Source: Desertimonas flava
GTDB taxonomy: Bacteria > Actinomycetota > Acidimicrobiia > Acidimicrobiales > Ilumatobacteraceae
Direction of reading: 5' to 3'
Assembly: GCF_003426815.1 (NCBI RefSeq)
Contig: NZ_QKYK01000007.1
Coordinates: 1 to 64,000, forward strand
DNA length: 64,000 nucleotides
Of the stretch, positions 1 through 64,000 are shown one piece after another; the stretch's first letter is position 1; each line of letters starts with the position of its first letter. The notes beneath the pieces are model-generated. The model was not told the origin of the DNA and did no database searches. It saw only the letters and a program-made list of their open reading frames with translations. Both the position numbers and the translations under genes were made by a program.

Positions 1-128
1 TCAGCACCATCAACCGGCGAACCCGATCAGGAACACGACTCCGTGCCATCACCAACACCTCCAAGGCTCAAGGTGTTGCACTCACCGCTGGCGGGCAGGC
101 TGGCACCATCTGTTACCGCCGCCACCGC
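1..128. other. Left-edge non-coding stretch
   Basis: No convincing gene is seen here. The stretch lies downstream of the MarR gene that reads toward the window edge. Positions 102-116 read GGCACCATCTGTTAC, one base different from the right arm of the perfect 31-nt palindromes near 10.4 and 10.6 kb, so it is probably a decayed half copy of that repeat family. Confidence 0.4.
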
Positions 129-548
129 CTACGGCGGCGGCTCCGTGGTGGCGAGGGTCAGCAGGCGCACGAGCTCGCGGCGCTCGGCAGCATCGAGCGC
201 GTGGAGCGTGCGGTCCTCGGCGGCGGCGATTCGCGGCAGGACCTCGGCCACGAGCCGGGAGCCGGCCGTGGTGATCGTGGTGGCGAGCTGCCGGCCGCCT
301 TCGGGCAGCGGAGACCGGAGGACCAGCCCGGCGGCCTCGAGGGAGCGGACCACCTTGTGCATCGCCTGGGGCGTGACCAGCGAGCGCCGGGCGAGCCTGG
401 CGTTGGAGAGGCCGGGACGATTCGCCAGCACGGAGAGCGCGGTGAACTCGGTGAGGCTCACGCCGGTGTCAGCGAGGACCGCTTCGAGCTGGGTGCGGAT
501 GAGTCGATCGGTCCGACCGATGAGGTAGCTCGCCGTCTGTTCGCCCAT
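129..548 (-). CDS. MarR family transcriptional regulator
   Basis: A 139-residue protein with a winged helix-turn-helix at about residues 30-95 and flanking dimerisation helices, the usual length and layout for MarR repressors, which typically respond to aromatic acids or acyl-CoA esters. The ATG at 548 is chosen because it gives a normal MarR N-terminus (MGEQTASYLIGRTDRLIR); an upstream in-frame extension has no family resemblance. The gene diverges from the enoyl-CoA hydratase operon with about 85 bp between starts. That gap holds an imperfect palindrome at 597-610 overlapping the operon's -35 box, so local repression of that operon is inferred. Confidence 0.85.
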   Translation of the reverse strand: MGEQTASYLIGRTDRLIRTQLEAVLADTGVSLTEFTALSVLANRPGLSNARLARRSLVTPQAMHKVVRSLEAAGLVLRSPLPEGGRQLATTITTAGSRLVAEVLPRIAAAEDRTLHALDAAERRELVRLLTLATTEPPP

Positions 549-596
549 CGGGCCACTCTGACAGACAGTCGCCGCCTGGGCCCATATATTCACCCG

Positions 597-626
597 GTTG
601 ACATACCAACCTGGTGTGCCTACCGT
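597..626 (+). promoter_or_regulatory. Leaderless promoter with candidate MarR operator
   Basis: A consensus -35 TTGACA (599-604) is followed after 16 nt by -10 TACCGT (621-626), and the ATG at 634 lies 7 nt further, as expected for a leaderless actinobacterial transcript. GTTGACATACCAAC (597-610) has inverted outer arms GTTG/CAAC over the -35 box, a plausible MarR site. Promoter and palindrome are visible; binding is inferred. Confidence 0.6.
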
Positions 627-633
627 TGAGCCG

Positions 634-1446
634 ATGGGGGAACCAGGGCGCCTGAGCGCGCACGTCATGGTCGACATCCGCCCGCCGGTGGCCGTCGTGA
701 TGCTCGACCGGCCGGCCAAGCGCAACGCCCTCGACATGGAGACCGTGCTCGCCCTCGGATCGTTCTTCGGCGATCCGCCCGACGGCGTCGCCGCCGCCGT
801 CCTCACGTCGTCGGGACCGCACTTCAGCGCCGGCCTCGACCTGTCCGAGCTCACCGAGACCTCGGTGTTCGAGGGCGTGCTGCACAGCCGCAGCTGGCAC
901 CGCCCGTTCGACGCCATCCAGTTCGGCAAGATCCCCGTCGTGTCCGCGCTCTGTGGTGCGGTGATCGGCGGCGGCCTCGAGCTGGCCTTGGCCACGCACA
1001 TCCGCGTCGCCGAGCCGTCGGCCTTCTACGCCCTGCCCGAGGGCAGCCGCGGCATCTTCGTCGGCGGCGGGGCGTCGGTGCGACTGCCCCGGCTGATCGG
1101 TGTCCACCGGATGATGGACATGATGCTGACCGGACGGGTGCTCGACGCCACCGAGGGCCACGACCTCGGGATCTCGCAGTACCTCGCCACGGACGGCGGC
1201 GGCCTCGACCGGGCCATCGAGCTGGCCACCCGCATCGCCGAGAACTCACCCGTCACCAACTACGCAGTCCTCCAAGCGCTGCCCCGAATCGCGGACATGG
1301 GTGCCCAGGAGGGACTGTTCGTCGAGTCGCTGATGGCGGCCGTGAGCCAGGGATCCGACGAGGCCAAGGCGCTGCTGCGTGAGTTCCTCGCCGGCCGCGC
1401 CAGCAAGGTGGCAGCAACGACCACGACCCCTGGGGCGACGCCGTGA
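634..1446 (+). CDS. Enoyl-CoA hydratase/isomerase (crotonase) family
   Basis: A 270-residue crotonase-fold enzyme. Oxyanion-hole elements are visible at SSGPHFSAGLDLSEL (about residues 62-76) and in the GGGLEL stretch (about 112-117), followed by a PEG motif where the family carries a catalytic glutamate. The expected reaction is hydration or isomerisation of an enoyl-CoA. The start at 634 is preferred because it sits 7 nt after the -10 box of a TTGACA promoter; an ATG at 667 is possible. The stop overlaps the GTG of the acetoacetyl-CoA synthetase gene by 4 bp (GTGA), so the two are translationally coupled. The substrate cannot be read from sequence. Confidence 0.85.
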   Translation: MGEPGRLSAHVMVDIRPPVAVVMLDRPAKRNALDMETVLALGSFFGDPPDGVAAAVLTSSGPHFSAGLDLSELTETSVFEGVLHSRSWHRPFDAIQFGKIPVVSALCGAVIGGGLELALATHIRVAEPSAFYALPEGSRGIFVGGGASVRLPRLIGVHRMMDMMLTGRVLDATEGHDLGISQYLATDGGGLDRAIELATRIAENSPVTNYAVLQALPRIADMGAQEGLFVESLMAAVSQGSDEAKALLREFLAGRASKVAATTTTPGATP

Positions 1447-3413
1447 CGGTGACCGACGGCGAGGTGCTGTACCGGCCCGGCCCCGACGTGCGTCGCACGT
1501 CGCGCATCGGCCGCTACATGGACTGGCTGGCGACCGAACGCGGCATCGAGGCAGAGGACTACGCCGCCCTGTGGCGATGGTCGGTCGCCGACATCGACGC
1601 CTTCTGGCGATCGATCTGGGACTACTTCGGTGCCCGATCGACCACGCCGGTCGGCCCGACGCTCGGCCGGCGGGAGATGCCGGGTGCCGAGTGGTTCCCC
1701 GGCACCCGCCTCAACTACGCGGGCGAGTTCCTGCGCGCAGTCGACGGCCGCGAGGACGACGTGGCCGTCATCGGCGTCTCCCAGACACGCGACACGGTGA
1801 CCTACACGAACGCCGGGCTCGTCGACCTCATCGGCCGCATCCGTGCCGGCCTCGTGCGGTCGGGCGTGCAACACGGCGACCGGGTCGTCGCCTACATGCC
1901 CAACCTCCCCGAGACGGTTGCCGCGTTCCTGGCCACGGCGAGCCTCGGCGCGATCTGGGCGTCGGCGGCACCCGAGTTCGGCCCGCAGGCCGTCATCGAC
2001 CGTTTCGGCCAGCTCGAGCCCACGGTGCTGCTCACCGTCGACGGCTACCGCTACGGCGACCGCGACATCGACGTCCGCGAACGCGTCGCCGCCGTCCGGG
2101 CGGCGATCCCGTCGCTGCGCCACACGGTCGCCCTGCCGTACAACGGTCGCGTCGTCGACGGCGCCGAGCCATGGGAGGAGTTCACACGCGAAGCGACGGC
2201 GATCGACGCCGTGCCGGTCGCCTTCGACCACCCGCTGTGCGTGCTGTTCTCCTCGGGTACGACCGGCCTGCCCAAGGCGATCGTCCACGGCCACGGCGGC
2301 ATCACGCTCGAGGCCTACAAGAACCACGCCCTCAGCTGGGACCTCGGACCCGGCAGCCGATTGATGTGGTTCACGACGACGGCGTGGATGATGTGGAACG
2401 CGCTCGTGTCGGCGCTGCTGACCGGCGCGTCGATCGTGTGCATCGACGGCAACCCGATGGCCCCCGATCTCGACACGCAGTGGCGCATCGCCGAGCAGAC
2501 GCGACCGACGATGATGGGCCTCGGTCCGGCGTTCATCATGAACTGCGCCAAGCAGGGCTCGACCCCGGCGAAGGACTACGACCTGAGCTCGCTGCGCCTG
2601 CTCGCGGCCGCCGGCTCGCCACTGCCGGCGGAAGGCTTCGTGTGGGCCCACGAGCAGTTCGGCGACCGCGCCCCGCTGTACGTCGGCAGCGGGGGCACCG
2701 ACGTGTGCACCGGTCTCCTCCAGGGTTACCCGATCGTTCCCGTCTACGCCGGCGAGATCTCGGCCAAGTGCCTCGGCGTCGCGGCGTACGCGTTCGACGA
2801 GCGGGGCAACTCGGTCGTCGGCGAGCTCGGCGAGCTCGTCATCACCGAACCGATGCCGTCGATGCCCGTGCGCTTCTGGGGCGACGACGCCGACATGTCC
2901 CGCTACCGGGCGACCTACTTCGAGCACTACCCCGGCGTCATGCGCTTCGGCGACTGGGTCCGCTTCACCGACCACGACACGAGCGTTGTCACCGGCCGCT
3001 CCGACGCCACGCTCAACCGCGGCGGCGTCCGCATCGGCACGGCCGAGATCTACCGCATCGTCGAGCAATTGCCCGAGATCGCCGACAGCCTGGTCGTGCA
3101 CCTCGAGGATCCGTCCGGCGGGATGGGAGAGTTGGTGCTGCTCGTGCAGACCGACCACGCCGACGGCCATCGGGTCGACGACGAGCTCGCCCGGACGATC
3201 CGCACCGCCCTGCGTGACGACCTGTCACCGCGGCACGTGCCCGACACCATCGTCGCCGTCGCCGGCGTGCCCCGGAACCTGACCGGCAAGAAGCTCGAGC
3301 TGCCGGTCAAGAAGATCCTCCAGGGCGCCGACATCGCCACCGTGGTGTCACGCCAGGCGATGGCCAACCCCGACGTGCTCGACGACTGCCTCGCGGCCGT
3401 GCAGGGGCGCTGA
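1443..3413 (+). CDS. Acetoacetyl-CoA synthetase (acetoacetate-CoA ligase)
   Basis: A 656-residue ANL-superfamily ligase, the usual length for acetoacetyl-CoA synthetases. The N-terminal cap region (RLNYAGEF) is followed by the adenylate motif SSGTTGLPKAIVHGHGG at about residues 269-285, the hinge region around VTGRSDATLNRGG, and a C-terminal NLTGKKLELPVKK segment holding the lysine used in adenylation (about residue 615). It would activate acetoacetate or a related 3-oxo acid with ATP and CoA. It begins with GTG overlapping the crotonase stop. Its partners (crotonase, hydroxyacyl-CoA dehydrogenase) suggest breakdown of a beta-oxidised side chain rather than lipid synthesis. Confidence 0.88.
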   Translation: MTVTDGEVLYRPGPDVRRTSRIGRYMDWLATERGIEAEDYAALWRWSVADIDAFWRSIWDYFGARSTTPVGPTLGRREMPGAEWFPGTRLNYAGEFLRAVDGREDDVAVIGVSQTRDTVTYTNAGLVDLIGRIRAGLVRSGVQHGDRVVAYMPNLPETVAAFLATASLGAIWASAAPEFGPQAVIDRFGQLEPTVLLTVDGYRYGDRDIDVRERVAAVRAAIPSLRHTVALPYNGRVVDGAEPWEEFTREATAIDAVPVAFDHPLCVLFSSGTTGLPKAIVHGHGGITLEAYKNHALSWDLGPGSRLMWFTTTAWMMWNALVSALLTGASIVCIDGNPMAPDLDTQWRIAEQTRPTMMGLGPAFIMNCAKQGSTPAKDYDLSSLRLLAAAGSPLPAEGFVWAHEQFGDRAPLYVGSGGTDVCTGLLQGYPIVPVYAGEISAKCLGVAAYAFDERGNSVVGELGELVITEPMPSMPVRFWGDDADMSRYRATYFEHYPGVMRFGDWVRFTDHDTSVVTGRSDATLNRGGVRIGTAEIYRIVEQLPEIADSLVVHLEDPSGGMGELVLLVQTDHADGHRVDDELARTIRTALRDDLSPRHVPDTIVAVAGVPRNLTGKKLELPVKKILQGADIATVVSRQAMANPDVLDDCLAAVQGR

Positions 3414-3434
3414 TGTCCGACCGATGGCATCCGC

Positions 3435-3477
3435 GCGATGAGCGCCAGGGCCACGTGGCGGCCTCATCGCTCATCGC
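3435..3477. repeat. 43-nt hairpin repeat, copy 1
   Basis: Starts GCGATGAGC and ends GCTCATCGC, giving perfect 9-bp inverted ends in a unit of exactly 43 nt. It lies between the acetoacetyl-CoA synthetase and hydroxyacyl-CoA dehydrogenase genes, just before a second copy. The hairpin could act as a processing or termination element, but no U-tract follows. Confidence 0.75.
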
Positions 3478-3496
3478 CCGCCGCGGCGTCCCGGAC

Positions 3497-3539
3497 GCGA
3501 TGAGCGACCGGGCCGGCTGGCGGCCTCATCGCTCATCGC
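3497..3539. repeat. 43-nt hairpin repeat, copy 2
   Basis: Same 43-nt length and the same 9-bp inverted ends as the copy 62 bp upstream. The interior is closely similar (GGCGGCCTCATC shared next to the right end), so these two look like a recent tandem duplication. Confidence 0.75.
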
Positions 3540-3561
3540 ACGACGAACGCGGGCCACGCTG

Positions 3562-4512
3562 ATGGCGCACGTCGCCATCGTCGGGACGGGGGTGATCGGC
3601 GCCAGCTGGGCGGCGCTGTTCGCCGCCCACGGCCACGAGGTACGGGCCACCGACCCGCGGCCGGACGCCGCCGGTGCGCTGCGGGCGGCCATCGATCGCT
3701 GCTGGCCGTCGCTGGAACGGCAGGGGCTGGTCGCCGACGGCGCGTCGCCCGATCTCGTCGGCATGGCGGCGAGCCTCGCCGATGCCGTCGACGGCGCGGC
3801 GTTCGTGCAGGAGAGTGCGCCGGAGCGTCTCGACCTCAAGCTCGATCTCTACCGCCAGATCGACGCGGCCGCCGGAGGCGACGTGGTGATCGCCTCGAGC
3901 TCGTCGGGGTTGATGCCCACCGAGCTGCAGCGCGCGTGTGCACACCACCCCGAGCGGGTGCTCGTCGGCCATCCGTTCAACCCGCCGCACCTCGTTCCCC
4001 TCGTGGAGGTCGTGGGTGGTGCGGCGACGTCGGACGCGGTGATCGGCGACGCGATGGACCGGTACTCGTCGATCGGCAAGTCGCCGATCCACATCCGCGC
4101 CGAGCTTCCCGGCCACGTGACCAACCGCCTCCAGGCGGCGCTGTGGCGTGAGGCCTACTGGCTCGTCGAGCAGGGCGTCGTGTCGGTGGCCGAGATCGAC
4201 CGGGCGATCGCCTCGGGTCCCGGACTGCGCTGGGCGCTGCTCGGGCCGTTCGCCACGCAGCACCTGTCGGGTGGTGACGGCGGCATCGCCCACGTCGTCG
4301 AGCACCTCGGCCCCCCGATGGTCGAGTGGTGGGAGACGATGCGCACCCCGGCGTGGACCCCCGAGCTCAAGGCCGCAGTCGTCGCCGGCGTCGAGGCCGA
4401 GCTGGCCGGGATCGACGAGGCGGCGATGACCGACGACCGCGACCGGCTGCTGGAACAGCTCATCGTCGCCAAGGCTGCGGCAGCCCACCTGCCCGAGGAG
4501 CGGCGTCGATGA
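3562..4512 (+). CDS. 3-hydroxyacyl-CoA dehydrogenase family oxidoreductase (carnitine dehydrogenase-like)
   Basis: A 316-residue NAD-dependent dehydrogenase. The Rossmann motif GTGVIG is at residues 8-13; FVQESAPERLDLK and GHPFNPPHLVPLVEVVGG (about 133-150) are typical of short single-fusion members such as L-carnitine dehydrogenase and lambda-crystallin. The expected reaction is oxidation of a 3-hydroxy acid or 3-hydroxyacyl-CoA to the 3-oxo form, which would feed the upstream acetoacetyl-CoA synthetase. It is separated from that gene by two hairpin repeats but reads the same way. Carnitine itself is only one possible substrate; no betaine-specific neighbour is present. Confidence 0.78.
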   Translation: MAHVAIVGTGVIGASWAALFAAHGHEVRATDPRPDAAGALRAAIDRCWPSLERQGLVADGASPDLVGMAASLADAVDGAAFVQESAPERLDLKLDLYRQIDAAAGGDVVIASSSSGLMPTELQRACAHHPERVLVGHPFNPPHLVPLVEVVGGAATSDAVIGDAMDRYSSIGKSPIHIRAELPGHVTNRLQAALWREAYWLVEQGVVSVAEIDRAIASGPGLRWALLGPFATQHLSGGDGGIAHVVEHLGPPMVEWWETMRTPAWTPELKAAVVAGVEAELAGIDEAAMTDDRDRLLEQLIVAKAAAAHLPEERRR

Positions 4513-5378
4513 GCTGGGACCTCGATGCCCTCGTCGCCATCGACACGCACGTCCACGTCGAGCAGGACGCCCACGGATGTTGCGCGCTCGATCAGGAGCT
4601 GCTCGACGCATCGGCCGCCTACTTCAAGGGCACCGACAACCGCACGCCGACCGTCGACGACCTCGCCGCCTACTACCGCGACCGGCGCATCGGCGCCGTC
4701 GTGTTCACCGTCGACGCAACGACCGCCCTCGGCCACCCGGCGCTGTCGAGCCTCGAGATCATCGAGCGCTGCGCCGACCACGCCGACATCCTCGTGCCGT
4801 TCGCCTCGGTCGATCCCCTCGCCGACGACGCCGCGGCACGAACCCGCGCCCTCGTCGCCGCCGGCGCCAAAGGCTTCAAGTTCCATCCCAGCCTGCAGGC
4901 CTTCGAACCCAACGACGTGCGCTACTACCCGATCTACGAGGCGATCGCCGAGGCCGGGCTGCCGACGGTGTTCCACACCGGCCAGACGGGCATCGGCGCC
5001 GGGCTGCCCGGCGGTCGTGGGATCAAGCTGCGCTACAGCGATCCGATGCTCCTCGACGACATCGCCGCAGACCTCCCGTCGCTCACCATCGTCCTCGCCC
5101 ACCCGTCGGTGCCCTGGCAGGACGCGGCGATCTCCATGGCGACCCACAAGTCCAACGTCTACATCGACCTGTCCGGCTGGCTGCCGAAGTACTTCCCGGC
5201 GCAGTTGGTGCGGGCGATCAACGGGCCGCTGCGCCAGAAGGTGCTGTTCGGCTCGGACTATCCGGTGATCTCGCCCGACCGCTGGATGGCGAGCTTCGCC
5301 GACCTCGAGATCAAGGACGAGGTCCGCCCGCTCGTCATGAAGGCCAACGCCATCAGGATGCTCGGCCTCACCGGGTAG
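4509..5378 (+). CDS. Amidohydrolase family 2 (TIM-barrel metal hydrolase/decarboxylase)
   Basis: A 289-residue amidohydrolase_2 protein. The metal-binding HxH lies at the N-terminus (IDTHVHVE), further ligands appear in VFHTGQTG and LAHPSVPW, and the catalytic aspartate in FGSDYP near the C-terminus. Members hydrolyse lactones or decarboxylate aromatic and unsaturated acids. The ATG at 4509 overlaps the upstream stop (ATGA), fixing the start. It is the last gene of the MarR-linked operon and is followed by the 62-bp repeat array. The reaction cannot be assigned from sequence alone. Confidence 0.8.
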   Translation: MSWDLDALVAIDTHVHVEQDAHGCCALDQELLDASAAYFKGTDNRTPTVDDLAAYYRDRRIGAVVFTVDATTALGHPALSSLEIIERCADHADILVPFASVDPLADDAAARTRALVAAGAKGFKFHPSLQAFEPNDVRYYPIYEAIAEAGLPTVFHTGQTGIGAGLPGGRGIKLRYSDPMLLDDIAADLPSLTIVLAHPSVPWQDAAISMATHKSNVYIDLSGWLPKYFPAQLVRAINGPLRQKVLFGSDYPVISPDRWMASFADLEIKDEVRPLVMKANAIRMLGLTG

Positions 5379-5385
5379 CGCCCCT

Positions 5386-5815
5386 GCCGGTTGTGTTCAC
5401 TCCCCGCACCTGCTGCGGGCACCGCTCACCGCACACCGCCCGGCCCCGCCGGCTGTGTTCGCCATCCGCCCCTGCTCCGGGCAACGCTCACCGCACACCT
5501 CCCCGCCCCGCCGGCTGTGTTCACCACCCGCACCAGCTGCGGGCAACGCTCACCGCACACCTCCCGGCCCCGCCGGCTGTGTTCACCACCCGCACCAGCT
5601 GCGGGCAACGCTCACCGCACACCTCCCGACCCCGCCGGCTGTGTTCACTCCCCGCACATGCTGCGGGCAACGCTCACCACAACCTCCCCGCCCCGGCCGG
5701 CCGTCTTCACCACCCGCACCGGCTGCGGCCAACGCTCACCACACACCCCGTCCCGGTGCGGGCTGTGTTCACGACCCGCAGCAGTTGCGGGCTGTGTTCA
5801 CCTCCGGCAGGGCGG
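5386..5815. repeat. 62-bp tandem repeat array (six full units plus partial copies)
   Basis: Units begin at 5386, 5448, 5510, 5572, 5634 and 5696, each exactly 62 bp, and degenerate after 5758. Each holds GGCTGTGTTCACC, then an inverted repeat CCCGCACCAGCTGCGGG, then CAACGCTCACC. The third and fourth units (5510-5633) are almost identical and the outer ones more diverged. The array fills the gap between two convergent genes (stops at 5378 and 5816). Because 62 is not a multiple of three, several frames stay open across it, but no protein is supported. There is no variable spacer, so it is not a CRISPR array. Confidence 0.92.
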
Positions 5816-6997
5816 TCAGTCCTCGAACGGCAGGCCGGCGTACTGCTCGGCCATCGCCGCTTGGGCGTTGGGCGACGAGGCCAGGTAGTCGAGCTCGGCC
5901 TCCTGGGCCCGCAGGTCGAAGTCGGTCTGGTCGGGAAACCGGTGCAGCAGCGTCGTCAGCCACCACGAGAATCGCACCGCCCCCCACACCCGGCGCAGGG
6001 CCATGTCGGAGTAGCCGTCGAGATAGTGGTCGTCGCCGTCGGCGTAGTGGGCGGCGAAGCCACGGGCGAGGTAGTACACGTCCGACACGGCGAGGTTGAG
6101 ACCCTTGGCGCCGGTCGGCGGCACGATGTGGGCGGCGTCGCCGGCGAGGAATAGGTTGCCGTAGCGCATCGGCTCGGCGACGAAGCTGCGCAGCGGGGCG
6201 ATCGACTTCTCGATCGACGGCCCGGTCACCACGCCGGCGGCCACGGAGGGCCCGAGTCGGGTGAGCAGCTCGGGCCAGAAGCGATCGTCGGGCCAGTCGT
6301 CGACCGAGTCGGTCAGCGGGCACTGCACGTAGTAGCGGCTGAGCATCGGGTTGCGCCGCGAGGCGAGGGCGAAGCCGCGCTCGTGATGAGCGTAGACCAC
6401 GTCCTCCAGCGGCGGCGTCTCGGACAGGATCCCCAGCCAGCCGAACGGATACTCCTTCTCGTACGTCCGCAGCACCGACGCCGGGACGGTGAGACGGGAG
6501 ACGCCGTGGAAGCCGTCGCAGCCGACGACGAAGTCGGCCTCGACGCGCTGGCGTTCACCATCACGACTGAACGTGACCGACGGTCGGGCCGAGGTGACGT
6601 CGTGCAGCTCGACATCGGACGCCTCGAAGAAGATCTCGGCGCCGCGCCGATCGGCGGCGAGGTACAGGTCCTCCTGGATCATCGTCTGGCCGTACGACAT
6701 GAAGTTCGAACCGACGTACTTGTGGATGTCGATCGTCAGCACATCGCGCCCGCCCCAGGCGATCGCCGGCCCCCCGTGGACGTGCCCCTCCCGGTCCATC
6801 CGCTCGCCGAGACCGAGCCGGCGCAGGTACTCGACCGTGCCCCACTCGAGCACGCCGGCGCGGACCCGCCCGAGCACGTGGTCGCGACTCGCCCGCTCGA
6901 CGACCACCGACGCGATTCCCGCCTGATGGAGCGCGTGCGACAAGAGTGTCCCCGCCGGGCCCGCTCCGATGATGACGACGTCGGTGGCGAGCGACAC
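5816..6997 (-). CDS. pobA: 4-hydroxybenzoate 3-monooxygenase
   Basis: A 393-residue FAD-dependent aromatic hydroxylase, almost the same length as known PobA. It has the FAD fingerprint GAGPAG (residues 11-16), the DG motif in VGCDGFHGVSR (about 160) and the GD motif in LAGDAAHIVPPTGAKGLNLA (about 283-302). It would convert 4-hydroxybenzoate to protocatechuate with NAD(P)H and O2, supplying the ring-cleavage genes of this cluster. The GTG at 6997 gives the correct N-terminus. It diverges from ligJ over 59 bp containing the GntR operator, so co-regulation is inferred. Confidence 0.93.
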   Translation of the reverse strand: MSLATDVVIIGAGPAGTLLSHALHQAGIASVVVERASRDHVLGRVRAGVLEWGTVEYLRRLGLGERMDREGHVHGGPAIAWGGRDVLTIDIHKYVGSNFMSYGQTMIQEDLYLAADRRGAEIFFEASDVELHDVTSARPSVTFSRDGERQRVEADFVVGCDGFHGVSRLTVPASVLRTYEKEYPFGWLGILSETPPLEDVVYAHHERGFALASRRNPMLSRYYVQCPLTDSVDDWPDDRFWPELLTRLGPSVAAGVVTGPSIEKSIAPLRSFVAEPMRYGNLFLAGDAAHIVPPTGAKGLNLAVSDVYYLARGFAAHYADGDDHYLDGYSDMALRRVWGAVRFSWWLTTLLHRFPDQTDFDLRAQEAELDYLASSPNAQAAMAEQYAGLPFED

Positions 6998-7001
6998 AGC
7001 A

Positions 7002-7047
7002 ATGGTCTACAAGATTGTTGACAATCGAGCAAGGGCAGCGCCATCAT
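7002..7047. promoter_or_regulatory. Tandem GntR operator and divergent pobA/ligJ promoter
   Basis: GATTGTTGACAATC (7013-7026) is a near-perfect palindrome with 6-bp arms, preceded by a weaker partner TGGTCTACAA (7004-7013). The same paired arrangement recurs at 14535-14558 with one change over 22 nt. On the + strand the palindrome contains -35 TTGACA (7018-7023), with a weak -10 CATCAT (7042-7047) about 10 nt before the ligJ ATG. Repression by the GntR protein encoded at 8.9-9.5 kb is inferred. Confidence 0.72.
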
Positions 7048-7056
7048 GCTTCGAGC

Positions 7057-8100
7057 ATGATCGTCGACTGCCACGGCCACTTCACCACGGCGCCGGCGCA
7101 GCTCGGCGCCTATCGCGACGCCCAGAAGGCGGCGCTGGCAGCCGATCCCGACCACGTCGGCACGCGCGGGTCGTTGTCGATCTCCGACGACGAGCTGGTG
7201 GCCGCGCTCGAGCCGAACCAGCTGCGGCTGCAGCGCGAGCGGGGCATCGACGTCACGCTGTTCTCGCCTCGCGCCTCGTGGATGGGCCACCACATCGGCA
7301 ACGAGCACACCAGCCGCTTCTGGACCGAGCACTGCAACGACCTCATCCGCAGGGTGTGCGACCTCTACCCCGACCAGTTCGTGCCGGTCTGCCAACTCCC
7401 CCAGTCCCCCGGTGCCGGCGTCGCCTCGTCGGTGCGCGAGCTGCGGCGGTGCGTCGAGGAGATGGGGTTCGTCGGGTGCAACGTCAACCCCGACCCGTCG
7501 GGTGGGCTGTGGAACGGCCCGCCGCTGTTCGACCGGGAGTGGTGGCCGCTGTACGAGGCGCTGTGTGAGCTCGACGTGCCGGCGATGATCCACGTCAGCG
7601 CGGCCTGCAACCCGCACTTCCACACCACCGGGTCGCACTACCTCGGCGCCGACACCACGGCGTTCATGCAGGCGCTCACGTCGGGACTCTTCCGCGACTT
7701 CCCGACGATGCGTTGGGTGATCCCCCACGGTGGCGGCGCCGTGCCGTACCACTGGGGACGGTTCAAGGGCATGGCCGAGGAGAACCTCGACGCCGGCTGG
7801 TCGTCGCTCGGCGACCTCATGGAGAACGTCTTCTTCGACACCTGCGTGTACCACCAGGCGGGCGTCGACCTGCTCGTCGACGTCGTCCCGACGCGCAACA
7901 TCCTGTTCGCGTCTGAGATGGTCGGCGCGGTCAAGGGCACCGACCCCGACACCGGCGAGTTCTACGACGACACCAAGCGCTACATCGACCGCGCCGCGCT
8001 GTCGGACGAGCAGCGCAGCGACATCTTCGAAGGCAACGTGCGTCGCGTCTACCCCCGCCTGCAGCTGCCGGCGCCGACCGAGGGAGCCCAGCTGCCGTGA
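7057..8100 (+). CDS. ligJ: 4-oxalomesaconate hydratase
   Basis: A 347-residue amidohydrolase-fold zinc enzyme beginning MIVDCHGHFTTAP, the N-terminus typical of LigJ, with metal-binding HGH. Further ligand candidates are in IHVSAACNPHFH and VIPHGGGAVPYHWGRF. LigJ hydrates 4-oxalomesaconate to 4-carboxy-4-hydroxy-2-oxoadipate in protocatechuate 4,5-cleavage. The ATG at 7057 is chosen over upstream alternatives because MIVDCHGH matches the family start and lies a short distance from the promoter. The stop overlaps the GTG of ligK by 4 bp. Confidence 0.9.
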   Translation: MIVDCHGHFTTAPAQLGAYRDAQKAALAADPDHVGTRGSLSISDDELVAALEPNQLRLQRERGIDVTLFSPRASWMGHHIGNEHTSRFWTEHCNDLIRRVCDLYPDQFVPVCQLPQSPGAGVASSVRELRRCVEEMGFVGCNVNPDPSGGLWNGPPLFDREWWPLYEALCELDVPAMIHVSAACNPHFHTTGSHYLGADTTAFMQALTSGLFRDFPTMRWVIPHGGGAVPYHWGRFKGMAEENLDAGWSSLGDLMENVFFDTCVYHQAGVDLLVDVVPTRNILFASEMVGAVKGTDPDTGEFYDDTKRYIDRAALSDEQRSDIFEGNVRRVYPRLQLPAPTEGAQLP

Positions 8101-8777
8101 ACCGCCACGTCGTCGTCCGCACGATCGAACGCGCCGACCCGTCGGTGATCGACGAGCTCGGCGAAGCGGGCACGGCGACCGTGCACGAGGCGATCGGGCG
8201 GCGGGGCTACGTCGGCCCTCACATCACCCCCATTCAGCGCGACACCCGGATCGCCGGGTCGGCGATCACCGTGCTCAGCCACCCCGGCGACAACATCATG
8301 ATCCACGCCGCCGTCGAGGTGTGCCAGCCCGGCGACGTCCTCGTGGTGGTCAACACCGCGCCGTCGACGCACGGGATGTTCGGCGAGCTGCTCGCCACGT
8401 CGCTCGCCGCCCGCGGCGTGCGCGGCCTCGTGATCGACGCCGGCGTGCGCGACACGAGGGAGCTGCGGGCGATGGGCTTTCCGGTGTGGGCACAACACGT
8501 GTCGTGCCAGGGCACGGTGAAGGCCACGCCCGGCTCGGTCAACGTGCCCGTCGTGCTCGGCGGCGTGACGGTGGGTCCCGGCGACGTGGTGTGTGCCGAC
8601 GACGACGGCGTGGTCGTCGTCCCCGTGCCGGAGGCGGCGTGGGCGCTCGACCAGACGCGGGCGCGCCTCGCCAAGGAGGCGGCGACGAGGCAGCGGCTGG
8701 CCGCCGGCGAGCTCGGCGTCGACATCTACGGCCTGCGGGCCAAGCTCACCGAGCTCGGCGTCGAGTACATCGACTGA
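8097..8777 (+). CDS. ligK: 4-carboxy-4-hydroxy-2-oxoadipate aldolase/oxaloacetate decarboxylase (RraA fold)
   Basis: A 226-residue RraA-like class II aldolase of the LigK/GalC/ProA type. The pyruvate- and metal-binding signature is GELLATSLAARGVRGLVIDAGVRDTREL (quoted in part: GVRGLVIDAGVRD), near residues 95-125. It would cleave 4-carboxy-4-hydroxy-2-oxoadipate to pyruvate and oxaloacetate and can decarboxylate oxaloacetate, the last step of the pathway. The GTG start overlaps the ligJ stop (GTGA). A 43-nt hairpin repeat follows the stop and may end the transcript. Confidence 0.9.
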   Translation: MNRHVVVRTIERADPSVIDELGEAGTATVHEAIGRRGYVGPHITPIQRDTRIAGSAITVLSHPGDNIMIHAAVEVCQPGDVLVVVNTAPSTHGMFGELLATSLAARGVRGLVIDAGVRDTRELRAMGFPVWAQHVSCQGTVKATPGSVNVPVVLGGVTVGPGDVVCADDDGVVVVPVPEAAWALDQTRARLAKEAATRQRLAAGELGVDIYGLRAKLTELGVEYID

Positions 8778-8793
8778 CCGCACCGCACCCGTT

Positions 8794-8836
8794 GCGATGA
8801 GCCTGGCCAGCGGTATGCGCCGCCAAAACTCATCGC
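8794..8836. repeat. 43-nt hairpin repeat, copy 3
   Basis: GCGATGAGC at the left and ACTCATCGC at the right (one mismatch in the stem), again exactly 43 nt. The interior differs from copies 1 and 2, so only the ends and the length are conserved. It lies between the convergent ligK and GntR stops. Confidence 0.65.
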
Positions 8837-8865
8837 GGCGGCCGCGACCAGGCGGTCGGCCAGCG

Positions 8866-9492
8866 TCAGTGGTGCTCGGCCCAGGAGCGGAGCACGTCTT
8901 GCACGGAGAGCAGGTGGCCGTGCATCGCCTCGGCCGCCGCGTCGCCGTCGCCGCGGATGATCGCGTCGACGATGGCCGCGTGCTGCGGGAGCGAGTCGGA
9001 CGCCCGCCCGGGCATCGTGGCCAAGCGGAACTGGTGGTGGGCGCCGCGATTGCGCAGGATCCCCACCAACTCGGCGGCCGTCTCGTGGCGACTGATCTCG
9101 CGAATGCGCCGGTGCAGCACGCGGTTGAGCTCCGAGTACGCCGTCTGGCGATTGCCGGCCACCGCCGCGCGCATCTCGGTCACGATCCCGGCCAACTCCT
9201 CGCGCTCGGCGTCGGTCGCCCGCTCGGCCGCCCGCCGGGCGAGCAGCGACTCCAGCGCGCCGCGCGCCTCGGCGATCTCGATGGCCTCGGCGAGCGAGAT
9301 GCGCCGCACCGTGGCACCACGATTGGTCTCGTGGGCGACCAGCCCCTCGGCGCTGAGCTCGACGATCGCCGAGCGGATCGCCGCCCGCCCGACGCGGTAG
9401 CGCTCGGCCAGCTGCAGCTCGATGAGCCGCTCGCCGGGCGGGAACTCACCGTTCAGGATGTCGTTGCGCAGGGCGTCGCTGACGGCGGCCAT
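8866..9492 (-). CDS. GntR family regulator, FadR/FCD subfamily; predicted master regulator of the lig cluster
   Basis: A 208-residue regulator with an N-terminal winged HTH (about residues 5-70, ending GLVAHETNRGATVRRI) and an all-helical FCD effector domain (about 80-205) with histidines that may bind metal or carboxylate ligands. FCD regulators usually bind TTGT/ACAA-type palindromes and respond to organic acids. ATTGTCAACAAT lies directly against its start codon and shared operators occur before pobA/ligJ and before the transporter and ligI operons. Autoregulation and control of the whole protocatechuate regulon are inferred. The ATG at 9492 is the only good start. Confidence 0.88.
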   Translation of the reverse strand: MAAVSDALRNDILNGEFPPGERLIELQLAERYRVGRAAIRSAIVELSAEGLVAHETNRGATVRRISLAEAIEIAEARGALESLLARRAAERATDAEREELAGIVTEMRAAVAGNRQTAYSELNRVLHRRIREISRHETAAELVGILRNRGAHHQFRLATMPGRASDSLPQHAAIVDAIIRGDGDAAAEAMHGHLLSVQDVLRSWAEHH

Positions 9493-9523
9493 ATTGTCAA
9501 CAATCCTACTCCCGGGCTACAAC
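9493..9523. promoter_or_regulatory. GntR operator and leaderless promoter for the F420-type oxidoreductase
   Basis: ATTGTCAACAAT (9493-9504) is a perfect-arm palindrome matching the cluster operator. On the + strand TTGTCA (9495-9500) and TACAAC (9518-9523) form a promoter with a 17-nt spacer, and the oxidoreductase ATG follows 6 nt later, so its mRNA is probably leaderless. The same operator abuts the GntR start on the other strand. Confidence 0.7.
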
Positions 9524-9529
9524 GGACGA

Positions 9530-10363
9530 ATGGCCCGCTACGCGATCAAGACGCCACCCCACCACATCACGTGGACCGAACTGCTCGATCTGTGGCGCTG
9601 CGCCGATCAGCTCGAAGTGTTCGAGTCGGCGTGGGTGTGGGATCACTTCTATCCGCTCGCCGAACCGTGGGACGGACCCAACCTCGAGGGTTGGACGATC
9701 CTCGGCGCGCTGGCCCAGGCGACGTCGCGCCTGCGCATCGGTTCGATGGTCAACGGCATGCATCACCGGCACCCTGCGGTCACCGCCAACATGGCGGCGA
9801 CGCTCGATCACATCTCCGGTGGCCGGTTCGCGCTCGGCATGGGTGCGGGGTGGAACTTCATGGAGTCGGACGCCTACGGCATCCCGCTCGGCACGCTTCG
9901 CGAGCGGTCCGATCGCTTCGAGGAGGGCATCGAGGTGATCGCCTCGATGCTCAGCCAGAAGGAGACGACGTTCACCGGCACCTGGTTCCAGCTCGAGAAG
10001 GCGTGGTGCGAACCGCGGCCCGTACAGGAGCACATCCCGATCGTCGTCGGCGGCAAGGGCAAGCGGCGCACGCTGCGCACGGCGGCGCGCTTCGCCGACC
10101 AGTGGGACATGACGTTCCCCACCGACCCCGACGACTGGCTGTCCCACGACGCCGAGCTGCGCCGCCATTGCGACGACGTCGGCCGCGACCAGTCCACCAT
10201 CACCCGCTCGATCCACCTCGCCTTCGCCTCCGGCGACGATCCGTCGGCCCTCCGTGACCACGCCGCCCCGTTCTTCGAATCCGGCGTCGACGTCGTCATC
10301 TGGTCGGCACGCGACACCGTCGCCCCCTTCGCCGTCGAAGCCCTCGCCAACGCCCTCACCTGA
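9530..10363 (+). CDS. LLM-class F420-dependent oxidoreductase
   Basis: A 277-residue luciferase-like monooxygenase/F420-dependent reductase TIM barrel. Family features are GSMVNGMHHRHPAVTANMAATLDHISGGR (quoted in part: RHPAVTANMAATLDHISGG), FALGMGAGWN, and IPIVVGGKGKRRTLRTAARFAD. The coenzyme (F420 or flavin) and substrate are not readable from the sequence. It lies between the GntR gene and the ligI operon under the same operator, so it probably acts on an aromatic or on a side product of the pathway. The ATG at 9530 lies immediately after a promoter; upstream in-frame codons are inside that promoter. Confidence 0.83.
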   Translation: MARYAIKTPPHHITWTELLDLWRCADQLEVFESAWVWDHFYPLAEPWDGPNLEGWTILGALAQATSRLRIGSMVNGMHHRHPAVTANMAATLDHISGGRFALGMGAGWNFMESDAYGIPLGTLRERSDRFEEGIEVIASMLSQKETTFTGTWFQLEKAWCEPRPVQEHIPIVVGGKGKRRTLRTAARFADQWDMTFPTDPDDWLSHDAELRRHCDDVGRDQSTITRSIHLAFASGDDPSALRDHAAPFFESGVDVVIWSARDTVAPFAVEALANALT

Positions 10364-10706
10364 CACCGACGCGTAACGGATGGTGCCTGGCACCATCCGT
10401 TACCACCGCGCCGGCGATGCGTGAGCGGAGACGACGGATACCTGCATGGAGCGCTCACCGTTCGGCGAACGCCCGCCTCATCGGCGACCGTCGCCATGCG
10501 AAGTGTGAGCCGAGAGAGCAGAATCCTGGCGCCATGGCTCACAGTTCGCCGCCACGTCCGACGCGTCACGGATGGTGCCCGCAAGCGCGCCGCGACGCAC
10601 GGACGCGTAACGGATGGTGCCTGGCACCATCCGTTACCACAGCGCCGGCGATGCGTGAGCGGAGACGACGGATACCTGCCGTCTGAGCTCACCGTTCGCC
10701 GCCGTG
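10364..10706. repeat. Intergenic hairpin-repeat mosaic between convergent genes
   Basis: A gene-free stretch of 343 bp. A 78-nt sequence at 10368-10445 is repeated at 10602-10679 with one mismatch. Each copy starts with a perfect palindrome: arms GTAACGGATGGTGCC and GGCACCATCCGTTAC around a single T (10373-10403 and 10607-10637). Between them is another hairpin, GCGAAGTGTGAGCC (10498-10511) pairing with GGCTCACAGTTCGC (10536-10549), and a half copy ACGGATGGTGCC near 10568. The layout resembles bacterial interspersed mosaic elements; bidirectional termination between the convergent oxidoreductase and ligI genes is plausible. Confidence 0.88.
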
Positions 10707-11591
10707 TCAGGCAAAGTCGTAGAGGCGTTCGGGGTTGGTGACGAGAACCTGCCTGCGGAGGGTCTCGTCGGGGATGAAGTCGACGAGCAGATCGACGAGG
10801 TCGCCGTCGTCGGGCATGTGGCGCACGTTGGGGTGCGGCCAGTCGGTGCCCCACAGCACGCGATCGGGTGCGGCGGCGACGAGCGCCCGGGCGAACGGCA
10901 CGACGTCGTCGTAGGGCGGCGGTCCGTCGGCGGTGAGCCGCTCGGCGCCGGAGATCTTCACCCACGCCCGGTCGTCACGCATCAGCTCGAGCAGCGCCTG
11001 GAACGGCGCCTGGTCGAGACCACCGGCTGTCGGGACCCGCGCCATGTGGTCGATCACGTACGGGCACGGCATGCGGTCGAGCAGCTCGGCGTGCTCGGGC
11101 AGGTCCTTGGCGTCGAAGTGCAACACGATGTGCCAGCCGAACGGCTGCACGCGGTGGACGAGATGCCAGAACGTGTCGAGGTCGGGCGCCCCGCCGAGGT
11201 GGGCGACGAAGTTGAAGCGGGTGCCGCGCACGCCGGCGTCGTGCAGGGCGGCGAGGTCGGCGTCGGTGAACGAGTCGTCGATCATCGCCACCCCGGCGTA
11301 GCGGCCGGCGCCGCGTCGCAGCGCGTCGACCATCGCCGCGTTGTCGGTGCCGTGACACGACGCCTGCACGAACACCGCTCGCGACAGACCGAGGCGCTCC
11401 TGCAGCCGCTCGAAGTCGTCGATGCCCGAGTCGGGCGGGGTGTACGCCCGGTCGGCGGCGAACGGGAAGCGCGCGGCGGGCCCGAAGATGTGGCAGTGGG
11501 CGTCGGTGGCGCCGGCCGGCGGCGTCCACCGGGTAGGCGCGTGCGGATCCGGGTGCGGTCCGGGGATCGCCTTGGGCTCGCCCGCGCTCAT
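10707..11591 (-). CDS. ligI: 2-pyrone-4,6-dicarboxylate hydrolase
   Basis: A 294-residue amidohydrolase-fold protein with LigI features: ATDAHCHIFGPAARFPFA near the N-terminus (metal HxH-like), YVIDHMARVP, WVKISGAERL and the catalytic aspartate in WGTDWPHPN near the C-terminus. It would open 2-pyrone-4,6-dicarboxylate to 4-oxalomesaconate. The ATG at 11591 overlaps the galD stop by 4 bp, so it is the last gene of a four-gene leftward operon (MetE-like, hydrolase, galD, ligI). Confidence 0.9.
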   Translation of the reverse strand: MSAGEPKAIPGPHPDPHAPTRWTPPAGATDAHCHIFGPAARFPFAADRAYTPPDSGIDDFERLQERLGLSRAVFVQASCHGTDNAAMVDALRRGAGRYAGVAMIDDSFTDADLAALHDAGVRGTRFNFVAHLGGAPDLDTFWHLVHRVQPFGWHIVLHFDAKDLPEHAELLDRMPCPYVIDHMARVPTAGGLDQAPFQALLELMRDDRAWVKISGAERLTADGPPPYDDVVPFARALVAAAPDRVLWGTDWPHPNVRHMPDDGDLVDLLVDFIPDETLRRQVLVTNPERLYDFA

Positions 11592-12676
11592 GACTCGGTG
11601 TCTCTGTACTCGGTGGGGAACACGGTGCCGTCCATCAGCTTGCGGGCGGTGCGGACGATGCCGGCGCGGCGGACGACAGGGCTGGGGCCCGACGCATCGA
11701 CGTCGATCGTCGCGGTCAGCGAGCCGCTCGGGTGCTCGCACACGAGCGTCCCGCCGGAGCCCGCTCCCGGCCGGGTGACCGACGCCGCCGGCGTACCGGG
11801 CAGGAGCGCCGCCGTCGCCACCGACACGGCGCCGAACACGCCGATCGCCTCGTGGCATCGGTGCGGGATGAACGTGCGCGTCGACACGTCGCCGCCTGCC
11901 GTCGGTGGCGACACCATCGTGAGCTTCGGCACCGTCGTGTCGGCGACGTCACCGAGGTGCATCAGGTGCCCGGCTCGGAGCCGGATCGACTCGAGGCGGC
12001 CGCGCAGGGCGGCGTCGGCCTCGAGCTCGGCCGGGGACTCCGTGCCGGCGATGCCGAGATCGCTCGCCCGCATCACGACGACCGGCATGCCGTTGTCGAT
12101 CAGCGTCACCTCGACGCCGTCGATCACGTCGACCGCGTTCCCCGTCGGCAGCAGGGCGCCGCACGTCCCGCCGGCGACGTCCTCGAAGTCGATGCGCACC
12201 GGCGCCGCCGTGCCGGGCACGCCGTCGATCGCCGTGCCGCCGCGGTACTCCGGGCGGCCGTCGCGCACCTCGACCGTCACCGTCGCCACCGAATCGGTGT
12301 TCACCATGTACACCCGCACCGCGGCCTCGGTCCCACCGGGCGCCTCGATGAGGCCGCGCTCGATGGCGAACGGCGCCGTGGCGGCGAGCAGGTTGCCGCA
12401 GTTCTGGCGGTCGCTCACGGTGGGCTGGTCGACTCCGACCTGGAGGAAGTGGTAGTCGATGTCGATGCCGTCGCGGGCGCTGGCCCCCACGACGGCGACC
12501 TTGCTGGTGAGCGGCGTCGCCCCGCCGACGCCGTCGATCTGGCGGACGTCGGGTGATCCCATCACGCGGAGCAACACGCTGTCTCGTGAGGCCTCGTCGG
12601 CGGGAAGGTCGTCGGCGACGAAGAAGGCGCCCTTCGACGTGCCTCCGCGCATCAGCATGCAGCGGATGCCGTTCAT
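11588..12676 (-). CDS. galD: 4-oxalomesaconate tautomerase (PrpF family)
   Basis: A 362-residue PrpF/DUF453-fold isomerase beginning MNGIRCMLMRGGTSKGAFF, the N-terminus shared by GalD and LigU, with QNCGNLLAATAPFAI around residue 100. It would interconvert 4-oxalomesaconate tautomers between ligI and ligJ. GalD and LigU share the fold but differ in the exact isomerisation, so the symbol is given by context. Both ends overlap neighbours by 4 bp (ATGA), showing tight coupling. Confidence 0.85.
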   Translation of the reverse strand: MNGIRCMLMRGGTSKGAFFVADDLPADEASRDSVLLRVMGSPDVRQIDGVGGATPLTSKVAVVGASARDGIDIDYHFLQVGVDQPTVSDRQNCGNLLAATAPFAIERGLIEAPGGTEAAVRVYMVNTDSVATVTVEVRDGRPEYRGGTAIDGVPGTAAPVRIDFEDVAGGTCGALLPTGNAVDVIDGVEVTLIDNGMPVVVMRASDLGIAGTESPAELEADAALRGRLESIRLRAGHLMHLGDVADTTVPKLTMVSPPTAGGDVSTRTFIPHRCHEAIGVFGAVSVATAALLPGTPAASVTRPGAGSGGTLVCEHPSGSLTATIDVDASGPSPVVRRAGIVRTARKLMDGTVFPTEYRDTES

Positions 12677-13392
12677 CGCGCTCCCCCGTGCCGGGTCACC
12701 CAGTCGACGAGCAGCGCCGCGACCACGTCGGGCTGCTCGACGGTGACAAAGTGCCCGGCGCCCTCGACCACCTCGAGCACCGCGCCGGGGATCCGGCGGG
12801 CGATGTCCTCGTGCTGGTCGACGGGACTCCACTCGTCCTGTCGACCGACGACGACCAGCGTCGGCACGGTGATGGTGCCGAGCAGCGAGGTGACGTCGGG
12901 ACGCCGGAGCAAGGCGGTGATCTGCCGGGCGTGACGGGCCCGATCGGAGCGGCCGACCATCTCGCGCAGCGGGGCCATCAACGACTCGTCGCCGCGGCGG
13001 TCGGGATGCACCATCGGCGGCAGCCAGGCGTCGGTGAGCGCGCCCATGCCCTCGGCCGCGAGGTCGAGCATCGCCTGGCGTCCTTCGCACTCACCGGGTG
13101 CCACGGGGTGGACGCCCGTGGAGAGCAGCACCAGGGTCCTCACGCGCTCGGGCGCCAGCCGCCACACCTCGAGCGCGACGCGGCCGCCCATCGAGTGGCC
13201 GAGCACGTGGACTGGCTCGTCGTCCGCGCTCACCACGTGCAGTGCGGCGCGGGCCATGCCACTCAGGTCGTCGTGATCACTGCCGTCGGCGACCACCACG
13301 TCGGCGAGCCCGTCCAGCGCGGCGACCTGGCACCGCCACACGTACTCGTCGGAGAGCAGCCCGGGGATCGCCAGCACGCGCCGGCGGCTCAT
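12673..13392 (-). CDS. Alpha/beta hydrolase
   Basis: A 239-residue alpha/beta hydrolase with the nucleophile elbow GHSMG (Ser67), an oxyanion-side IPGLLSDEYVW at the N-terminus, and the acid/base residues expected in VVGRQDEWSP and VEGAGHFVTVEQ. It resembles 3-oxoadipate enol-lactonases and carboxylesterases. Within this operon it may hydrolyse an ester or lactone that enters the protocatechuate pathway, but ligI already covers the pyrone. The ATG at 13392 is chosen because it overlaps the upstream stop (ATGA); a GTG six bases earlier is possible. Confidence 0.82.
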   Translation of the reverse strand: MSRRRVLAIPGLLSDEYVWRCQVAALDGLADVVVADGSDHDDLSGMARAALHVVSADDEPVHVLGHSMGGRVALEVWRLAPERVRTLVLLSTGVHPVAPGECEGRQAMLDLAAEGMGALTDAWLPPMVHPDRRGDESLMAPLREMVGRSDRARHARQITALLRRPDVTSLLGTITVPTLVVVGRQDEWSPVDQHEDIARRIPGAVLEVVEGAGHFVTVEQPDVVAALLVDWVTRHGGAR

Positions 13393-14495
13393 CCCCACAC
13401 GTCACCGGCGACGTCGACCACCAGCCGGAGCTTGGCCCACTGGTCGGCCTCGGTGATCTCGTTGCCCTCGACCGTGCTCGAGAATCCGCACTGCGGGCTG
13501 AGGCACATCTGGTCGAGATCGACGTAGGCGGCGGCCTCGTCGATGCGCGCCTTGAGCTCGTCGGGGTCCTCGAGCTCGGGGGTCTTCGACGTGACGAGCC
13601 CGAGGACGAGCGTCTTGTCGGCGGGGAAGAACCGCAGCGGGGCGAAATCGCCCGACCGCTCGTCGTCGTACTCGAGGAAGTAGGCGTCGACGTCGATCTC
13701 GTTGAACAGCACCTCGGCGACCGCCTCGTAGCTGCCGCTGGCGAAGTGCTTGCTGCGGAAGTTCCCCCGGCACAGGTGGATGCCCACCGTCAGGTCGTCG
13801 GGGCGGCCGGCGAGGGCGTGGTTGATCAGCGCCGCGTAGGTGCGCGGCAGTTCGTCGGGATCGTCGCCGCGGTCGACGGCACCCTGCCGCATCACCGGAT
13901 CGCACAGGTAGGCGAGGTTGGTGTCGTCGAGCTGCAAATAGCGACAACCGGCGGCGTAGAGCGCGTCGATCTCGTCGCGGTAGCACTGGGCCAGGTCGTC
14001 GAAGAAGCCGTCGAGGTCGGGATACGACTCGATGTCGATGCCGCCGCGGCCGCCGCGGAAGTGCACCATCGTCGGCGAGGGGATCGACACCTTCGGCGTC
14101 TGCGACGTGTGGGCGGCGAGGAAGCGGTAGTCGTCGACCTGGATCGGATGGCGGTGCTGCAGCTTGCCGGTGACGGTGATCTTCGGCGGCGCCTGGTGCA
14201 CGGTCTCGCCGGCGTCGGAGCTGGCGGGGATCATGCCGCTGACCGTGACGCCGTCGAGCTGCTCCAGGAAATCCAGGTGGAACCACGCCCGCCGGAACTC
14301 ACCGTCGGTGATGCTGCGCATCCCCGTGGCCTCGAGGTCGACGATCATCGCGGCGATCGCCTCGTCCTCCACGCCACGCAGTTCGGCGGCGTCGATCTCG
14401 CCGGCCGCCCACCGCCGGCGGGCCTCGAGCACCGCCGGCGGACGCAGCAGGCTGCCGACGTGGTCGGCACGGAACGGTGGGCTGAGTCGTGACAT
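13389..14495 (-). CDS. MetE-like zinc methyltransferase (cobalamin-independent methionine synthase C-terminal type)
   Basis: A 368-residue TIM-barrel protein related to the C-terminal half of MetE, beginning PFRADHVGSLLRP. All four zinc-ligand positions of the family appear conserved: His240 and Cys242 in GIHLC, Glu275 in FLEYD, and Cys336 in SPQCGF. Such stand-alone proteins move methyl groups to thiols or act on other activated carbons. Being the first gene of the galD-ligI operon, with the GntR operator upstream and a good ribosome site (GAGAGGG), it may handle methyl groups from methoxylated aromatics such as vanillate. That role is a hypothesis. Confidence 0.8.
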   Translation of the reverse strand: MSRLSPPFRADHVGSLLRPPAVLEARRRWAAGEIDAAELRGVEDEAIAAMIVDLEATGMRSITDGEFRRAWFHLDFLEQLDGVTVSGMIPASSDAGETVHQAPPKITVTGKLQHRHPIQVDDYRFLAAHTSQTPKVSIPSPTMVHFRGGRGGIDIESYPDLDGFFDDLAQCYRDEIDALYAAGCRYLQLDDTNLAYLCDPVMRQGAVDRGDDPDELPRTYAALINHALAGRPDDLTVGIHLCRGNFRSKHFASGSYEAVAEVLFNEIDVDAYFLEYDDERSGDFAPLRFFPADKTLVLGLVTSKTPELEDPDELKARIDEAAAYVDLDQMCLSPQCGFSSTVEGNEITEADQWAKLRLVVDVAGDVWG

Positions 14496-14534
14496 CGATT
14501 CCCTCTCGTGGCTCGACGGGTCGGTCGGCCGAAG

Positions 14535-14578
14535 TTGTCTACAAGATTGTGGACAATCGTTCGGCGCTTGTCTAGGGT
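14535..14578. promoter_or_regulatory. Tandem GntR operators and divergent promoter (MetE-like operon / transporter-ligABC operon)
   Basis: Two palindromes lie side by side: TTGTCTACAA (14535-14544) and GATTGTGGACAATC (14545-14558). On the + strand TGGACA (14550-14555) and TAGGGT (14573-14578) form a promoter with 17-nt spacing, its -35 inside the second palindrome, so binding should block RNA polymerase. A ribosome site CAGGGGGAACC precedes the ATG at 14649. The arrangement copies that at 7002-7027. Confidence 0.75.
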
Positions 14579-14648
14579 GACTTTCTGACAGCGTCTGGCG
14601 CTCGCCGTCTGGGGGCCAACCGGCCGTCACAGAGACACAGGGGGAACC

Positions 14649-15794
14649 ATGATCAGATCGCGCAGGGGCTTCGTGCTGCTCACCGCTGCACTGCTCACCG
14701 CCGTCACCGCGGCCGGCACGGCGGCGGCCACGACGGCACCGCCCACCGACACCGAACCCGCCGGCACGGAAGCGGCTGGCACCGAGTCCGCCGGGTCCGA
14801 AGCTCCCGCTCCCGAGATCGGCGAGCTCGAACAGACCGACCTGACGATCGGCCTCATCCCGATCGCCGACGTCGCACCGGTCTTCATCGGCCTCGAACGC
14901 GGCATCTTCGAGGACTACGGCCTCAACGTCACCACCGAGTTCGCCGCCGGCGGTGCCGCCGCCATCCCGGCGCTGCAGTCCGGCGACATCGACCTCGCCT
15001 TCGGTGGCTACCCGACGGGCATCGCCGCCGTCCAGGCCGGGCTGCCGATCCTCATCTCGTCCGAGGCCGTCCGTTCGGGAGACCTGTTCGCCGGCCTCTA
15101 CTCGATGCCCGATTCGGGGATCGAGGAGCCCGCCGACCTCGCCGGCGCGACGATCGCCGTCAACACGCTCGACAACATCGTGCAGATGGCGGTCGAGGCC
15201 CACCTCGTCGACGCCGGCCTCTCCCTCGACGACGTGACGCTCGTCGAGATCGGCTTCCCCGACATGGTGGCGGCGCTCGAGACCGGCAACGTCGACGTCA
15301 TCGCCGTCGTCGAGCCGTTCGGCACGATCGCCCGCCAGACGCTCGACGCCAACCTCATCGTCGACATGTTCTCGGCCCGCCTCGAGAACTTCCCGGTCGC
15401 CGGCTGGTTCGTCACGTCCGACTGGGCGGCCGAGAACCCCAACACGCTCGCCGCCTTCAACGCCGCCTTCGCCGAGGCGACCGACATCGCCGTCAACGAG
15501 GAGGGCGCGCTGGCCGCCATCGTGCAGACCTACACGAACGCCACGCCCGAGCTCGCCGCGGCGCTCAACTACCCGAACATGGTGGCCGGCCTCGACGTCG
15601 AGTACCTCCAGATCGTGTCCGACTTCATGTTCGAGCAGGGGCTGATCGAGGAGGAGGTGTCGGTCGCCGACATGATCATCGACAACCCGCCGCCGAGCTC
15701 GGTCACCGACGGTGCCTCCGACGGCACAGCTGCCGACACGATGGCCGCCGACACGATGGCCGCCGACACACCGGCGAGCACGGTCGCCGGCTGA
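14649..15794 (+). CDS. ABC transporter substrate-binding protein (SsuA/TauA/NMT1 type)
   Basis: A 381-residue exported protein with a signal segment at residues 1-27 (RSRRGFVLLTAALLTAVTAA) and no clear lipobox cysteine. A Thr/Glu/Ala-rich linker follows (about 28-58), then an NMT1/SsuA-like two-lobe domain starting LTIGLIPIADVAPVFIGLERGIF. The C-terminal tail repeats AADTM. Proteins of this type bind sulfonates, nitrate, phthalates or other aromatic acids. As the first gene of the operon that ends with ligABC it likely binds an aromatic acid such as 4-hydroxybenzoate or protocatechuate. Confidence 0.87.
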   Translation: MIRSRRGFVLLTAALLTAVTAAGTAAATTAPPTDTEPAGTEAAGTESAGSEAPAPEIGELEQTDLTIGLIPIADVAPVFIGLERGIFEDYGLNVTTEFAAGGAAAIPALQSGDIDLAFGGYPTGIAAVQAGLPILISSEAVRSGDLFAGLYSMPDSGIEEPADLAGATIAVNTLDNIVQMAVEAHLVDAGLSLDDVTLVEIGFPDMVAALETGNVDVIAVVEPFGTIARQTLDANLIVDMFSARLENFPVAGWFVTSDWAAENPNTLAAFNAAFAEATDIAVNEEGALAAIVQTYTNATPELAAALNYPNMVAGLDVEYLQIVSDFMFEQGLIEEEVSVADMIIDNPPPSSVTDGASDGTAADTMAADTMAADTPASTVAG

Positions 15795-15810
15795 CGCCGG
15801 TGAGTCGGGA

Positions 15811-16599
15811 ATGACGTCACGCCGGCCGCTCCGCATCCCCGGATCGTGGGTCCGCGGAGCGGTCGGCGTGATCGTGCTGTTCGTCGCCCTCGAGCTGCTG
15901 ACGCGGGCCGAGCTGGTGACGCCCGACTACCTGCCGCCGGCATCGGAGATCATCCGCGAGACGGTGTCGCTGCTCGGCCGCAGCGAGTTCTGGTCGGCGT
16001 TCTGGGCCACGATGCAGGCCTGCCTGATCGGTCTCGGCATCGCCACGCTGGTGGCGGTGCCGGTCGGGCTCGTGCTCGGCCTGTCCACGTGGGCGTACAA
16101 GGCGGCGATCACCATCGTCGAGCTGCTGCGGCCGATCCCGTCGGTCGCCCTGATTCCCTTGGCGATCCTCGTGTGGGGCCGCGGCACCGAGATGAAGGTG
16201 GCCCTCGTCGTCTACGCGTGCGTGTGGCCGATCCTGTTCAACACGATCTACGGCACGCACCACGTCGACTCGGTCGGCGCCGACACGGCGCGCGTGTTCG
16301 GCATGGGGTGGGTGAAGACGCTCGGCCGGGTCCACCTGCCGGCCGCCTCGCCGTTCATCTTCACTGGCATCCGCATCGCCGCGTCGGTCGCCCTGATTCT
16401 CGCCGTCAGCACCGAGATCGTCGCCGGCGGCGCCAACGGCCTCGGCATCCAGCTCGAGCTCGCTCGCAGCTTCGGCGACCTCAAGCTGTCCTACGCGTTC
16501 ACCATCGTCACCGGGTTGATCGGCCTGGCGATGCATCTCCTGTTCGGGGCGATCGAGCGTTGGCGCTTCGCCTGGACCGCGCAGGCGGCGACGACATGA
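15811..16599 (+). CDS. ABC transporter permease (SsuC/TauC type)
   Basis: A 262-residue inner-membrane protein with about six transmembrane helices, the first at VRGAVGVIVLFVALELL. The cytoplasmic EAA-type loop is near VDSVGADTARVFGMGWVKTLGRVHLPAASPFIF (quoted in part: ARVFGMGWVKTLGRVHLPAA). It should form the channel together with the next gene. The ATG at 15811 is preferred; a GTG at 15800 region is out of frame. Its stop overlaps the second permease start by 4 bp. Confidence 0.85.
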   Translation: MTSRRPLRIPGSWVRGAVGVIVLFVALELLTRAELVTPDYLPPASEIIRETVSLLGRSEFWSAFWATMQACLIGLGIATLVAVPVGLVLGLSTWAYKAAITIVELLRPIPSVALIPLAILVWGRGTEMKVALVVYACVWPILFNTIYGTHHVDSVGADTARVFGMGWVKTLGRVHLPAASPFIFTGIRIAASVALILAVSTEIVAGGANGLGIQLELARSFGDLKLSYAFTIVTGLIGLAMHLLFGAIERWRFAWTAQAATT

Positions 16600-17390
16600 G
16601 CGGAGCCGGGACCCGGCCCGCAGGGTGGCTCCGCACCCACGCCACCGACGTGCTCGTCCGGCTCGCCGCGCTCGGCGCGCTGTTGGCGTTCTGGTGGTGG
16701 GCGACGGCCCGGGCCGATTCGCTGTTCTTCCCCACGCCCGACACGGTGTTCGAATCGGTGTGGAACGACTGGCTGAAGAACTTCGGCGAGTCGTGGAGCG
16801 AGAACTTCGGGCCGAGCCTCAAGCGCCTGCTGCTCGGCTTCGGTCTGGCCGCCGCCGGGTCGGTGGCGATCGGTGTGGCCATCGGACGGTCCCGCCGCTT
16901 CGGCGAGTACGTCGAACCGATCGTCCACTTCGTGCGGGCCGTACCACCGCCGGCGTTCCTGCCGCTGTTCATCATCCTGCTCGGCATCGAGGACGTGCAG
17001 AAGGTGGTGCTGATCGCCGTCGGCGTGTTCCCGCCGATCCTCCTCAACACGATCGACGGCGTGCGTGCGATCGATCCCCAGCAGTTCGAGACGGCCGCGG
17101 TGCTGCAGATCGGCTGGCGCCGCCGCATCACCCACGTGATCCTGCCCGCAGCCGCGCCGAAGATCTTCGCCGGCCTGCGCATCTCGATGTCGATCGCCGT
17201 GATCTTGATGGTGATCTCCGAGCTCTTCGCTGCGACCGATGGACTGGGGTTCCGAATCCTGCAATCGTCGCGGCAGTACCGCTACGTCGAGCTCTGGGCG
17301 GGCATCGTCGTGCTCGGCCTGGTGGGCACGTTGCTCAACGGACTGCTGGTCGCCGTCGAACGACGGGTGCTGAGATGGAGCAACGTGTGA
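16596..17390 (+). CDS. ABC transporter permease (SsuC/TauC type), second subunit
   Basis: A 264-residue permease, paralogous to the previous one, with a predicted first helix LAALGALLAFWWWATA and an EAA-type loop near FETAAVLQIGWRRRITHVIL. Two distinct permeases suggest a heterodimeric channel, whereas most Ssu/Tau importers use a homodimer. ATG overlaps the upstream stop (ATGA) and its own stop overlaps the ATPase GTG. Confidence 0.85.
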   Translation: MSGAGTRPAGWLRTHATDVLVRLAALGALLAFWWWATARADSLFFPTPDTVFESVWNDWLKNFGESWSENFGPSLKRLLLGFGLAAAGSVAIGVAIGRSRRFGEYVEPIVHFVRAVPPPAFLPLFIILLGIEDVQKVVLIAVGVFPPILLNTIDGVRAIDPQQFETAAVLQIGWRRRITHVILPAAAPKIFAGLRISMSIAVILMVISELFAATDGLGFRILQSSRQYRYVELWAGIVVLGLVGTLLNGLLVAVERRVLRWSNV

Positions 17391-18244
17391 GCCTCGAGTT
17401 CTCCGAGACGAAAGACGACATGGCCACCCCGATCGCCAACGACCATCCCGAGCCGCTCGCGCCGGCCCTGCTCGAGGTGGCCGACGTCCACCATCTGTAC
17501 GGGCGCGGCACGAAGGACGAGTACACCGCGCTGAACGGCATCTCCTTCTCCGTCCGCGCGGGCGAGTTCGTCTCCATCGTCGGGCCGTCGGGCTGCGGCA
17601 AGACGACGCTCCTGCGCTGCGTCTCGGGTCTCATGCGGCCGTCGTCGGGCACGATCGCTGTGAACGGCGAGGTGATCTCGTCGGTCCCGCACGACCTCAC
17701 GCTCGTCTTCCAGGACTACAGCCGCTCGCTGTATCCGTGGCTGCGGGTGGCGGCGAACGTCGACTTCCCGCTGCGCGACGCCGGCCTGCCGCGCGACGAG
17801 CGTTCGGCTCGCGTCGCCCAGGCGCTCGCCGACGTCGGGCTCACCGGCCACGAGCGCAAGTACCCGCGCCAGCTGTCGGGTGGGATGCAGCAGCGCGTGG
17901 CCATCGCCCGGGCGCTCGCCTACCGGCCGTCGATGCTGCTGATGGACGAGCCGTACGCGTCGGTCGACGCGCAGACCCGTGCCTCGCTCGAGGACATGCT
18001 CCTCGACGTCTGGGCCCGGCGGAACAAGACGGTGCTGTTCGTCACCCACGACATCGACGAGAGCGTGTACCTCGCCGATCGGGTGCTGGTCCTCTCGGCC
18101 GGGCCCTCGCGGGTGATCGCCGACATCGCCGTCGACATCCCCCGGCCCCGCGACCAGATCGACACCAAGGCCACGCCCGAGTTCGTCGAGCTCCGCGCCG
18201 AGGTGGCCCGGCTGATCCGCGACGCCGGGACCGCGCCACGGTGA
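17387..18244 (+). CDS. ABC transporter ATP-binding protein (SsuB/TauB type)
   Basis: A 285-residue ATPase: Walker [10 protein letters not shown] (about residue 65), Q-loop [10 protein letters not shown], signature [15 protein letters not shown], Walker B LLMDEP and H-loop FVTHDIDE. The [12 protein letters not shown] stretch after the Q-loop is typical of nitrate/sulfonate/taurine-class ATPases. The GTG at 17387 overlaps the permease stop by 4 bp; an ATG at 17375 would add four residues. It energises import by the two preceding permeases. Confidence 0.88.
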
Positions 18245-18247
18245 CCG

Positions 18248-19498
18248 GTGGGCGATCGTCCGATGTCGGTGTCGACACCAACGCCGACGTCGCAGCGGTC
18301 ACGGCACGGCGAACGCGGCCTGATCGCCTTCCTCGGCGCGCTCGCCGGGTTGAGCGCGATGGGCATCGACGTGGTGCTGCCGGGCCTGAGCGACATCCGC
18401 GTCGCCTACGACCTGCCCGAGGACTCGACGCGGCTGTCGCTGATCGTCACGATCTACCTCTTCGGGCTGGGCACCGGCCAGATCTTCTACGGGCCGCTCG
18501 CCGACCGCTTCGGCCGCAAGCCGGCGGTGACGGCGGGGCTCGGACTGTTCGCCCTCGGCGCGGTCGGTTCGGCGCTGGCACCGAGCGTGACGGTGATGGT
18601 GATCTGTCGCTTCGTGATGGGCCTGGGCGCCGCGTCGCCACGGGCGATGAGCCTGACGATCGCCCGCGACCGGTTCTCGGGCGACGCCATGACCCGGGTC
18701 GTGTCGCTCGTGATGCTGTTCTTCCAGCTGTCGCCGGCGGTGGCCCCGCTGCTCGGCGAAGGGCTGCTGGCGATCGGGCCGTGGCAGGGAATCTTCGTGT
18801 TCGCCGCCGGGATCGCCGTGGCGATCGCGCTGTGGACGACCACGGTGGCCGAAACGCTCACCGACGACCGCCGGCTGCCGCTCACGTTCGCCCGCACGGC
18901 GCAGAGCGGCCGGACGATCCTGGCCTCTCGCTGGGCGCTCGGTCACGGGCTCGTGCTGATGTTCGAGTTCACGGCGTTCTACGTGTACCTCAGCTCGTCC
19001 GAGCTGATCTTCGACGACGTGTTCGACCGCGAGCATCTGTTCGCCGTGTGCTTCGCGCTCGGCGCGGTCATCCAGGCGGCCGTCAACCTCGGCATGTCCC
19101 GCCTCGCCCCGCGCTACGGCACGGCGAGGCTGATCGGCGGCGTGGTCGGGTCGTACGTGGTGCTCGGTGGGGTGTTCTTCGCCGTCACCGTGCGCGCCGA
19201 CGGGCATCCCAACTTCTGGGTCTGGCTGGCGTTGCTGTGGCTGCTCAACGCCCTCCACGCCCTCGTGCTGACGATGGCCAACAGCCTCGCCATGCAGCCG
19301 CTGGCGGCCCTCGCCGGCACGGGATCGGGCCTGATCGGCACGATGTCGATGATGGGCGCGGCGATCATGTCGTCGTTGGTGGCCGCCACCATCGACGGGT
19401 CGGCGACGCCGATGGCCGCCGCCTATCTCGGCTTCGGCACGCTCGCCGGGCTCAGCCTGTGGTGGGCGCGTGGCGGCAGCCCGGTGGCGGTCAGATGA
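18248..19498 (+). CDS. MFS transporter (Bcr/CflA-like)
   Basis: A 416-residue, 12-helix major facilitator protein with the loop 2-3 motif GPLADRFGRKP and a helix-5 segment around LVMLFFQLSPAVAPLLGE typical of the Bcr/CflA drug-proton antiporters. It sits three bases after the ABC ATPase and before ligA. It may export toxic intermediates or provide a second route for aromatic acids; direction cannot be told from sequence. GTG 18248 or ATG 18263 could be the start; neither has a strong ribosome site. Confidence 0.83.
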   Translation: MGDRPMSVSTPTPTSQRSRHGERGLIAFLGALAGLSAMGIDVVLPGLSDIRVAYDLPEDSTRLSLIVTIYLFGLGTGQIFYGPLADRFGRKPAVTAGLGLFALGAVGSALAPSVTVMVICRFVMGLGAASPRAMSLTIARDRFSGDAMTRVVSLVMLFFQLSPAVAPLLGEGLLAIGPWQGIFVFAAGIAVAIALWTTTVAETLTDDRRLPLTFARTAQSGRTILASRWALGHGLVLMFEFTAFYVYLSSSELIFDDVFDREHLFAVCFALGAVIQAAVNLGMSRLAPRYGTARLIGGVVGSYVVLGGVFFAVTVRADGHPNFWVWLALLWLLNALHALVLTMANSLAMQPLAALAGTGSGLIGTMSMMGAAIMSSLVAATIDGSATPMAAAYLGFGTLAGLSLWWARGGSPVAVR

Positions 19499-21750
<2,252 letters not shown>

Positions 21751-21828
21751 CGCGGCCGGCAACCTCTCGGTCGACGACGACCGGACATTCTCAGGACTCC
21801 CGCAGCCGTACGAATGACTGCTGCTGCC

Positions 21829-21850
21829 TTAGATATGCATGATAATCTAA
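21829..21850. promoter_or_regulatory. AT-rich inverted repeat before the DUF4143 gene
   Basis: TTAGAT and ATCTAA form a 6-bp inverted repeat around ten bases, unusually AT-rich for this genome. TAATCT (21843-21848) could be a -10 box with the ATG at 21856 seven bases on. No good -35 is seen. It may be the binding site of an autoregulator. Confidence 0.4.
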
Positions 21851-21855
21851 AGTTG

Positions 21856-23001
21856 ATGTTTGAGAGAGTCCTGCGACTTCCAGGCGCGGGAGAGAACTCG
21901 TTCTTCTTGTGGGGTCCGCGACAAACCGGCAAGTCGACGTTGTTGCGGGGCGCCTATCCGCAGGCCCATTGGGTCGACCTCCTCAAGGCCGACGAATACC
22001 GGCGCTACGTGGAACGACCGGAGCGGCTCCGCCAGGAGCTGGCGGCCCGGCCGGCAGACCACGTCGTGATCGACGAGGTGCAGAAGGTTCCCCAACTCCT
22101 CGATGAGGTGCACTGGCTCATCGAGAACAGCGGCACGACATTCGCGCTCTGTGGCTCCAGCGCTCGCAAGGTCCGGCGCGGAGGCGCCAACCTCTTGGGC
22201 GGCCGGGCGATCACCCTCGAGCTGCACGGCCTGACGGCGCATGAGCTCGCCGGCGACTTCGACCTCGACCGCATGCTCAATCACGGGACACTGCCGCATC
22301 TCAACGGGTCGGATCGACCGCGTCGGCGTCTCGAGGCCTACGTCGCCACGTACCTGCGCGAAGAGATCGCGGCGGAGGCGCTGGTGCGCAACGTGCCGGC
22401 GTTCTCGACCTTTCTCAACGTCGCCGGGCTCTGCGACGCCGAGCTCGTCAACTTCTCCAACGTCGCCCGGGAATGCGGCGTGTCGGGCCCGACCGTCAAG
22501 GCGTACTTCGACATCCTCGTCGACACCTTGGTCGGGCGTTTCCTGCCCGGGTACACGAAGCGACCGAAGCGCCGGGTCATCGCCGCGCCGAAGTTCTACT
22601 TCGCAGATGTCGGCGTCGCCGGCCATCTCGCCCGTCGGGGCACGGTCCAACGCGGCGGCGAGCTCTACGGCAAGGCGTTCGAGAACTGGCTCTTCCACGA
22701 GCTGACGGCCTGGAGCGCCTACACCGACCAGTACGCCACCCTCTCGTATTGGCGGTTGCCGAGTGGCATCGAGGTCGACTTCGTCGTCGACGACCTTCGG
22801 CTCGCCGTCGACGCAAAAGCGACCGAGCGGGTCACCAACACGCACTTGCGTGGACTCCGCGAGCTCTCCCGCGATCACCCCGAGACCGGACAGCGAGTGA
22901 TCGTCTGCCTCGAGCCGCGCCCTCGGCGCACCGACGACGGGATCCTCGTCATGCCACCTGCCGATTTCTGCGCCGCGCTCTACGCCGGCGAGTTCCAGTA
23001 G
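21856..23001 (+). CDS. AAA ATPase with DUF4143 domain
   Basis: A 381-residue protein with Walker A WGPRQTGKST (about residues 20-29), Walker B VVIDEVQKVP, and a C-terminal DUF4143/PD-(D/E)XK-like region: GKAFENWLFHEL, then GIEVDFVV and LAVDAKAT, which place D and xK as in the nuclease fold. The family is widespread in mobile and accessory regions, often with unknown substrates. The start MFERVLRLPG is chosen by family N-terminus; in-frame ATGs at 21814 and 21838 exist. It is unrelated to the lig operon that it follows. Confidence 0.82.
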   Translation: MFERVLRLPGAGENSFFLWGPRQTGKSTLLRGAYPQAHWVDLLKADEYRRYVERPERLRQELAARPADHVVIDEVQKVPQLLDEVHWLIENSGTTFALCGSSARKVRRGGANLLGGRAITLELHGLTAHELAGDFDLDRMLNHGTLPHLNGSDRPRRRLEAYVATYLREEIAAEALVRNVPAFSTFLNVAGLCDAELVNFSNVARECGVSGPTVKAYFDILVDTLVGRFLPGYTKRPKRRVIAAPKFYFADVGVAGHLARRGTVQRGGELYGKAFENWLFHELTAWSAYTDQYATLSYWRLPSGIEVDFVVDDLRLAVDAKATERVTNTHLRGLRELSRDHPETGQRVIVCLEPRPRRTDDGILVMPPADFCAALYAGEFQ

Positions 23002-23085
23002 CGCGTCGAGCTGGCGCGTGACCCTCGAGCGGCGCGAGTGTCGGGGCCGTCACACGACGGCGTTGCGGAGGAGGAACACCCGCCC

Positions 23086-24057
23086 ATGAGCACCACGTCC
23101 ACCATCCCGGCAGTCCTCGAGTCCTGCGACCCGCGGTTCGATCGCTACGGGGGCGACAGCGTCGTCGAGAAGATCCATCTCGGGTGCCGGTGGGCCGAAG
23201 GTCCGGTCTACGTGCCGGCGGGGCGCTACGTGCTCGTCAACGACATCCCCAACGACCGCACGCTCCGTTGGGACGAACGCACCGGCGACGTCACGGTGGT
23301 GCGCGAGCCGGCGGGGTACGCCAACGGTCAGACGCTCGACCGCATCGGCCGGCTGGTCGTCTGCCAGCAAGGGCCTCGGTGCGTCAGCCGCCTCGAGCAC
23401 GACGGCTCGTGGACGGTGTTGACCAGCGAGCACGAGGGCCGCCGCCTGAACAGTCCCAACGACGCCGTGGTGCGCAGCGACGACAGCATCTGGTTCACCG
23501 ACCCGTCGTACGGGATCGACACCGTGTACGAAGGCCACCCTGCCCCGAGCGAGCTCGACGGCTGCCACGTCTACCGCCTCGATCCGGCGACCGGGGACCT
23601 CGCCGTCGTGGCCGACGACTTCGAGCGGCCCAACGGTCTCGCCTTCTCCGCCGACGAGTCCACCCTCTATGTCGCCGACACGCGGCGCAACCACATCCGT
23701 CGCCTCGCCGTGACCGGCGACGACCTCGCCACCGGCGAGGTGATGTACACCAACGACTCCGGTGTGCTCGACGGCATCCGCCTCGACGCTCTCGGCCGCA
23801 TCTGGGCCGCCACTGGCGACGGCGTGCACTGCATCGATCCCGACGGCACGCTCCTCGGCAAGCTCGTGCTGCCCGAGCCGGTCTCGAACCTGGTGTTCGG
23901 CGGACTCAAGCGCAATCGCCTGTTCGTCACGGCCACCACGTCGCTGTACTCCATCATGCTCAACGTCGCCGGCGCGCCGCCCGTGTGGGCGACGCCCGCT
24001 CCCCGGACCGATACTGCGATTCGACGATCGACGAGCGCGTCGCCACCCGCCGTGTGA
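23086..24057 (+). CDS. SMP-30/gluconolactonase family protein
   Basis: A 323-residue six-bladed beta-propeller lactonase. Metal-ligand motifs include the N-terminal GCRWAEGPVY (Glu), LNSPNDAVV (Asn), FERPNGLAFS (Asn) and TNDSGVLDGIRLDALGRIWAA (Asp). It would hydrolyse a sugar lactone. GAGGAGGA before the ATG supports this start. The last 20 residues (ending TSASPPAV) look unlike the family and may follow a late frameshift. Neighbours give no pathway. Confidence 0.8.
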   Translation: MSTTSTIPAVLESCDPRFDRYGGDSVVEKIHLGCRWAEGPVYVPAGRYVLVNDIPNDRTLRWDERTGDVTVVREPAGYANGQTLDRIGRLVVCQQGPRCVSRLEHDGSWTVLTSEHEGRRLNSPNDAVVRSDDSIWFTDPSYGIDTVYEGHPAPSELDGCHVYRLDPATGDLAVVADDFERPNGLAFSADESTLYVADTRRNHIRRLAVTGDDLATGEVMYTNDSGVLDGIRLDALGRIWAATGDGVHCIDPDGTLLGKLVLPEPVSNLVFGGLKRNRLFVTATTSLYSIMLNVAGAPPVWATPAPRTDTAIRRSTSASPPAV

Positions 24058-24108
24058 CGTGACGGCGGTGTCGCTCCGCCCGAGCCGTTCAGATGACGGC
24101 CACTGCAA

Positions 24109-24127
24109 TGCTCTCGTTCATAGAGCA
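24109..24127. promoter_or_regulatory. Short inverted repeat upstream of the hemerythrin gene
   Basis: TGCTCT (24109-24114) and AGAGCA (24122-24127) are perfect inverted arms about 100 bp before the hemerythrin start, with a further AGAGCA shortly downstream. It could be an operator; nothing else supports this. Confidence 0.3.
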
Positions 24128-24226
24128 AATGCGCTCGCTCATTCAGAGCAGACACCGCTCGTGCCCCCGGCGTTCCAGTACGGTCACCGACCGGGGCGAC
24201 CCGATGCCGAACGCTGAAGGAGTGAG

Positions 24227-24676
24227 ATGACGATCTTCGAGGACCTGCGGTCGAGCCACGAGGTGCAGCGCTCGTTGACCCGAAAGATGACGCACGGTCG
24301 GGCGTCGGCCGACAACCGGCGGGCAGCGTTCCTCGCCCTGGCCAAGGAGCTCGACGCCCACGCGACCGCCGAGGAGCGGCACCTCTACGTCCCGCTGCTC
24401 CTCGACGACGCCGGACTGTCCGTCAGCCGGCACGCGCTGGCCGATCACCACAAGGCCGAGGAGCTGGTGGAACAGCTGCGCGGCGTCGACCCGACGACCG
24501 AGACGTTCGCCGAGCTCGCCAGCCAGCTGTCGGAAGAGGTGCGGGACCACCTCGACGAGGAAGAGCACGGCACGTTTCAGCTCGCCGGCAAGCTCCTGTC
24601 GAAGTCCCGGCAGAAGCAGCTGGCCCTCGAGTACCGGGCCGAGTACGTCAAGCGAGGCGGCGTCGCCCAGTTCTGA
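24227..24676 (+). CDS. Hemerythrin (HHE) domain protein
   Basis: A 149-residue four-helix HHE protein. Iron-ligand candidates are His11 (RSSHEVQ), His23 region, HATAEERHLYVPLL, LADHHKAEE and DHLDEEEHGTF. Such proteins bind O2, NO or iron and are linked to stress. GAAGGAGTGAG gives a strong ribosome site for the ATG. The C-terminal KSRQKQLALEYRAEYVKRGG is basic. It stands alone between the lactonase and PhyH genes. Confidence 0.85.
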   Translation: MTIFEDLRSSHEVQRSLTRKMTHGRASADNRRAAFLALAKELDAHATAEERHLYVPLLLDDAGLSVSRHALADHHKAEELVEQLRGVDPTTETFAELASQLSEEVRDHLDEEEHGTFQLAGKLLSKSRQKQLALEYRAEYVKRGGVAQF

Positions 24677-24695
24677 CGCGGGTCGGACGCCACGC

Positions 24696-25610
24696 TCAGC
24701 CGTCGGTGCCACCGGGCTGAACTGCCGCCCGCACGTGGGGTCGGGAGGCGTCGACGGTGCCCTTGAACGCGTACGGATCCTCACCGGACACGACCACGAT
24801 GTCGCGGTAGTCCCAGCGGCCGGCGTGGACGTCGGGGGGCGGCGGACCCCACGGCAGCATCGAGTGGGCGTTCATGTAGTGGTTGACGAGTGCACGGCGC
24901 ATGCCGGCCCGACCCGTGTTGGGCAGGGAGCGATGCAGCAGATGCCCGTCGAACAGCAACACGTCGCCGGCGGCGAGCTCGACGGGGACGGCGTCGGCGT
25001 CGGCGTGGGGGAAGCCGTAGGCCTCGACCGACTGGTCGAAGCGTTCGTCGTGATGCTCGCCGGCGGGGTAGATCACGCCGGGCGCGTGCGAGCCGGGCAG
25101 GACCCACAGACAGCCGTTGTCGATCGACGCGTCGTCGAGGGCGATCCACGCAGCCGTCAGTGAGCGGTCCCGCGTCGGGATGAAGTACTCGTCCTGGTGC
25201 CACGCCTGCCCGGGCTTGCCCTCGCCCTTGGTGAAGAACATCGACTGCATCGCCTTGACGTCGGGGCCGATCAGCGTGTTGAGCACCTCGACGATGCGCG
25301 GATGCGCCAGCGCCTCGTGCATCACCGGCGACAGCTTGTGCGGGAAGTGGATGCACGCGTACCGACGAATCACCTCGCCGTCGGGCTCCCCAGGGTCGGC
25401 CGGCGCGAGGCCTTCGACCGGGCCGAGCTCGCCCCGCACGATGCGCGTCCCCTCGTCGAGGAGAGCGTCGACCTCGTCACGGGTCAGCACGCCGGGCATG
25501 ATGACGAAGCCGTCGCGTCGGTAGTCGGCCGCCCGGTCGGAGCCGGCGTCGGCCGAGGTGGGCCGCACGTTCGCCGGAGACTGAGTGGGCGCGGTCGATG
25601 TGGTCACCAT
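24696..25610 (-). CDS. Phytanoyl-CoA dioxygenase (PhyH) family protein 1
   Basis: A 304-residue Fe(II)/2-oxoglutarate dioxygenase with DYRRDGFVIMPGVLTRDEV at the N-terminus, the metal HxD in AWHQDEYFIPTRD, the distal histidine in LFDGHLLHRSLPN and the 2-oxoglutarate arginine nearby. Members hydroxylate small molecules, including acyl-CoAs, ectoine and sugar-like compounds. It diverges from an AraC regulator and does not cluster closely with the other PhyH genes of this window. The ATG at 25610 is chosen; further upstream codons lack family similarity. Confidence 0.86.
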   Translation of the reverse strand: MVTTSTAPTQSPANVRPTSADAGSDRAADYRRDGFVIMPGVLTRDEVDALLDEGTRIVRGELGPVEGLAPADPGEPDGEVIRRYACIHFPHKLSPVMHEALAHPRIVEVLNTLIGPDVKAMQSMFFTKGEGKPGQAWHQDEYFIPTRDRSLTAAWIALDDASIDNGCLWVLPGSHAPGVIYPAGEHHDERFDQSVEAYGFPHADADAVPVELAAGDVLLFDGHLLHRSLPNTGRAGMRRALVNHYMNAHSMLPWGPPPPDVHAGRWDYRDIVVVSGEDPYAFKGTVDASRPHVRAAVQPGGTDG

Positions 25611-25701
25611 CTGACTAGGATCCCGCGAGATCGGCCGCACTACCAGAGACCAGACACACGAAAACCTGGATGATCTTGACATCGGCCGGGTCACCGTCAA
25701 C

Positions 25702-26541
25702 GTGCGTCCGGCCCTGTTCACGTATCCGCCGGGCGCCACCTTCGGGCCGCGCACGCTGCGCGACTTCGAGTTTGTCTGGGTCGTGCGAGGCCGCGCCGAG
25801 TGGCAGCACCTCGACCTCGACGAGCGAGTGACGCTCGAGCCGGGGGTACTGCTGCTGGCCCGGCCAGGTATGCGTGACCACCTGCGCTGGATCGCCGACG
25901 AGCCGACGATCCACGGGTACGTCCACTTCGACCTCACACCGCGACCGGACAGCGACGGTTGGCCGTCGGTGAGGCGTCATGCCATCGCCCCGAGTCCTCT
26001 GCCGGCCCTGCTCGACTACCTCGTCTGGTTGGCGGCGACCCCGGGGGCCACGCCGGACGAGGTCGAACGGACCGTGGCCACCGTGCTGCGCATCTTCGTC
26101 GCCGGCTCGCTACCCGACCTCGCCCCGCCCGCGGAGCCCGAGCCGCTCGCCACGGCACTCGACCACGTGCGGAACGAATGGTCGCGCCGGGTCCGGGCGA
26201 TCTCGCTCGGCGAGCTGGCGGACGTCGCCGGTGTCAGCGCCGAGCACCTCACCCGGCTGTGCAAGCGCCACGCCGGCGTCAGCCTCGCCACCGCCCTCGA
26301 ACTGGCTCGCCTCGACGTCGCCGACGAGCTCTTGCTCCGCACCAACCTCACGGTGACGGAGATCGCCCGAACCTGCGGCTACGACGACCCCCTTTACTTC
26401 TCCCGGCGCTTCCGTCACCACTACGGCCACTCGCCCCGTGCCCATCGACAGCGCGGCGGACGAACCTCGCCCGTCGACGCTGCCGGCCTCCGCACCTTCG
26501 CCGACCGCGTCCGACCCGTGCGCCACCCCGCCGGTCGGTAG
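25702..26541 (+). CDS. AraC family regulator with cupin-like sensor domain
   Basis: A 279-residue protein: N-terminal arabinose-binding-like cupin (FEFVWVVRGRAEWQHLDLDE, ending near residue 80), linker, and two C-terminal HTH motifs at about residues 160-255 (ISLGELADVAGVSAEHLTRL and LTVTEIARTCGYDDPLYFSR). GTG at 25702 is the first usable start in frame although similarity to coding sequence seems to extend slightly upstream. It diverges from the PhyH gene and probably activates it. Confidence 0.85.
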   Translation: MRPALFTYPPGATFGPRTLRDFEFVWVVRGRAEWQHLDLDERVTLEPGVLLLARPGMRDHLRWIADEPTIHGYVHFDLTPRPDSDGWPSVRRHAIAPSPLPALLDYLVWLAATPGATPDEVERTVATVLRIFVAGSLPDLAPPAEPEPLATALDHVRNEWSRRVRAISLGELADVAGVSAEHLTRLCKRHAGVSLATALELARLDVADELLLRTNLTVTEIARTCGYDDPLYFSRRFRHHYGHSPRAHRQRGGRTSPVDAAGLRTFADRVRPVRHPAGR

Positions 26542-26565
26542 CGGCCCGCGGCGTGGCCCGCTCGG

Positions 26566-27990
26566 TCAGGCGCGCGCGGCCGTGAGGTGGAACGCCGGCT
26601 TCGACAGCTCGGGGACGACGAGGACCTTCGGGTCGTTGCCGACGTGCCGGGCCGCCTCGGCGAGGGCGGCATCGACGGACGGCACGGGGATGGCGCCCAT
26701 GCCGCGGGCGTAGCCCGGCGACGTGGCACCGGCGACGTAGACGGCGGCGGCGAGCTCGCGGGCGAGACCGCCCATGTAGACCATCGAGAACGGGTGGAAC
26801 GGGTGGTAGCCGTGGTGGAACCGGTAGAGGTAGACCCACTCGGGGTCGGTCGCCACCTCGTCCTCGAAGCGCACCATGTCCGACGGGCGGTCGACGGTCT
26901 GCAGCAGGTCGTAGACGGCCCGGTAGCACGGGAACTCGTGCTCGTTGAACCAGCCGTCGCACACGGAGGTGGCGATCACCACGGGGTTGGGCCGCAGCGC
27001 CCGCTTCGCCCGAGCCAGCGAGGCCCCGATCGCCTGCGCCAGCAGGATCGGGTTGGAGCCCATGCCGTTGCCGTAGTGAAAGCTGCGCGGCATGCCGATC
27101 ATCAGCACGTCGGCAGGGTCGCCGGGCACGGTCATCTCGGTGCGGGCGCCGGCCAGCGGCCACGTCGCCTGCTCGACGTCGGGGATCCGCCCGGCGGCCA
27201 CGCCGAGCTGGCGGGAGCGGCTGTCGAGCACGGCGTCGATCGTGAAGAACGGGCGCGGCATCGCCGACTCGATCCGCTGGCCGATCGCCCGCAGCTGGTC
27301 GCGGAAGTGGCTGTCGGTCGAGATCGGCACGAAGTCGTCGCGGTACATGCTGCGCGGGCTGTGGTGGCAGCGGATCGAGCGCCAGGTCGTGAGCCCGGTC
27401 GCCGGCATCTTGTAGCCGCCGCTGAACCCCCCGTACGGGTTGCCGGCGGCGTGGCTGATCAGCACGGTGAGGTCGCTCTCGACGACCCGCCGGTTGACCT
27501 CGACCACGTCGCCGCACTCGGAGTCGTCGAGGGCGACGATGCCGTCGGGGTCCTCGGCGTCGTGGTTGACGACGTTGGCGGCGGGCAGGCGGGCGAGCGT
27601 CTCGGCGCCGAGGTACGACTCCAGCTCGTCGCGCCGGTTCTTGCGGTGCAGGCCGATCGCGCACACCACGTTGATGTCGGCAGCTCTCACGCCGGCCGCT
27701 TCGAGCTGGTCGAGGACGATCGGCAGCGTCACCCGGCGGTGCGCCGTGGCGTGGGCGCCGCCCTTCACCCGGTCGGGTACGGCGATCGTCACCGTCGACC
27801 CCGGACCGACGAGACCGGCGATCGGCTCGCAGCCGAGCGGTGCCCCGATCGCGGCGCGGGTGGCGGCGACCGGATCGTCGAGCGGAGGCGGCTCGACGTG
27901 GCCGAGCTCGGGGCCGACGACGACCGCGGTGTCGGGCAGGTCGACGTTCACGTGGCCGTCGCCGTACTCGAGGCGCACTGGCTTGCTCAT
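26566..27990 (-). CDS. LarA-like nickel-pincer racemase/epimerase family (DUF2088)
   Basis: A 474-residue protein of the lactate racemase family, close to the usual length. Likely counterparts of LarA residues are His115 (AIGLHRKN), His180 (LISHAAGN) and the pincer-binding lysine Lys194 in GFSGGYKMP. The spacing from His180 to Lys194 is four residues longer than in LarA. It would epimerise a 2-hydroxy acid if the nickel-pincer cofactor is available; no larBCE genes are in the window. It diverges from a hydroxyisobutyrate-dehydrogenase-like gene, suggesting hydroxy-acid metabolism. Confidence 0.8.
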   Translation of the reverse strand: MSKPVRLEYGDGHVNVDLPDTAVVVGPELGHVEPPPLDDPVAATRAAIGAPLGCEPIAGLVGPGSTVTIAVPDRVKGGAHATAHRRVTLPIVLDQLEAAGVRAADINVVCAIGLHRKNRRDELESYLGAETLARLPAANVVNHDAEDPDGIVALDDSECGDVVEVNRRVVESDLTVLISHAAGNPYGGFSGGYKMPATGLTTWRSIRCHHSPRSMYRDDFVPISTDSHFRDQLRAIGQRIESAMPRPFFTIDAVLDSRSRQLGVAAGRIPDVEQATWPLAGARTEMTVPGDPADVLMIGMPRSFHYGNGMGSNPILLAQAIGASLARAKRALRPNPVVIATSVCDGWFNEHEFPCYRAVYDLLQTVDRPSDMVRFEDEVATDPEWVYLYRFHHGYHPFHPFSMVYMGGLARELAAAVYVAGATSPGYARGMGAIPVPSVDAALAEAARHVGNDPKVLVVPELSKPAFHLTAARA

Positions 27991-28101
27991 CTCGTTCGTC
28001 TCCTCGGGTTCGGTCGATGCCGGCGGGCTGCGCGCGACCGGTCGGTTGCGGCCTGCCGATCGGTGCTGTCATGCTCGGCCGTCGGCACGAAGGGAGCAGC
28101 T

Positions 28102-28983
28102 GTGGAGCAGATCGCGGTGATCGGTGTGGGACGGATGGGATCGGCGGCGGTGCGGGCGCTCGCCGCCGCGGGCCACCGCGTGCGGTGCTTCGACGTGTCG
28201 GCCGAGGCGATGACCGCCCTCGCCGACTTCGCGTCGCCGAGCGGGTCGGTCGCCGAGGCAGCGGCCGACGCCGACCTCGTGCTGCTGTCGCTGCGCGGCC
28301 CCGACGACGTGGCCGAGGTGACCGCCACCTTGCGCGACTCGATGCGGGACGGCTCGATCGTCGCCGACCTCAGCACCGTCGACCCCGAGACCTCTCGTGC
28401 CGCGGCGGCGACGCTCGCCGCGGCCGGCGTGGCGTACCTCGACGCGCCGGTGCTCGGCCGGCCGGAGCGAGCGGGTGTGTGGACGATCCCCTGTGGCGGT
28501 GACGCCGACGCCGTGCGCCGCGCCGCCGGAGTCCTCGAGGGCACGATCGCCCAGCGCGTCGTGCACGTCGGGGCGTCGGGCAGCGCGAGCGTGCTGAAGC
28601 TGATGAACAACCTGATGCTCGGCGCGATCAACGGCATCACCGCCGAGGCGCTCGCCGTGTGCAGCGCGGCGGGGCTCGACCCCGGCGTCTTCGTCGACGT
28701 CGTCGCCGACTCCGGAGCGGCCTCGGTGAGCCCGATGTTCCGCGACATCGCCCCGCGCATCGTCGACGGCGACTTCACGCCGACGTTCACCGTCGGGCTG
28801 ATGCACAAGGACAACCGGCTCGCCGTGGAGGTGGCCGAGCGGGCCGGCGTGCCGCTCGTGGTCGGCCGCGCCGTCGACGAGCTCAACCGCCGGGCCCTCG
28901 ACGACCACCGCGACGAGGACTCGTGCGCCGTCGTCAAGCTGTTCGAGGCGGCGACTGGGATGCCGGCGCGCCGCCAGGCCTGA
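28102..28983 (+). CDS. NAD-dependent beta-hydroxyacid dehydrogenase (3-hydroxyisobutyrate dehydrogenase-like)
   Basis: A 293-residue member with the NAD motif GVGRMGSAA (residues 8-16), the substrate motif DAPVLGRPERAG (about 114-125), and the catalytic lysine in GSASVLKLMNNLM (about 164-171) with N-x-K spacing typical of the family. AGGGAG at 28091 gives a ribosome site for GTG 28102. It would oxidise a 3-hydroxy acid such as tartronate-, sulfo- or methyl-substituted analogues. Diverges from the LarA-like gene. Confidence 0.87.
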   Translation: MEQIAVIGVGRMGSAAVRALAAAGHRVRCFDVSAEAMTALADFASPSGSVAEAAADADLVLLSLRGPDDVAEVTATLRDSMRDGSIVADLSTVDPETSRAAAATLAAAGVAYLDAPVLGRPERAGVWTIPCGGDADAVRRAAGVLEGTIAQRVVHVGASGSASVLKLMNNLMLGAINGITAEALAVCSAAGLDPGVFVDVVADSGAASVSPMFRDIAPRIVDGDFTPTFTVGLMHKDNRLAVEVAERAGVPLVVGRAVDELNRRALDDHRDEDSCAVVKLFEAATGMPARRQA

Positions 28984-29017
28984 CGAGCGCGATCGCCGAC
29001 CGAGCCGGCAGGCGCCG

Positions 29018-30454
29018 TCATCGTCGGCCCTGACCCGGAACGGGCAGCTCGACGGCGGGCCGGCGCGGGTCCTCCTCCCACGGCACGACGTCGGCCGTCT
29101 CGACCATCCAGCGCAGCACGGTGTCACGCAGCTCGGCCTCGACCTCGGCGACGTCGGGGTCGCCGGCGCGGTTGACGAGCTCACCGGGATCGCCGACGCG
29201 GTCGTACAACTCGGGCGGCTCGTAGAGGCGCCACACGTACGCCCACTCGGCGGTGCGCACGGCGACCGCCTTGCCGGCGATCAACGGATCCTCGTGCTGC
29301 ATGCCGGCCTTGATGTCGTAGGGCCACGGCGCCCGCTCGAGCAGCGGCTCCTCCTCGATCGTGAAGCCGGCCTCGGCGAACGTGTGCGTGCGGTGCGCCG
29401 CATCCTCGTCGGCCAGCAACGGCAGCAGGCTGCGACCGAAGTGCGTGTGCCGCAGCTCCAGATCGGCCAGCTCGGCGACGGTGGGCACGAGGTCGACCAT
29501 CTCGACGAGGGGGTCGCGCCGCTCCCCCTCCGGCACGCCGGGTCCGGCGAGCAGCAGCGGCGTCCGCAGCAGGCACTCGTGGAGGCCCGACGTCCACTTC
29601 TCGATCAGGCCGTAGTCGCCGAGGTACTCGCCGTGGTCGCTGAAGAAGGCGACGACCGTCGACCCGCCGGCGCCTGACGCGTCGAGCGCCCGCACGATGC
29701 GGCCCACGTGGGCGTCGAGCCGCGACACCATGCCGGCGTAGGTGGCACCGATCTCCCGCCAGCCGCCGGGGTCGACGCGCTCGAGCCCGAAGCGGTCGCG
29801 TAGCGCCTGCATGTACAGCGGCTCGTACCCGGTCGGTCGCGGCCGTGGCTCGGGCATCGACGCGCGGTCGTGCAGCGAGAACCACGGCTCCTCCACGCCG
29901 AACGGCGGGTGCGGGAAGAACAACGGCACGTACAGCACCCACGGCTCGCGCGGCGGCTCGGTCAGCCACGTCTCGACGGTGCGCACGGCCGCCTCGTCGA
30001 CGTGGAGCACGCCGGTGGGGTCGGTGCGACCCGTGTAGTAGGTGCGTGGCTCCCCGTCCTGCGGTGTGCCCCACTGCGTCGGCGTCGGCCGTTCGAGGTA
30101 CCCGTACTCGTCGCAGCTCACCTCGGTGGTGCCCGGGGCGAACGTGTCGCCGCGCTCGCCGACGTGGGTGACGTGGTAGCCGCCCTCCTTGAGGGCCCGC
30201 AGGAGGTTGGGCTCGTCCGGGCGCAGCAGGTGGTACAGGCTCCGGTGGCCGCGCACGTGTGGGTACCAGCCGGTGAGGAACGACACCCGGCTCGGCGAGC
30301 ACACGCTGTGCTGCACGAAGGCGCTGGTGAACGTCGTCCCGCGGGCGGCGAGGGCGTCGAGCTCGGGCGTCCGGGCGTCGATGCGGCCGAACGCGCCGAG
30401 GGCGTCGGCGCGCAGCTGGTCGGCCACGACGATGACGAAGTTCGGGCGGCTCAC
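29018..30454 (-). CDS. Type I sulfatase (formylglycine-dependent)
   Basis: A 478-residue alkaline-phosphatase-superfamily sulfatase. The maturation motif Cys52-SPSR lies in HSVCSPSRVSFLTG, and metal ligands are expected in NFVIVVADQLRAD and FFSDHGEYLGDYGL. No signal peptide is seen, so it is likely cytosolic, which suits an imported sulfate ester. The GTG at 30454 overlaps the TetR stop by 4 bp, so regulator and sulfatase form one operon. The substrate is unknown. A GH3 and importer operon lies directly behind the TetR gene. Confidence 0.88.
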   Translation of the reverse strand: MSRPNFVIVVADQLRADALGAFGRIDARTPELDALAARGTTFTSAFVQHSVCSPSRVSFLTGWYPHVRGHRSLYHLLRPDEPNLLRALKEGGYHVTHVGERGDTFAPGTTEVSCDEYGYLERPTPTQWGTPQDGEPRTYYTGRTDPTGVLHVDEAAVRTVETWLTEPPREPWVLYVPLFFPHPPFGVEEPWFSLHDRASMPEPRPRPTGYEPLYMQALRDRFGLERVDPGGWREIGATYAGMVSRLDAHVGRIVRALDASGAGGSTVVAFFSDHGEYLGDYGLIEKWTSGLHECLLRTPLLLAGPGVPEGERRDPLVEMVDLVPTVAELADLELRHTHFGRSLLPLLADEDAAHRTHTFAEAGFTIEEEPLLERAPWPYDIKAGMQHEDPLIAGKAVAVRTAEWAYVWRLYEPPELYDRVGDPGELVNRAGDPDVAEVEAELRDTVLRWMVETADVVPWEEDPRRPAVELPVPGQGRR

Positions 30455-31101
30455 TTTGCCGCCTTCCGCCGCCGGGTGCCGGTCGTCTTCAGGCTGATCG
30501 TCGTGGCCAGCTGGCCGAAGTACGTCTCGTACCGGGCGACGAGCTGGCCCGGCTGCGGGTCGAGCAGCCACTGGATCAGGGCGCCGTCCATGAACGCCAC
30601 GATCTGCGAGGCGATCGCCGCGCAGTCGACCGACCGGTCGATGTCGCCGCGCTCGCGCGCCGTCTCGAGGATCTTCTGGGTGCGGTCACGGACGATGCGG
30701 TAGCGGTCCTGCAGGTACTCGTGACCGACGTTGTTCGGCGTGATGCTCTCGCCGATCAGCACGACGAACAGCTGGGCGAGGCCGATCTCGCGCTCGTTGG
30801 CCCTGGCGACCTCCGGGTAGTGGCTCCACAGGTCGGTGATGTCGGCCCGGTCGAAGTACGGCTGGAGGATCGCCCGGTCGCGCCGGTCGCGCTCGGCCAT
30901 CACGGCGAGCAGGAGATTGGCCTTCGAGCCGAAATGGTGGAGCACCCCGGCGTGGGTCATCCCCGCCCGCTCGGCGACCTCGGCCAGGCCGGTCCCGCGC
31001 GAGCCCTTGGTCGCCCACAGCTCGATCGCCGCGTCGAGGATCTCCTGACGCCGTGCCTGCTTCAGTCTCGCCCGTCGTTCCTGGGTGCTCTCGACGCTCA
31101 C
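30451..31101 (-). CDS. TetR family transcriptional regulator
   Basis: A 216-residue regulator with an N-terminal HTH (about residues 20-65, RGTGLAEVAERAGMTHAGVLHHFGSK) typical of TetR, then a helical ligand domain. The GTG at 31101 is preferred because AGGAGC precedes it at good spacing; an upstream ATG at 31176 would add a low-complexity Pro-Thr stretch. It is co-transcribed with the sulfatase and diverges from the GH3 glycosidase operon. A perfect inverted repeat at 31205-31245 lies between, the likely binding site. Confidence 0.86.
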   Translation of the reverse strand: MSVESTQERRARLKQARRQEILDAAIELWATKGSRGTGLAEVAERAGMTHAGVLHHFGSKANLLLAVMAERDRRDRAILQPYFDRADITDLWSHYPEVARANEREIGLAQLFVVLIGESITPNNVGHEYLQDRYRIVRDRTQKILETARERGDIDRSVDCAAIASQIVAFMDGALIQWLLDPQPGQLVARYETYFGQLATTISLKTTGTRRRKAAK

Positions 31102-31198
31102 GGTGCTCCTCGATGCCGCTGTCGGTGTCGGTGTCGGTGTCGGCGCGTTGCGGTCCCTCCTGCGGTGGTGGGGCACCTCCTCCGCGGCACCCGCCCCC

Positions 31199-31245
31199 TT
31201 GACCTCACTTTCAGAACCCTAATACGCTTACAGGTCTGAAAGTGA
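31199..31245. promoter_or_regulatory. Large palindromic operator and promoter of the GH3 operon
   Basis: TCACTTTCAGA (31205-31215) and TCTGAAAGTGA (31235-31245) are perfect 11-bp inverted arms with 19 bases between. A promoter TTGACC (31199-31204) with TACGCT (31223-31228) lies across them, spacing 18. The right arm is just before the ribosome site of the GH3 gene. This fits a TetR-type switch controlling the divergent sulfatase and glycosidase operons. Confidence 0.7.
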
Positions 31246-31256
31246 ATGGGGGAAGT

Positions 31257-33746
31257 GTGCGAATCGGTGAGGACGAGCGAGTGAGCGAGCTGCTGCGCGA
31301 GCGGCGGATCGCGCTGAGCTCGGGCGCCGACACCTGGCACACCGTCGACGTCCCCGAGCTCGGGCTGCCGGCGCTGCGCGTCAGCGACGGACCCAACGGC
31401 GTCCGCGGCCACATCTACGACGGCGATCCGTCGGTGTGCTTCCCGTCGGCCAGCACGCTCGCCGCGACCTGGGACGTCGAGCTCGTCCGCGACGTCGGCC
31501 GGGCGCTGGCCGCCGAGTGCCGCCGCAAAGGCGCCGGGCTCCTGCTCGCGCCGACGGTCAACCTCCCGCGCTCGCCGCTCGGCGGCCGCAACTTCGAGAT
31601 GTTCTCGGAGGACCCGCACCTCACCAGCCGCCTCGCCGTCGCCTACATCGCCGGGCTCCAGCGCAACGGCGTCGGCGCGTGCGTCAAGCACTTCGTCGGC
31701 AACGAGTCCGAGCGCGATCGCCACGTCGTCTCCTCCGACATCGACGAGCGCACGCTGCGCGAGACGTACCTGCGCCCGTTCGAGGCGGCGGTGCGCGAGG
31801 CCGGCGTCTGGGCGGTGATGACCGCCTACAACCGGCTCAACGGCATCCCGACGTCGGACCACGCCTGGCTGATCGGCACGATCCTGCGCGGCGAATGGGG
31901 CTTCGACGGCCTGGTGATGTCGGACTGGGGCGGCACCCGCTCGACCGTCGCTGCACTGCGGGCCGGACTCGATCTGGAGATGCCCGGCCCGCCACGACGC
32001 CGCGGCCCGCTGCTGGTGCAGGCGGTGGAGCAGGGCGAGCTGACCGACGACGACCTCACCGCGGCGGCCGCCAACGTCGTGCGCCTGATCGAACGGGCCA
32101 CGAACGCCGAGCCGCCCGACGACGCCCCGTCGGACGACGAGATCGACGACATGCTCCATCGCGCCGCGGTCGAGAGCCTCGTCCTCCTGCGCAACGAGGG
32201 CGTGCTGCCGCTCCCGCAGGGCCTGCGCGTCGCGGTGATCGGCCCCAACGCCGACCCCGGTGAGATCCAGGGCGGTGGCAGCGCCCGGGTCACGCCGATC
32301 AGGCAGATCTCGCCGCTCGCCGGCCTCGCCGACCACCCGGCGACGACATCGGTGGTGTACGAGCCGGGCTGCCGCATCGGCAAGCACTGCACCCCGCTCG
32401 CTGCGCCGCGCATCCGCTACGGCGAGGTGGACGGCGCCTGCCTCGAGCTGTTCGACCGTCTCGGCTGCGCCGGCGAGCCCGTCGCCGTTCGCCACGTGCG
32501 CTCGATGTCGCAGCACTTCTACGGCACGGTGCCCGGGTTGGTGGACGCCAGCCGCTTCTCGGCCCGGCTCACGGCGACGTTCCGTGCCGAGCACGACGGC
32601 GTGCACCGCCTGGGTCTCGCCAGCGCCGGCTCGGCCCGCGTGCTCGTCGACGGGCAGGAGGTCGTGGCGACGAGCTCGACGGACGGTGCCGGCGTCACGC
32701 TGTACGGCTGGGGCAGCGCCGAGTCGGTCGTCGATCTCGCTCTCGAGACGGACCGCACCGTCGAGCTGGTCGTCGAGTTCGACCGCGACACCGACTCCCC
32801 GCTCGGTGGGATGCTCGTCGGCCTCACGCCCCCCGACCCCGCCGACCTGTTCGAGCGGGCGGTCGCGGCCGCGGCGGCCGCCGACGCCGCCGTCGTGGTC
32901 GTCGGACTCGACGGGTTCTGGGAGACCGAGGGCCGCGACCGCGACATGTTCGAGCTGCCGGGACGTCAGGACGAGCTGGTGCGCGCCGTCGCCGCCCGCA
33001 ACCCGCGCACCGTCGTCGTCGTCAACGCCGGCTCGCCGGTGGCGATGCCGTGGGCCGACGACGCCCCGGCGATCCTCCACGCCGGCTACCCCGGCGAGCT
33101 GTTCGGACGCGGCGTGGCCGGCGTGATCTTCGGCGACGCGTCGCCGTCGGGCAAGCTCGCCGTCACGTGGCCGGCCCGCCTCGCCGACGGCGCCGCCCAT
33201 ACAGACCATTCGGCCGGCCCGGCCGAGGGCGAACCCGACGACGGCCCACACGTCGTGTACGACGAGGGCGTCCACCTCGGGCACCGCCACTTCGACCGGC
33301 ACGGCATCGAGCCGCTGTTCGCGTTCGGCCACGGCCTCGGCTACACGACCTTCGCCTACGGCGAACCAACCGTCGCCGCTTCCGGGCCCGGCACGGTCGT
33401 GATCGAGCTGCCCGTCGCCAACACCGGCGACCGCGCCGGCGTCGAGGTCGTGCAGCTCTACGCGTCGTGGCCGGAGAGCGACGCCGATCGCCCCGTGCGC
33501 CAGCTCCAGGGATTCGCCCGCGTCGAGGTCGGGCCGGGAGCGACGGCGACCGCCTCGTTCACGCTGCGCGCCGACGAGCTCGCCCGCTGGGACCCCGACG
33601 GCCACCGGTGGGTGGTCGACGACGGTCCGATCACCGTCACGTTCGGCGCGTCGAGCCGCGACCTGCGCACGTCCGTCACTGTCGCCGTCGACGGCGCATC
33701 CGTCTCCAACCAGAGCAAAGTCACCACACAGGGGGAACCACAATGA
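31257..33746 (+). CDS. Glycoside hydrolase family 3 (beta-glucosidase-like) with PA14-type insert
   Basis: An 829-residue GH3 enzyme: N-terminal barrel with substrate motif GVGACVKHFVGNESERDRH (about 140-160) and nucleophile Asp223 in GLVMSDWGG; then the second alpha/beta domain interrupted near residues 380-520 by a PA14-like segment (FRAEHDGVHRLGLASAG); and a C-terminal Fn3-like domain (VANTGDRAGVEVVQLYA). No signal peptide, so it acts on imported glycosides. GTG 31257 follows GGGGGAAG at ribosome-site spacing; GTG 31242 is also possible. Stop overlaps the substrate-binding protein start. Confidence 0.9.
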   Translation: MRIGEDERVSELLRERRIALSSGADTWHTVDVPELGLPALRVSDGPNGVRGHIYDGDPSVCFPSASTLAATWDVELVRDVGRALAAECRRKGAGLLLAPTVNLPRSPLGGRNFEMFSEDPHLTSRLAVAYIAGLQRNGVGACVKHFVGNESERDRHVVSSDIDERTLRETYLRPFEAAVREAGVWAVMTAYNRLNGIPTSDHAWLIGTILRGEWGFDGLVMSDWGGTRSTVAALRAGLDLEMPGPPRRRGPLLVQAVEQGELTDDDLTAAAANVVRLIERATNAEPPDDAPSDDEIDDMLHRAAVESLVLLRNEGVLPLPQGLRVAVIGPNADPGEIQGGGSARVTPIRQISPLAGLADHPATTSVVYEPGCRIGKHCTPLAAPRIRYGEVDGACLELFDRLGCAGEPVAVRHVRSMSQHFYGTVPGLVDASRFSARLTATFRAEHDGVHRLGLASAGSARVLVDGQEVVATSSTDGAGVTLYGWGSAESVVDLALETDRTVELVVEFDRDTDSPLGGMLVGLTPPDPADLFERAVAAAAAADAAVVVVGLDGFWETEGRDRDMFELPGRQDELVRAVAARNPRTVVVVNAGSPVAMPWADDAPAILHAGYPGELFGRGVAGVIFGDASPSGKLAVTWPARLADGAAHTDHSAGPAEGEPDDGPHVVYDEGVHLGHRHFDRHGIEPLFAFGHGLGYTTFAYGEPTVAASGPGTVVIELPVANTGDRAGVEVVQLYASWPESDADRPVRQLQGFARVEVGPGATATASFTLRADELARWDPDGHRWVVDDGPITVTFGASSRDLRTSVTVAVDGASVSNQSKVTTQGEPQ

Positions 33747-35299
33747 CCAGATCACGTCATCCGTTCCGGCGCGCCGCCGTGCTCGCCGCACTCGCCGTCG
33801 CGACGTCGGCGCTCGGGGGCTACGCCGCCTCGGCGTCGGCGCCCGACGAACCGGCCGCCGAGGCGGTCGAGCCGCAGGGCACCGTCCGCGTCGCCACGCT
33901 CGTCGACCGCCAGACGTTCGACCCGCACATGTCGGAGATCGGCAACTTCCTGCAGTACCTGCAGCCGGCCTACGACACGCTGATGCGCATGACCGCCGAC
34001 GGCGAGATCGTGCCGATGCTCGCCACCTCGTGGGAGTACGTCGACGACACCAACACGCTGCTGGAGCTGAAGCTCCGCGACGACGTCACGTTCAGCGACG
34101 GCGAGGCGTTCGACGCCGACGTCGTCAAGGCGAACATCGAGCGCGGCCTCCAGTCGACCGGTCCCCGCGCCGCGCTGATCGGCTCGATCGAGTCGGTCAC
34201 CGTCGTCGACCCGACGACGGTGCAGATCCAACTGTCGGCGCCCGACCCGATGCTGCTCATGGAGCTGACGTCGGTGATGGCGATGATGATCAGCCCGGCC
34301 GCCCTCGACAACGAGGACCTCGACCTCGTGCCGGTCGGCTCGGGCCCGTACCTCTACGACGAGGGCGCCTCGACACCCGGCGACAAGTACGTGTTCAACG
34401 TCAACCCGGACTACTGGGATCCCTCGATCCCGCGCGCCGAGCGCCTCGAGCTGACCGTCATGACCGACGCCGAGGCCCGCCTCAACGCGGTGATCGCCGG
34501 CCAGGTCGACATGGCTCCGGCCACCGCCGAGCAGGCGGCGCCGGCCGAGTCGGCCGGACTCGACGTGCTCACCGAGCTCGTCGGCTGGGTCGGGTTCTCG
34601 CTCGCCGACCGCGACGGCACCGCCGTCCCGGAGCTCGCCGACGTGCGCGTGCGCCAGGCGATGAACCACGCCGTCGACCGCGACGCGATCCTCGAGACGC
34701 TGGGTCTCGGTCTCGGCGAGACGACGACGCAGATCTTCCCGCCCGGGTCGCCGGCGATCACCGACGAGGTCAACCAGATGTACCCGTACGACCCCGAGCT
34801 CGCCCGCGAGCTGATGGCCGAGGCGGGCGTCGAGAGCTTCACGATCCCCGTCACCACCAACGCCCGCCGCCAGACGTATGTCGAGGCGGTCGCCGGGTAC
34901 CTGTCGGAGATCGGCATCACCCTCGACATCGAGCTGATCGACGCCGGGTTCATCGAGACGTGGCTCGACGGCAACCACCCGATGCCGAACGTCATCTTCG
35001 GCGGCCGTCACCCGTTCGAGATGACGAAGCTGTTCCTGCTCGAGGACTCGTCGTTCAACCCGTACCACACCGCCGACGAGACGATCGCCACCCTCTTCGA
35101 GGAGGCGGTCGCCGCGCCGGACGAGGACGCCATGTTCGAGAAGTTCATCGAGATCAACCAGCACGTCACCGAGCAGGCGTGGTTCCTCGTGACCCACTTC
35201 GAGTCGATCGTCTACCTCGTCGGGCCCAACGTGTCAGGCGTCGAGACGTACCCGAACCAGGCCGTCCCGTCGATCTACGGCTGGTCCGCCGAGTCGTGA
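33743..35299 (+). CDS. ABC transporter substrate-binding protein, family 5 (peptide/oligosaccharide type)
   Basis: A 518-residue exported binding protein: signal sequence at residues 1-30 (RRAAVLAALAVATSALGGYAA) without a lipobox cysteine, then an SBP_bac_5 domain (LVDRQTFDPHMSEIGNF, TFSDGEAFDADVVKANIERG, VRVRQAMNHAVDRDAI). Family members bind oligopeptides, nickel or oligosaccharides such as cellobiose. Coupling to the GH3 stop (ATGA) suggests a beta-glycoside ligand. Confidence 0.87.
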   Translation: MTRSRHPFRRAAVLAALAVATSALGGYAASASAPDEPAAEAVEPQGTVRVATLVDRQTFDPHMSEIGNFLQYLQPAYDTLMRMTADGEIVPMLATSWEYVDDTNTLLELKLRDDVTFSDGEAFDADVVKANIERGLQSTGPRAALIGSIESVTVVDPTTVQIQLSAPDPMLLMELTSVMAMMISPAALDNEDLDLVPVGSGPYLYDEGASTPGDKYVFNVNPDYWDPSIPRAERLELTVMTDAEARLNAVIAGQVDMAPATAEQAAPAESAGLDVLTELVGWVGFSLADRDGTAVPELADVRVRQAMNHAVDRDAILETLGLGLGETTTQIFPPGSPAITDEVNQMYPYDPELARELMAEAGVESFTIPVTTNARRQTYVEAVAGYLSEIGITLDIELIDAGFIETWLDGNHPMPNVIFGGRHPFEMTKLFLLEDSSFNPYHTADETIATLFEEAVAAPDEDAMFEKFIEINQHVTEQAWFLVTHFESIVYLVGPNVSGVETYPNQAVPSIYGWSAES

Positions 35300-35325
35300 C
35301 GCCGGCAGCTCGCGCCGGGGTGTCG

Positions 35326-35358
35326 CCTCACGGTTGGTGCCTGGCGCCAACCGTGAGG
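35326..35358. repeat. Hairpin repeat with GGTGCC-T-GGCGCC core
   Basis: CCTCACGGTTGGTGCC and GGCGCCAACCGTGAGG are 16-nt arms with one mismatch around a single T. The core matches the perfect palindromes near 10.4 and 10.6 kb while the outer arms differ, as expected of a repeat under structural constraint. It lies between the binding-protein and first permease genes and may lower downstream expression or stabilise the upstream message. Confidence 0.75.
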
Positions 35359-35412
35359 TGCACGCCTCGGCGCGGGCTCGGCACGCCTCGAGCAGTTCTG
35401 AGGAGCTGAAGC

Positions 35413-36357
35413 ATGCTGCGACTCGTCGTGCGGAGGCTGCTCACCACGATCCCGCTGCTGATCGTCGTGTCGCTCGGCGTGTTCGTGCTGCTCCAGTTCG
35501 TGCCCGGCGACCCGGCGTTCACGATCGCCGGCGAGACCGCCTCGCTCGAACAGGTGGAACGGATCCGCGAGCAGCTGGGCCTCAACGAACCGCTCACCGG
35601 GCGCTACCTCAGCTGGCTCGGCGACGCCGTGCGCGGGGATCTCGGCACCTCGCTCTTCTCCAGCCAACCCGTGTCGGAGGCCGTGCTCGACCGCCTGCCG
35701 GCGACGCTGTCGCTCACCTTCGTCTCGCTGCTCGTCGCCCTGATCCTCGGCATCACCGCCGGCGACATCGCCGCCGTCCGCCCCGGCGGCCTGCTCGACC
35801 GCACCGTGACGACGCTGGCGTCGATCGGCCTGTCGGTCCCCAACTTCTGGCTCGGTCTCCTCCTCGTCACGGCGTTCGCCCGCTGGGTGCACTGGCTGCC
35901 GCCGACCGGCTACGTGGCCCTCACCGAGAGCCCCGTCGACTGGATCCGCTCGCTCATCCTCCCGGCCATCGCCCTCGGCTCGTCGGCGAGCGCCGCCATC
36001 GCTCGCCAGACGCGCAGCGCCCTCGTCGAGGTGCTCCAGCGCGACTACATCACCGCCGCCCTCGCCCGCGGCATGAGCTTCAAGCGGGTGTTGCTCAAGC
36101 ACGGCCAGAAGAACGCCGCCATCCCCCTGCTCACCGTGATCGGTCTGCAGGCCGTCGCCCTCCTCGGCGGCAGCGTCGTGATCGAGCAGGTCTTCGCGAT
36201 CCAGGGCATCGGGTCGCTGGCGATCACTGCGGTGTCACGCCGCGACCTGTCGATGATCCAGGGCATCGTCGTGCTCTCAGCCGTGGTGGTCGTGGCCGTC
36301 AACCTCGTGATCGACCTGCTCTACGGCTGGGTCAACCCGAAGGCGAGGGCCCGATGA
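35413..36357 (+). CDS. ABC transporter permease (DppB/OppB type)
   Basis: A 314-residue permease with six predicted helices, starting MLRLVVRRLLTTIPLLIVVS, and the EAA-type loop ARGMSFKRVLLKHGQKNA near residue 220. GAGGAG precedes the ATG. It continues the GH3 operon after a 113-bp gap holding a hairpin. Its stop overlaps the fused permease-ATPase start (ATGA). Confidence 0.88.
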   Translation: MLRLVVRRLLTTIPLLIVVSLGVFVLLQFVPGDPAFTIAGETASLEQVERIREQLGLNEPLTGRYLSWLGDAVRGDLGTSLFSSQPVSEAVLDRLPATLSLTFVSLLVALILGITAGDIAAVRPGGLLDRTVTTLASIGLSVPNFWLGLLLVTAFARWVHWLPPTGYVALTESPVDWIRSLILPAIALGSSASAAIARQTRSALVEVLQRDYITAALARGMSFKRVLLKHGQKNAAIPLLTVIGLQAVALLGGSVVIEQVFAIQGIGSLAITAVSRRDLSMIQGIVVLSAVVVVAVNLVIDLLYGWVNPKARAR

Positions 36358-38282
36358 CGGTCGCCGTCGAGCCGGCCCCCACGTCGACGCCGACCCCGAC
36401 GCCGGACTCGCCCGCAGCCGGGCGGTCCGTGCGGTGGCGCCGCATGTGGCGCCGGCCGACGACGGCGATCCCGCTCGCCTTCCTCGTCCTCCTCGTCCTC
36501 GCCGCCGTGCTCGCCCCTCTGCTGACGTCGTACGACCCGATCAAGAACGACCTCTCCAACGCCTTCTCGTCGCCGACCGGCGACCACTGGCTGGGCACCG
36601 ACGAGCTCGGCCGCGATGTGATGTCGCGCCTGTTGCACGGGGCGCGGGTGTCGCTCCTCGCGTCGGCACTCGCCGTCGGCGTGGCCGTCGTCCTCGGCTT
36701 CCCGCTCGGCCTCATGGCCGGCCTGCGGGGCGGACGCCTCGAGCGCTGGACGATGGGCATCACCGACGGGCTGATGTCGATGCCCGGGCTCATCGTGATC
36801 ATCGCCGTCGTCGCCGTGTTCGGCAACAGCCTCGTCGCCGCCATGCTCACGCTGGGCGTGCTGCTCAGCCCCGGCATCCTGCGCATCGTGCGCGCCGTGA
36901 GCGTCGACGTGCGCCACGAGCTGTACGTCGACGCCGCCCGCACGCTCGGCCTGCCGACACGCACGATCGCCCGCCGCCACGTGCTGCCCCACGTGTTCCC
37001 GGCGCTGATCGTGCAGATCTCGCTCACCATGGGCATCGCCCTGCTCGCCGAGGCCGGGCTCAGCTTCCTCGGCGTGGGCATCCAGCCGCCGCGGCCGAGC
37101 TGGGGCGGCATGCTGTCCAAGGCGAGCAGCTACGTGCACCGCCAGCCGTTCCTCGTCCTGCCGCCCGGCCTCGCCATCAGCGCCGTCGTGCTCACCCTCA
37201 ACGTGCTCGGCGACGGCATCCGCGACCAGCTCGGGGCCGGCCTCCGGCGCCCGCCCCGCCCCGGCCGCGCCGCCCGACCGAACACCCCGGCCCCGTCCGC
37301 CGGTAGCGACACGGCGATCGTCGACGTCGCCGGCCTGACGATCTCCTTCCTCGATGCCGGAGGCGAGACCCTCGACGTGGTGACCGACGTGTCGTTCCAA
37401 CTCGAGCGCGGCGAGGTGGTCGGCCTCGTCGGAGAGTCCGGCTGCGGCAAGACGATCACCGCCATGTCGCTGCTCGGACTGGTCCCGGCACCGGGACGCG
37501 CCACCGGTTCGATCCGCATCGACGGGCGACAGATCGTCGGCGCCCCCGAACGGGAGCTCAAGCGGGTGCGCGGCGGCGTCGTCGGGCTGGTGTTCCAGGA
37601 CCCCGTGAGCAGCCTCGACCCCGCGTTCACGATCGGTGACCAGATCGCCGAGGCGATCGAACTGCACACCGACCTGTCCCGCCGCGACGTGCGACGGCGC
37701 GTCGTCGAGCTGCTCGAGCAGGTCGGCATCCCCGACGCCGAGCGGCGTGCCGGCGCCTACCCCCACGAGTTCTCGGGCGGCATGGCCCAGCGGGTGATGA
37801 TCGCCGCCGCCCTCGCCGCCGACCCGCAGGTGCTGATCGCCGACGAGCCGACGACCGCGCTCGACGTGACCGTCCAGGCCGACATCCTCGAGCTGCTGCG
37901 CCGCCTCCAGGTCGAGCGCCAGCTGACGATCCTGCTCGTCACCCACGACCTTGGCGTGGTGGCCGACCTGTGCCAGCGGGCGATCGTGATGTACGCCGGA
38001 GAGATCGCCGAGCACGCCACGGTCGACGACCTCTTCGCCTCGCCGCAGCACCCGTACACGAAGGCGCTGCTGGCCTCGCTGCCCGAGGAGGGCGGCCGCG
38101 GCCGATTGGGCACGATCGCCGGCACGGTGCCGGCGCCCGATCGGCGCCCGCCCGGGTGCCGCTTCGCGCCGCGCTGCGCCTTCGCCATGCCCGAGTGCTC
38201 CGCCGGGCCGATCGAGCTGCGCCGGAAGGACGACCGGGCCGCTCGCTGCATCCTCGTGCCGGGCACCGAGGTGGACCGGTGA
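36354..38282 (+). CDS. Fused ABC permease-ATPase (DppC-DppD fusion)
   Basis: A 642-residue protein joining two subunits normally made separately. Residues 1-300 form a DppC-like permease (N-terminal Pro/Thr tail, [22 protein letters not shown]-type loop [20 protein letters not shown]). A short Pro/Arg/Ala linker follows (about 305-325). Residues 326-642 form a DppD-like ATPase: Walker A GESGCGKT (about 360), Q-loop VFQDP, signature FSGGMAQR, Walker [12 protein letters not shown], and the C-terminal Cys-containing [15 protein letters not shown]. No stop or frameshift lies between, so the fusion looks real. Confidence 0.9.
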
Positions 38283-39274
38283 GCGAGCCGCTGCTGACGA
38301 TCGACGACCTCGTCGTCGAGTTCACCGGACCACGGCGCATGTTCGTCGGCCCGCGCCCGGTGTTCCGCGCCGTCGACGGCGTGTCGCTGACGATCGACCG
38401 CGGCGAGACGCTCGGTTTGGTCGGCGAGTCCGGCTCGGGCAAGACGACCACGGGGCGCGCCGTGCTCGGCCTCGTGACGCCGACGTCGGGCCGCATCGAC
38501 TTCGAGGGCCACGACATCGCCGGCATCGCGCCGACCGACCGGGGGCGGATCATCCGCAACCTCCAGGTCGTCTTCCAGAACCCGTACTCGTCGCTGAACC
38601 CGGCGCTCACGGTGCGGACGATCCTCGACGAGGCGGTCTCGGTCGCCGCGGACGGGCCCGACGGCCGCGACGCGGAGAGGCTGCTCGAGCTCGTCGGCCT
38701 CGACCGCACCCACGCCGACCGCTACCCGCACCAGTTCTCCGGCGGGCAGCGCCAGCGCATCGCCATCGCCCGCGCCTTGGCCGTCAACCCCCGCCTCGTC
38801 GTGTGCGACGAGCCGGTGAGCGCCCTCGACGTCTCGACTCGGGGGCAGATCATCAATCTCCTCGAGGACCTCCGCGAGGAGTTCGCCATGGCGTACCTCT
38901 TCATCGCCCACGACCTGACGATCGTGCGCCACCTCAGTCACCGCATCGCCGTGATGTTCCGCGGGCAGCTGATGGAGGTCGGCGACGCCGACGCCGTCGC
39001 CAGCGAGCCGGCGCACCCCTACACCCGGTCGCTGGTCGCCGCCGTGCCTGTCCCCGACCCCGCGCGGCAGCGCCAGCGCCGCACGGAGCGCGCCCGGCTG
39101 ATCGCCTCCGGGCCGGCCGGTGCGGTCGGCCCGGGCGGGTGCCCGTTCCGCGGCCGCTGCCCGCAGGCCCACGACACGTGCGAGACCGTCCGTCCGGTGA
39201 TGCGCCCTGCCCCCCACGGTGGCACGGTGGCCTGCCACCTGTACCCCGCCGAGGAAGGCGCGACCGACCGATGA
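38279..39274 (+). CDS. ABC transporter ATP-binding protein (DppF/OppF type)
   Basis: A 331-residue ATPase: Walker [11 protein letters not shown] (about 48), Q-loop [10 protein letters not shown], signature [15 protein letters not shown], Walker [13 protein letters not shown] and the C-terminal oligopeptide-transporter tail [16 protein letters not shown] with four cysteines, often an iron-sulfur or zinc site. GTG overlaps the upstream stop (GTGA). It pairs with the ATPase half of the fused protein. Confidence 0.9.
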
Positions 39275-39969
39275 CACCGGTGCTCGACCAGTCCCAGATC
39301 GACCGCTTCCACCGCGACGGCTTCACCGTCGTCGACCGGCTGGTGCCCGACGACGCGCTGCCGGTCCTGCGCGCCGCCTACGACGAGCTGATCGACGGTG
39401 GCGGAGCGCCCGGCGACCGGCTGCTCGGCGGCCTCACGCGCCAGGTGATGCGCCCGGCCGACACGCACCCCGTCTTCGCCGACAACCCGGCGTTCCGGCT
39501 CGGCGTGCAGATCGCCCGACAGCTGGTCGGCGGACCGGTCCGGCGCGAGTTCGACATGCTGATCTTCAAGCAGCCGGGACATCCGCACGAGACGCCCTGG
39601 CACCAGGACGCGTCGTACTCCGAGCTGCCGTTCGCGCCCGCCGGCGCCGCCGTGCCCCTCGGCGCGCTGCAGTTCTGGGTGGCGCTCGACGACGTCGACA
39701 CCGAGAACGGCTGCATGCACTTCGTTCCCGGGCGGCAGCACACGCTGTTGCAGCACCACGTGGCCTCCGGCGATCCCGACGACCCCGGACGCCTGCTCGC
39801 CCTCGACGACCCGGCGGCGCAGCTCGACCTGTCCACCGCCGTCGCCGCACCACTCCGAGCCGGCGGCTGCACGATCCACTCCTACGGCACGCCTCACTAC
39901 ACGCCGCCCAACCGCTCGGCGACACGTCCCCGGCGGGCCTACATCTTCAACCTCGCGCCGGCCGACTGA
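39271..39969 (+). CDS. Phytanoyl-CoA dioxygenase (PhyH) family protein 2
   Basis: A 232-residue Fe(II)/2-oxoglutarate dioxygenase with the metal site His111-x-Asp113 in [15 protein letters not shown] and distal His209 in [10 protein letters not shown]. It closely resembles the PhyH protein at 50259-50963: both share [13 protein letters not shown], a MLI-K-GHPH-TPWHQD block and the C-terminal RRAYIFN. It overlaps the DppF-type stop (ATGA), so the importer and the oxygenase are one transcription unit. This points to hydroxylation of the imported compound or its aglycone. Confidence 0.87.
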
Positions 39970-40027
39970 ACGCCCGCGAGCTCGTGTTCCGGGAGATCGG
40001 TCGCCGCCGCCGTGGACGGGCGTTCGC

Positions 40028-40104
40028 GTCATCCAGCAGCGACCATCCGGGCGCTGTGGGATGACATGAACGCAGCCACGGGCGTCGGCGCCGGGCGTGG
40101 CTGC
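40028..40104. terminator. Pair of hairpins after the GH3/ABC/PhyH operon
   Basis: GTCATCCAGCAGCG (40028-40041) pairs with CGCTGTGGGATGAC (40052-40065), 12 of 14 matches. A second hairpin joins GCAGCCACG (40072-40080) and CGTGGCTGC (40096-40104). They lie 60-130 bp after the last stop of the operon. There is no U-tract, but termination at GC-rich hairpins is common in this group. Confidence 0.45.
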
Positions 40105-40208
40105 GGCCGGTCACGATGCCATGCTGAGCCCGTGACCATCGAACACCTGCGCCTCGTCATCGACGATGCCGTACTCACCACCCCTTGCTGCATCGAGGGG
40201 GCGGCGCG

Positions 40209-40547
40209 ATGACGTCGGACGAGATCGTCGTGTTCTGGCGGCCCGGGTGCATCTTTTGCGCATCGCTGCTCAGCCAGCTCGATGCTCGAGCCGTCCCTCA
40301 TCGCCGCGTGAACATCTGGGAGGACCCATCAGCGGCGGCCCAAGTCCGCGCGGCCGCCGGCGGCAACGAGACCGTTCCCACCGTCGCAGTGGGCTCGGTG
40401 ATGCTCGTCAACCCCGACGTCCACACCCTCTTGTCGGTCGCCGCCCAACACGTTCCGTCGGCCGTACCCGCCGGCTACGAACCCCCGCAATCGGACCCCC
40501 TCTCGCGTTGGACGAGCGACAGGCTCGGCGGCACAACGACAGAGTGA
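40209..40547 (+). CDS. Glutaredoxin-like/mycoredoxin-like protein
   Basis: A 112-residue thioredoxin-fold protein with the redox site WRPGCIFC (Cys14 and Cys17) and the cis-proline motif ETVPTVAVG near residue 58. WRPGCxxC is the signature of actinobacterial mycoredoxins, which reduce mycothiol mixed disulfides. The C-terminal tail beyond residue 85 is longer than usual. It stands alone after the GH3 operon. Confidence 0.82.
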   Translation: MTSDEIVVFWRPGCIFCASLLSQLDARAVPHRRVNIWEDPSAAAQVRAAAGGNETVPTVAVGSVMLVNPDVHTLLSVAAQHVPSAVPAGYEPPQSDPLSRWTSDRLGGTTTE

Positions 40548-40697
40548 CGCGGTCTGCCACTGACCAACACGACGCGCCCGGCACCGTGCACCGAGTCGAC
40601 GACAGCGAGATCTCCGACGGCATCAACCGGCGCGACCCCGAACGTCACCCAGCGGCGAAACCCCACCCGCAGTGACTCGACGGGCCGCCTCGGCCGG

Positions 40698-41228
40698 TCA
40701 GCGCGATGAGCGGGAGGGTCGCTCAGCGGGCCGATCGCTCATCGCGGTCACCAACCGCTCCATGCGCATCAGCAACGCCGCCGACGGCATGACCTTGCCG
40801 GTCGCATACGTTGACAAGCGCGACGCCGACGTGCCCAGCTGTGCGGCGAACCGCGCAGCCGTCAATCCCGATGCGCCGATCAGTTCGCTGATCCTCGCGG
40901 CGACGGCGGCGCGATCAGCGTCCTCCGCGGCCGCCCGAGAGTTCGACACGGCGCGCCGTAGCAGCTCGGCGACGCCCGATCGATCTGCGTCGCGGAGATA
41001 GTCGTCGACGGAGCGGGCGACGTCGCCCCACGGGTCGCGTCGGATCGCCGCGACGATCCGCGACCACTCGTGCACCGAGCCCCGCTCGATTGCGGTCACG
41101 AGCGCTTCGTACGGCCACGTCTCGACCGGGTCAGCCGGGTCGGCGTCGACGTTACGGACAGCGAGTGACGTCGAGCCGCTGCTGAGCGGCAGACTGGTCC
41201 GATGAGAATGACCGCGAGGCGCGGGCAT
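40698..41228 (-). CDS. Helix-turn-helix (XRE-like) protein
   Basis: Up to 176 residues. The C-terminal half holds an HTH of the lambda-repressor type (ARISELIGASGLTAARFAAQLGTSASRLSTY). The N-terminal half, ETWPYEALVTAIERGSVHEWSRIVAAIRRDPWG, matches a small actinobacterial family of putative DNA-binding proteins often beside toxin or transferase genes. The start is uncertain: ATG 41228 overlaps the opposite-strand secreted-protein start by 27 bp and no downstream ATG fits. The last codons contain the fourth 43-nt repeat. Confidence 0.65.
   Translation of the reverse strand: MPAPRGHSHRTSLPLSSGSTSLAVRNVDADPADPVETWPYEALVTAIERGSVHEWSRIVAAIRRDPWGDVARSVDDYLRDADRSGVAELLRRAVSNSRAAAEDADRAAVAARISELIGASGLTAARFAAQLGTSASRLSTYATGKVMPSAALLMRMERLVTAMSDRPAERPSRSSR
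40703..40745. repeat. 43-nt hairpin repeat, copy 4
   Basis: GCGATGAGC and GCTCATCGC ends, exactly 43 nt. Unlike the other copies it overlaps coding sequence, forming the C-terminal codons of the HTH gene, so insertion may have altered or extended that protein's end. Confidence 0.7.
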
Positions 41229-42074
41229 GGTGGAGGGCGGGTGGTGACTCTGGCCATGGCCGCATTGGCGCTGACTCTCACGCCACTTGGCGATGACGAC
41301 GGCCCGACGGCGACCTCCGAGGCGGTGACGGTGGTTCGACCGTTCGCCGAGGTGCAGGCGGGCGAGTTCGTGTTCGAGGCCGACCCGACGAACCCCGAGC
41401 GGGCGATCTTCCACGTCACCACCACCGAGCCGATGATCTGCGCCATCGTGTGGGGCCCGACCGAAGAGCTCGGCAACTTCAACAACAGCCTGTCGATGAA
41501 CGGCACCGGCATCGTCGACCACGACGTCGCCCTGCCGGGCGCCGTCGCCGGAACCACCTACTACTTCGTCGTCGAGGGCTTCACCGCTGACGGCACCATC
41601 TACCGGTCCGACATGGACACGTTCACCATCCCTGAAGCAGCGGACGCAGCACCAGCCGACACCGCCGCCGAGCGCGGGCCCAACCTCTCACTCGAGGGCA
41701 CCGTGGTCGACGTCAGCTCGGAGTTCAGCGACAGCTACGCAGCGACCAACGCCATCGACGATTCGGGACTCACCGAGTGGTCGAGCGCCGGCGACGGCGA
41801 CGACGCCTTCATCACGATCGAGCTCGCCGAACCCCGCGAGGTCGCCGGCGTCGAGTTCATCACCCGGTCGATGCTCGACGGAACCGCCATCACCGAGACG
41901 TTCACGGTCACGGTCGATGACGGCGAGACGTTCGGACCATTCCCCGCCGCCACCGCGGCGGAACCCAACGTCGCCCCGATCGACGCCACCGGCCAGACGT
42001 TCCGCTTCGACGTCGACACCTCCACCGGCGGCAACGTCGGCGCCGTCGAGGTACGGATCCTCGCCGCCCCCTGA
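41202..42074 (+). CDS. Secreted protein with Fn3-like and F5/8C (discoidin)-like domains
   Basis: A 290-residue protein with an N-terminal export segment (RVVTLAMAALALTLTPLG). A first beta-rich domain at about 45-140 is followed by a Pro/Ala/Asp linker. The C-terminal region is a discoidin/NedA-like carbohydrate-binding fold: NLSLEGTVVDVSSEFSDSYA, AIDDSGLTEWSS, ITIELAEPREVAGVEF. It is acidic, as is common in secreted proteins of halotolerant actinobacteria. It probably binds surface or environmental sugars; no enzyme domain is seen. Confidence 0.72.
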   Translation: MRMTARRGHGGGRVVTLAMAALALTLTPLGDDDGPTATSEAVTVVRPFAEVQAGEFVFEADPTNPERAIFHVTTTEPMICAIVWGPTEELGNFNNSLSMNGTGIVDHDVALPGAVAGTTYYFVVEGFTADGTIYRSDMDTFTIPEAADAAPADTAAERGPNLSLEGTVVDVSSEFSDSYAATNAIDDSGLTEWSSAGDGDDAFITIELAEPREVAGVEFITRSMLDGTAITETFTVTVDDGETFGPFPAATAAEPNVAPIDATGQTFRFDVDTSTGGNVGAVEVRILAAP

Positions 42075-42087
42075 CGGCGGACGTTCG

Positions 42088-42148
42088 GTACCAGAGCGGC
42101 AGTATACGCTGTGCCAAATAGGCACTCGACCACGTACCAAAACGGTAG
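42088..42148 (+). promoter_or_regulatory. Direct repeats before the second DUF4143 gene
   Basis: GTACCAGAGCGGCAG (42088-42102) and GTACCAAAACGGTAG (42134-42148) are 15-nt direct repeats with three differences, 46 bp apart, in a relatively AT-rich stretch. They may be regulator-binding sites or tandem promoters (TAGAGT at 42146 is a possible -10). Confidence 0.45.
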
Positions 42149-42162
42149 AGTCGTGCTCGGTG

Positions 42163-43410
42163 GTGACCACACCGACATACCTGGAGCGCTTCGCTGATCG
42201 CCGACTCGCCGAATTGCTCGCAGCCTTTCCCGCAGTGATGCTGAACGGGCCGAGGGCGGCGGGAAAGACCACGACAGCGAGACGGCATGCGGTCGAGGTC
42301 GTGCGCCTGGATCAACCGGCCCAGGCCGGAGCGTTTCGGGCCGACCCCGACGCGGCGCTGCGAGACCGACCCGAGCCGATCCTGCTCGACGAGTGGCAGG
42401 AGGTACCCGGTGTACTGGGCGCGGTCAAACGATCCGTCGACGACGACCCGCGCCCCGGACGCTTCATCCTCACCGGCAGTGTGCGCGCCGAGGTGGAGGC
42501 GGACCTCTGGCCGGGCACTGGTCGGCTCATCCGGCTGCGGATGTACGGACTGACCGAGCGGGAGCTCCACGCCAGCGGACCGCGGAGTGACCAACCGACG
42601 TTTCTCGACCGCCTGCTTCGCACCGACCCGGCCGAGTTTGCCAGACCGCCAGTACCGCTGGACCTTCGCGACTACGTCTCGCTTGCCGTCCGCGGGGCGT
42701 TTCCCGCCGTGGCCATCAACCCTCAACGTTCGACGTTCGAGTGGATCGACAGCTACGTCGAACAGCTCATCACACGTGACAGTCGCCAGATCGCCCGGCT
42801 CGACGAACTCAAGCTCGACCGGTACTTCGAGGTCCTGGCCGCGAGCTCCGCCGGCCTCCCCGAACACAAGACCCTCTACGACGCGGCGGGAATCAATCGC
42901 CGAACGGCCGACACCTACGACGCGCTCCTCGAGGCGCTCTACATCACCGAGCGCGTGCCGGCGTGGTCCGGCAACCAGCTGTCGACACTGACCCACACGC
43001 CCAAGCGCTATGTCATCGACAGCGCGCTGATGGCTGCTGCGCTGGACGCGTCGGCCGAGACCGTCATCGCCGACGACGACTTGCTCGGAAGAACACTCGA
43101 CACCTTTGTTGCCGCGCAGCTGCGCAGCGAAGTCGCCGCGTTCGAAGGCCGGACTCGGGTGCTCCACGCCCGCACGAAGGGCGGCCGCGAGGAGGTCGAT
43201 CTCGTCATCGAACGTGCGGGGCGCAGGGTCTTCGGACTGGAGATCAAGGCGACGGCATCCCCAACCAGATCCGATGCGAAGCACCTCCTGTGGCTTCGCG
43301 AGAAGATCGGCGACCGCTTCGCGGCGGGCGCAGTGCTCCACACCGGGCCGGACGCGTTCGAACTCGCCGATCGAGTGCTCGCCGTTCCGATCTCGGCGTT
43401 CTGGAGCTGA
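42163..43410 (+). CDS. AAA ATPase with DUF4143 domain, second copy
   Basis: A 415-residue protein: Walker A LNGPRAAGKTTTA (about residue 27), Walker B ILLDEWQEVP, sensor FILTGS, and the C-terminal DUF4143 region with DLVIERAGRRVFGLEIKA, a D...ExK nuclease-like pattern. It differs strongly from the DUF4143 protein at 21.9 kb (different subfamily). Start GTG 42163 gives MTTPTYLERF, typical for the family; no ribosome site is visible. Function is unknown; the family is common in accessory regions. Confidence 0.83.
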   Translation: MTTPTYLERFADRRLAELLAAFPAVMLNGPRAAGKTTTARRHAVEVVRLDQPAQAGAFRADPDAALRDRPEPILLDEWQEVPGVLGAVKRSVDDDPRPGRFILTGSVRAEVEADLWPGTGRLIRLRMYGLTERELHASGPRSDQPTFLDRLLRTDPAEFARPPVPLDLRDYVSLAVRGAFPAVAINPQRSTFEWIDSYVEQLITRDSRQIARLDELKLDRYFEVLAASSAGLPEHKTLYDAAGINRRTADTYDALLEALYITERVPAWSGNQLSTLTHTPKRYVIDSALMAAALDASAETVIADDDLLGRTLDTFVAAQLRSEVAAFEGRTRVLHARTKGGREEVDLVIERAGRRVFGLEIKATASPTRSDAKHLLWLREKIGDRFAAGAVLHTGPDAFELADRVLAVPISAFWS

Positions 43411-43467
43411 TCGCGAAAGCTGGCAACGCTTCCGCCGCGACCACTTCGGAGCATTGCGCTCCGGCGG

Positions 43468-45726
43468 TCAGAACGTCACGCGACCGGAGCCGCTCACCTC
43501 GCCGTGGGGCGTGGCGACGGTGACTGGACCCGTGCTCTGGAGCCAGCCGTGGCCGCCGCCCTCGAGCGAGAACGTCGAACTGGTGAAGCGGTCGTCGGCC
43601 GAGCCGACCCGTAGCGACCCGGCCGCCGTCGGCTCCACGCCGAGCAGGCGGAGATACGTGAGCAGCACCTGAGCGTGGGCGTGCAGGTTCGTCACGGGGA
43701 AGCTCTGCATCGCCACGTGCGACGACGGCCAGGCCCATGTGGCGCCGGGTCGAGACGATTCGGGCGTGTTGTAGGAGTCGGGTCCCGAGATGGTTCCTTC
43801 CCAGATATCGGGGTACGCCTTGCTGTGAGCGTGCAGGGTCATCCGGTCGAGCTCGTCCCACGCCAGGTCCGGGGCGACGTCGCGCGCCGCCCACGCCAGT
43901 GTCATGTTGATCGAGTACCAGATGCCACCGGACGTTCCCTGGCCCGGTAGACGCTCGGCCGGCACCTTGATCGGTCGCGGCCCGCGGAGGCGGCATCCCA
44001 CCGGCGAGTCGTCGCGCATGGTGGCGTCGATCGTCGCCAGCAGCTGCTCGGCCTGGTCCTCGGTCGCCGCACCGCAGAGGATCGCCCACGGCTGCACCTC
44101 GAGCCAGCAGTCGTCGGCACCGATAACCGCGCCGGGTCCGAGGGCACGGTGGAACCAGCGGCCGTTCCACTCCCCGGCGACGAGGTCGCGCCAGTCGTCG
44201 GCGCGGCGGTCGGCGTCGTCGGCCAGGGCGAGCATCGTCGAAGCGTCGCCCTCGGCAGCGGACGCGATTCGGCGCAGGCAGCCGGCGAATCGCGGCAGCA
44301 CCCACGCCGCCATCGCAGAGTTGAGGACTGACTCGCCCTCGTTCATCATCACGTCGCGCGGGAGCGGCGACAGCGTGAGGGCCGAGTCGTTCCAATCGGC
44401 GTTGAGGATGCGGATGTGGCCGTGAGCTCCGACCCCGACCACGTCGATCAGGTGCCGGTACTGCCGCGAGAGGTGGTCGACGAGGGGCGCCGGCTCGGCA
44501 TCGCACGAGGGATGGAACGGGAGCGCCTCGGTGAAGGCGGCGACGTCGCCCGTCGCCGCGAGGTATTCGCTCGCCAGCCACATCGACCACAGGGCCTGAT
44601 CCGACGGCCGGTAGCGCAGCGTCATGCGCTGCTTCTGCGCGTCGAGGGCGTAGGGCAGCTCGCCGTCCGGCGTGGCCCACGAGCACGTGTTGCGCAGCAC
44701 GGACAGGGCGAGGTCGGGCTCGCTGTACACGAGGGGCAGGGCGTGTTGCAGCGGATCACGTGCCGCGCCGTTGAAGCCGAGCCGGAAGCTGTACGCAGAC
44801 GCCTGATCGAGCGTGTGGTTGCCGAGCACCTTGTCCGTGCACGCGCCACCCGTCAGCATCGCCGCGTGCCACGGGACCTCGCGCTGCAGGGCGGCAACTC
44901 GACCGGAGGATGCGACCGGCAGCCGAGCCCGCAGTGCGTCGAGCGACCGCACCCACTCCGCCTCCGGGTCGGTCGGCGGCGGAGCCTCTTCCTCGCGACC
45001 GATGGCGAACCACAACGTCCGTGACTCGCCGGCGGCGAGATCGAGCTCCACGCGCGGCTCCCCGCCGTCGATCCGCGTCAGCGGCTGATAGGACACCAAC
45101 GACAGCTGCGGCGCGCCGGTGTCGTCGACGAAACGCACGCGATCGCCGGCGGCGACCGAGCGGATCGATTCGACGGAGTCGCCGGTCTGCTCGCTGCGAT
45201 CGCCGAAGAACGGCGCCACCGCGCTCCGACGCACCGTCCACTCCTCGGCGACCGTCAGCACCGCGGCACGACTGGTTGCCACCGTGACGCGCACGACCAG
45301 CCACGGCAGATCGCCATCGGGAGCGAATGTCGACCGTTCGATGTCGATCCCGTCGCACGTGCCGCGGACCGTGAACCACGTCGGTCCCCACGTGCGGGTG
45401 GGCGGTTCGGCGGACCATGCGTCGGGCCAGCGCGACAGGTCGGTCGCCCACGAACCGCCGCCGGTGTCGACGGTGGTCACGCCGGTGCCGAGGGCGCCGG
45501 TGAGCCACTGGAACGAGGTGGCCGTGTCCCAGATGGCGAGCGTGCCGTGGTTGTCGGCGATGGCCTGGAAGCGCCGGTTGCCGAACGCCGCCCAGTGACG
45601 ATTGGTCGTCGGCTCGATCACCGGATCCCACGTGCACACGGGATCGGTCGGGCTGACCGTCTCGTGGAACACCGGGAGTCCGTCGACGACCCCCCATTCA
45701 CCGAAGCTGCTCACCTGGTCTGACAT
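43468..45726 (-). CDS. GH94-like glycoside phosphorylase/hydrolase
   Basis: A 752-residue protein with an N-terminal beta-sandwich (residues 1-270) and an (alpha/alpha)6-barrel. The catalytic-acid region ILNADWNDSALTLSP resembles the GDWNDG motif of cellobiose-phosphorylase-type GH94 enzymes. GTSGGIWYSINMTLAWA follows in the barrel. No signal peptide, so it acts on imported disaccharides or glycosides. Its ATG is 7 nt after TACGGT, a leaderless layout, with a TGTCTTGACA operator between the promoter boxes. Whether it uses phosphate or water is not decidable here. Confidence 0.78.
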   Translation of the reverse strand: MSDQVSSFGEWGVVDGLPVFHETVSPTDPVCTWDPVIEPTTNRHWAAFGNRRFQAIADNHGTLAIWDTATSFQWLTGALGTGVTTVDTGGGSWATDLSRWPDAWSAEPPTRTWGPTWFTVRGTCDGIDIERSTFAPDGDLPWLVVRVTVATSRAAVLTVAEEWTVRRSAVAPFFGDRSEQTGDSVESIRSVAAGDRVRFVDDTGAPQLSLVSYQPLTRIDGGEPRVELDLAAGESRTLWFAIGREEEAPPPTDPEAEWVRSLDALRARLPVASSGRVAALQREVPWHAAMLTGGACTDKVLGNHTLDQASAYSFRLGFNGAARDPLQHALPLVYSEPDLALSVLRNTCSWATPDGELPYALDAQKQRMTLRYRPSDQALWSMWLASEYLAATGDVAAFTEALPFHPSCDAEPAPLVDHLSRQYRHLIDVVGVGAHGHIRILNADWNDSALTLSPLPRDVMMNEGESVLNSAMAAWVLPRFAGCLRRIASAAEGDASTMLALADDADRRADDWRDLVAGEWNGRWFHRALGPGAVIGADDCWLEVQPWAILCGAATEDQAEQLLATIDATMRDDSPVGCRLRGPRPIKVPAERLPGQGTSGGIWYSINMTLAWAARDVAPDLAWDELDRMTLHAHSKAYPDIWEGTISGPDSYNTPESSRPGATWAWPSSHVAMQSFPVTNLHAHAQVLLTYLRLLGVEPTAAGSLRVGSADDRFTSSTFSLEGGGHGWLQSTGPVTVATPHGEVSGSGRVTF

Positions 45727-45731
45727 CGGCC

Positions 45732-46670
45732 CTACCGTAGCTTGTCTTGACATCTTGTCCGGCGCTCGGCGTCGGCCAGATCCGACGGCGCCGCGCCGAG
45801 CGTGCGGTGCACCACCCGACTGAAGTACAGCGGATCCCGGTAGCCGACCGCCCGCGCCACCTGAGCGATCGACATGTCGGTCGACCGGAGCAACTGCACA
45901 GCGAGGGCGAGGCGCTCGTCGCGCAGCGCGGCCATCGGCGTGGTCCCGATCCGCCGACGGAACTGATGGGCGAAGTGCGAGGGCGACATCGCCGCCACGG
46001 CGGCCAGCGAGGCCACGGTGTGCGGCGCCGCCGGATCGCTGGCGATCGCCCGTCGCGCGGCGAGGATGCCGTCGGCGTCCGATCGCTCGCCGGTCGTCCG
46101 ACCGGCACGCACGGCGACGAGCACGACCTCCTCGATCGCGTTGAGCAGGAGATCCGCGGACTCGGGGCCGCCGGCGCGGACGCGCTCGGTGCCGTCGGCC
46201 GACGGATCGTCCAGACGAGTGAGCGGCTCGACGAGTGAGACGGCGTCGGGGCGGGCATCCCTCGACGCTCGGTCGAACGCCGCCGTCACCCGTGCCCGGT
46301 CCTCGAGACCGGCGATGTGCATCCGGAACAGGCCGCGGCCGAGCTCGAACGTTCGCAGCAGGGGCGGCCACGCCGGGTGGGCATGGAAGTGGGCCCACAG
46401 GAAGTCCCATCGGTCGCCAGCGGTCCGGTACCGCTGGTTCACATCGGGGGCGAGCACCACCAGATCGCCAGGACCGGAGACCGTCTGCACGTCGTCGTGG
46501 GCCAGTTCGCCGGCACCGTTCATCGTCCAGGTCAACAGCCAGCTGCGGGCGCCGCCGCGACGGACGATCTGGTAGCGACGGTTCATGTCGGAGCGACCGA
46601 CGACCACGACGTGGTGGCCGGGGTCGGAGGCTCCCGCAGCATCGTCCATGTGCTTCACGGTCTGCTCCAT
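45732..46670 (-). CDS. AraC family regulator
   Basis: A 312-residue AraC protein: N-terminal cupin-type sensor (residues about 20-110, WLLTWTMNGAGELAHDD, DLVVLAPDVNQRYRTAG) and C-terminal double HTH at about 215-300 (HTVASLAAVAAMSPSHFAHQFRR, MSIAQVARAVGYRDPLYFSRV). WDFLWAHFHAHP is typical of sugar-responding members. It lies upstream of the GH94-like gene with 5 bp between, and diverges from PhyH 3, so it probably activates one or both. An ATG at 46649 is an alternative start. Confidence 0.85.
   Translation of the reverse strand: MEQTVKHMDDAAGASDPGHHVVVVGRSDMNRRYQIVRRGGARSWLLTWTMNGAGELAHDDVQTVSGPGDLVVLAPDVNQRYRTAGDRWDFLWAHFHAHPAWPPLLRTFELGRGLFRMHIAGLEDRARVTAAFDRASRDARPDAVSLVEPLTRLDDPSADGTERVRAGGPESADLLLNAIEEVVLVAVRAGRTTGERSDADGILAARRAIASDPAAPHTVASLAAVAAMSPSHFAHQFRRRIGTTPMAALRDERLALAVQLLRSTDMSIAQVARAVGYRDPLYFSRVVHRTLGAAPSDLADAERRTRCQDKLR
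45734..45756 (-). promoter_or_regulatory. HutC-type operator and leaderless promoter of the GH94-like gene
   Basis: TGTCTTGACA (45743-45752) is a palindromic core, and the surrounding 16 nt (45741-45756) are identical, on the other strand, to 59555-59570. The -10 TACGGT lies at 45739-45734 on the minus strand with the ATG 7 nt on; the operator fills the spacer. It lies inside the end of the AraC gene. Confidence 0.6.
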
Positions 46671-46705
46671 GTCGGAGCAAAGCCCGCATCCGTACCGTCG
46701 ACGAC

Positions 46706-47527
46706 ATGACCGAATGCAGTGACTCGATGCTCGACCGCGACGATCAGGTGGCGTTCGAGCGTGACGGCTTCGTCGTCAAGCGACGGCTCCTGTCCGCCGG
46801 CCAGATCGAGGCGCTGACACGGACGCTGGCCGACGACGACGCCCTGCGACGGCGCGCCGTCGCCCGAGAGGACGGGCGCGGCGGGGCGGCCGAGCTGTCG
46901 ATCTGGAACGATCCCGGCGACGACCCGTTCGGCGCCGTGGCTCGCTCGGCGAGCATCGTCGGCGCCGCCCGCGAGTTGCTCGGCGGCGAGGTCTACCACT
47001 ACCACTCGAAACTGAGCGTCAAGCGACCTCACACCAGCGGCGAGTGGGTCTGGCATCAGGACTACGGCTACTGGTACGGCAACGGATGCCTGCTGCCCGA
47101 GATGCTCACCGTGGCCATCCCGCTCACGCCGATGTCGTCGGCCAACGGTTGCCTGCAGCTGCTGACCGGAAGCCACCGCTGCGGTCGGATCGATCATGGT
47201 CGGGTCGGCGACCAGCACGGCGCCGACCCCGATCGGGTTGCCGAGATCGAACGGCGCTGCCCGCGCGCCTCGTTCGAGGCCGAGCCGGGCGACGTGTTGT
47301 TCTTCCACTGCAACGTGCTGCACACGTCGGCCGGCAACACGTCTGACGCAGAACGGCAGCTCCTGCTGATCGCCTACAACACGCGCCGCAACGATCCCGT
47401 GTGGGCCCATCACCACCCCGGGTACTCGCCGATCGACGTCCTGCCCGACGGCGAGATCGAGGCCCGGGCCGGCGTGGTGCTCGGCGAGCGCCGCGTGTTC
47501 GTGCAGCGCGCAGCCGCGGCGACGTGA
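46706..47527 (+). CDS. Phytanoyl-CoA dioxygenase (PhyH) family protein 3
   Basis: A 273-residue Fe(II)/2-oxoglutarate dioxygenase: FERDGFVVKRRLLSAGQI, metal HxD in WVWHQDYGYWYGNG and distal histidine in LFFHCNVLHTSAGN. It is a close paralogue of the protein at 48515-49333: YHYHSKL, GSHRCGRIDHGRVGDQHGAD and the C-terminal GVVLGERRVFV are nearly shared. TACCGT 7 nt before the ATG suggests a leaderless message. Convergent with the ROK kinase gene. Confidence 0.88.
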   Translation: MTECSDSMLDRDDQVAFERDGFVVKRRLLSAGQIEALTRTLADDDALRRRAVAREDGRGGAAELSIWNDPGDDPFGAVARSASIVGAARELLGGEVYHYHSKLSVKRPHTSGEWVWHQDYGYWYGNGCLLPEMLTVAIPLTPMSSANGCLQLLTGSHRCGRIDHGRVGDQHGADPDRVAEIERRCPRASFEAEPGDVLFFHCNVLHTSAGNTSDAERQLLLIAYNTRRNDPVWAHHHPGYSPIDVLPDGEIEARAGVVLGERRVFVQRAAAAT

Positions 47528-47567
47528 TCCACGAGCAGGTCCGACGACGGGGCACGACAGGGCGCGG

Positions 47568-48515
47568 TCAGTGACACGCGGCCCACAGCGCCGCCCCGAT
47601 CACCCCCGCCCACGGGCCGAGCCGGGCGGGCACGATGTCGAAGTCTGCCGGGTCGGCGAGCGTCAACCGCTTGGCGACCTCCGCCCGCAGCGGCACGAAC
47701 AGCGCGTCGCCAGCCGCCGCCACGCCGCCACCGACCACCACGCGGTCGGGTCGCACGACGTTGACGATGTCGACGATCGCCCGGGCGAAGCGGTCGCAGA
47801 CCAGCGCGATGGTCTCGGCGGCGCGCCGGTCGCCGGCCGCGGCTGCGGCGAACGCCTCCTCGGCCGTCGGGCGACCCGCCGATGCGGCGATGCGGGGAGC
47901 GGCGGCGAACGCCTCGAGGCATCCCCGCCCGCCGCAGCCACAGCCGGGACCATCGGGGTCGACCACGCAGTGGCCGAGCTCACCGGCGCGGCCGTGCGGG
48001 CCGAACAGGAGCCGGCCGTCGATCATCAGGCCGCCGCCGACACCGGTGCCCAACACGTAGGCGGCAACGGTTCGGCAGTGCTCGGCCGCCCCCATCGTCG
48101 CCTCGGCCAGCGTGAACGCCCTGGCGTCGTTGATGATGCTCACGGGCCGATCGAGCCCGGCGGCGAGCCGGCTGACCAGCGGGACACCCCTCCACGCGCC
48201 GGGAAGGTTGGGCACGAACTCGATCGTGCCCAAGTCGGCGTCGAAGAGGCCGGGCACACCGACACCCACGCCGTCAAGCGGGCCGTGGGCGGCGTCGAGC
48301 TCGCGTCCCGTGGCGACCAGATCGGCCACGACGTGCTCGGGACCTCGCTCCGCGGCCGTGTCGCGCCGGCTGGTGAAGATCGTCTCGGCATGGCCGCCGT
48401 CGCCGACATGAAGCACGGCGGCTTTGACGTGCGTCCCGCCGAGATCGAGCCCGAGCCAGCGCCCGGTGCGGATCGTGCGAGCGGCCGGCTCGCTCGACGG
48501 AGTGGGCGGTCGCAT
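47568..48515 (-). CDS. ROK family sugar kinase
   Basis: A 315-residue ROK protein: phosphate-binding GLDLGGTHVKAAVL (about 21-34), GTGVGGGLMIDGRLL, the ExGH motif in AGELGHCVV, and zinc-binding CGCGGRGCLE. It would phosphorylate a hexose, most often glucose, N-acetylglucosamine or N-acetylmannosamine. No HTH is present, so it is an enzyme rather than a regulator. Its ATG overlaps the PhyH 4 stop by one base (TGATG). Confidence 0.88.
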   Translation of the reverse strand: MRPPTPSSEPAARTIRTGRWLGLDLGGTHVKAAVLHVGDGGHAETIFTSRRDTAAERGPEHVVADLVATGRELDAAHGPLDGVGVGVPGLFDADLGTIEFVPNLPGAWRGVPLVSRLAAGLDRPVSIINDARAFTLAEATMGAAEHCRTVAAYVLGTGVGGGLMIDGRLLFGPHGRAGELGHCVVDPDGPGCGCGGRGCLEAFAAAPRIAASAGRPTAEEAFAAAAAGDRRAAETIALVCDRFARAIVDIVNVVRPDRVVVGGGVAAAGDALFVPLRAEVAKRLTLADPADFDIVPARLGPWAGVIGAALWAACH

Positions 48516-49333
48516 CAGCGGGCGGACCGGCGGGGCACGAACGTTCGCCGCTCGCCCATCACGACCCCGCTCCGGGCCATGATGTCGCTGTCGGGGAGCA
48601 CGTCGATCGGCGTGTACGCGGCATGGTGGTGAGGTCGTGTCGGGTCGTTCGACTTCGTGTTGTAGGCGACCAGCAGCAGCTCGCGCGATCGGTCGGTGTC
48701 GTTGCCGGCCGAGGTGTGCAGCACGTTGCAGTGGAAGAACATCACGTCGCCGGGTTCGGATTCGAACGCGACCTTCTCGAAGCGGGCCTCGATCTCGGCG
48801 ACGCGTTCGGGATCGGCACCGTGCTGGTCACCGACCCTCGCGTGGTCGACACGCCCGCAACGGTGACTGCCGCGCAGCAGCTCGAGACATCCGTTGTCCC
48901 GCGACATCGGCGAGAGCGGCACGGCGACGGTGAGCATGTCGGGCGTCAGGCACCCATTCTCGTACCAGTAGCCGTAGTCCTGGTGCCACACCCACATCCC
49001 CGCCGAGCGCGGCCGCTTGCTGTTGAGCTTCGAGTGGTAGTGGTACACCTCGTCGCCGAGCAGCTGCGTCACGGCCCCGACCAGGCGGTCCGACCGGGCC
49101 AGGGCGCCGAACGAGTCGTCGCCGGGCTCGTTCCACACCGACAGCTCGACGGCACCGCCGTCGCCGTCGAGGCGAGGCATCGCCCGCTCGTGGAGGGCGG
49201 CATCGCGCTCGAGGGTGCCGACGAGGGCGGCGACCTGCTCCGCCGACAGGAACCCGCGGCGGACGAGGAACCCGTCGCGGTGGAAGGCGTCGACGTCGAT
49301 CTCGGACAGCACGTCCGATGCGATCGGCGTCAT
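48515..49333 (-). CDS. Phytanoyl-CoA dioxygenase (PhyH) family protein 4
   Basis: A 272-residue dioxygenase with FHRDGFLVRRGFLSAEQV, metal HxD in WVWHQDYGYWYENG and distal histidine in MFFHCNVLHTSAGND. Paralogue of PhyH 3. The start at 49333 (MTPIASDVLSEIDVDAF) is chosen; an in-frame upstream extension to 49435 would overlap the divergent SIS gene. Coupled to the ROK kinase, it suggests that the oxygenase product or substrate is a sugar that is then phosphorylated. Confidence 0.87.
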   Translation of the reverse strand: MTPIASDVLSEIDVDAFHRDGFLVRRGFLSAEQVAALVGTLERDAALHERAMPRLDGDGGAVELSVWNEPGDDSFGALARSDRLVGAVTQLLGDEVYHYHSKLNSKRPRSAGMWVWHQDYGYWYENGCLTPDMLTVAVPLSPMSRDNGCLELLRGSHRCGRVDHARVGDQHGADPERVAEIEARFEKVAFESEPGDVMFFHCNVLHTSAGNDTDRSRELLLVAYNTKSNDPTRPHHHAAYTPIDVLPDSDIMARSGVVMGERRTFVPRRSAR

Positions 49334-49410
49334 CGGGCCCACCCACCAGGTCGGCGACTCGGGGACCGCCTGCTGGCGCGACGGACGAGTCCTGTACTGT
49401 TCGACGCGCC

Positions 49411-50241
49411 GTGACCAGCCAGCCGAGCGCCGCACCGTCCTCGCCGCCGACCACCGAGGTGGTCACCGGGATCGCCGCTGACTACCTGCACACTGCTCAC
49501 GCCATCCTCGACCGCGTCGGCCAGTCGCAAGGCGCGGCGATCGAGGCGGCTGCCCAGACGTGCGCAGCGGCCATCGCCGACGATCACCTCGTGCACGTGT
49601 TCGGCTCCGGGCACTCGCGGATGCTCATCGAGGAGACGTGGCCGCGCTACGGATCCTTCCCGGGGTTCCATCCGATCGTCGAGCTGTCGTTGACCAACTA
49701 CCACCAGGTGAGCGGATCGAACGGCCAGCGGCAGGCGATGTTCCTCGAGAACGTCCCCGGTCTGGCCGAGCAGATCGCCCGGAACTTCCGGTTCGACCCC
49801 GCCGACGTCCTGCTGGCCATCTCGTCGGGAGGCACCAGCGTGGTGACCGTCGAGATGGCCGAGATCGCCGCCGCCCAGGGCTTGACGGTCGTCGCCCTCA
49901 CGAGCGTGGCGCACTCGCGCCGCGCCGCGGCCCGGACGCCGTCGGGACGGAAGTTGTTCGAGGTGGCGGACATCGTGATCGACACCTGCACGCCGGTCGG
50001 CGATGCCGCCGTGCGCGTCCCCGGGCTCGACGAGCCGGTCGCGCCCGCGTCGACGGTGGCCGGCGCGGCGATCGTCAACGCGGTCAAGGCTCGCATCGCC
50101 GAGCTGCTCGTGGCCGGCGGAATGACGCCTCGCGTGCTGACGAGCGCCGTCCTGGTCGGCGAGGAGCGCTCGGCCGCCGCCTTCGACGCGGCGTACGACG
50201 AGCACGCCCGGCGAGTGGCCGGCGCCCATCAGCCGCACTGA
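49411..50241 (+). CDS. SIS-domain phosphosugar-binding protein (UPF0309-like)
   Basis: A 276-residue sugar isomerase (SIS) domain protein: LVHVFGSGHSRMLIEETWPR at about residues 62-81 and LLAISSGGTSVVTVEMAEIA near 137 are the two phosphosugar-binding loops. It should isomerise or recognise an aldose/ketose phosphate or amino-sugar phosphate. GTG 49411 is the start; TACTGT at 49395 may be its -10. It diverges from PhyH 4 and converges on PhyH 5, and would act after the ROK kinase. Confidence 0.83.
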   Translation: MTSQPSAAPSSPPTTEVVTGIAADYLHTAHAILDRVGQSQGAAIEAAAQTCAAAIADDHLVHVFGSGHSRMLIEETWPRYGSFPGFHPIVELSLTNYHQVSGSNGQRQAMFLENVPGLAEQIARNFRFDPADVLLAISSGGTSVVTVEMAEIAAAQGLTVVALTSVAHSRRAAARTPSGRKLFEVADIVIDTCTPVGDAAVRVPGLDEPVAPASTVAGAAIVNAVKARIAELLVAGGMTPRVLTSAVLVGEERSAAAFDAAYDEHARRVAGAHQPH

Positions 50242-50258
50242 CCGCACTGACCGCGGAC

Positions 50259-50963
50259 TCACGAGTCGCCTCCGCTGAGGCGGAAGTTGAAGATGTAGGC
50301 GCGTCGCTGGTGACCGGACCGGTTGGGACCGGTGAAGTGTGGCGTGCCGTAGGCGTGGGCGGTGGCGTCGCCGGGCCGCAACGCCGGGGTGACCGCCGCC
50401 GACAGGTCGAGCGACTCGTCGGGGTCGACGATGGCCAGCAGCCGGCCGTTGTCGGTCGGATCACCCGCGGCCACGTGGTGGGCGAGCATCGGGCCTCGAT
50501 GGCGTCCGGCGATGAACTGCATCCCTCCCCCGTTTGCGTCGACGTCGTCGAGTGCGAGCCAGAACTGGACGTTGCGCATCGTCAGCGGCGTGCCGACGGG
50601 GGCGAAGGGCTCGGCCGAGTACGACATGTCCTGGTGCCACGGCGTGGTGTGGGGGTGACCGGCGGGCTTGTCGATCAGCATGTCGAAGTAGAACTCGACG
50701 TCGCCGCCGAGGAGGGCGGCGGCGATCGGCCGGGTCCGTTGCAGCGCAGCGTTGGACGCGAACGTCTCGTGGGCGAGGTGCGGCAGCATCACCTGTCTCG
50801 TCAGCCCGCCGAGCAGGCGGTCACCGTGGTGCCGGCCGTCGGCGAGGACATCGTCGTAGGCGCCGCGGAGCTCGTCCACGGTGGCCGCGTCGGCGAGCTC
50901 GGGGATGACCACGAAGCCGTCGTCCCGGAACGCGGCGACGAAGGCGTCAGCCGGCGAGGTCAT
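50259..50963 (-). CDS. Phytanoyl-CoA dioxygenase (PhyH) family protein 5
   Basis: A 234-residue dioxygenase with metal HxD in PWHQDMSYSAEPFAP and distal histidine in YGTPHFTGPN. Very similar in layout to PhyH 2 of the GH3/ABC operon at 39.3-40.0 kb. Its start overlaps the end of the TIM-barrel gene by 17 bp, so it is the last gene of a leftward unit. Confidence 0.87.
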   Translation of the reverse strand: MTSPADAFVAAFRDDGFVVIPELADAATVDELRGAYDDVLADGRHHGDRLLGGLTRQVMLPHLAHETFASNAALQRTRPIAAALLGGDVEFYFDMLIDKPAGHPHTTPWHQDMSYSAEPFAPVGTPLTMRNVQFWLALDDVDANGGGMQFIAGRHRGPMLAHHVAAGDPTDNGRLLAIVDPDESLDLSAAVTPALRPGDATAHAYGTPHFTGPNRSGHQRRAYIFNFRLSGGDS

Positions 50964-51804
50964 CGATCACGTCCTGGAGGATGGCGTCGGCGAAGGCGTA
51001 GAGCCGTTCGGCCTCGAGCCAGCGATCGGTCTCTTCGGTCGGGCTGCCGTCGGGTCCCGGCACGAGCTTGCCGTAGTTGGTGTGAGGCGGCAGGAGCTCA
51101 GCGATGAACGGGATCACGTCGGGTGCGTCGTCGCTGCCGACGACGGCCTCGAACATCGCCCGCCACAGCGCGGCGAAGTGGTCGACGAACGGGGGGCGTT
51201 CGTCGCCCGTCGGGAGCGGGACCTGCGCCGAACCGTTCGTCGCAGTCCGACCGTGCACGATCCTCGTGCGGGCAAGCACCGGGGCGAGCCGCGGCACCTT
51301 CCAGTCGAAGCCGCCGTAGGTCATCTCGCAGCCGAGATACCAGTGGGCGAGGTCGGCGGTGACGCCGATCGACGGTGCGTCGGCGAGCAGGGCGAGGGTG
51401 CGCGCCGGGTCCTGGGTGACCGTCGCCCGATGGGTTTCGACGGTGAACAGCGTGGGCGATCCCGACGTGAGCTCGACGAACGTGGCGATCAGCTGGCGAG
51501 CCTCGGCGTCGGTCTCGAACCCGGTGCCGAGATGCGTCGACACCGCGGAGACGCCGGCGTCCTCCCAGCGCGTGACGTAGTCGCGCAGGGCGGCGGCGTC
51601 GTCGGCGCGACCGATGCCGAACGTGTCGAGGCCGGCCTCCCGCGCCGGCGGCACCTGCTCGGGCGAGAACACCTGGATCCCCACGTATCCGCCGCTGGCG
51701 ACGGCCGCGAACGTGGCCGGCCCGACATCGCCGACCGGACCCTTCGACCACTCGGGCAACATCCACACCGTCCCGAGCGAGATGCATCGGCTGAGACGGA
51801 TCAC
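50947..51804 (-). CDS. Xylose-isomerase-like TIM-barrel sugar epimerase/isomerase
   Basis: A 285-residue AP-endonuclease-2-type TIM barrel. Candidate metal ligands are spaced as in sugar epimerases: Glu in FTVETHRAT, Asp and His in TADLAHWYLG, His in RIVHGRT and Glu in FIAELLPP. It would isomerise or epimerise a free or phosphorylated sugar. The start overlaps the PhyH 6 stop (ATGA), so dioxygenase and epimerase are co-translated. Confidence 0.84.
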   Translation of the reverse strand: MIRLSRCISLGTVWMLPEWSKGPVGDVGPATFAAVASGGYVGIQVFSPEQVPPAREAGLDTFGIGRADDAAALRDYVTRWEDAGVSAVSTHLGTGFETDAEARQLIATFVELTSGSPTLFTVETHRATVTQDPARTLALLADAPSIGVTADLAHWYLGCEMTYGGFDWKVPRLAPVLARTRIVHGRTATNGSAQVPLPTGDERPPFVDHFAALWRAMFEAVVGSDDAPDVIPFIAELLPPHTNYGKLVPGPDGSPTEETDRWLEAERLYAFADAILQDVIDDLAG

Positions 51805-52604
51805 GCCGGCACGTGCTCACCGTGTCGGACGACCGGTGCCCCGTCGAACACGTTGACCCCTGGCGGAACGTGGTCGGCGATGCCCGCGGTGCCGTAGTGG
51901 CACACGAACGCGGCGCGCAGCTCGGTCGACTCGTTGTCCGTCGACGAGTGGATCACGTGGCTGTCGAAGAGCAGCAGGTCGCCGGGATCCATGAGCATCG
52001 GGACGGCCGTCGACATGTCCCGATCGACGATCTTGGTGTAGGCCTGCGTGGCGTGCGGCCGATCGTCCGGCACGTGCTCGTAGATCGCCTCCTGATGCGT
52101 TCCGGGCACGACCCAGAGGCAGCCGTTCTCCAGCGTCGCCCGCGTGACGGCGAGCCACACGCCCACCTGGTGGCTCGCCTCGAACGGGAAGTAGTAGGAG
52201 TCCTGGTGCCACGGCTGGCCGTACGCCTCGGGGGCCTTGAAGATGAACTGGCTGAGGAACACGTCGACGTCGGGCCCGATGATCGTCGTGAGGATCTCGA
52301 GCAGACGGTCGTCGTGGGCGAAGCGATCGAAGGGCCGGCGCCGGTGGAGCTTGAAGAGCTTGGCGACGAAGTCCTCGGGGTTGCTCGCGTCGGCGGCCGG
52401 ATTGCCTTCGGCGATCACGTACTTGGTGTCGTCGTCGGCGCGGCTGAGTTCGACCGCGGCCTCGAGCTGCTCACGGCACGTCGCGGCGTCGGCGAACCCC
52501 CGGATGACGGTGTACCCGTTGGCGGCGTAGTCGGCGGCGATGTCACTCACGCGCCGCTCGCGATCGCCACCGGACGAGGAGGGCGGGGTCGTGGTGTCGG
52601 GCAT
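51801..52604 (-). CDS. Phytanoyl-CoA dioxygenase (PhyH) family protein 6
   Basis: A 267-residue dioxygenase: YAANGYTVIRGFADAATC, metal HxD in PWHQDSYYFPFEASHQVG and distal histidine in LLFDSHVIHSSTDN. GTGAGGAGCC before the ATG is a good ribosome site. It begins a three-gene unit (PhyH 6, epimerase, PhyH 5) behind a promoter whose -35 lies in a TGTCAAGACA operator. It is not a close paralogue of PhyH 3 or 4. Confidence 0.88.
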   Translation of the reverse strand: MPDTTTPPSSSGGDRERRVSDIAADYAANGYTVIRGFADAATCREQLEAAVELSRADDDTKYVIAEGNPAADASNPEDFVAKLFKLHRRRPFDRFAHDDRLLEILTTIIGPDVDVFLSQFIFKAPEAYGQPWHQDSYYFPFEASHQVGVWLAVTRATLENGCLWVVPGTHQEAIYEHVPDDRPHATQAYTKIVDRDMSTAVPMLMDPGDLLLFDSHVIHSSTDNESTELRAAFVCHYGTAGIADHVPPGVNVFDGAPVVRHGEHVPA

Positions 52605-52661
52605 CGGCTGGGCTCCTCACGTGGACCGGCAGTGGCGTCGCCGCGCGATCGGTGCGGCACG

Positions 52662-52694
52662 ATTGTCGCGGTCATCGGGCAACATGTCAAGACA
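52662..52694 (-). promoter_or_regulatory. HutC-type operator and promoter of the PhyH 6 operon
   Basis: TGTCAAGACA (52685-52694) overlaps a minus-strand -35 TTGACA (52690-52685), with -10 GACAAT (52667-52662) at exactly 17-nt spacing. The same operator core occurs before the sugar-binding protein and the GH94-like gene. Confidence 0.65.
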
Positions 52695-52704
52695 ACCTGA
52701 CCAG

Positions 52705-53577
52705 TCACTTGCCCAGTCGCTGGGCGAGGCGCGCCCGTCGCGCCTGCTCGAGCTGAGCGACGACGGTCGGCGGGGCGACCGGCGGCGCGGGCGGGGCCGG
52801 CCACACCACCGGAGTGAGGTCGCCGGCGATGGGCTCGCCGGGCGCGATGCCGTCGATGTCGACCGACGGATGGCCGAGGCCTTCCTTGCGGTGCACGCCG
52901 TCCGCCGTGAAGATCACGGTGTGGACGCGGCGGGTCCGCCCGGTGCTGTTGCCCGAGGCACGGTGCGCCGTCAGGCCATGGTGGAAGGCCACCGAGCCAC
53001 GCGGCACCTCCAGCGTCACCGCGTCCACCCCGTCGAGGGCCGGATGGTGCCCGATGTCGTCGGGATCCGTGTCGCCGAAGATGTTCACGAAGAGGTCGAG
53101 GCCGAGGCGGTGGGATCCGGGCCAGTACGACATCGCCCCCGCCTCGCTCGTCGAGCCGTCGAGGGGGATCCACGCCGTCACCTGATCGGGCTCGGCGATC
53201 GGCCAGTACGGATGGTCCTGATGGGGGTCGGTCGGGCGGCCGCCGGGCTCCTTGAACAGCGCCTGGTCGTGCCAGATCCGCACGCGCTCTGCGCCGAGCA
53301 ACGCCGCGGCGGTGGCGGCGAGGCGGGGATGCGCCGTCCACGGCGCGACGTCCGGGTAGCGCGCCCACAGGTAGAGGCACTGCTGGAACGACTGCTCGTA
53401 GCGCGACTTCTCGGCGAGGGCGCGGGTGTCCTCCCGCATGTCGGCTTCGACGGCGGCGGCGACCGCAGCCGTCATGGCGTCCATCTCGGCGTCGGTGAAC
53501 ACGTCGTCGACGACCACGAAGCCGTCGCGCCGGAAGCGCTCCACGATCGCTGGGTCGAGCACTCGGTCGTCGGTCAT
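52705..53577 (-). CDS. Phytanoyl-CoA dioxygenase (PhyH) family protein 7
   Basis: A 290-residue dioxygenase: FRRDGFVVVDDVFTDAEM, metal HxD in DPHQDHPYWPIAEPDQ and distal histidine in VAFHHGLTAHRASGN. It has a Pro/Ala-rich stretch near the C-terminus and a basic end. ATG 53577 follows GGAGGA. It reads in the same direction as the SDR gene 40 bp upstream and ends just before the PhyH 6 promoter. Confidence 0.87.
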   Translation of the reverse strand: MTDDRVLDPAIVERFRRDGFVVVDDVFTDAEMDAMTAAVAAAVEADMREDTRALAEKSRYEQSFQQCLYLWARYPDVAPWTAHPRLAATAAALLGAERVRIWHDQALFKEPGGRPTDPHQDHPYWPIAEPDQVTAWIPLDGSTSEAGAMSYWPGSHRLGLDLFVNIFGDTDPDDIGHHPALDGVDAVTLEVPRGSVAFHHGLTAHRASGNSTGRTRRVHTVIFTADGVHRKEGLGHPSVDIDGIAPGEPIAGDLTPVVWPAPPAPPVAPPTVVAQLEQARRARLAQRLGK

Positions 53578-53617
53578 CGCCACCGTCCTCCTTCGGTCAC
53601 GCATCGGTGGGCCGGAT

Positions 53618-54364
53618 TCATCGCGCCGTCCATCCGCCGTCGCACGTCAGCACGGCGCCGGTGACGAACGGCGCGGTCGCCACGTACATCACGGCGCCGG
53701 CCACGTCGGCGGGCGTGCCGAGCGTTCCGGTGAGCGGCTGCAGCTCGCCGAGGCGCTCGCGGATCGCCGGATCGGCGCCTGCCCGCGCGCTCATCGGCGT
53801 GTCGATCAGTCCCGGGCACACGACGTTCACCCGGATGCGATCGGGCGCATAGGTGACGGCCATCGACCGGGTGAGGGCGATCACCGCACCCTTGGCGGCG
53901 GCGTAGGCGTGCGTGGTGAAGTCGCGGTCGCCGCCGAGCCCGAGCACCGACGACACGTTGACGATCGCCCCGCCGCCGGCGGCCGAGAGCAGAGGGACGG
54001 CCGCGCGGCAGACGTGGAACGTCGAGTCGAGGTTGGCTCCGAGCGTCCAGCGCCATCCCTCGTCGGAGACGAGATGGACGGGTCCGTCGCCGTGGGAGCG
54101 TCCCGACGCGCCCGCCGCGTTCACCACGACGTCGACTCCCCCGAGCTCGTCGGCGGCTTGCGCGACGGCCGCTGCGGCCGCGGCGGCGTCGGCGAGGTCG
54201 GCCGGGGCGACGCAGGCGACGGGTCCCGCCGGGTCGGCGACCCGAACGTCGATTCCGCGCACATCGGCGCCGGCGTCGGCGAACGCCTCGGCCACGGCGC
54301 CGCCGATCCCGCCGAGGGCTCCGGTGACGATGACCCGTCGCGGGATCGGACCGTCGGCGGTCAT
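53618..54364 (-). CDS. Short-chain dehydrogenase/reductase (SDR)
   Basis: A 248-residue classical SDR: cofactor motif VTGALGGIGGAV (residues 13-24), NAAGASG, catalytic serine in IVNVSSVLGLGG, YxxxK in HAYAAAKGAV and the C-terminal GWTAR. Asp in the second strand (GIDVRVAD) suggests NAD(H). It would oxidise a sugar or polyol hydroxyl. It diverges from the HutC-type regulator by 77 bp. Confidence 0.87.
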   Translation of the reverse strand: MTADGPIPRRVIVTGALGGIGGAVAEAFADAGADVRGIDVRVADPAGPVACVAPADLADAAAAAAAVAQAADELGGVDVVVNAAGASGRSHGDGPVHLVSDEGWRWTLGANLDSTFHVCRAAVPLLSAAGGGAIVNVSSVLGLGGDRDFTTHAYAAAKGAVIALTRSMAVTYAPDRIRVNVVCPGLIDTPMSARAGADPAIRERLGELQPLTGTLGTPADVAGAVMYVATAPFVTGAVLTCDGGWTAR

Positions 54365-54392
54365 CCGAGTGGCCGACCTGTCATGTCATGCT

Positions 54393-54431
54393 GACCAATG
54401 GTCGCCAACCGAGCGCGGCTCGTCCTACACT
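54393..54431 (+). promoter_or_regulatory. Regulator promoter with GACC-GGTC palindrome
   Basis: GACCAATGGTC (54393-54403) is a short palindrome of a kind bound by some GntR/HutC regulators, and TACACT (54426-54431) could be the -10 of the regulator gene starting at 54442. It lacks the TGTC-WW-GACA core found at the other three sites. Confidence 0.4.
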
Positions 54432-54441
54432 CCGGATCACG

Positions 54442-55206
54442 ATGAGCGCGCGTCGCCGACCGCTGAGACGACACAACGAACTGCCTCTCTACCTGCAGAT
54501 CCGCGACGACATCATGGCGCGGATCGACGGCGGCGAGCTGGCCCCGGGTGGCCGGCTGGAGTCCGAGCCCGAGCTCGCCCGCCTCTACGGCGTGGGGCGC
54601 CCGACCGTGCGGCAAGCGATCGACGTGTTGCGGCGCGAGGGGCTGGTGGCGACGCGACGCGGTTCGGGCACGTTCGTGGCGGCCGGTCACCGGCGCGTCA
54701 GCCTGCTCGGCTTCGACGGCTTGACCCCGTCGCTGCGCGCCCAGGGCATCGAGCCGATCGACACGGTCGTGCGCTCGGCGTACGAGCCGCCCCCGTTCAG
54801 CACGCTGACGGTGAGCGATCCGGAGTGGTGGATCGTCGAGCGGGTGCGGACGCTGTCGGGTGCCGAGTCCCGGCCGCTGTGCGTGGAGACCGATGCGTTC
54901 AATCTCGAGTGGTGTCCCGACGCGGCCGAGCTGTTCGAGCAGTCGGGCTCGGCGTCGGTCGTCCTCGACGAGGGCTACGGGTACGCCACGGCCTACTGCG
55001 ACGTCGCCACCCGGGCCGAGCGGGCGGCCGCCGTCGGCGTGTCCGAGCAGCTGCAGGTCGACGACGACGCGCCGGTGCTGGTGATGGAACGGCTCAACTG
55101 GACCGCGGCCAATCAGCCCATCCACGCCGTGCGCTTCGTGGTCGCCACCGACCACGTGCCGGTGGTCGAGCGCTTCACCAACCCGCGCATCCGCAGCTCG
55201 TCCTGA
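54442..55206 (+). CDS. GntR family regulator, HutC/UTRA subfamily
   Basis: A 254-residue protein: N-terminal winged HTH (residues about 12-80, LPLYLQIRDDIMARI, YGVGRPTVRQAIDVLRREG, RRGSGTFVA) and a C-terminal UTRA effector domain (about 95-245). HutC-type proteins sense small carboxylates, sugars or sugar phosphates and bind palindromes such as TGTC-nn-GACA. Lying beside the importer operon and the SDR, it is the best candidate for the shared operator of this region. Confidence 0.87.
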   Translation: MSARRRPLRRHNELPLYLQIRDDIMARIDGGELAPGGRLESEPELARLYGVGRPTVRQAIDVLRREGLVATRRGSGTFVAAGHRRVSLLGFDGLTPSLRAQGIEPIDTVVRSAYEPPPFSTLTVSDPEWWIVERVRTLSGAESRPLCVETDAFNLEWCPDAAELFEQSGSASVVLDEGYGYATAYCDVATRAERAAAVGVSEQLQVDDDAPVLVMERLNWTAANQPIHAVRFVVATDHVPVVERFTNPRIRSSS

Positions 55207-55214
55207 GGGCCGGG

Positions 55215-56393
55215 TCACTCGCCCACCACCTCGGCGACCGGGGCGATGTCGTCCAGCTCGCCGAGCTCGACGACCGTCGCCGGCAGCTTGCGGTCCTCCC
55301 GCTCGGTGCCGTGCATCAGCGCCGCGCCGTCGGGGCCGAACACGTGGATCGACCGCCGGTCGACATGCCATGTCGTCATCGTGCCCGGTGTGGGGATGGC
55401 GTCGGGACCGACGCGGGCGAGCACCCGGTCGTTGCGATCGCCGAGGCGGACGATCGCCTCGTGCCCGAGGCGCTCCACGAGGTCGACGACGCGCTGGAAC
55501 GTCACCGAGTCGTCGCCACCCGGTCCGGCGTGCACCGACTCGGGCCGGAACCCGACGACCACGTCGGTCGGCAACTCGGCGCGATCACCAGCCGTGCGGT
55601 CCGCCCAGGAAAGGTCGCCGGCGGTGAACACGCGTGCATTACCGTCGTCGCTCACCGTGGCGGGGACGAAGTTCATGCGCGGGCTGCCCACGAAGGCGGC
55701 GACGAACTGGTTGGCCGGACGGCTGTAGATCTCGTCGGGCGGCCCGCTCTGTTGGATCACGCCGTCGTGCATGACGATGACGCGCTGACCCATCGTCATC
55801 GCCTCGACCTGGTCGTGGGTGACGTAGATGACCGTGGCCGAGGTGTCGCGATGGAACTGGATCAGGTCTTCGCGCACCTGCACGCGCAGCGCGGCGTCGA
55901 GGTTCGAGAGCGGCTCGTCCATCAGGTACACCTGCGGCGAGCGCATCATCGCCCGCCCGAGCGCCACGCGTTGGCGCTGGCCGCCCGACAGTTGGGCCGG
56001 CTTGCGGCCGAGCAGGTTGGCGATCTGCAGCGACTCGGCGACGGTGCGGACGCGTGCGTCGATCTCCGCCTTCGTGCCCTCGCGACGGGCGCGCATGCCG
56101 TAGGACAGGTTCTTGGCGACCGTCATGTGCGGGTAGAGGGCGTAGTCCTGGAAGACCATCGCCACGTCGCGCTGGCCCGGGTGGACCCGGCCGACGTCAC
56201 GGCCGCCGATGGAGATCGACCCCGACGTCGGCGTCTCGATGCCGGCCACGATCCGCAGCAGCGTCGACTTGCCGCAGCCCGACGGGCCGACGATGACGAC
56301 GAACTCACCGTCGGGAATGGCGAGGTCGAGCTCCTCGAGCACGCTGGTCTCCCCGAACGACTTGGAGATCCCGGTCAGTAGGACGTCGGCCAT
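55215..56393 (-). CDS. Sugar ABC transporter ATP-binding protein (MalK/UgpC type)
   Basis: A 392-residue ATPase: Walker A GPSGCGKSTLLRIVAG (about 37), Q-loop VFQDYALYPHMTVAKNLSYG, signature LSGGQRQRVALGRAM, Walker B VYLMDEPLSNLDAALR, and a C-terminal OB-fold regulatory domain (VVGFRPESV) as in MalK and UgpC. It serves the two permeases upstream. Convergent with the HutC-type regulator gene. Confidence 0.9.
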   Translation of the reverse strand: MADVLLTGISKSFGETSVLEELDLAIPDGEFVVIVGPSGCGKSTLLRIVAGIETPTSGSISIGGRDVGRVHPGQRDVAMVFQDYALYPHMTVAKNLSYGMRARREGTKAEIDARVRTVAESLQIANLLGRKPAQLSGGQRQRVALGRAMMRSPQVYLMDEPLSNLDAALRVQVREDLIQFHRDTSATVIYVTHDQVEAMTMGQRVIVMHDGVIQQSGPPDEIYSRPANQFVAAFVGSPRMNFVPATVSDDGNARVFTAGDLSWADRTAGDRAELPTDVVVGFRPESVHAGPGGDDSVTFQRVVDLVERLGHEAIVRLGDRNDRVLARVGPDAIPTPGTMTTWHVDRRSIHVFGPDGAALMHGTEREDRKLPATVVELGELDDIAPVAEVVGE

Positions 56394-56403
56394 GCCAGTC
56401 TCA

Positions 56404-57258
56404 TCATCCCTTCAGGCTGCCCATCGACAGGCCGCGCACGTAGTACCGCTGCATCGAGGCGAACAGGATCAGCGGCGGCACGAGGCTGATCAGCGAGCCG
56501 GCCATCACCAGTCGGTAGCTGACGCCGATCTCCGTCTGGAAGCTCGACAGGGCGACCGGGAGCGTCCACAGGTTGGGGTCGTTCGACACCCGCAGCGGCC
56601 ACAGCAGGTTGTCCCATTGCGCCACGAAGACGATGAGGAACAGCGTCAGCAGCGCCGGCCGCAGCAGGGGCACGGCGATCGTGAAGAAGATGCGCATCTC
56701 GCTGGCCCCGTCGATGCGGGCGGCGTGGAGCACGCTGTCGGGGATGCCACTGGCGAACTGGCGGATGAGGAACACGCCGAAGCCCGACAACAACAGCGGC
56801 ACGATGAGGCCGAGGTACGTCGAGGTGAACCCGGCGTTCTGCACCATGGCGTAGATGGGGATGACGGTGACGACGGGCGACAGCGCCAGCGTGGCGACGA
56901 CCACGGTGAACAGCAGCCGCCGGCCGGGGAACTGCATCTTGGCCAGCGCGTAGCCGGCGCTGCCGGCGAGCAAGCACTCGCCGAGTCCGGCGATCGTGCT
57001 GACGATCACGCTGTTGAGGATGTAGCGGATGAACCGCGGCCGGTGCATCACCTCGGAGATGTTGGAGAAGAGCGCGAACTCCTCGAACCACAGCGTGTCG
57101 AGCAGACCGTCGTGGCCCTGCGACGCGATGACCACGAGGTAGAGCAGCGGCACCAGCATCAGCAGGCCGAGCACGCCGATCACCACTCGCGTCAGGACGC
57201 GCCCCGAGCGCTGCAGCCGCGATGACGTCATCTCGGCGACGACCGGTCCGCCCCTCAT
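56404..57258 (-). CDS. Sugar ABC transporter permease (MalG type)
   Basis: A 284-residue permease with about six helices (VLTRVVIGVLGLLMLVPLLYLVV first) and the EAA loop AARIDGASEMRIFFTIAVPLL. ATG 57258 overlaps the stop of the MalF-type gene (ATGA). The C-terminal YYVRGLSMGSLKG is the usual end of MalG-type subunits. Confidence 0.9.
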   Translation of the reverse strand: MRGGPVVAEMTSSRLQRSGRVLTRVVIGVLGLLMLVPLLYLVVIASQGHDGLLDTLWFEEFALFSNISEVMHRPRFIRYILNSVIVSTIAGLGECLLAGSAGYALAKMQFPGRRLLFTVVVATLALSPVVTVIPIYAMVQNAGFTSTYLGLIVPLLLSGFGVFLIRQFASGIPDSVLHAARIDGASEMRIFFTIAVPLLRPALLTLFLIVFVAQWDNLLWPLRVSNDPNLWTLPVALSSFQTEIGVSYRLVMAGSLISLVPPLILFASMQRYYVRGLSMGSLKG

Positions 57259-58136
57259 CGCTCGCCCCTCGCGAACACCCGGAACTGCGCGACCGACAGG
57301 AGGAGCAGGATGACGAACAGGATGACCGAGGCGGCTGACGCCAGCCCGACGTCGGTGTAGCCGAAGGCGTTGCGGTACACGTACATCGGCAGCGTCAGCG
57401 TGGCGACGCCCGGCCCACCGCCGCGCGTGAGGAGGAATGCCGGCACGAACGACTGCATGGCGGCGACGCTGGCGATGACGACGACGAAGGCGAGCGGCTT
57501 GCGCATCATCGGCAGGGTGACTTGGAAGAACGTCCGCAGCGGACGGGAGCCGTCGAGGGCAGCGGCCTCGTAGACGTTCTGCGGCAGCGTCTGCAGCCCG
57601 GCAATGAGCAGCAGCATGTACAGCCCGAGGTTCTTCCAGATCACCATCACGATCAGCGCCCGCATGGCCCAGTCGGGGTCGTTGAGCCAGCTGTGGCCGT
57701 CGATACCGATCCAGCCGAGCATCTTGTTGGCCAACCCGTTGGGGGCGTAGATGCCCTGCCAGAGGAACGAGGCGGCGACGAGCGGGACGATCGCCGGGAT
57801 GAACACCATCGTGCGCAGCACCGTCGACGTCCGCCCCGGCCGCGCCAGCGGCACCGCCAGCGCGAGGGCGAGGACGATCGTCGGGATGATCGTGCCCAGG
57901 GCGAACAGCAGCGTCACCCGCAGCGAGTGGGTGAAGTCGGGGTCGCTGAACAGGAAGCGGTAGTTGTCGAGCCCGGTCCACTCGGGCGACTTCACGAAGT
58001 CGTAGTCGGTGAAGCTGTAGTAGCCCGCCGACAGGAACGGGTAGATCCAGAAGACCGCGAAGTAGATCGCCGCCGGGAGGCTCAAGACGAGCCCCCAGCG
58101 GCGCTGGGCGGTCTCGACGGCGCCGCGCGTGCTCAG
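57255..58136 (-). CDS. Sugar ABC transporter permease (MalF type), probable CTG start
   Basis: A 293-residue permease with first helix LVLSLPAAIYFAVFWIYPFL and EAA loop EAAALDGSRPLRTFFQVTLP. No in-frame ATG, GTG or TTG exists near the expected N-terminus. CTG at 58136, overlapping the binding-protein stop as CTGA, gives a normal length (LSTRGAVETAQRRWG). The only near alternative is TTG 58085, which would start inside the first helix. Use of CTG is inferred from the overlap pattern, which matches ATGA/GTGA junctions elsewhere in the window. Confidence 0.82.
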   Translation of the reverse strand: MSTRGAVETAQRRWGLVLSLPAAIYFAVFWIYPFLSAGYYSFTDYDFVKSPEWTGLDNYRFLFSDPDFTHSLRVTLLFALGTIIPTIVLALALAVPLARPGRTSTVLRTMVFIPAIVPLVAASFLWQGIYAPNGLANKMLGWIGIDGHSWLNDPDWAMRALIVMVIWKNLGLYMLLLIAGLQTLPQNVYEAAALDGSRPLRTFFQVTLPMMRKPLAFVVVIASVAAMQSFVPAFLLTRGGGPGVATLTLPMYVYRNAFGYTDVGLASAASVILFVILLLLSVAQFRVFARGER

Positions 58137-59497
58137 CGCAACGCCCTCCGCATCGCCTGGTCGAAGGCCTCGGCGACCTGCTCCCCCGTTCCTCCACCGG
58201 TCACGGCCGTGCCGATCTGGTTGGTGAGCTCGGTCATCACGTTGGCGAACTTCGGCGTCTGCACCGGGTACGTCGACATGTCGACCTGCTCCACGAGCAA
58301 CTGGTTGCCCGGGTTGGCTGTGGCGGCGGGTGACGTGTCCCATCCCTCGTACGGTGTGGCCACGCCGGCGTCGGTGAAGAAGCGGTCGGCCTGTTCGGGC
58401 TGGGTGAGGAAGTCGGCGAAGTGCCCGGCCAGCAGCGGGTCGTCGGCGTTGTTGGTGACGCCCCAACCCCAGCTGTAGGCCGCGGTGACGTCGGCCGTGT
58501 TGTCGGTCCACGTCGGGATCGTCGCGACGCCCAGCGTCCCTGCGTCGTAGGACAGGGCGTCCTCGGTGCGGGCGGCGATGCTCGGGCCGGTGAACGATCC
58601 GCTGATCAACATCGACGCCGTGCCCCCGGCGAAGGCGTCGAGCACCGACGGCGCCACGAGGTCGAACGAGGCGATGTTGTGCGTGTTCGACATGTCGACG
58701 TAGTAGTTCAACGCCTGGATCCCGGCGTCGCTGGAGAGGTTGCCCTCGGTGCCGTCCTCGTTGAGGATCGTCCCGCCGAGCTGGCTGACGAGCGTGTCGA
58801 CCTCGAGGTACACCCAGATCGGCGTCGTGTACCACCACAGGTACCCGGCGCGAGTGACGGTGTCGCCGTCGCGCTGACTCAGCGCCTCGCCGGCCTCGAT
58901 GACCTCTTCCCACGTGGTCGGCGGGGCATCGGGGTCGAGCCCCGCCTCGCTGAAGTGCTCCTTGTTGTAGAAGAGCATGAGGTTCTGGTAGTCGACGGGC
59001 AGCGCGTACAGCGTGTCCTCGAACGAGACCCCGGGAAGCACGGCTCCCGGGAAGCGACTGAGGATCGCATCGGCTCCCTCGCCGAGTGCCGCACCGTCCA
59101 TCGGCACCAGCAGACCCTTGTCGGCCCAGTCGGCCAGCGACCAGCTCGGCAGCTTGACGAGATCGGGACCGTCGTCGGCCGCCGTCGACGTCAGCGCCTT
59201 GGTCTCGAAGTCGGCGTACGGGATCGCCAGCAGGTTGACGGTGACGTCCGGGTTGGCCGACTGGTACTCGGCGATCAACGTCTCGAGCAACGCGTTGGTC
59301 GGCGGCGACTCGTGCACCCACACGTCGAGCGAGCCCGACGGCGTGTAGCCCGACGGCGTCGACCACGGCCGGCGGCGTGGCGACAGCGCACGGGCAGCCC
59401 CGGCCGGGCCACCGGCAAGCACGGAGGCCGAGGCACCGAGCGCCAGGCCCCCGAGGAACGTACGTCGAGCGATTCGGTTCGGATCAGCGCCAGCCAT
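58133..59497 (-). CDS. Sugar ABC transporter substrate-binding protein (family 1), Tat-type signal
   Basis: A 454-residue extracellular solute-binding protein. The N-terminus IARRTFLGGLALGASASVLAG carries a twin-arginine motif (RRTFLG), so export may be by Tat. The binding domain includes SLDVWVHESPPTNALLETLI, PDVTVNLLAIPYADFETKAL and LYALPVDYQNLMLFYNKEHF, typical of family 1 sugar binders. A ribosome site CAGGGGGAACC precedes the ATG. It starts the importer operon behind a TGTCAAGACA operator. Confidence 0.9.
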   Translation of the reverse strand: MAGADPNRIARRTFLGGLALGASASVLAGGPAGAARALSPRRRPWSTPSGYTPSGSLDVWVHESPPTNALLETLIAEYQSANPDVTVNLLAIPYADFETKALTSTAADDGPDLVKLPSWSLADWADKGLLVPMDGAALGEGADAILSRFPGAVLPGVSFEDTLYALPVDYQNLMLFYNKEHFSEAGLDPDAPPTTWEEVIEAGEALSQRDGDTVTRAGYLWWYTTPIWVYLEVDTLVSQLGGTILNEDGTEGNLSSDAGIQALNYYVDMSNTHNIASFDLVAPSVLDAFAGGTASMLISGSFTGPSIAARTEDALSYDAGTLGVATIPTWTDNTADVTAAYSWGWGVTNNADDPLLAGHFADFLTQPEQADRFFTDAGVATPYEGWDTSPAATANPGNQLLVEQVDMSTYPVQTPKFANVMTELTNQIGTAVTGGGTGEQVAEAFDQAMRRALR

Positions 59498-59534
59498 GGT
59501 TCCCCCTGTTGTGTCGCGCCAGACAATGCGTCGC

Positions 59535-59575
59535 AGTGTTCCATCAAACCGGAGAAGATGTCAAGACAAGATGTC
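59535..59575 (-). promoter_or_regulatory. HutC-type operator and promoter of the sugar importer operon
   Basis: AAGATGTCAAGACAAG (59555-59570) with a further GATGTC (59570-59575) forms overlapping TGTC/GACA palindromes. The minus-strand -35 TTGACA (59564-59559) lies in the operator; AACACT (59540-59535) is the -10 at 18-nt spacing. The start codon is about 38 bp on. Confidence 0.68.
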
Positions 59576-59875
59576 AGGCGCCCTCCGGGCCGCCCGCGCC
59601 ACAATCCCCGGCGGCCTCGTCGCTAGGTTCGGCCTATGACGAGCCCGTCGCTCGTCACACATGGGCGGCCCGGCCGGCGGCCGCGACGGCGGCCGGCCGC
59701 GGGCGCGGTCTCGGTACCTCACCGGGGAATTGGGGCGGGCCGTGCCTCAATCCCCCCGGTGCCACGGCGGCCAAAGGGTGGCCTCGGGGTACGCTCGCTG
59801 ATCCAGCTGTCGTGCGGCGAGTGGAGCGGTCGGTGTCTGACGTCGCCATCGGCAGGGTGCAATCGGGGAGGGAAT

Positions 59876-60643
59876 ATGAAACGAAGGTGGCGTGCACGCT
59901 CGATAGTCATCGCCTTAGCGGTGTTGGTCGGCTATCAGCCCACTGTCCAGGCTTTGGCGGCGGAGGATAGCGACCACGACGGACCGGCCGACGACGATCC
60001 CCGCACTGACGCCGAGTGGGCCGCCGACCAAGCCGCTGCGGAAACGATGGTGCTCACGCTCGCCGACTTCCCTCCAGGCTGGGAGTCGACGCCGGTCGAA
60101 GAGTCCGAGCCCGACGATCGTCTTGACGAGCAACTTGCCGAGTGCCTCGGCGTCGACGTCTCGGAACTGGCCCCGAGCAACCCCGACGCTCAGTCTCCTG
60201 ACTTTGCATCATCCACCGGCGAGGTGGTTTCGTCGACGGTCGCATTCGCACCGACCGTTGCAGACGCGACGGCTGCGCTCGCCGTGCGCCGTCAGGAGGG
60301 CGCAACAGAGTGCTACGCAGCGGCCATTCGGATGCTGCTCGTGGAGAACCTTGCCAACCCCGACGACGGCGAGGAGTTGCCCGACGACGTTGACATCGGC
60401 GAGCCGACCGTCAACGAGATGTCATTTGAGGCGCTCGGCGACGAAACCCTCGCCGTCCGGATCACGGTTCCCTTCGAGGTCGACGGCTTGAGCGCCGACT
60501 ATTACTTCGATGTCGTCAACGTGCGTGTCGGACGCGTCGGGGTGACGACCGGATTCCAGTCCGTGCTCACACCGTTCGACATTGACGAGGCGGCCCGCCT
60601 GACAGGGATCGTGGTCGATCGCGTCGAAGCGGGCGCGACGTGA
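59876..60643 (+). CDS. Secreted acidic protein of unknown function
   Basis: A 255-residue protein with a signal peptide (MKRRWRARSIVIALAVLVGY, cleavage likely after VQALAA), then an Asp/Glu-rich segment and a globular region with two cysteines (LAECLGVD and ATECYAAA) spaced for a disulfide. GGGGAGGG before ATG 59876 supports the start. No family is recognised. It may be a lipid- or surface-associated sensor, but nothing in the sequence shows this. Confidence 0.65.
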   Translation: MKRRWRARSIVIALAVLVGYQPTVQALAAEDSDHDGPADDDPRTDAEWAADQAAAETMVLTLADFPPGWESTPVEESEPDDRLDEQLAECLGVDVSELAPSNPDAQSPDFASSTGEVVSSTVAFAPTVADATAALAVRRQEGATECYAAAIRMLLVENLANPDDGEELPDDVDIGEPTVNEMSFEALGDETLAVRITVPFEVDGLSADYYFDVVNVRVGRVGVTTGFQSVLTPFDIDEAARLTGIVVDRVEAGAT

Positions 60644-60733
60644 TCGCGCTTACCCAGGTCCGCTCCAAGCACGCCACGGCAGCGAGCCGCCGACAGTGCG
60701 CAGACCTCGTCGCCACGAACGCAACGTAGAGGT

Positions 60734-62434
60734 ATGACGGTGCACGACGATCCTTCAGATGGTGCGACGACCGAGGTCGCGGCGATCTGCGACGCTCTGC
60801 AGGCCAACCCGCTCTTCCACCTATCGCTCAACTCGAAGGAACTGTTCCACTCGAACCTGCTCGCCTGGCTGTTCGAGACTCACCCCGCAGCGGCCGCGGA
60901 GGCTCTGGCCGGGCTGGTGCCGGCCGGCCCGGTGACCGAGCCACGAGTGCAACGTGAGAAGAACCACCTCGACCTCGCCGTCGAACTCCCCGGTCGCGCT
61001 CCGTTCGTCATCGAGAACAAGGTGTTCTCCCCACCTGACGAAGAGCAACTCGACAGGTACACCTCGGGCGCCCTCGCGGGGCTCGTCGACCCGACGCTCA
61101 TCCTGCTGAGCCTCGGCTCTCCGGACTGGCCAAGTGGCACGCACACAACCCGCGGCGACGATCCTCACGAGTGGAAGTTCGTCTCGTATCTCGACCTCGC
61201 CGGTGCCCTGGCGCGAGTCCCACACGCGATCGGCGGTTTCGATGGCGAGCTCGTTCGCTACTACGTGACGTTCATTCGAGACCTGCACCGTCTCGCGTCG
61301 ACCGTCGGTGAGGTGTCCGGCGACGAGCCGGTCGCGCTGTACGGCGAGTCCGGCCGCCTTCTCCGTTCGATCCGCATGCACGATGCGATCAGCAAGCTCC
61401 GAGCCCGATCAGCGATCGCCTCTGCCCGTGCGCACAGCCGCGCCCTGCTGGGCGATCTCCCGATCAGGTGGGAGGCCCTCTACACGAACGCTGCGCCGTT
61501 GAACGCTGCGTTCCTCGACAAGGGCGATGGCGATTGGCTCGGCTGGCAGTACCAGGGCGGGCAATGGCGCGTCGTCGTGATCACCAATCGCTTCTACGGC
61601 ACCGATCCGGACGATCGAGCGAGTCGCCACGCGTACGTCGCCGACCGCTATGCGAAGTGGTTCGACTTCGAGCCGCTTCTCGAACTCACCGGTCGGCCGA
61701 TCGATGACGTTCCGAGGACCGAAGCCGAGGGCGAATATCTCGGCTACAACCCCGACTTCGTGTACCGCTACCGCCAGGCCCACGATCTGACGCTCAACGA
61801 GTTGACGGCACTCTCCCACCACTACCTCGTCGCTGCGGCGCGGTGGGAGCTCCCGACGGACTCCGACAGACCAGCGCATGTCATTGGAACGGTCGGCGCC
61901 ACGCCACAGTCGCCCGAGGCCGACAAACCTCGGGACGGACAGCCTGCGACTGATGTCGACGCCGCCCTGGCGCAGTGGGGCGGCTACGACGGGTTCACCG
62001 AGGGGCGTGCCCTGACGCATCGTGTAATCGAGCTGCTGGAGTCCCATCTCGGGCCACTGACCGAGTGCTGGGTCCCGCCGTCGTCGGCCTACGTCGGCTT
62101 CCGGTTCGAACGGTTGAGGTCGATGGCAATGGCCGCCAACTGGGGCTACCTGTGGATCACGAACCCAGCGGTGGAGCTGATGCGAAGTGACGGGCTGGAC
62201 CCGCTGGAGGTCTTCCAGGAGGCGCGGCTGCCGACGGACCCCACCTGGAACGACGGCCTCAGCGTCTGGACGACGCGAGGACTTCGCGATCGGACCGCTC
62301 GGCAGCGGAACCCACGCCCGGCCGGCCGGAAGTGCGGCGACCCAGCCTGCATGGGTGCTCACATCCCGCAGCCGACCGAGGAGTGCGAATACTGCGGTGG
62401 AGCCCTCCAGGATGCCGACGACGACCGCTCGTGA
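60734..62434 (+). CDS. PD-(D/E)XK nuclease superfamily protein with C-terminal zinc ribbon
   Basis: A 566-residue protein. Residues about 30-170 match the PD-(D/E)XK_4 layout: FHSNLLAWLFE, then KNHLDLAVELPG (Asp) and PFVIENKVFSPPDEEQLDRY (ExK with downstream Gln). The middle and C-terminal regions are not recognised, and the end has a CGDPAC...CEYC zinc-ribbon-like knuckle. Such proteins are common in defence islands. Base composition here is less GC-extreme than in the metabolic clusters, consistent with transfer. Confidence 0.72.
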   Translation: MTVHDDPSDGATTEVAAICDALQANPLFHLSLNSKELFHSNLLAWLFETHPAAAAEALAGLVPAGPVTEPRVQREKNHLDLAVELPGRAPFVIENKVFSPPDEEQLDRYTSGALAGLVDPTLILLSLGSPDWPSGTHTTRGDDPHEWKFVSYLDLAGALARVPHAIGGFDGELVRYYVTFIRDLHRLASTVGEVSGDEPVALYGESGRLLRSIRMHDAISKLRARSAIASARAHSRALLGDLPIRWEALYTNAAPLNAAFLDKGDGDWLGWQYQGGQWRVVVITNRFYGTDPDDRASRHAYVADRYAKWFDFEPLLELTGRPIDDVPRTEAEGEYLGYNPDFVYRYRQAHDLTLNELTALSHHYLVAAARWELPTDSDRPAHVIGTVGATPQSPEADKPRDGQPATDVDAALAQWGGYDGFTEGRALTHRVIELLESHLGPLTECWVPPSSAYVGFRFERLRSMAMAANWGYLWITNPAVELMRSDGLDPLEVFQEARLPTDPTWNDGLSVWTTRGLRDRTARQRNPRPAGRKCGDPACMGAHIPQPTEECEYCGGALQDADDDRS

Positions 62435-62675
62435 CATCCGCTCAGACAGGGATCACGACATCAGACCGCTCGGTTGCTGACACGTGCCGTGTACCACCGG
62501 TCACACTCTGCGACCTCGGCCGGACTCCCGGCCCGTGGTGAACGGGCCTGAGGGCAATCCCCGGAGCCGATGACGGCCGGCATGACGGCCGAGGGCCTCC
62601 AGCCCGCCACCTCGACATCGATGACGAACTTCCTCACAGGCCCCATCACGATGTGCGACGGAGGAAGGTGCCGTC
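62435..62675. other. Intergenic region before the AbiU2-like gene
   Basis: No gene is supported. A short inverted repeat GGCCGGCATGACGGCCG-like element lies near 62575-62592, and GACGGAGGAAGG precedes the next start as a ribosome site. No promoter consensus is clear. Confidence 0.35.
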
Positions 62676-63320
62676 ATGCGAGTTGAGAAGTGGAAGCGAT
62701 GGCTGAGGGAAATCGAGTTGGACGTAATCGCGCTGCATCACGATCGGGTGCTGTGGCGTACGCTCGACGCCGCACTGAGCCGTCGCGACGAGTCAGAGTT
62801 CTTCCGCCGCCACTACATGCGGCTCTACGTGGCGTCGGCCGCGATGTGCGTACGCCGTCTGGTCTTCTCAGGCACCGACTCGAAGTCGATCTCGCTCGTG
62901 CGCCTACTCCGCGAGCTTGCAGATGATCCCGGCCACCTCACTGCCGCCCGCCACCGCCAGCTGTTCGAGGATGTCGCGATGGGGCCCGACTACGGCGAGA
63001 AGCGCTTCGAGGCCGAATGGGGTGACGGCCACGGGCATCTCGCTGTCGACCGAGTCGAGTCGGATCTCGCGTCCCTCGAACGCCTGGCCGAGGCTGTAAA
63101 GCTGGTCGCCGACCGCACGATCGCTCACCTCGATCGACGCGGCATCGGCGACGAACGGCCCACGTTCGCCCAGCTCGACGCGGCCATCGACGAGATCGGC
63201 CGGATCTTCGTCAAGTACCACGAGCTCATCGACGGGTCATCGATCGTCCACTTGGAGCCAGTCGTGCAGGGCGACTGGAAGGCACCGTTCCGGGCGGCAG
63301 TCTTCGGTGCGGACGAGTGA
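62676..63320 (+). CDS. AbiU2-like (HEPN-type) protein
   Basis: A 214-residue, almost wholly helical protein. RRHYMRLYVASAAMCVRRLVF and SISLVRLLRELADDP resemble the AbiU2/HEPN-like family found in phage-resistance loci. KLVADRTIAHLDRRG carries an R-x4-H-like element that could be a HEPN ribonuclease site (R-T-I-A-H). GGAGGAAGG precedes the ATG. The assignment rests on pattern recognition and is moderate. Confidence 0.55.
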   Translation: MRVEKWKRWLREIELDVIALHHDRVLWRTLDAALSRRDESEFFRRHYMRLYVASAAMCVRRLVFSGTDSKSISLVRLLRELADDPGHLTAARHRQLFEDVAMGPDYGEKRFEAEWGDGHGHLAVDRVESDLASLERLAEAVKLVADRTIAHLDRRGIGDERPTFAQLDAAIDEIGRIFVKYHELIDGSSIVHLEPVVQGDWKAPFRAAVFGADE

Positions 63321-63401
63321 CGGGCCGCGTTGACGGTTGCGCTGCCGATCCGCCCTACAGTGGCGTCGTCGTGAGCGGTCGAGAGCTGGTGGGCTGAGGG
63401 A

Positions 63402-64000
63402 GTGGAACCTCCGTTGTGGAGCGAAGGGGCGTCGCCGTGGCCGCACGAGCGCGAGGCGTTGGCGTTCGTTCGCACGCGACTGCCCGACTTCGAACCGTAT
63501 CGGGCGTGGTCCAACGTCGAGTTCATCGCCGAGGACGGCAGTGTCAACGAGGTCGACCTGCTGGCGATCACCCCACGTGGCTTCCTCCTCGTCGAGATCA
63601 AGTCGTTCCCCGGCGTGCTCACGGGCGACGGCCAACGTTGGCGTCACCGCTGGCCAGACGGGGGGGAACGATTCCTCGATCACCCGCTGATCCTGGCCAA
63701 CACGAAGGCGAAGCGGCTGAAGTCGCTGCTCTCCCGACAGCGGCCGTTCGCCAAGGAACGCGTCCCGTTCGTAACGGCGCTCGTGTTCCTGTCGTCGGCT
63801 GACCTCGAGTGCAACCTCCACAACGTCGGCCGGACGGGCGTCGCCGTGCGCGACGCCGACCCGGGCGCGCCGCCTCCTGTCGATCGGGGGTTTGGCGTCT
63901 TGCCTGGCATCATCCAGGCGCTCAAGGATCCGTCGGCCGCCGGGCTTCGGGCTGGCGCGATCAACAAGCCGATGTCCAAGCGGATCGCTGAGGCCATCGA
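63402..64000 (+). CDS. NERD-domain protein, probable PglW-like kinase (3' end beyond window)
   Basis: At least 199 residues, open to the window end. It begins MEPPLWSEGASPWPHEREAL and continues with RAWSNVEFIAEDGSVNEVDL and GFLLVEIKSFPG, the conserved aspartate and ExK of a NERD nuclease-like domain, then LILANTKAKRLKSLL. This N-terminus is the arrangement of PglW, the NERD plus serine/threonine kinase of BREX type 2 (Pgl) phage-defence systems. The kinase part would lie outside the window. GTG 63402 follows a weak purine-rich site (CTGAGGGA). Confidence 0.65.
   Translation, partial: MEPPLWSEGASPWPHEREALAFVRTRLPDFEPYRAWSNVEFIAEDGSVNEVDLLAITPRGFLLVEIKSFPGVLTGDGQRWRHRWPDGGERFLDHPLILANTKAKRLKSLLSRQRPFAKERVPFVTALVFLSSADLECNLHNVGRTGVAVRDADPGAPPPVDRGFGVLPGIIQALKDPSAAGLRAGAINKPMSKRIAEAI

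Follow-up and report, generated by a model that had tools for sequence, protein, structure and literature searches.

The right edge of the analyzed stretch, a window of 64,000 nucleotides (bases 1-64000 of contig C67, which has 232,953 bases), holds the beginning of what is predicted, with a probability of about 0.9, to be a BREX type 2 (Pgl) locus that is complete: pglW, pglX, pglY, pglZ, brxD and brxHI follow each other on a single strand, in the customary order. The core spans C67:63402-82235 and most of the locus lies to the right of the window, whose end falls inside pglW after the first 599 bp of this gene (63402-64000). The source assembly, a 6.2-Mb draft of 73 contigs, has a listed completeness of 96.62% and a listed contamination of 3.05%. 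All six core frames are full length and open, start and stop codons overlap at the pglW-pglX, pglY-pglZ, pglZ-brxD and brxD-brxHI junctions, and gene order and strand match those of the other BREX-2 loci compared (Table 1). The original prediction had placed three proteins in one direction at the window's edge, the last of them with a NERD N-terminus resembling PglW, and had pointed to the right of the window for a kinase domain and further Pgl genes. All three proteins are where it put them, on the + strand; the NERD frame continues to 67700 as a PglW, two kinase regions follow the NERD domain in the same protein, and the five other core genes come next.

Table 1. Genes of the BREX type 2 locus and its accessory genes on contig C67.
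Feature	Coordinates	Strand	Remarks
PD-(D/E)XK (PDDEXK_4) protein, accessory	60734-62434	+	566 aa; Pfam PF14281
AbiU2-type HEPN protein, accessory	62676-63320	+	214 aa; Pfam PF18734
pglW	63402-67700	+	1432 aa; NERD, apparent pseudokinase, kinase, long C-terminal half
pglX	67697-71215	+	
ATPase, accessory	71309-72472	+	387 aa
pglY	72469-76155	+	
pglZ	76145-78781	+	
brxD	78778-80097	+	
brxHI	80094-82235	+	

The Pfam matches of the three window proteins exceed the curated cut-offs and are therefore more than chance. The NERD domain of PglW (frame 63402-63998) was matched with an E value of 6.6e-17 (62.5 bits, cut-off 22.1) and the full-length protein with 1356.7 bits by NCBIfam NF033442 (cut-off 990), which gives the NERD and kinase composition required of BREX type 2. 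The kinase stretches that follow the NERD domain were matched by the Pfam models Pkinase and PK_Tyr_Ser-Thr. The second kinase carries HRDIKPDN and DFS, found by pattern search, while in the first region HRLLTARS was read by eye at the expected position of HRD, so that this region looks like a pseudokinase. The same make-up, a NERD domain with a pseudokinase and an active kinase, has been described for the PglW of type-2 BREX (PMC12839542). The fact that some DndF proteins share this arrangement (PMC12839542), and that the MAD6 model of MADS also matches our PglW (247.9 bits, under the cut-off of 460), could suggest that the locus is only related to BREX type 2, perhaps as a Dnd or MADS type system with a NERD-kinase protein. 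This is hardly credible for a locus with a full-length PglW over its cut-off, PglX and PglZ of the BREX-2 type, BrxD and BrxHI, and with no Dnd or DUF499 family among the matches listed (the best 25 families for four of the long lists).

The remaining core proteins argue for a complete BREX type 2 locus as well. PglX, BrxC-PglY, PglZ and BrxHI were all recognized by PADLOC with E values of 1e-200 or better. PglX is of the BREX-2 type (NCBIfam NF033451, 1619 bits against a cut-off of 400) and has the NPPY motif by pattern, and PglZ is of the BREX-2 kind (NF033446, 677 bits against 200), the motif pattern used for PglZ being too loose to discriminate. PglY was assigned as the PglY/BrxC ATPase by its PADLOC match (E 0); its best NCBIfam model, NF047891, scored 924 bits, under the cut-off of 1700, and the search pattern for Walker A matched nothing in it, with ASFGAGKS visible by eye in the translation. 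The two genes that complete the BREX type 2 set are BrxD (PADLOC E 9.5e-188; Pfam BrxC_BrxD E 4.8e-136; Walker A by pattern) and BrxHI (PADLOC E 1.3e-283; DEAH by pattern). It is quite improbable that the locus is decaying and non-functional: decay does occur in the family, as three plasmid BREX-2 loci are broken (L141, L142 and L143, in which pglW or pglX is annotated as separate pieces or all that is left is a NERD remnant accompanied by transposases), but in this locus none of the six core frames is interrupted or shortened, and the specifically tested motifs are present, except for the PglY pattern.

Owing to its kinase domains the PglW model matched, at E 0.001, 395 out of 396 genomes drawn from the phylum, and only nine, this genome included, were over the cut-off; among the ten other family members in the same draw one (G011) was. 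A scan of the genome collection with a PglW alignment, in which both search patterns fell in the kinase domain, gave at least 80 loci; of the 80 listed, four are PglW by coverage (L057-L060, L060 being a fragment), each adjoining pglX. The locus provides a complete BREX-2 from a lineage in which few genomes carry a true PglW (9/396), and our literature search found no paper that combines BREX and Acidimicrobiia. Two of its accessory genes are also of note, namely the AbiU2-type HEPN protein lacking the motif arginine and the ATPase, which is matched by general AAA models but by no named family.

The first of the two proteins upstream of pglW was called a PD-(D/E)XK protein with a zinc ribbon in the original prediction. 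The putative nuclease part of this call is supported by the PDDEXK_4 match (E 5.6e-7, 30.1 bits, cut-off 22.3) together with an ExK motif at E94/K96, as well as by a match of residues 71-158 to the PADLOC candidate family PDC-S26 (E 6.3e-10). The ribbon is less certain: a C-terminal CX4C...CX2C zinc-ribbon-like stretch is visible in the translation, but it has no family model and did not show in an alignment with two distant relatives. A single-sequence AlphaFold model of the protein had a pLDDT of 36. Relatives are rare, occurring in two of the 396 phylum genomes (own included; the other, G297, is a frame-broken copy), in one of the 61 genomes of another draw, made among relatives (own only) and in three of 72,556 plasmid records, with 25-28% identity. 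The distant relative in G297 (L051) adjoins an apparent DUF262 gene, read by eye, and another distant relative (L137) lies on a Pimelobacter plasmid.

For the second protein, the call of an AbiU2/HEPN-like protein was borne out by a nearly whole-length match to HEPN_AbiU2 over the cut-off (E 5.2e-7, 29.8 bits against 26.8). The Pfam model itself matched six of 296 genomes, five of them over the cut-off. AbiU2 is listed as conserving the Rx4-6H motif (PMC3710099). The window protein is like this family in keeping the motif histidine, present in all eight HEPN proteins compared (the window protein and seven relatives), and unlike it in the arginine, which is replaced by alanine; the only Rx4-6H string in the protein, at residue 176, lies elsewhere, so the catalytic motif itself is missing. 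The arginine is present in L150, L151 and L153 (the latter two read by eye) and is likewise absent in four relatives, G061, G182, the one on the Streptomyces plasmid NZ_CP108735.1 and L155 (in G070, by eye). Judged by sequence, the window HEPN belongs to a small clade in which the motif histidine is retained and the Rx4-6H arginine is absent. Its five members also have in common a double arginine nearer to the N-terminus, and either this replaces the missing arginine or the clade may be non-catalytic; a substitution for the missing arginine was suggested for another HEPN family (PMC3710099). The single-sequence AlphaFold model had a pLDDT of 40. Relatives were found in five of the 396 phylum genomes, own included and two at E 9e-4 only, and in one plasmid record, with none in the phage collection; nor were there relatives of this or of the PD-(D/E)XK protein in a viral contig collection, in a scan sensitive to close relatives only. 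The relative in G061 is situated within about 5 kb of apparent PaeR7I-like endonuclease and ImmA-like peptidase genes (by eye). Those of G070 and G182 sit among other genes, so these proteins are not generally found in a defence setting.

It was also proposed that these two proteins could be accessory or new defence genes, which is only partly supported. Both do match families known from defence, but relatives of neither were detected beside 16 other BREX-2 loci, for each of which the sequence covered extended 4.9 kb or more upstream of pglW (11 loci at E 1e-4 on both strands, all 16 by + strand matches of more than 50 bits; the check covered relatives of these two proteins). The pair therefore looks like local cargo. 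These 16 loci comprise eight from genomes, three from named genome records (L057, L058, L059) and five on plasmids; left out of the counts were G417 (a 3.4-kb contig), the fragments or remnants G205/L056, L060 and L143, and the Rhodococcus plasmid hits H11 and H12, which are NERD matches of 30% identity. Since the ATPase was likewise not found in these loci, it is by position that the upstream genes and the ATPase are linked to BREX. Except for the window's own, no genome among the 396 was in the lists of both PD-(D/E)XK and HEPN relatives, so a conserved pairing of the two is unsupported. This rarity and separation, the lack of relatives beside other BREX-2 loci and a gap of 241 bp between the two genes would fit separate standalone defence or toxin unit(s), functionally unrelated to BREX and sharing the island with it. 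On the other hand, the HEPN gene shares the strand of pglW and stops 81 bp short of it, which permits co-transcription, and standalone PD-(D/E)XK and HEPN genes next to BREX cores have been reported as a recurring pattern, with auxiliary nucleases already published (PMC12839542). We consider the odds evenly poised between unrelated units and genes with some part in BREX. In the latter case the two genes, acquired locally, would possibly be auxiliary nucleases, the HEPN having a non-standard active site.

The third accessory gene, beyond the window and so out of reach of the original prediction, is embedded in the core, between pglX and pglY. More than 250 bp of extra DNA was present at this junction in 12 of the 17 BREX-2 loci, the window included (the window, ten further loci by measurement, and L058, whose remaining 6.2 kb do not reach pglY), compared with 5/17 at pglW-pglX, 0/15 at pglY-pglZ where both genes were seen and 1/12 at pglZ-brxD, in a small mixed sample that includes L141 and L142 with their broken genes and ignores kinship. 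It is known that in Streptomyces coelicolor pglWX and pglYZ form two operons, 6 kb apart (PMC4365076). Together, the loci counted and this operon split indicate that the insertion has occurred at the customary place and point to the pglX-pglY junction as a favored site for BREX-2 cargo.

General AAA models of Pfam match the 387-aa ATPase, with no family match in PADLOC and NCBIfam. Its relatives were found in 15 of 198 phylum genomes at E 1e-30 (own included); at E 1e-5 the counts were 113 among 72,556 plasmid records and one among 50,697 phage records. Ten plasmid loci were examined, and in all eight that are annotated the downstream gene is on the opposite strand, so in those loci the ATPase stands alone. 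One relative comes from a stretch of a Vibrio plasmid that also holds DUF3265 and DUF3709 genes; these we take to be integron-cassette markers. The ATPase that lies between pglW and pglX in a Polaromonas locus was considered as a further relative and rejected, as no relationship was detectable. The gene here would be a mobile, probably self-regulating one that landed in a junction where BREX-2 loci often carry cargo.

Upstream of the ATPase there is a palindrome, CTTATC-N8-GATAAG, whose end is 29 bases from the start of the gene. The pattern CTTATC-N4-12-GATAAG has one site in the 6.2-Mb genome and none for the reversed control, a difference that is weak by itself. When the 90 bases before the start were shuffled, 10 of 60 shuffles reached the score of the window's palindrome, which is therefore not exceptional, but at the corresponding position the three best relatives from the phylum draw carry inverted repeats that are related to it and stronger (0, 1 and 0 of 60 shuffles). 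For the 21 upstream regions shuffled in all, at most three of 60 shuffles were as good in seven and at least 18 of 60 in eight. There is thus modest support for the 387-aa ATPase probably controlling its own promoter. In contrast to the eight plasmid loci it is co-directional with the gene that follows, its end overlapping the start of pglY by 4 bp, and for this reason its promoter may serve pglYZ-brxD-brxHI as well, which the ATPase may drive. The broadest reading of these observations would have the ATPase act as a switch that regulates itself and has taken over the second half of the BREX operon, placing pglYZ-brxD-brxHI under its palindrome promoter and making, together with the HEPN lacking its arginine, an inducible two-layer BREX-2. 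This is speculative and in our opinion rather unlikely; if true, restriction could be turned on independently of PglWX.

To the right of brxHI (83327-83968) lies a protein of 213 aa whose Pfam match to CHAT is weak and under the cut-off (E 0.27); it has the strings HITAHG and LADCC, which resemble a caspase-type His-Cys pair. It had no PADLOC match and is possibly a further defence gene. A sequence search of the PDB with this protein, the PD-(D/E)XK, the HEPN and the ATPase returned nothing better than E 0.26.

By analogy with their families, PglW would sense the invader via its C-terminal half and signal via its kinase, PglX would methylate adenines, PglY and BrxD would act as ATPases and BrxHI as a helicase, and restriction would be performed by PglZ, possibly also by the NERD domain. 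In S. coelicolor the kinase activity of PglW and the ATPase activity of PglY are both required (PMC4365076). The locus has the same four Pgl genes as that system, with pglWX and pglYZ likewise separated, although here the separation consists of one ATPase gene. The S. coelicolor pglX is subject to a phase switch by a G-tract (PMC4365076); G or C runs of at least seven within 60.7-82.3 kb are only two, at C67:63660 (in pglW) and 76130 (in pglY), and with none in pglX such a switch is not evident here. In a survey of 1309 taxa, type-2 BREX is described as adding PglW, BrxHI and BrxD to a core of BrxC, PglX and PglZ (PMC12839542). That survey does not, as far as we found, name this arrangement of HEPN_AbiU2 and PDDEXK_4 or this ATPase, but it already describes standalone genes of the PD-(D/E)XK and HEPN kinds beside BREX, and the extra genes here fit this known pattern. 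With the same six-gene set and the same PglW architecture as the surveyed systems, this is very probably a locus of a known kind, BREX type 2, with three uncommon accessories that may be its helpers or its hitch-hikers.
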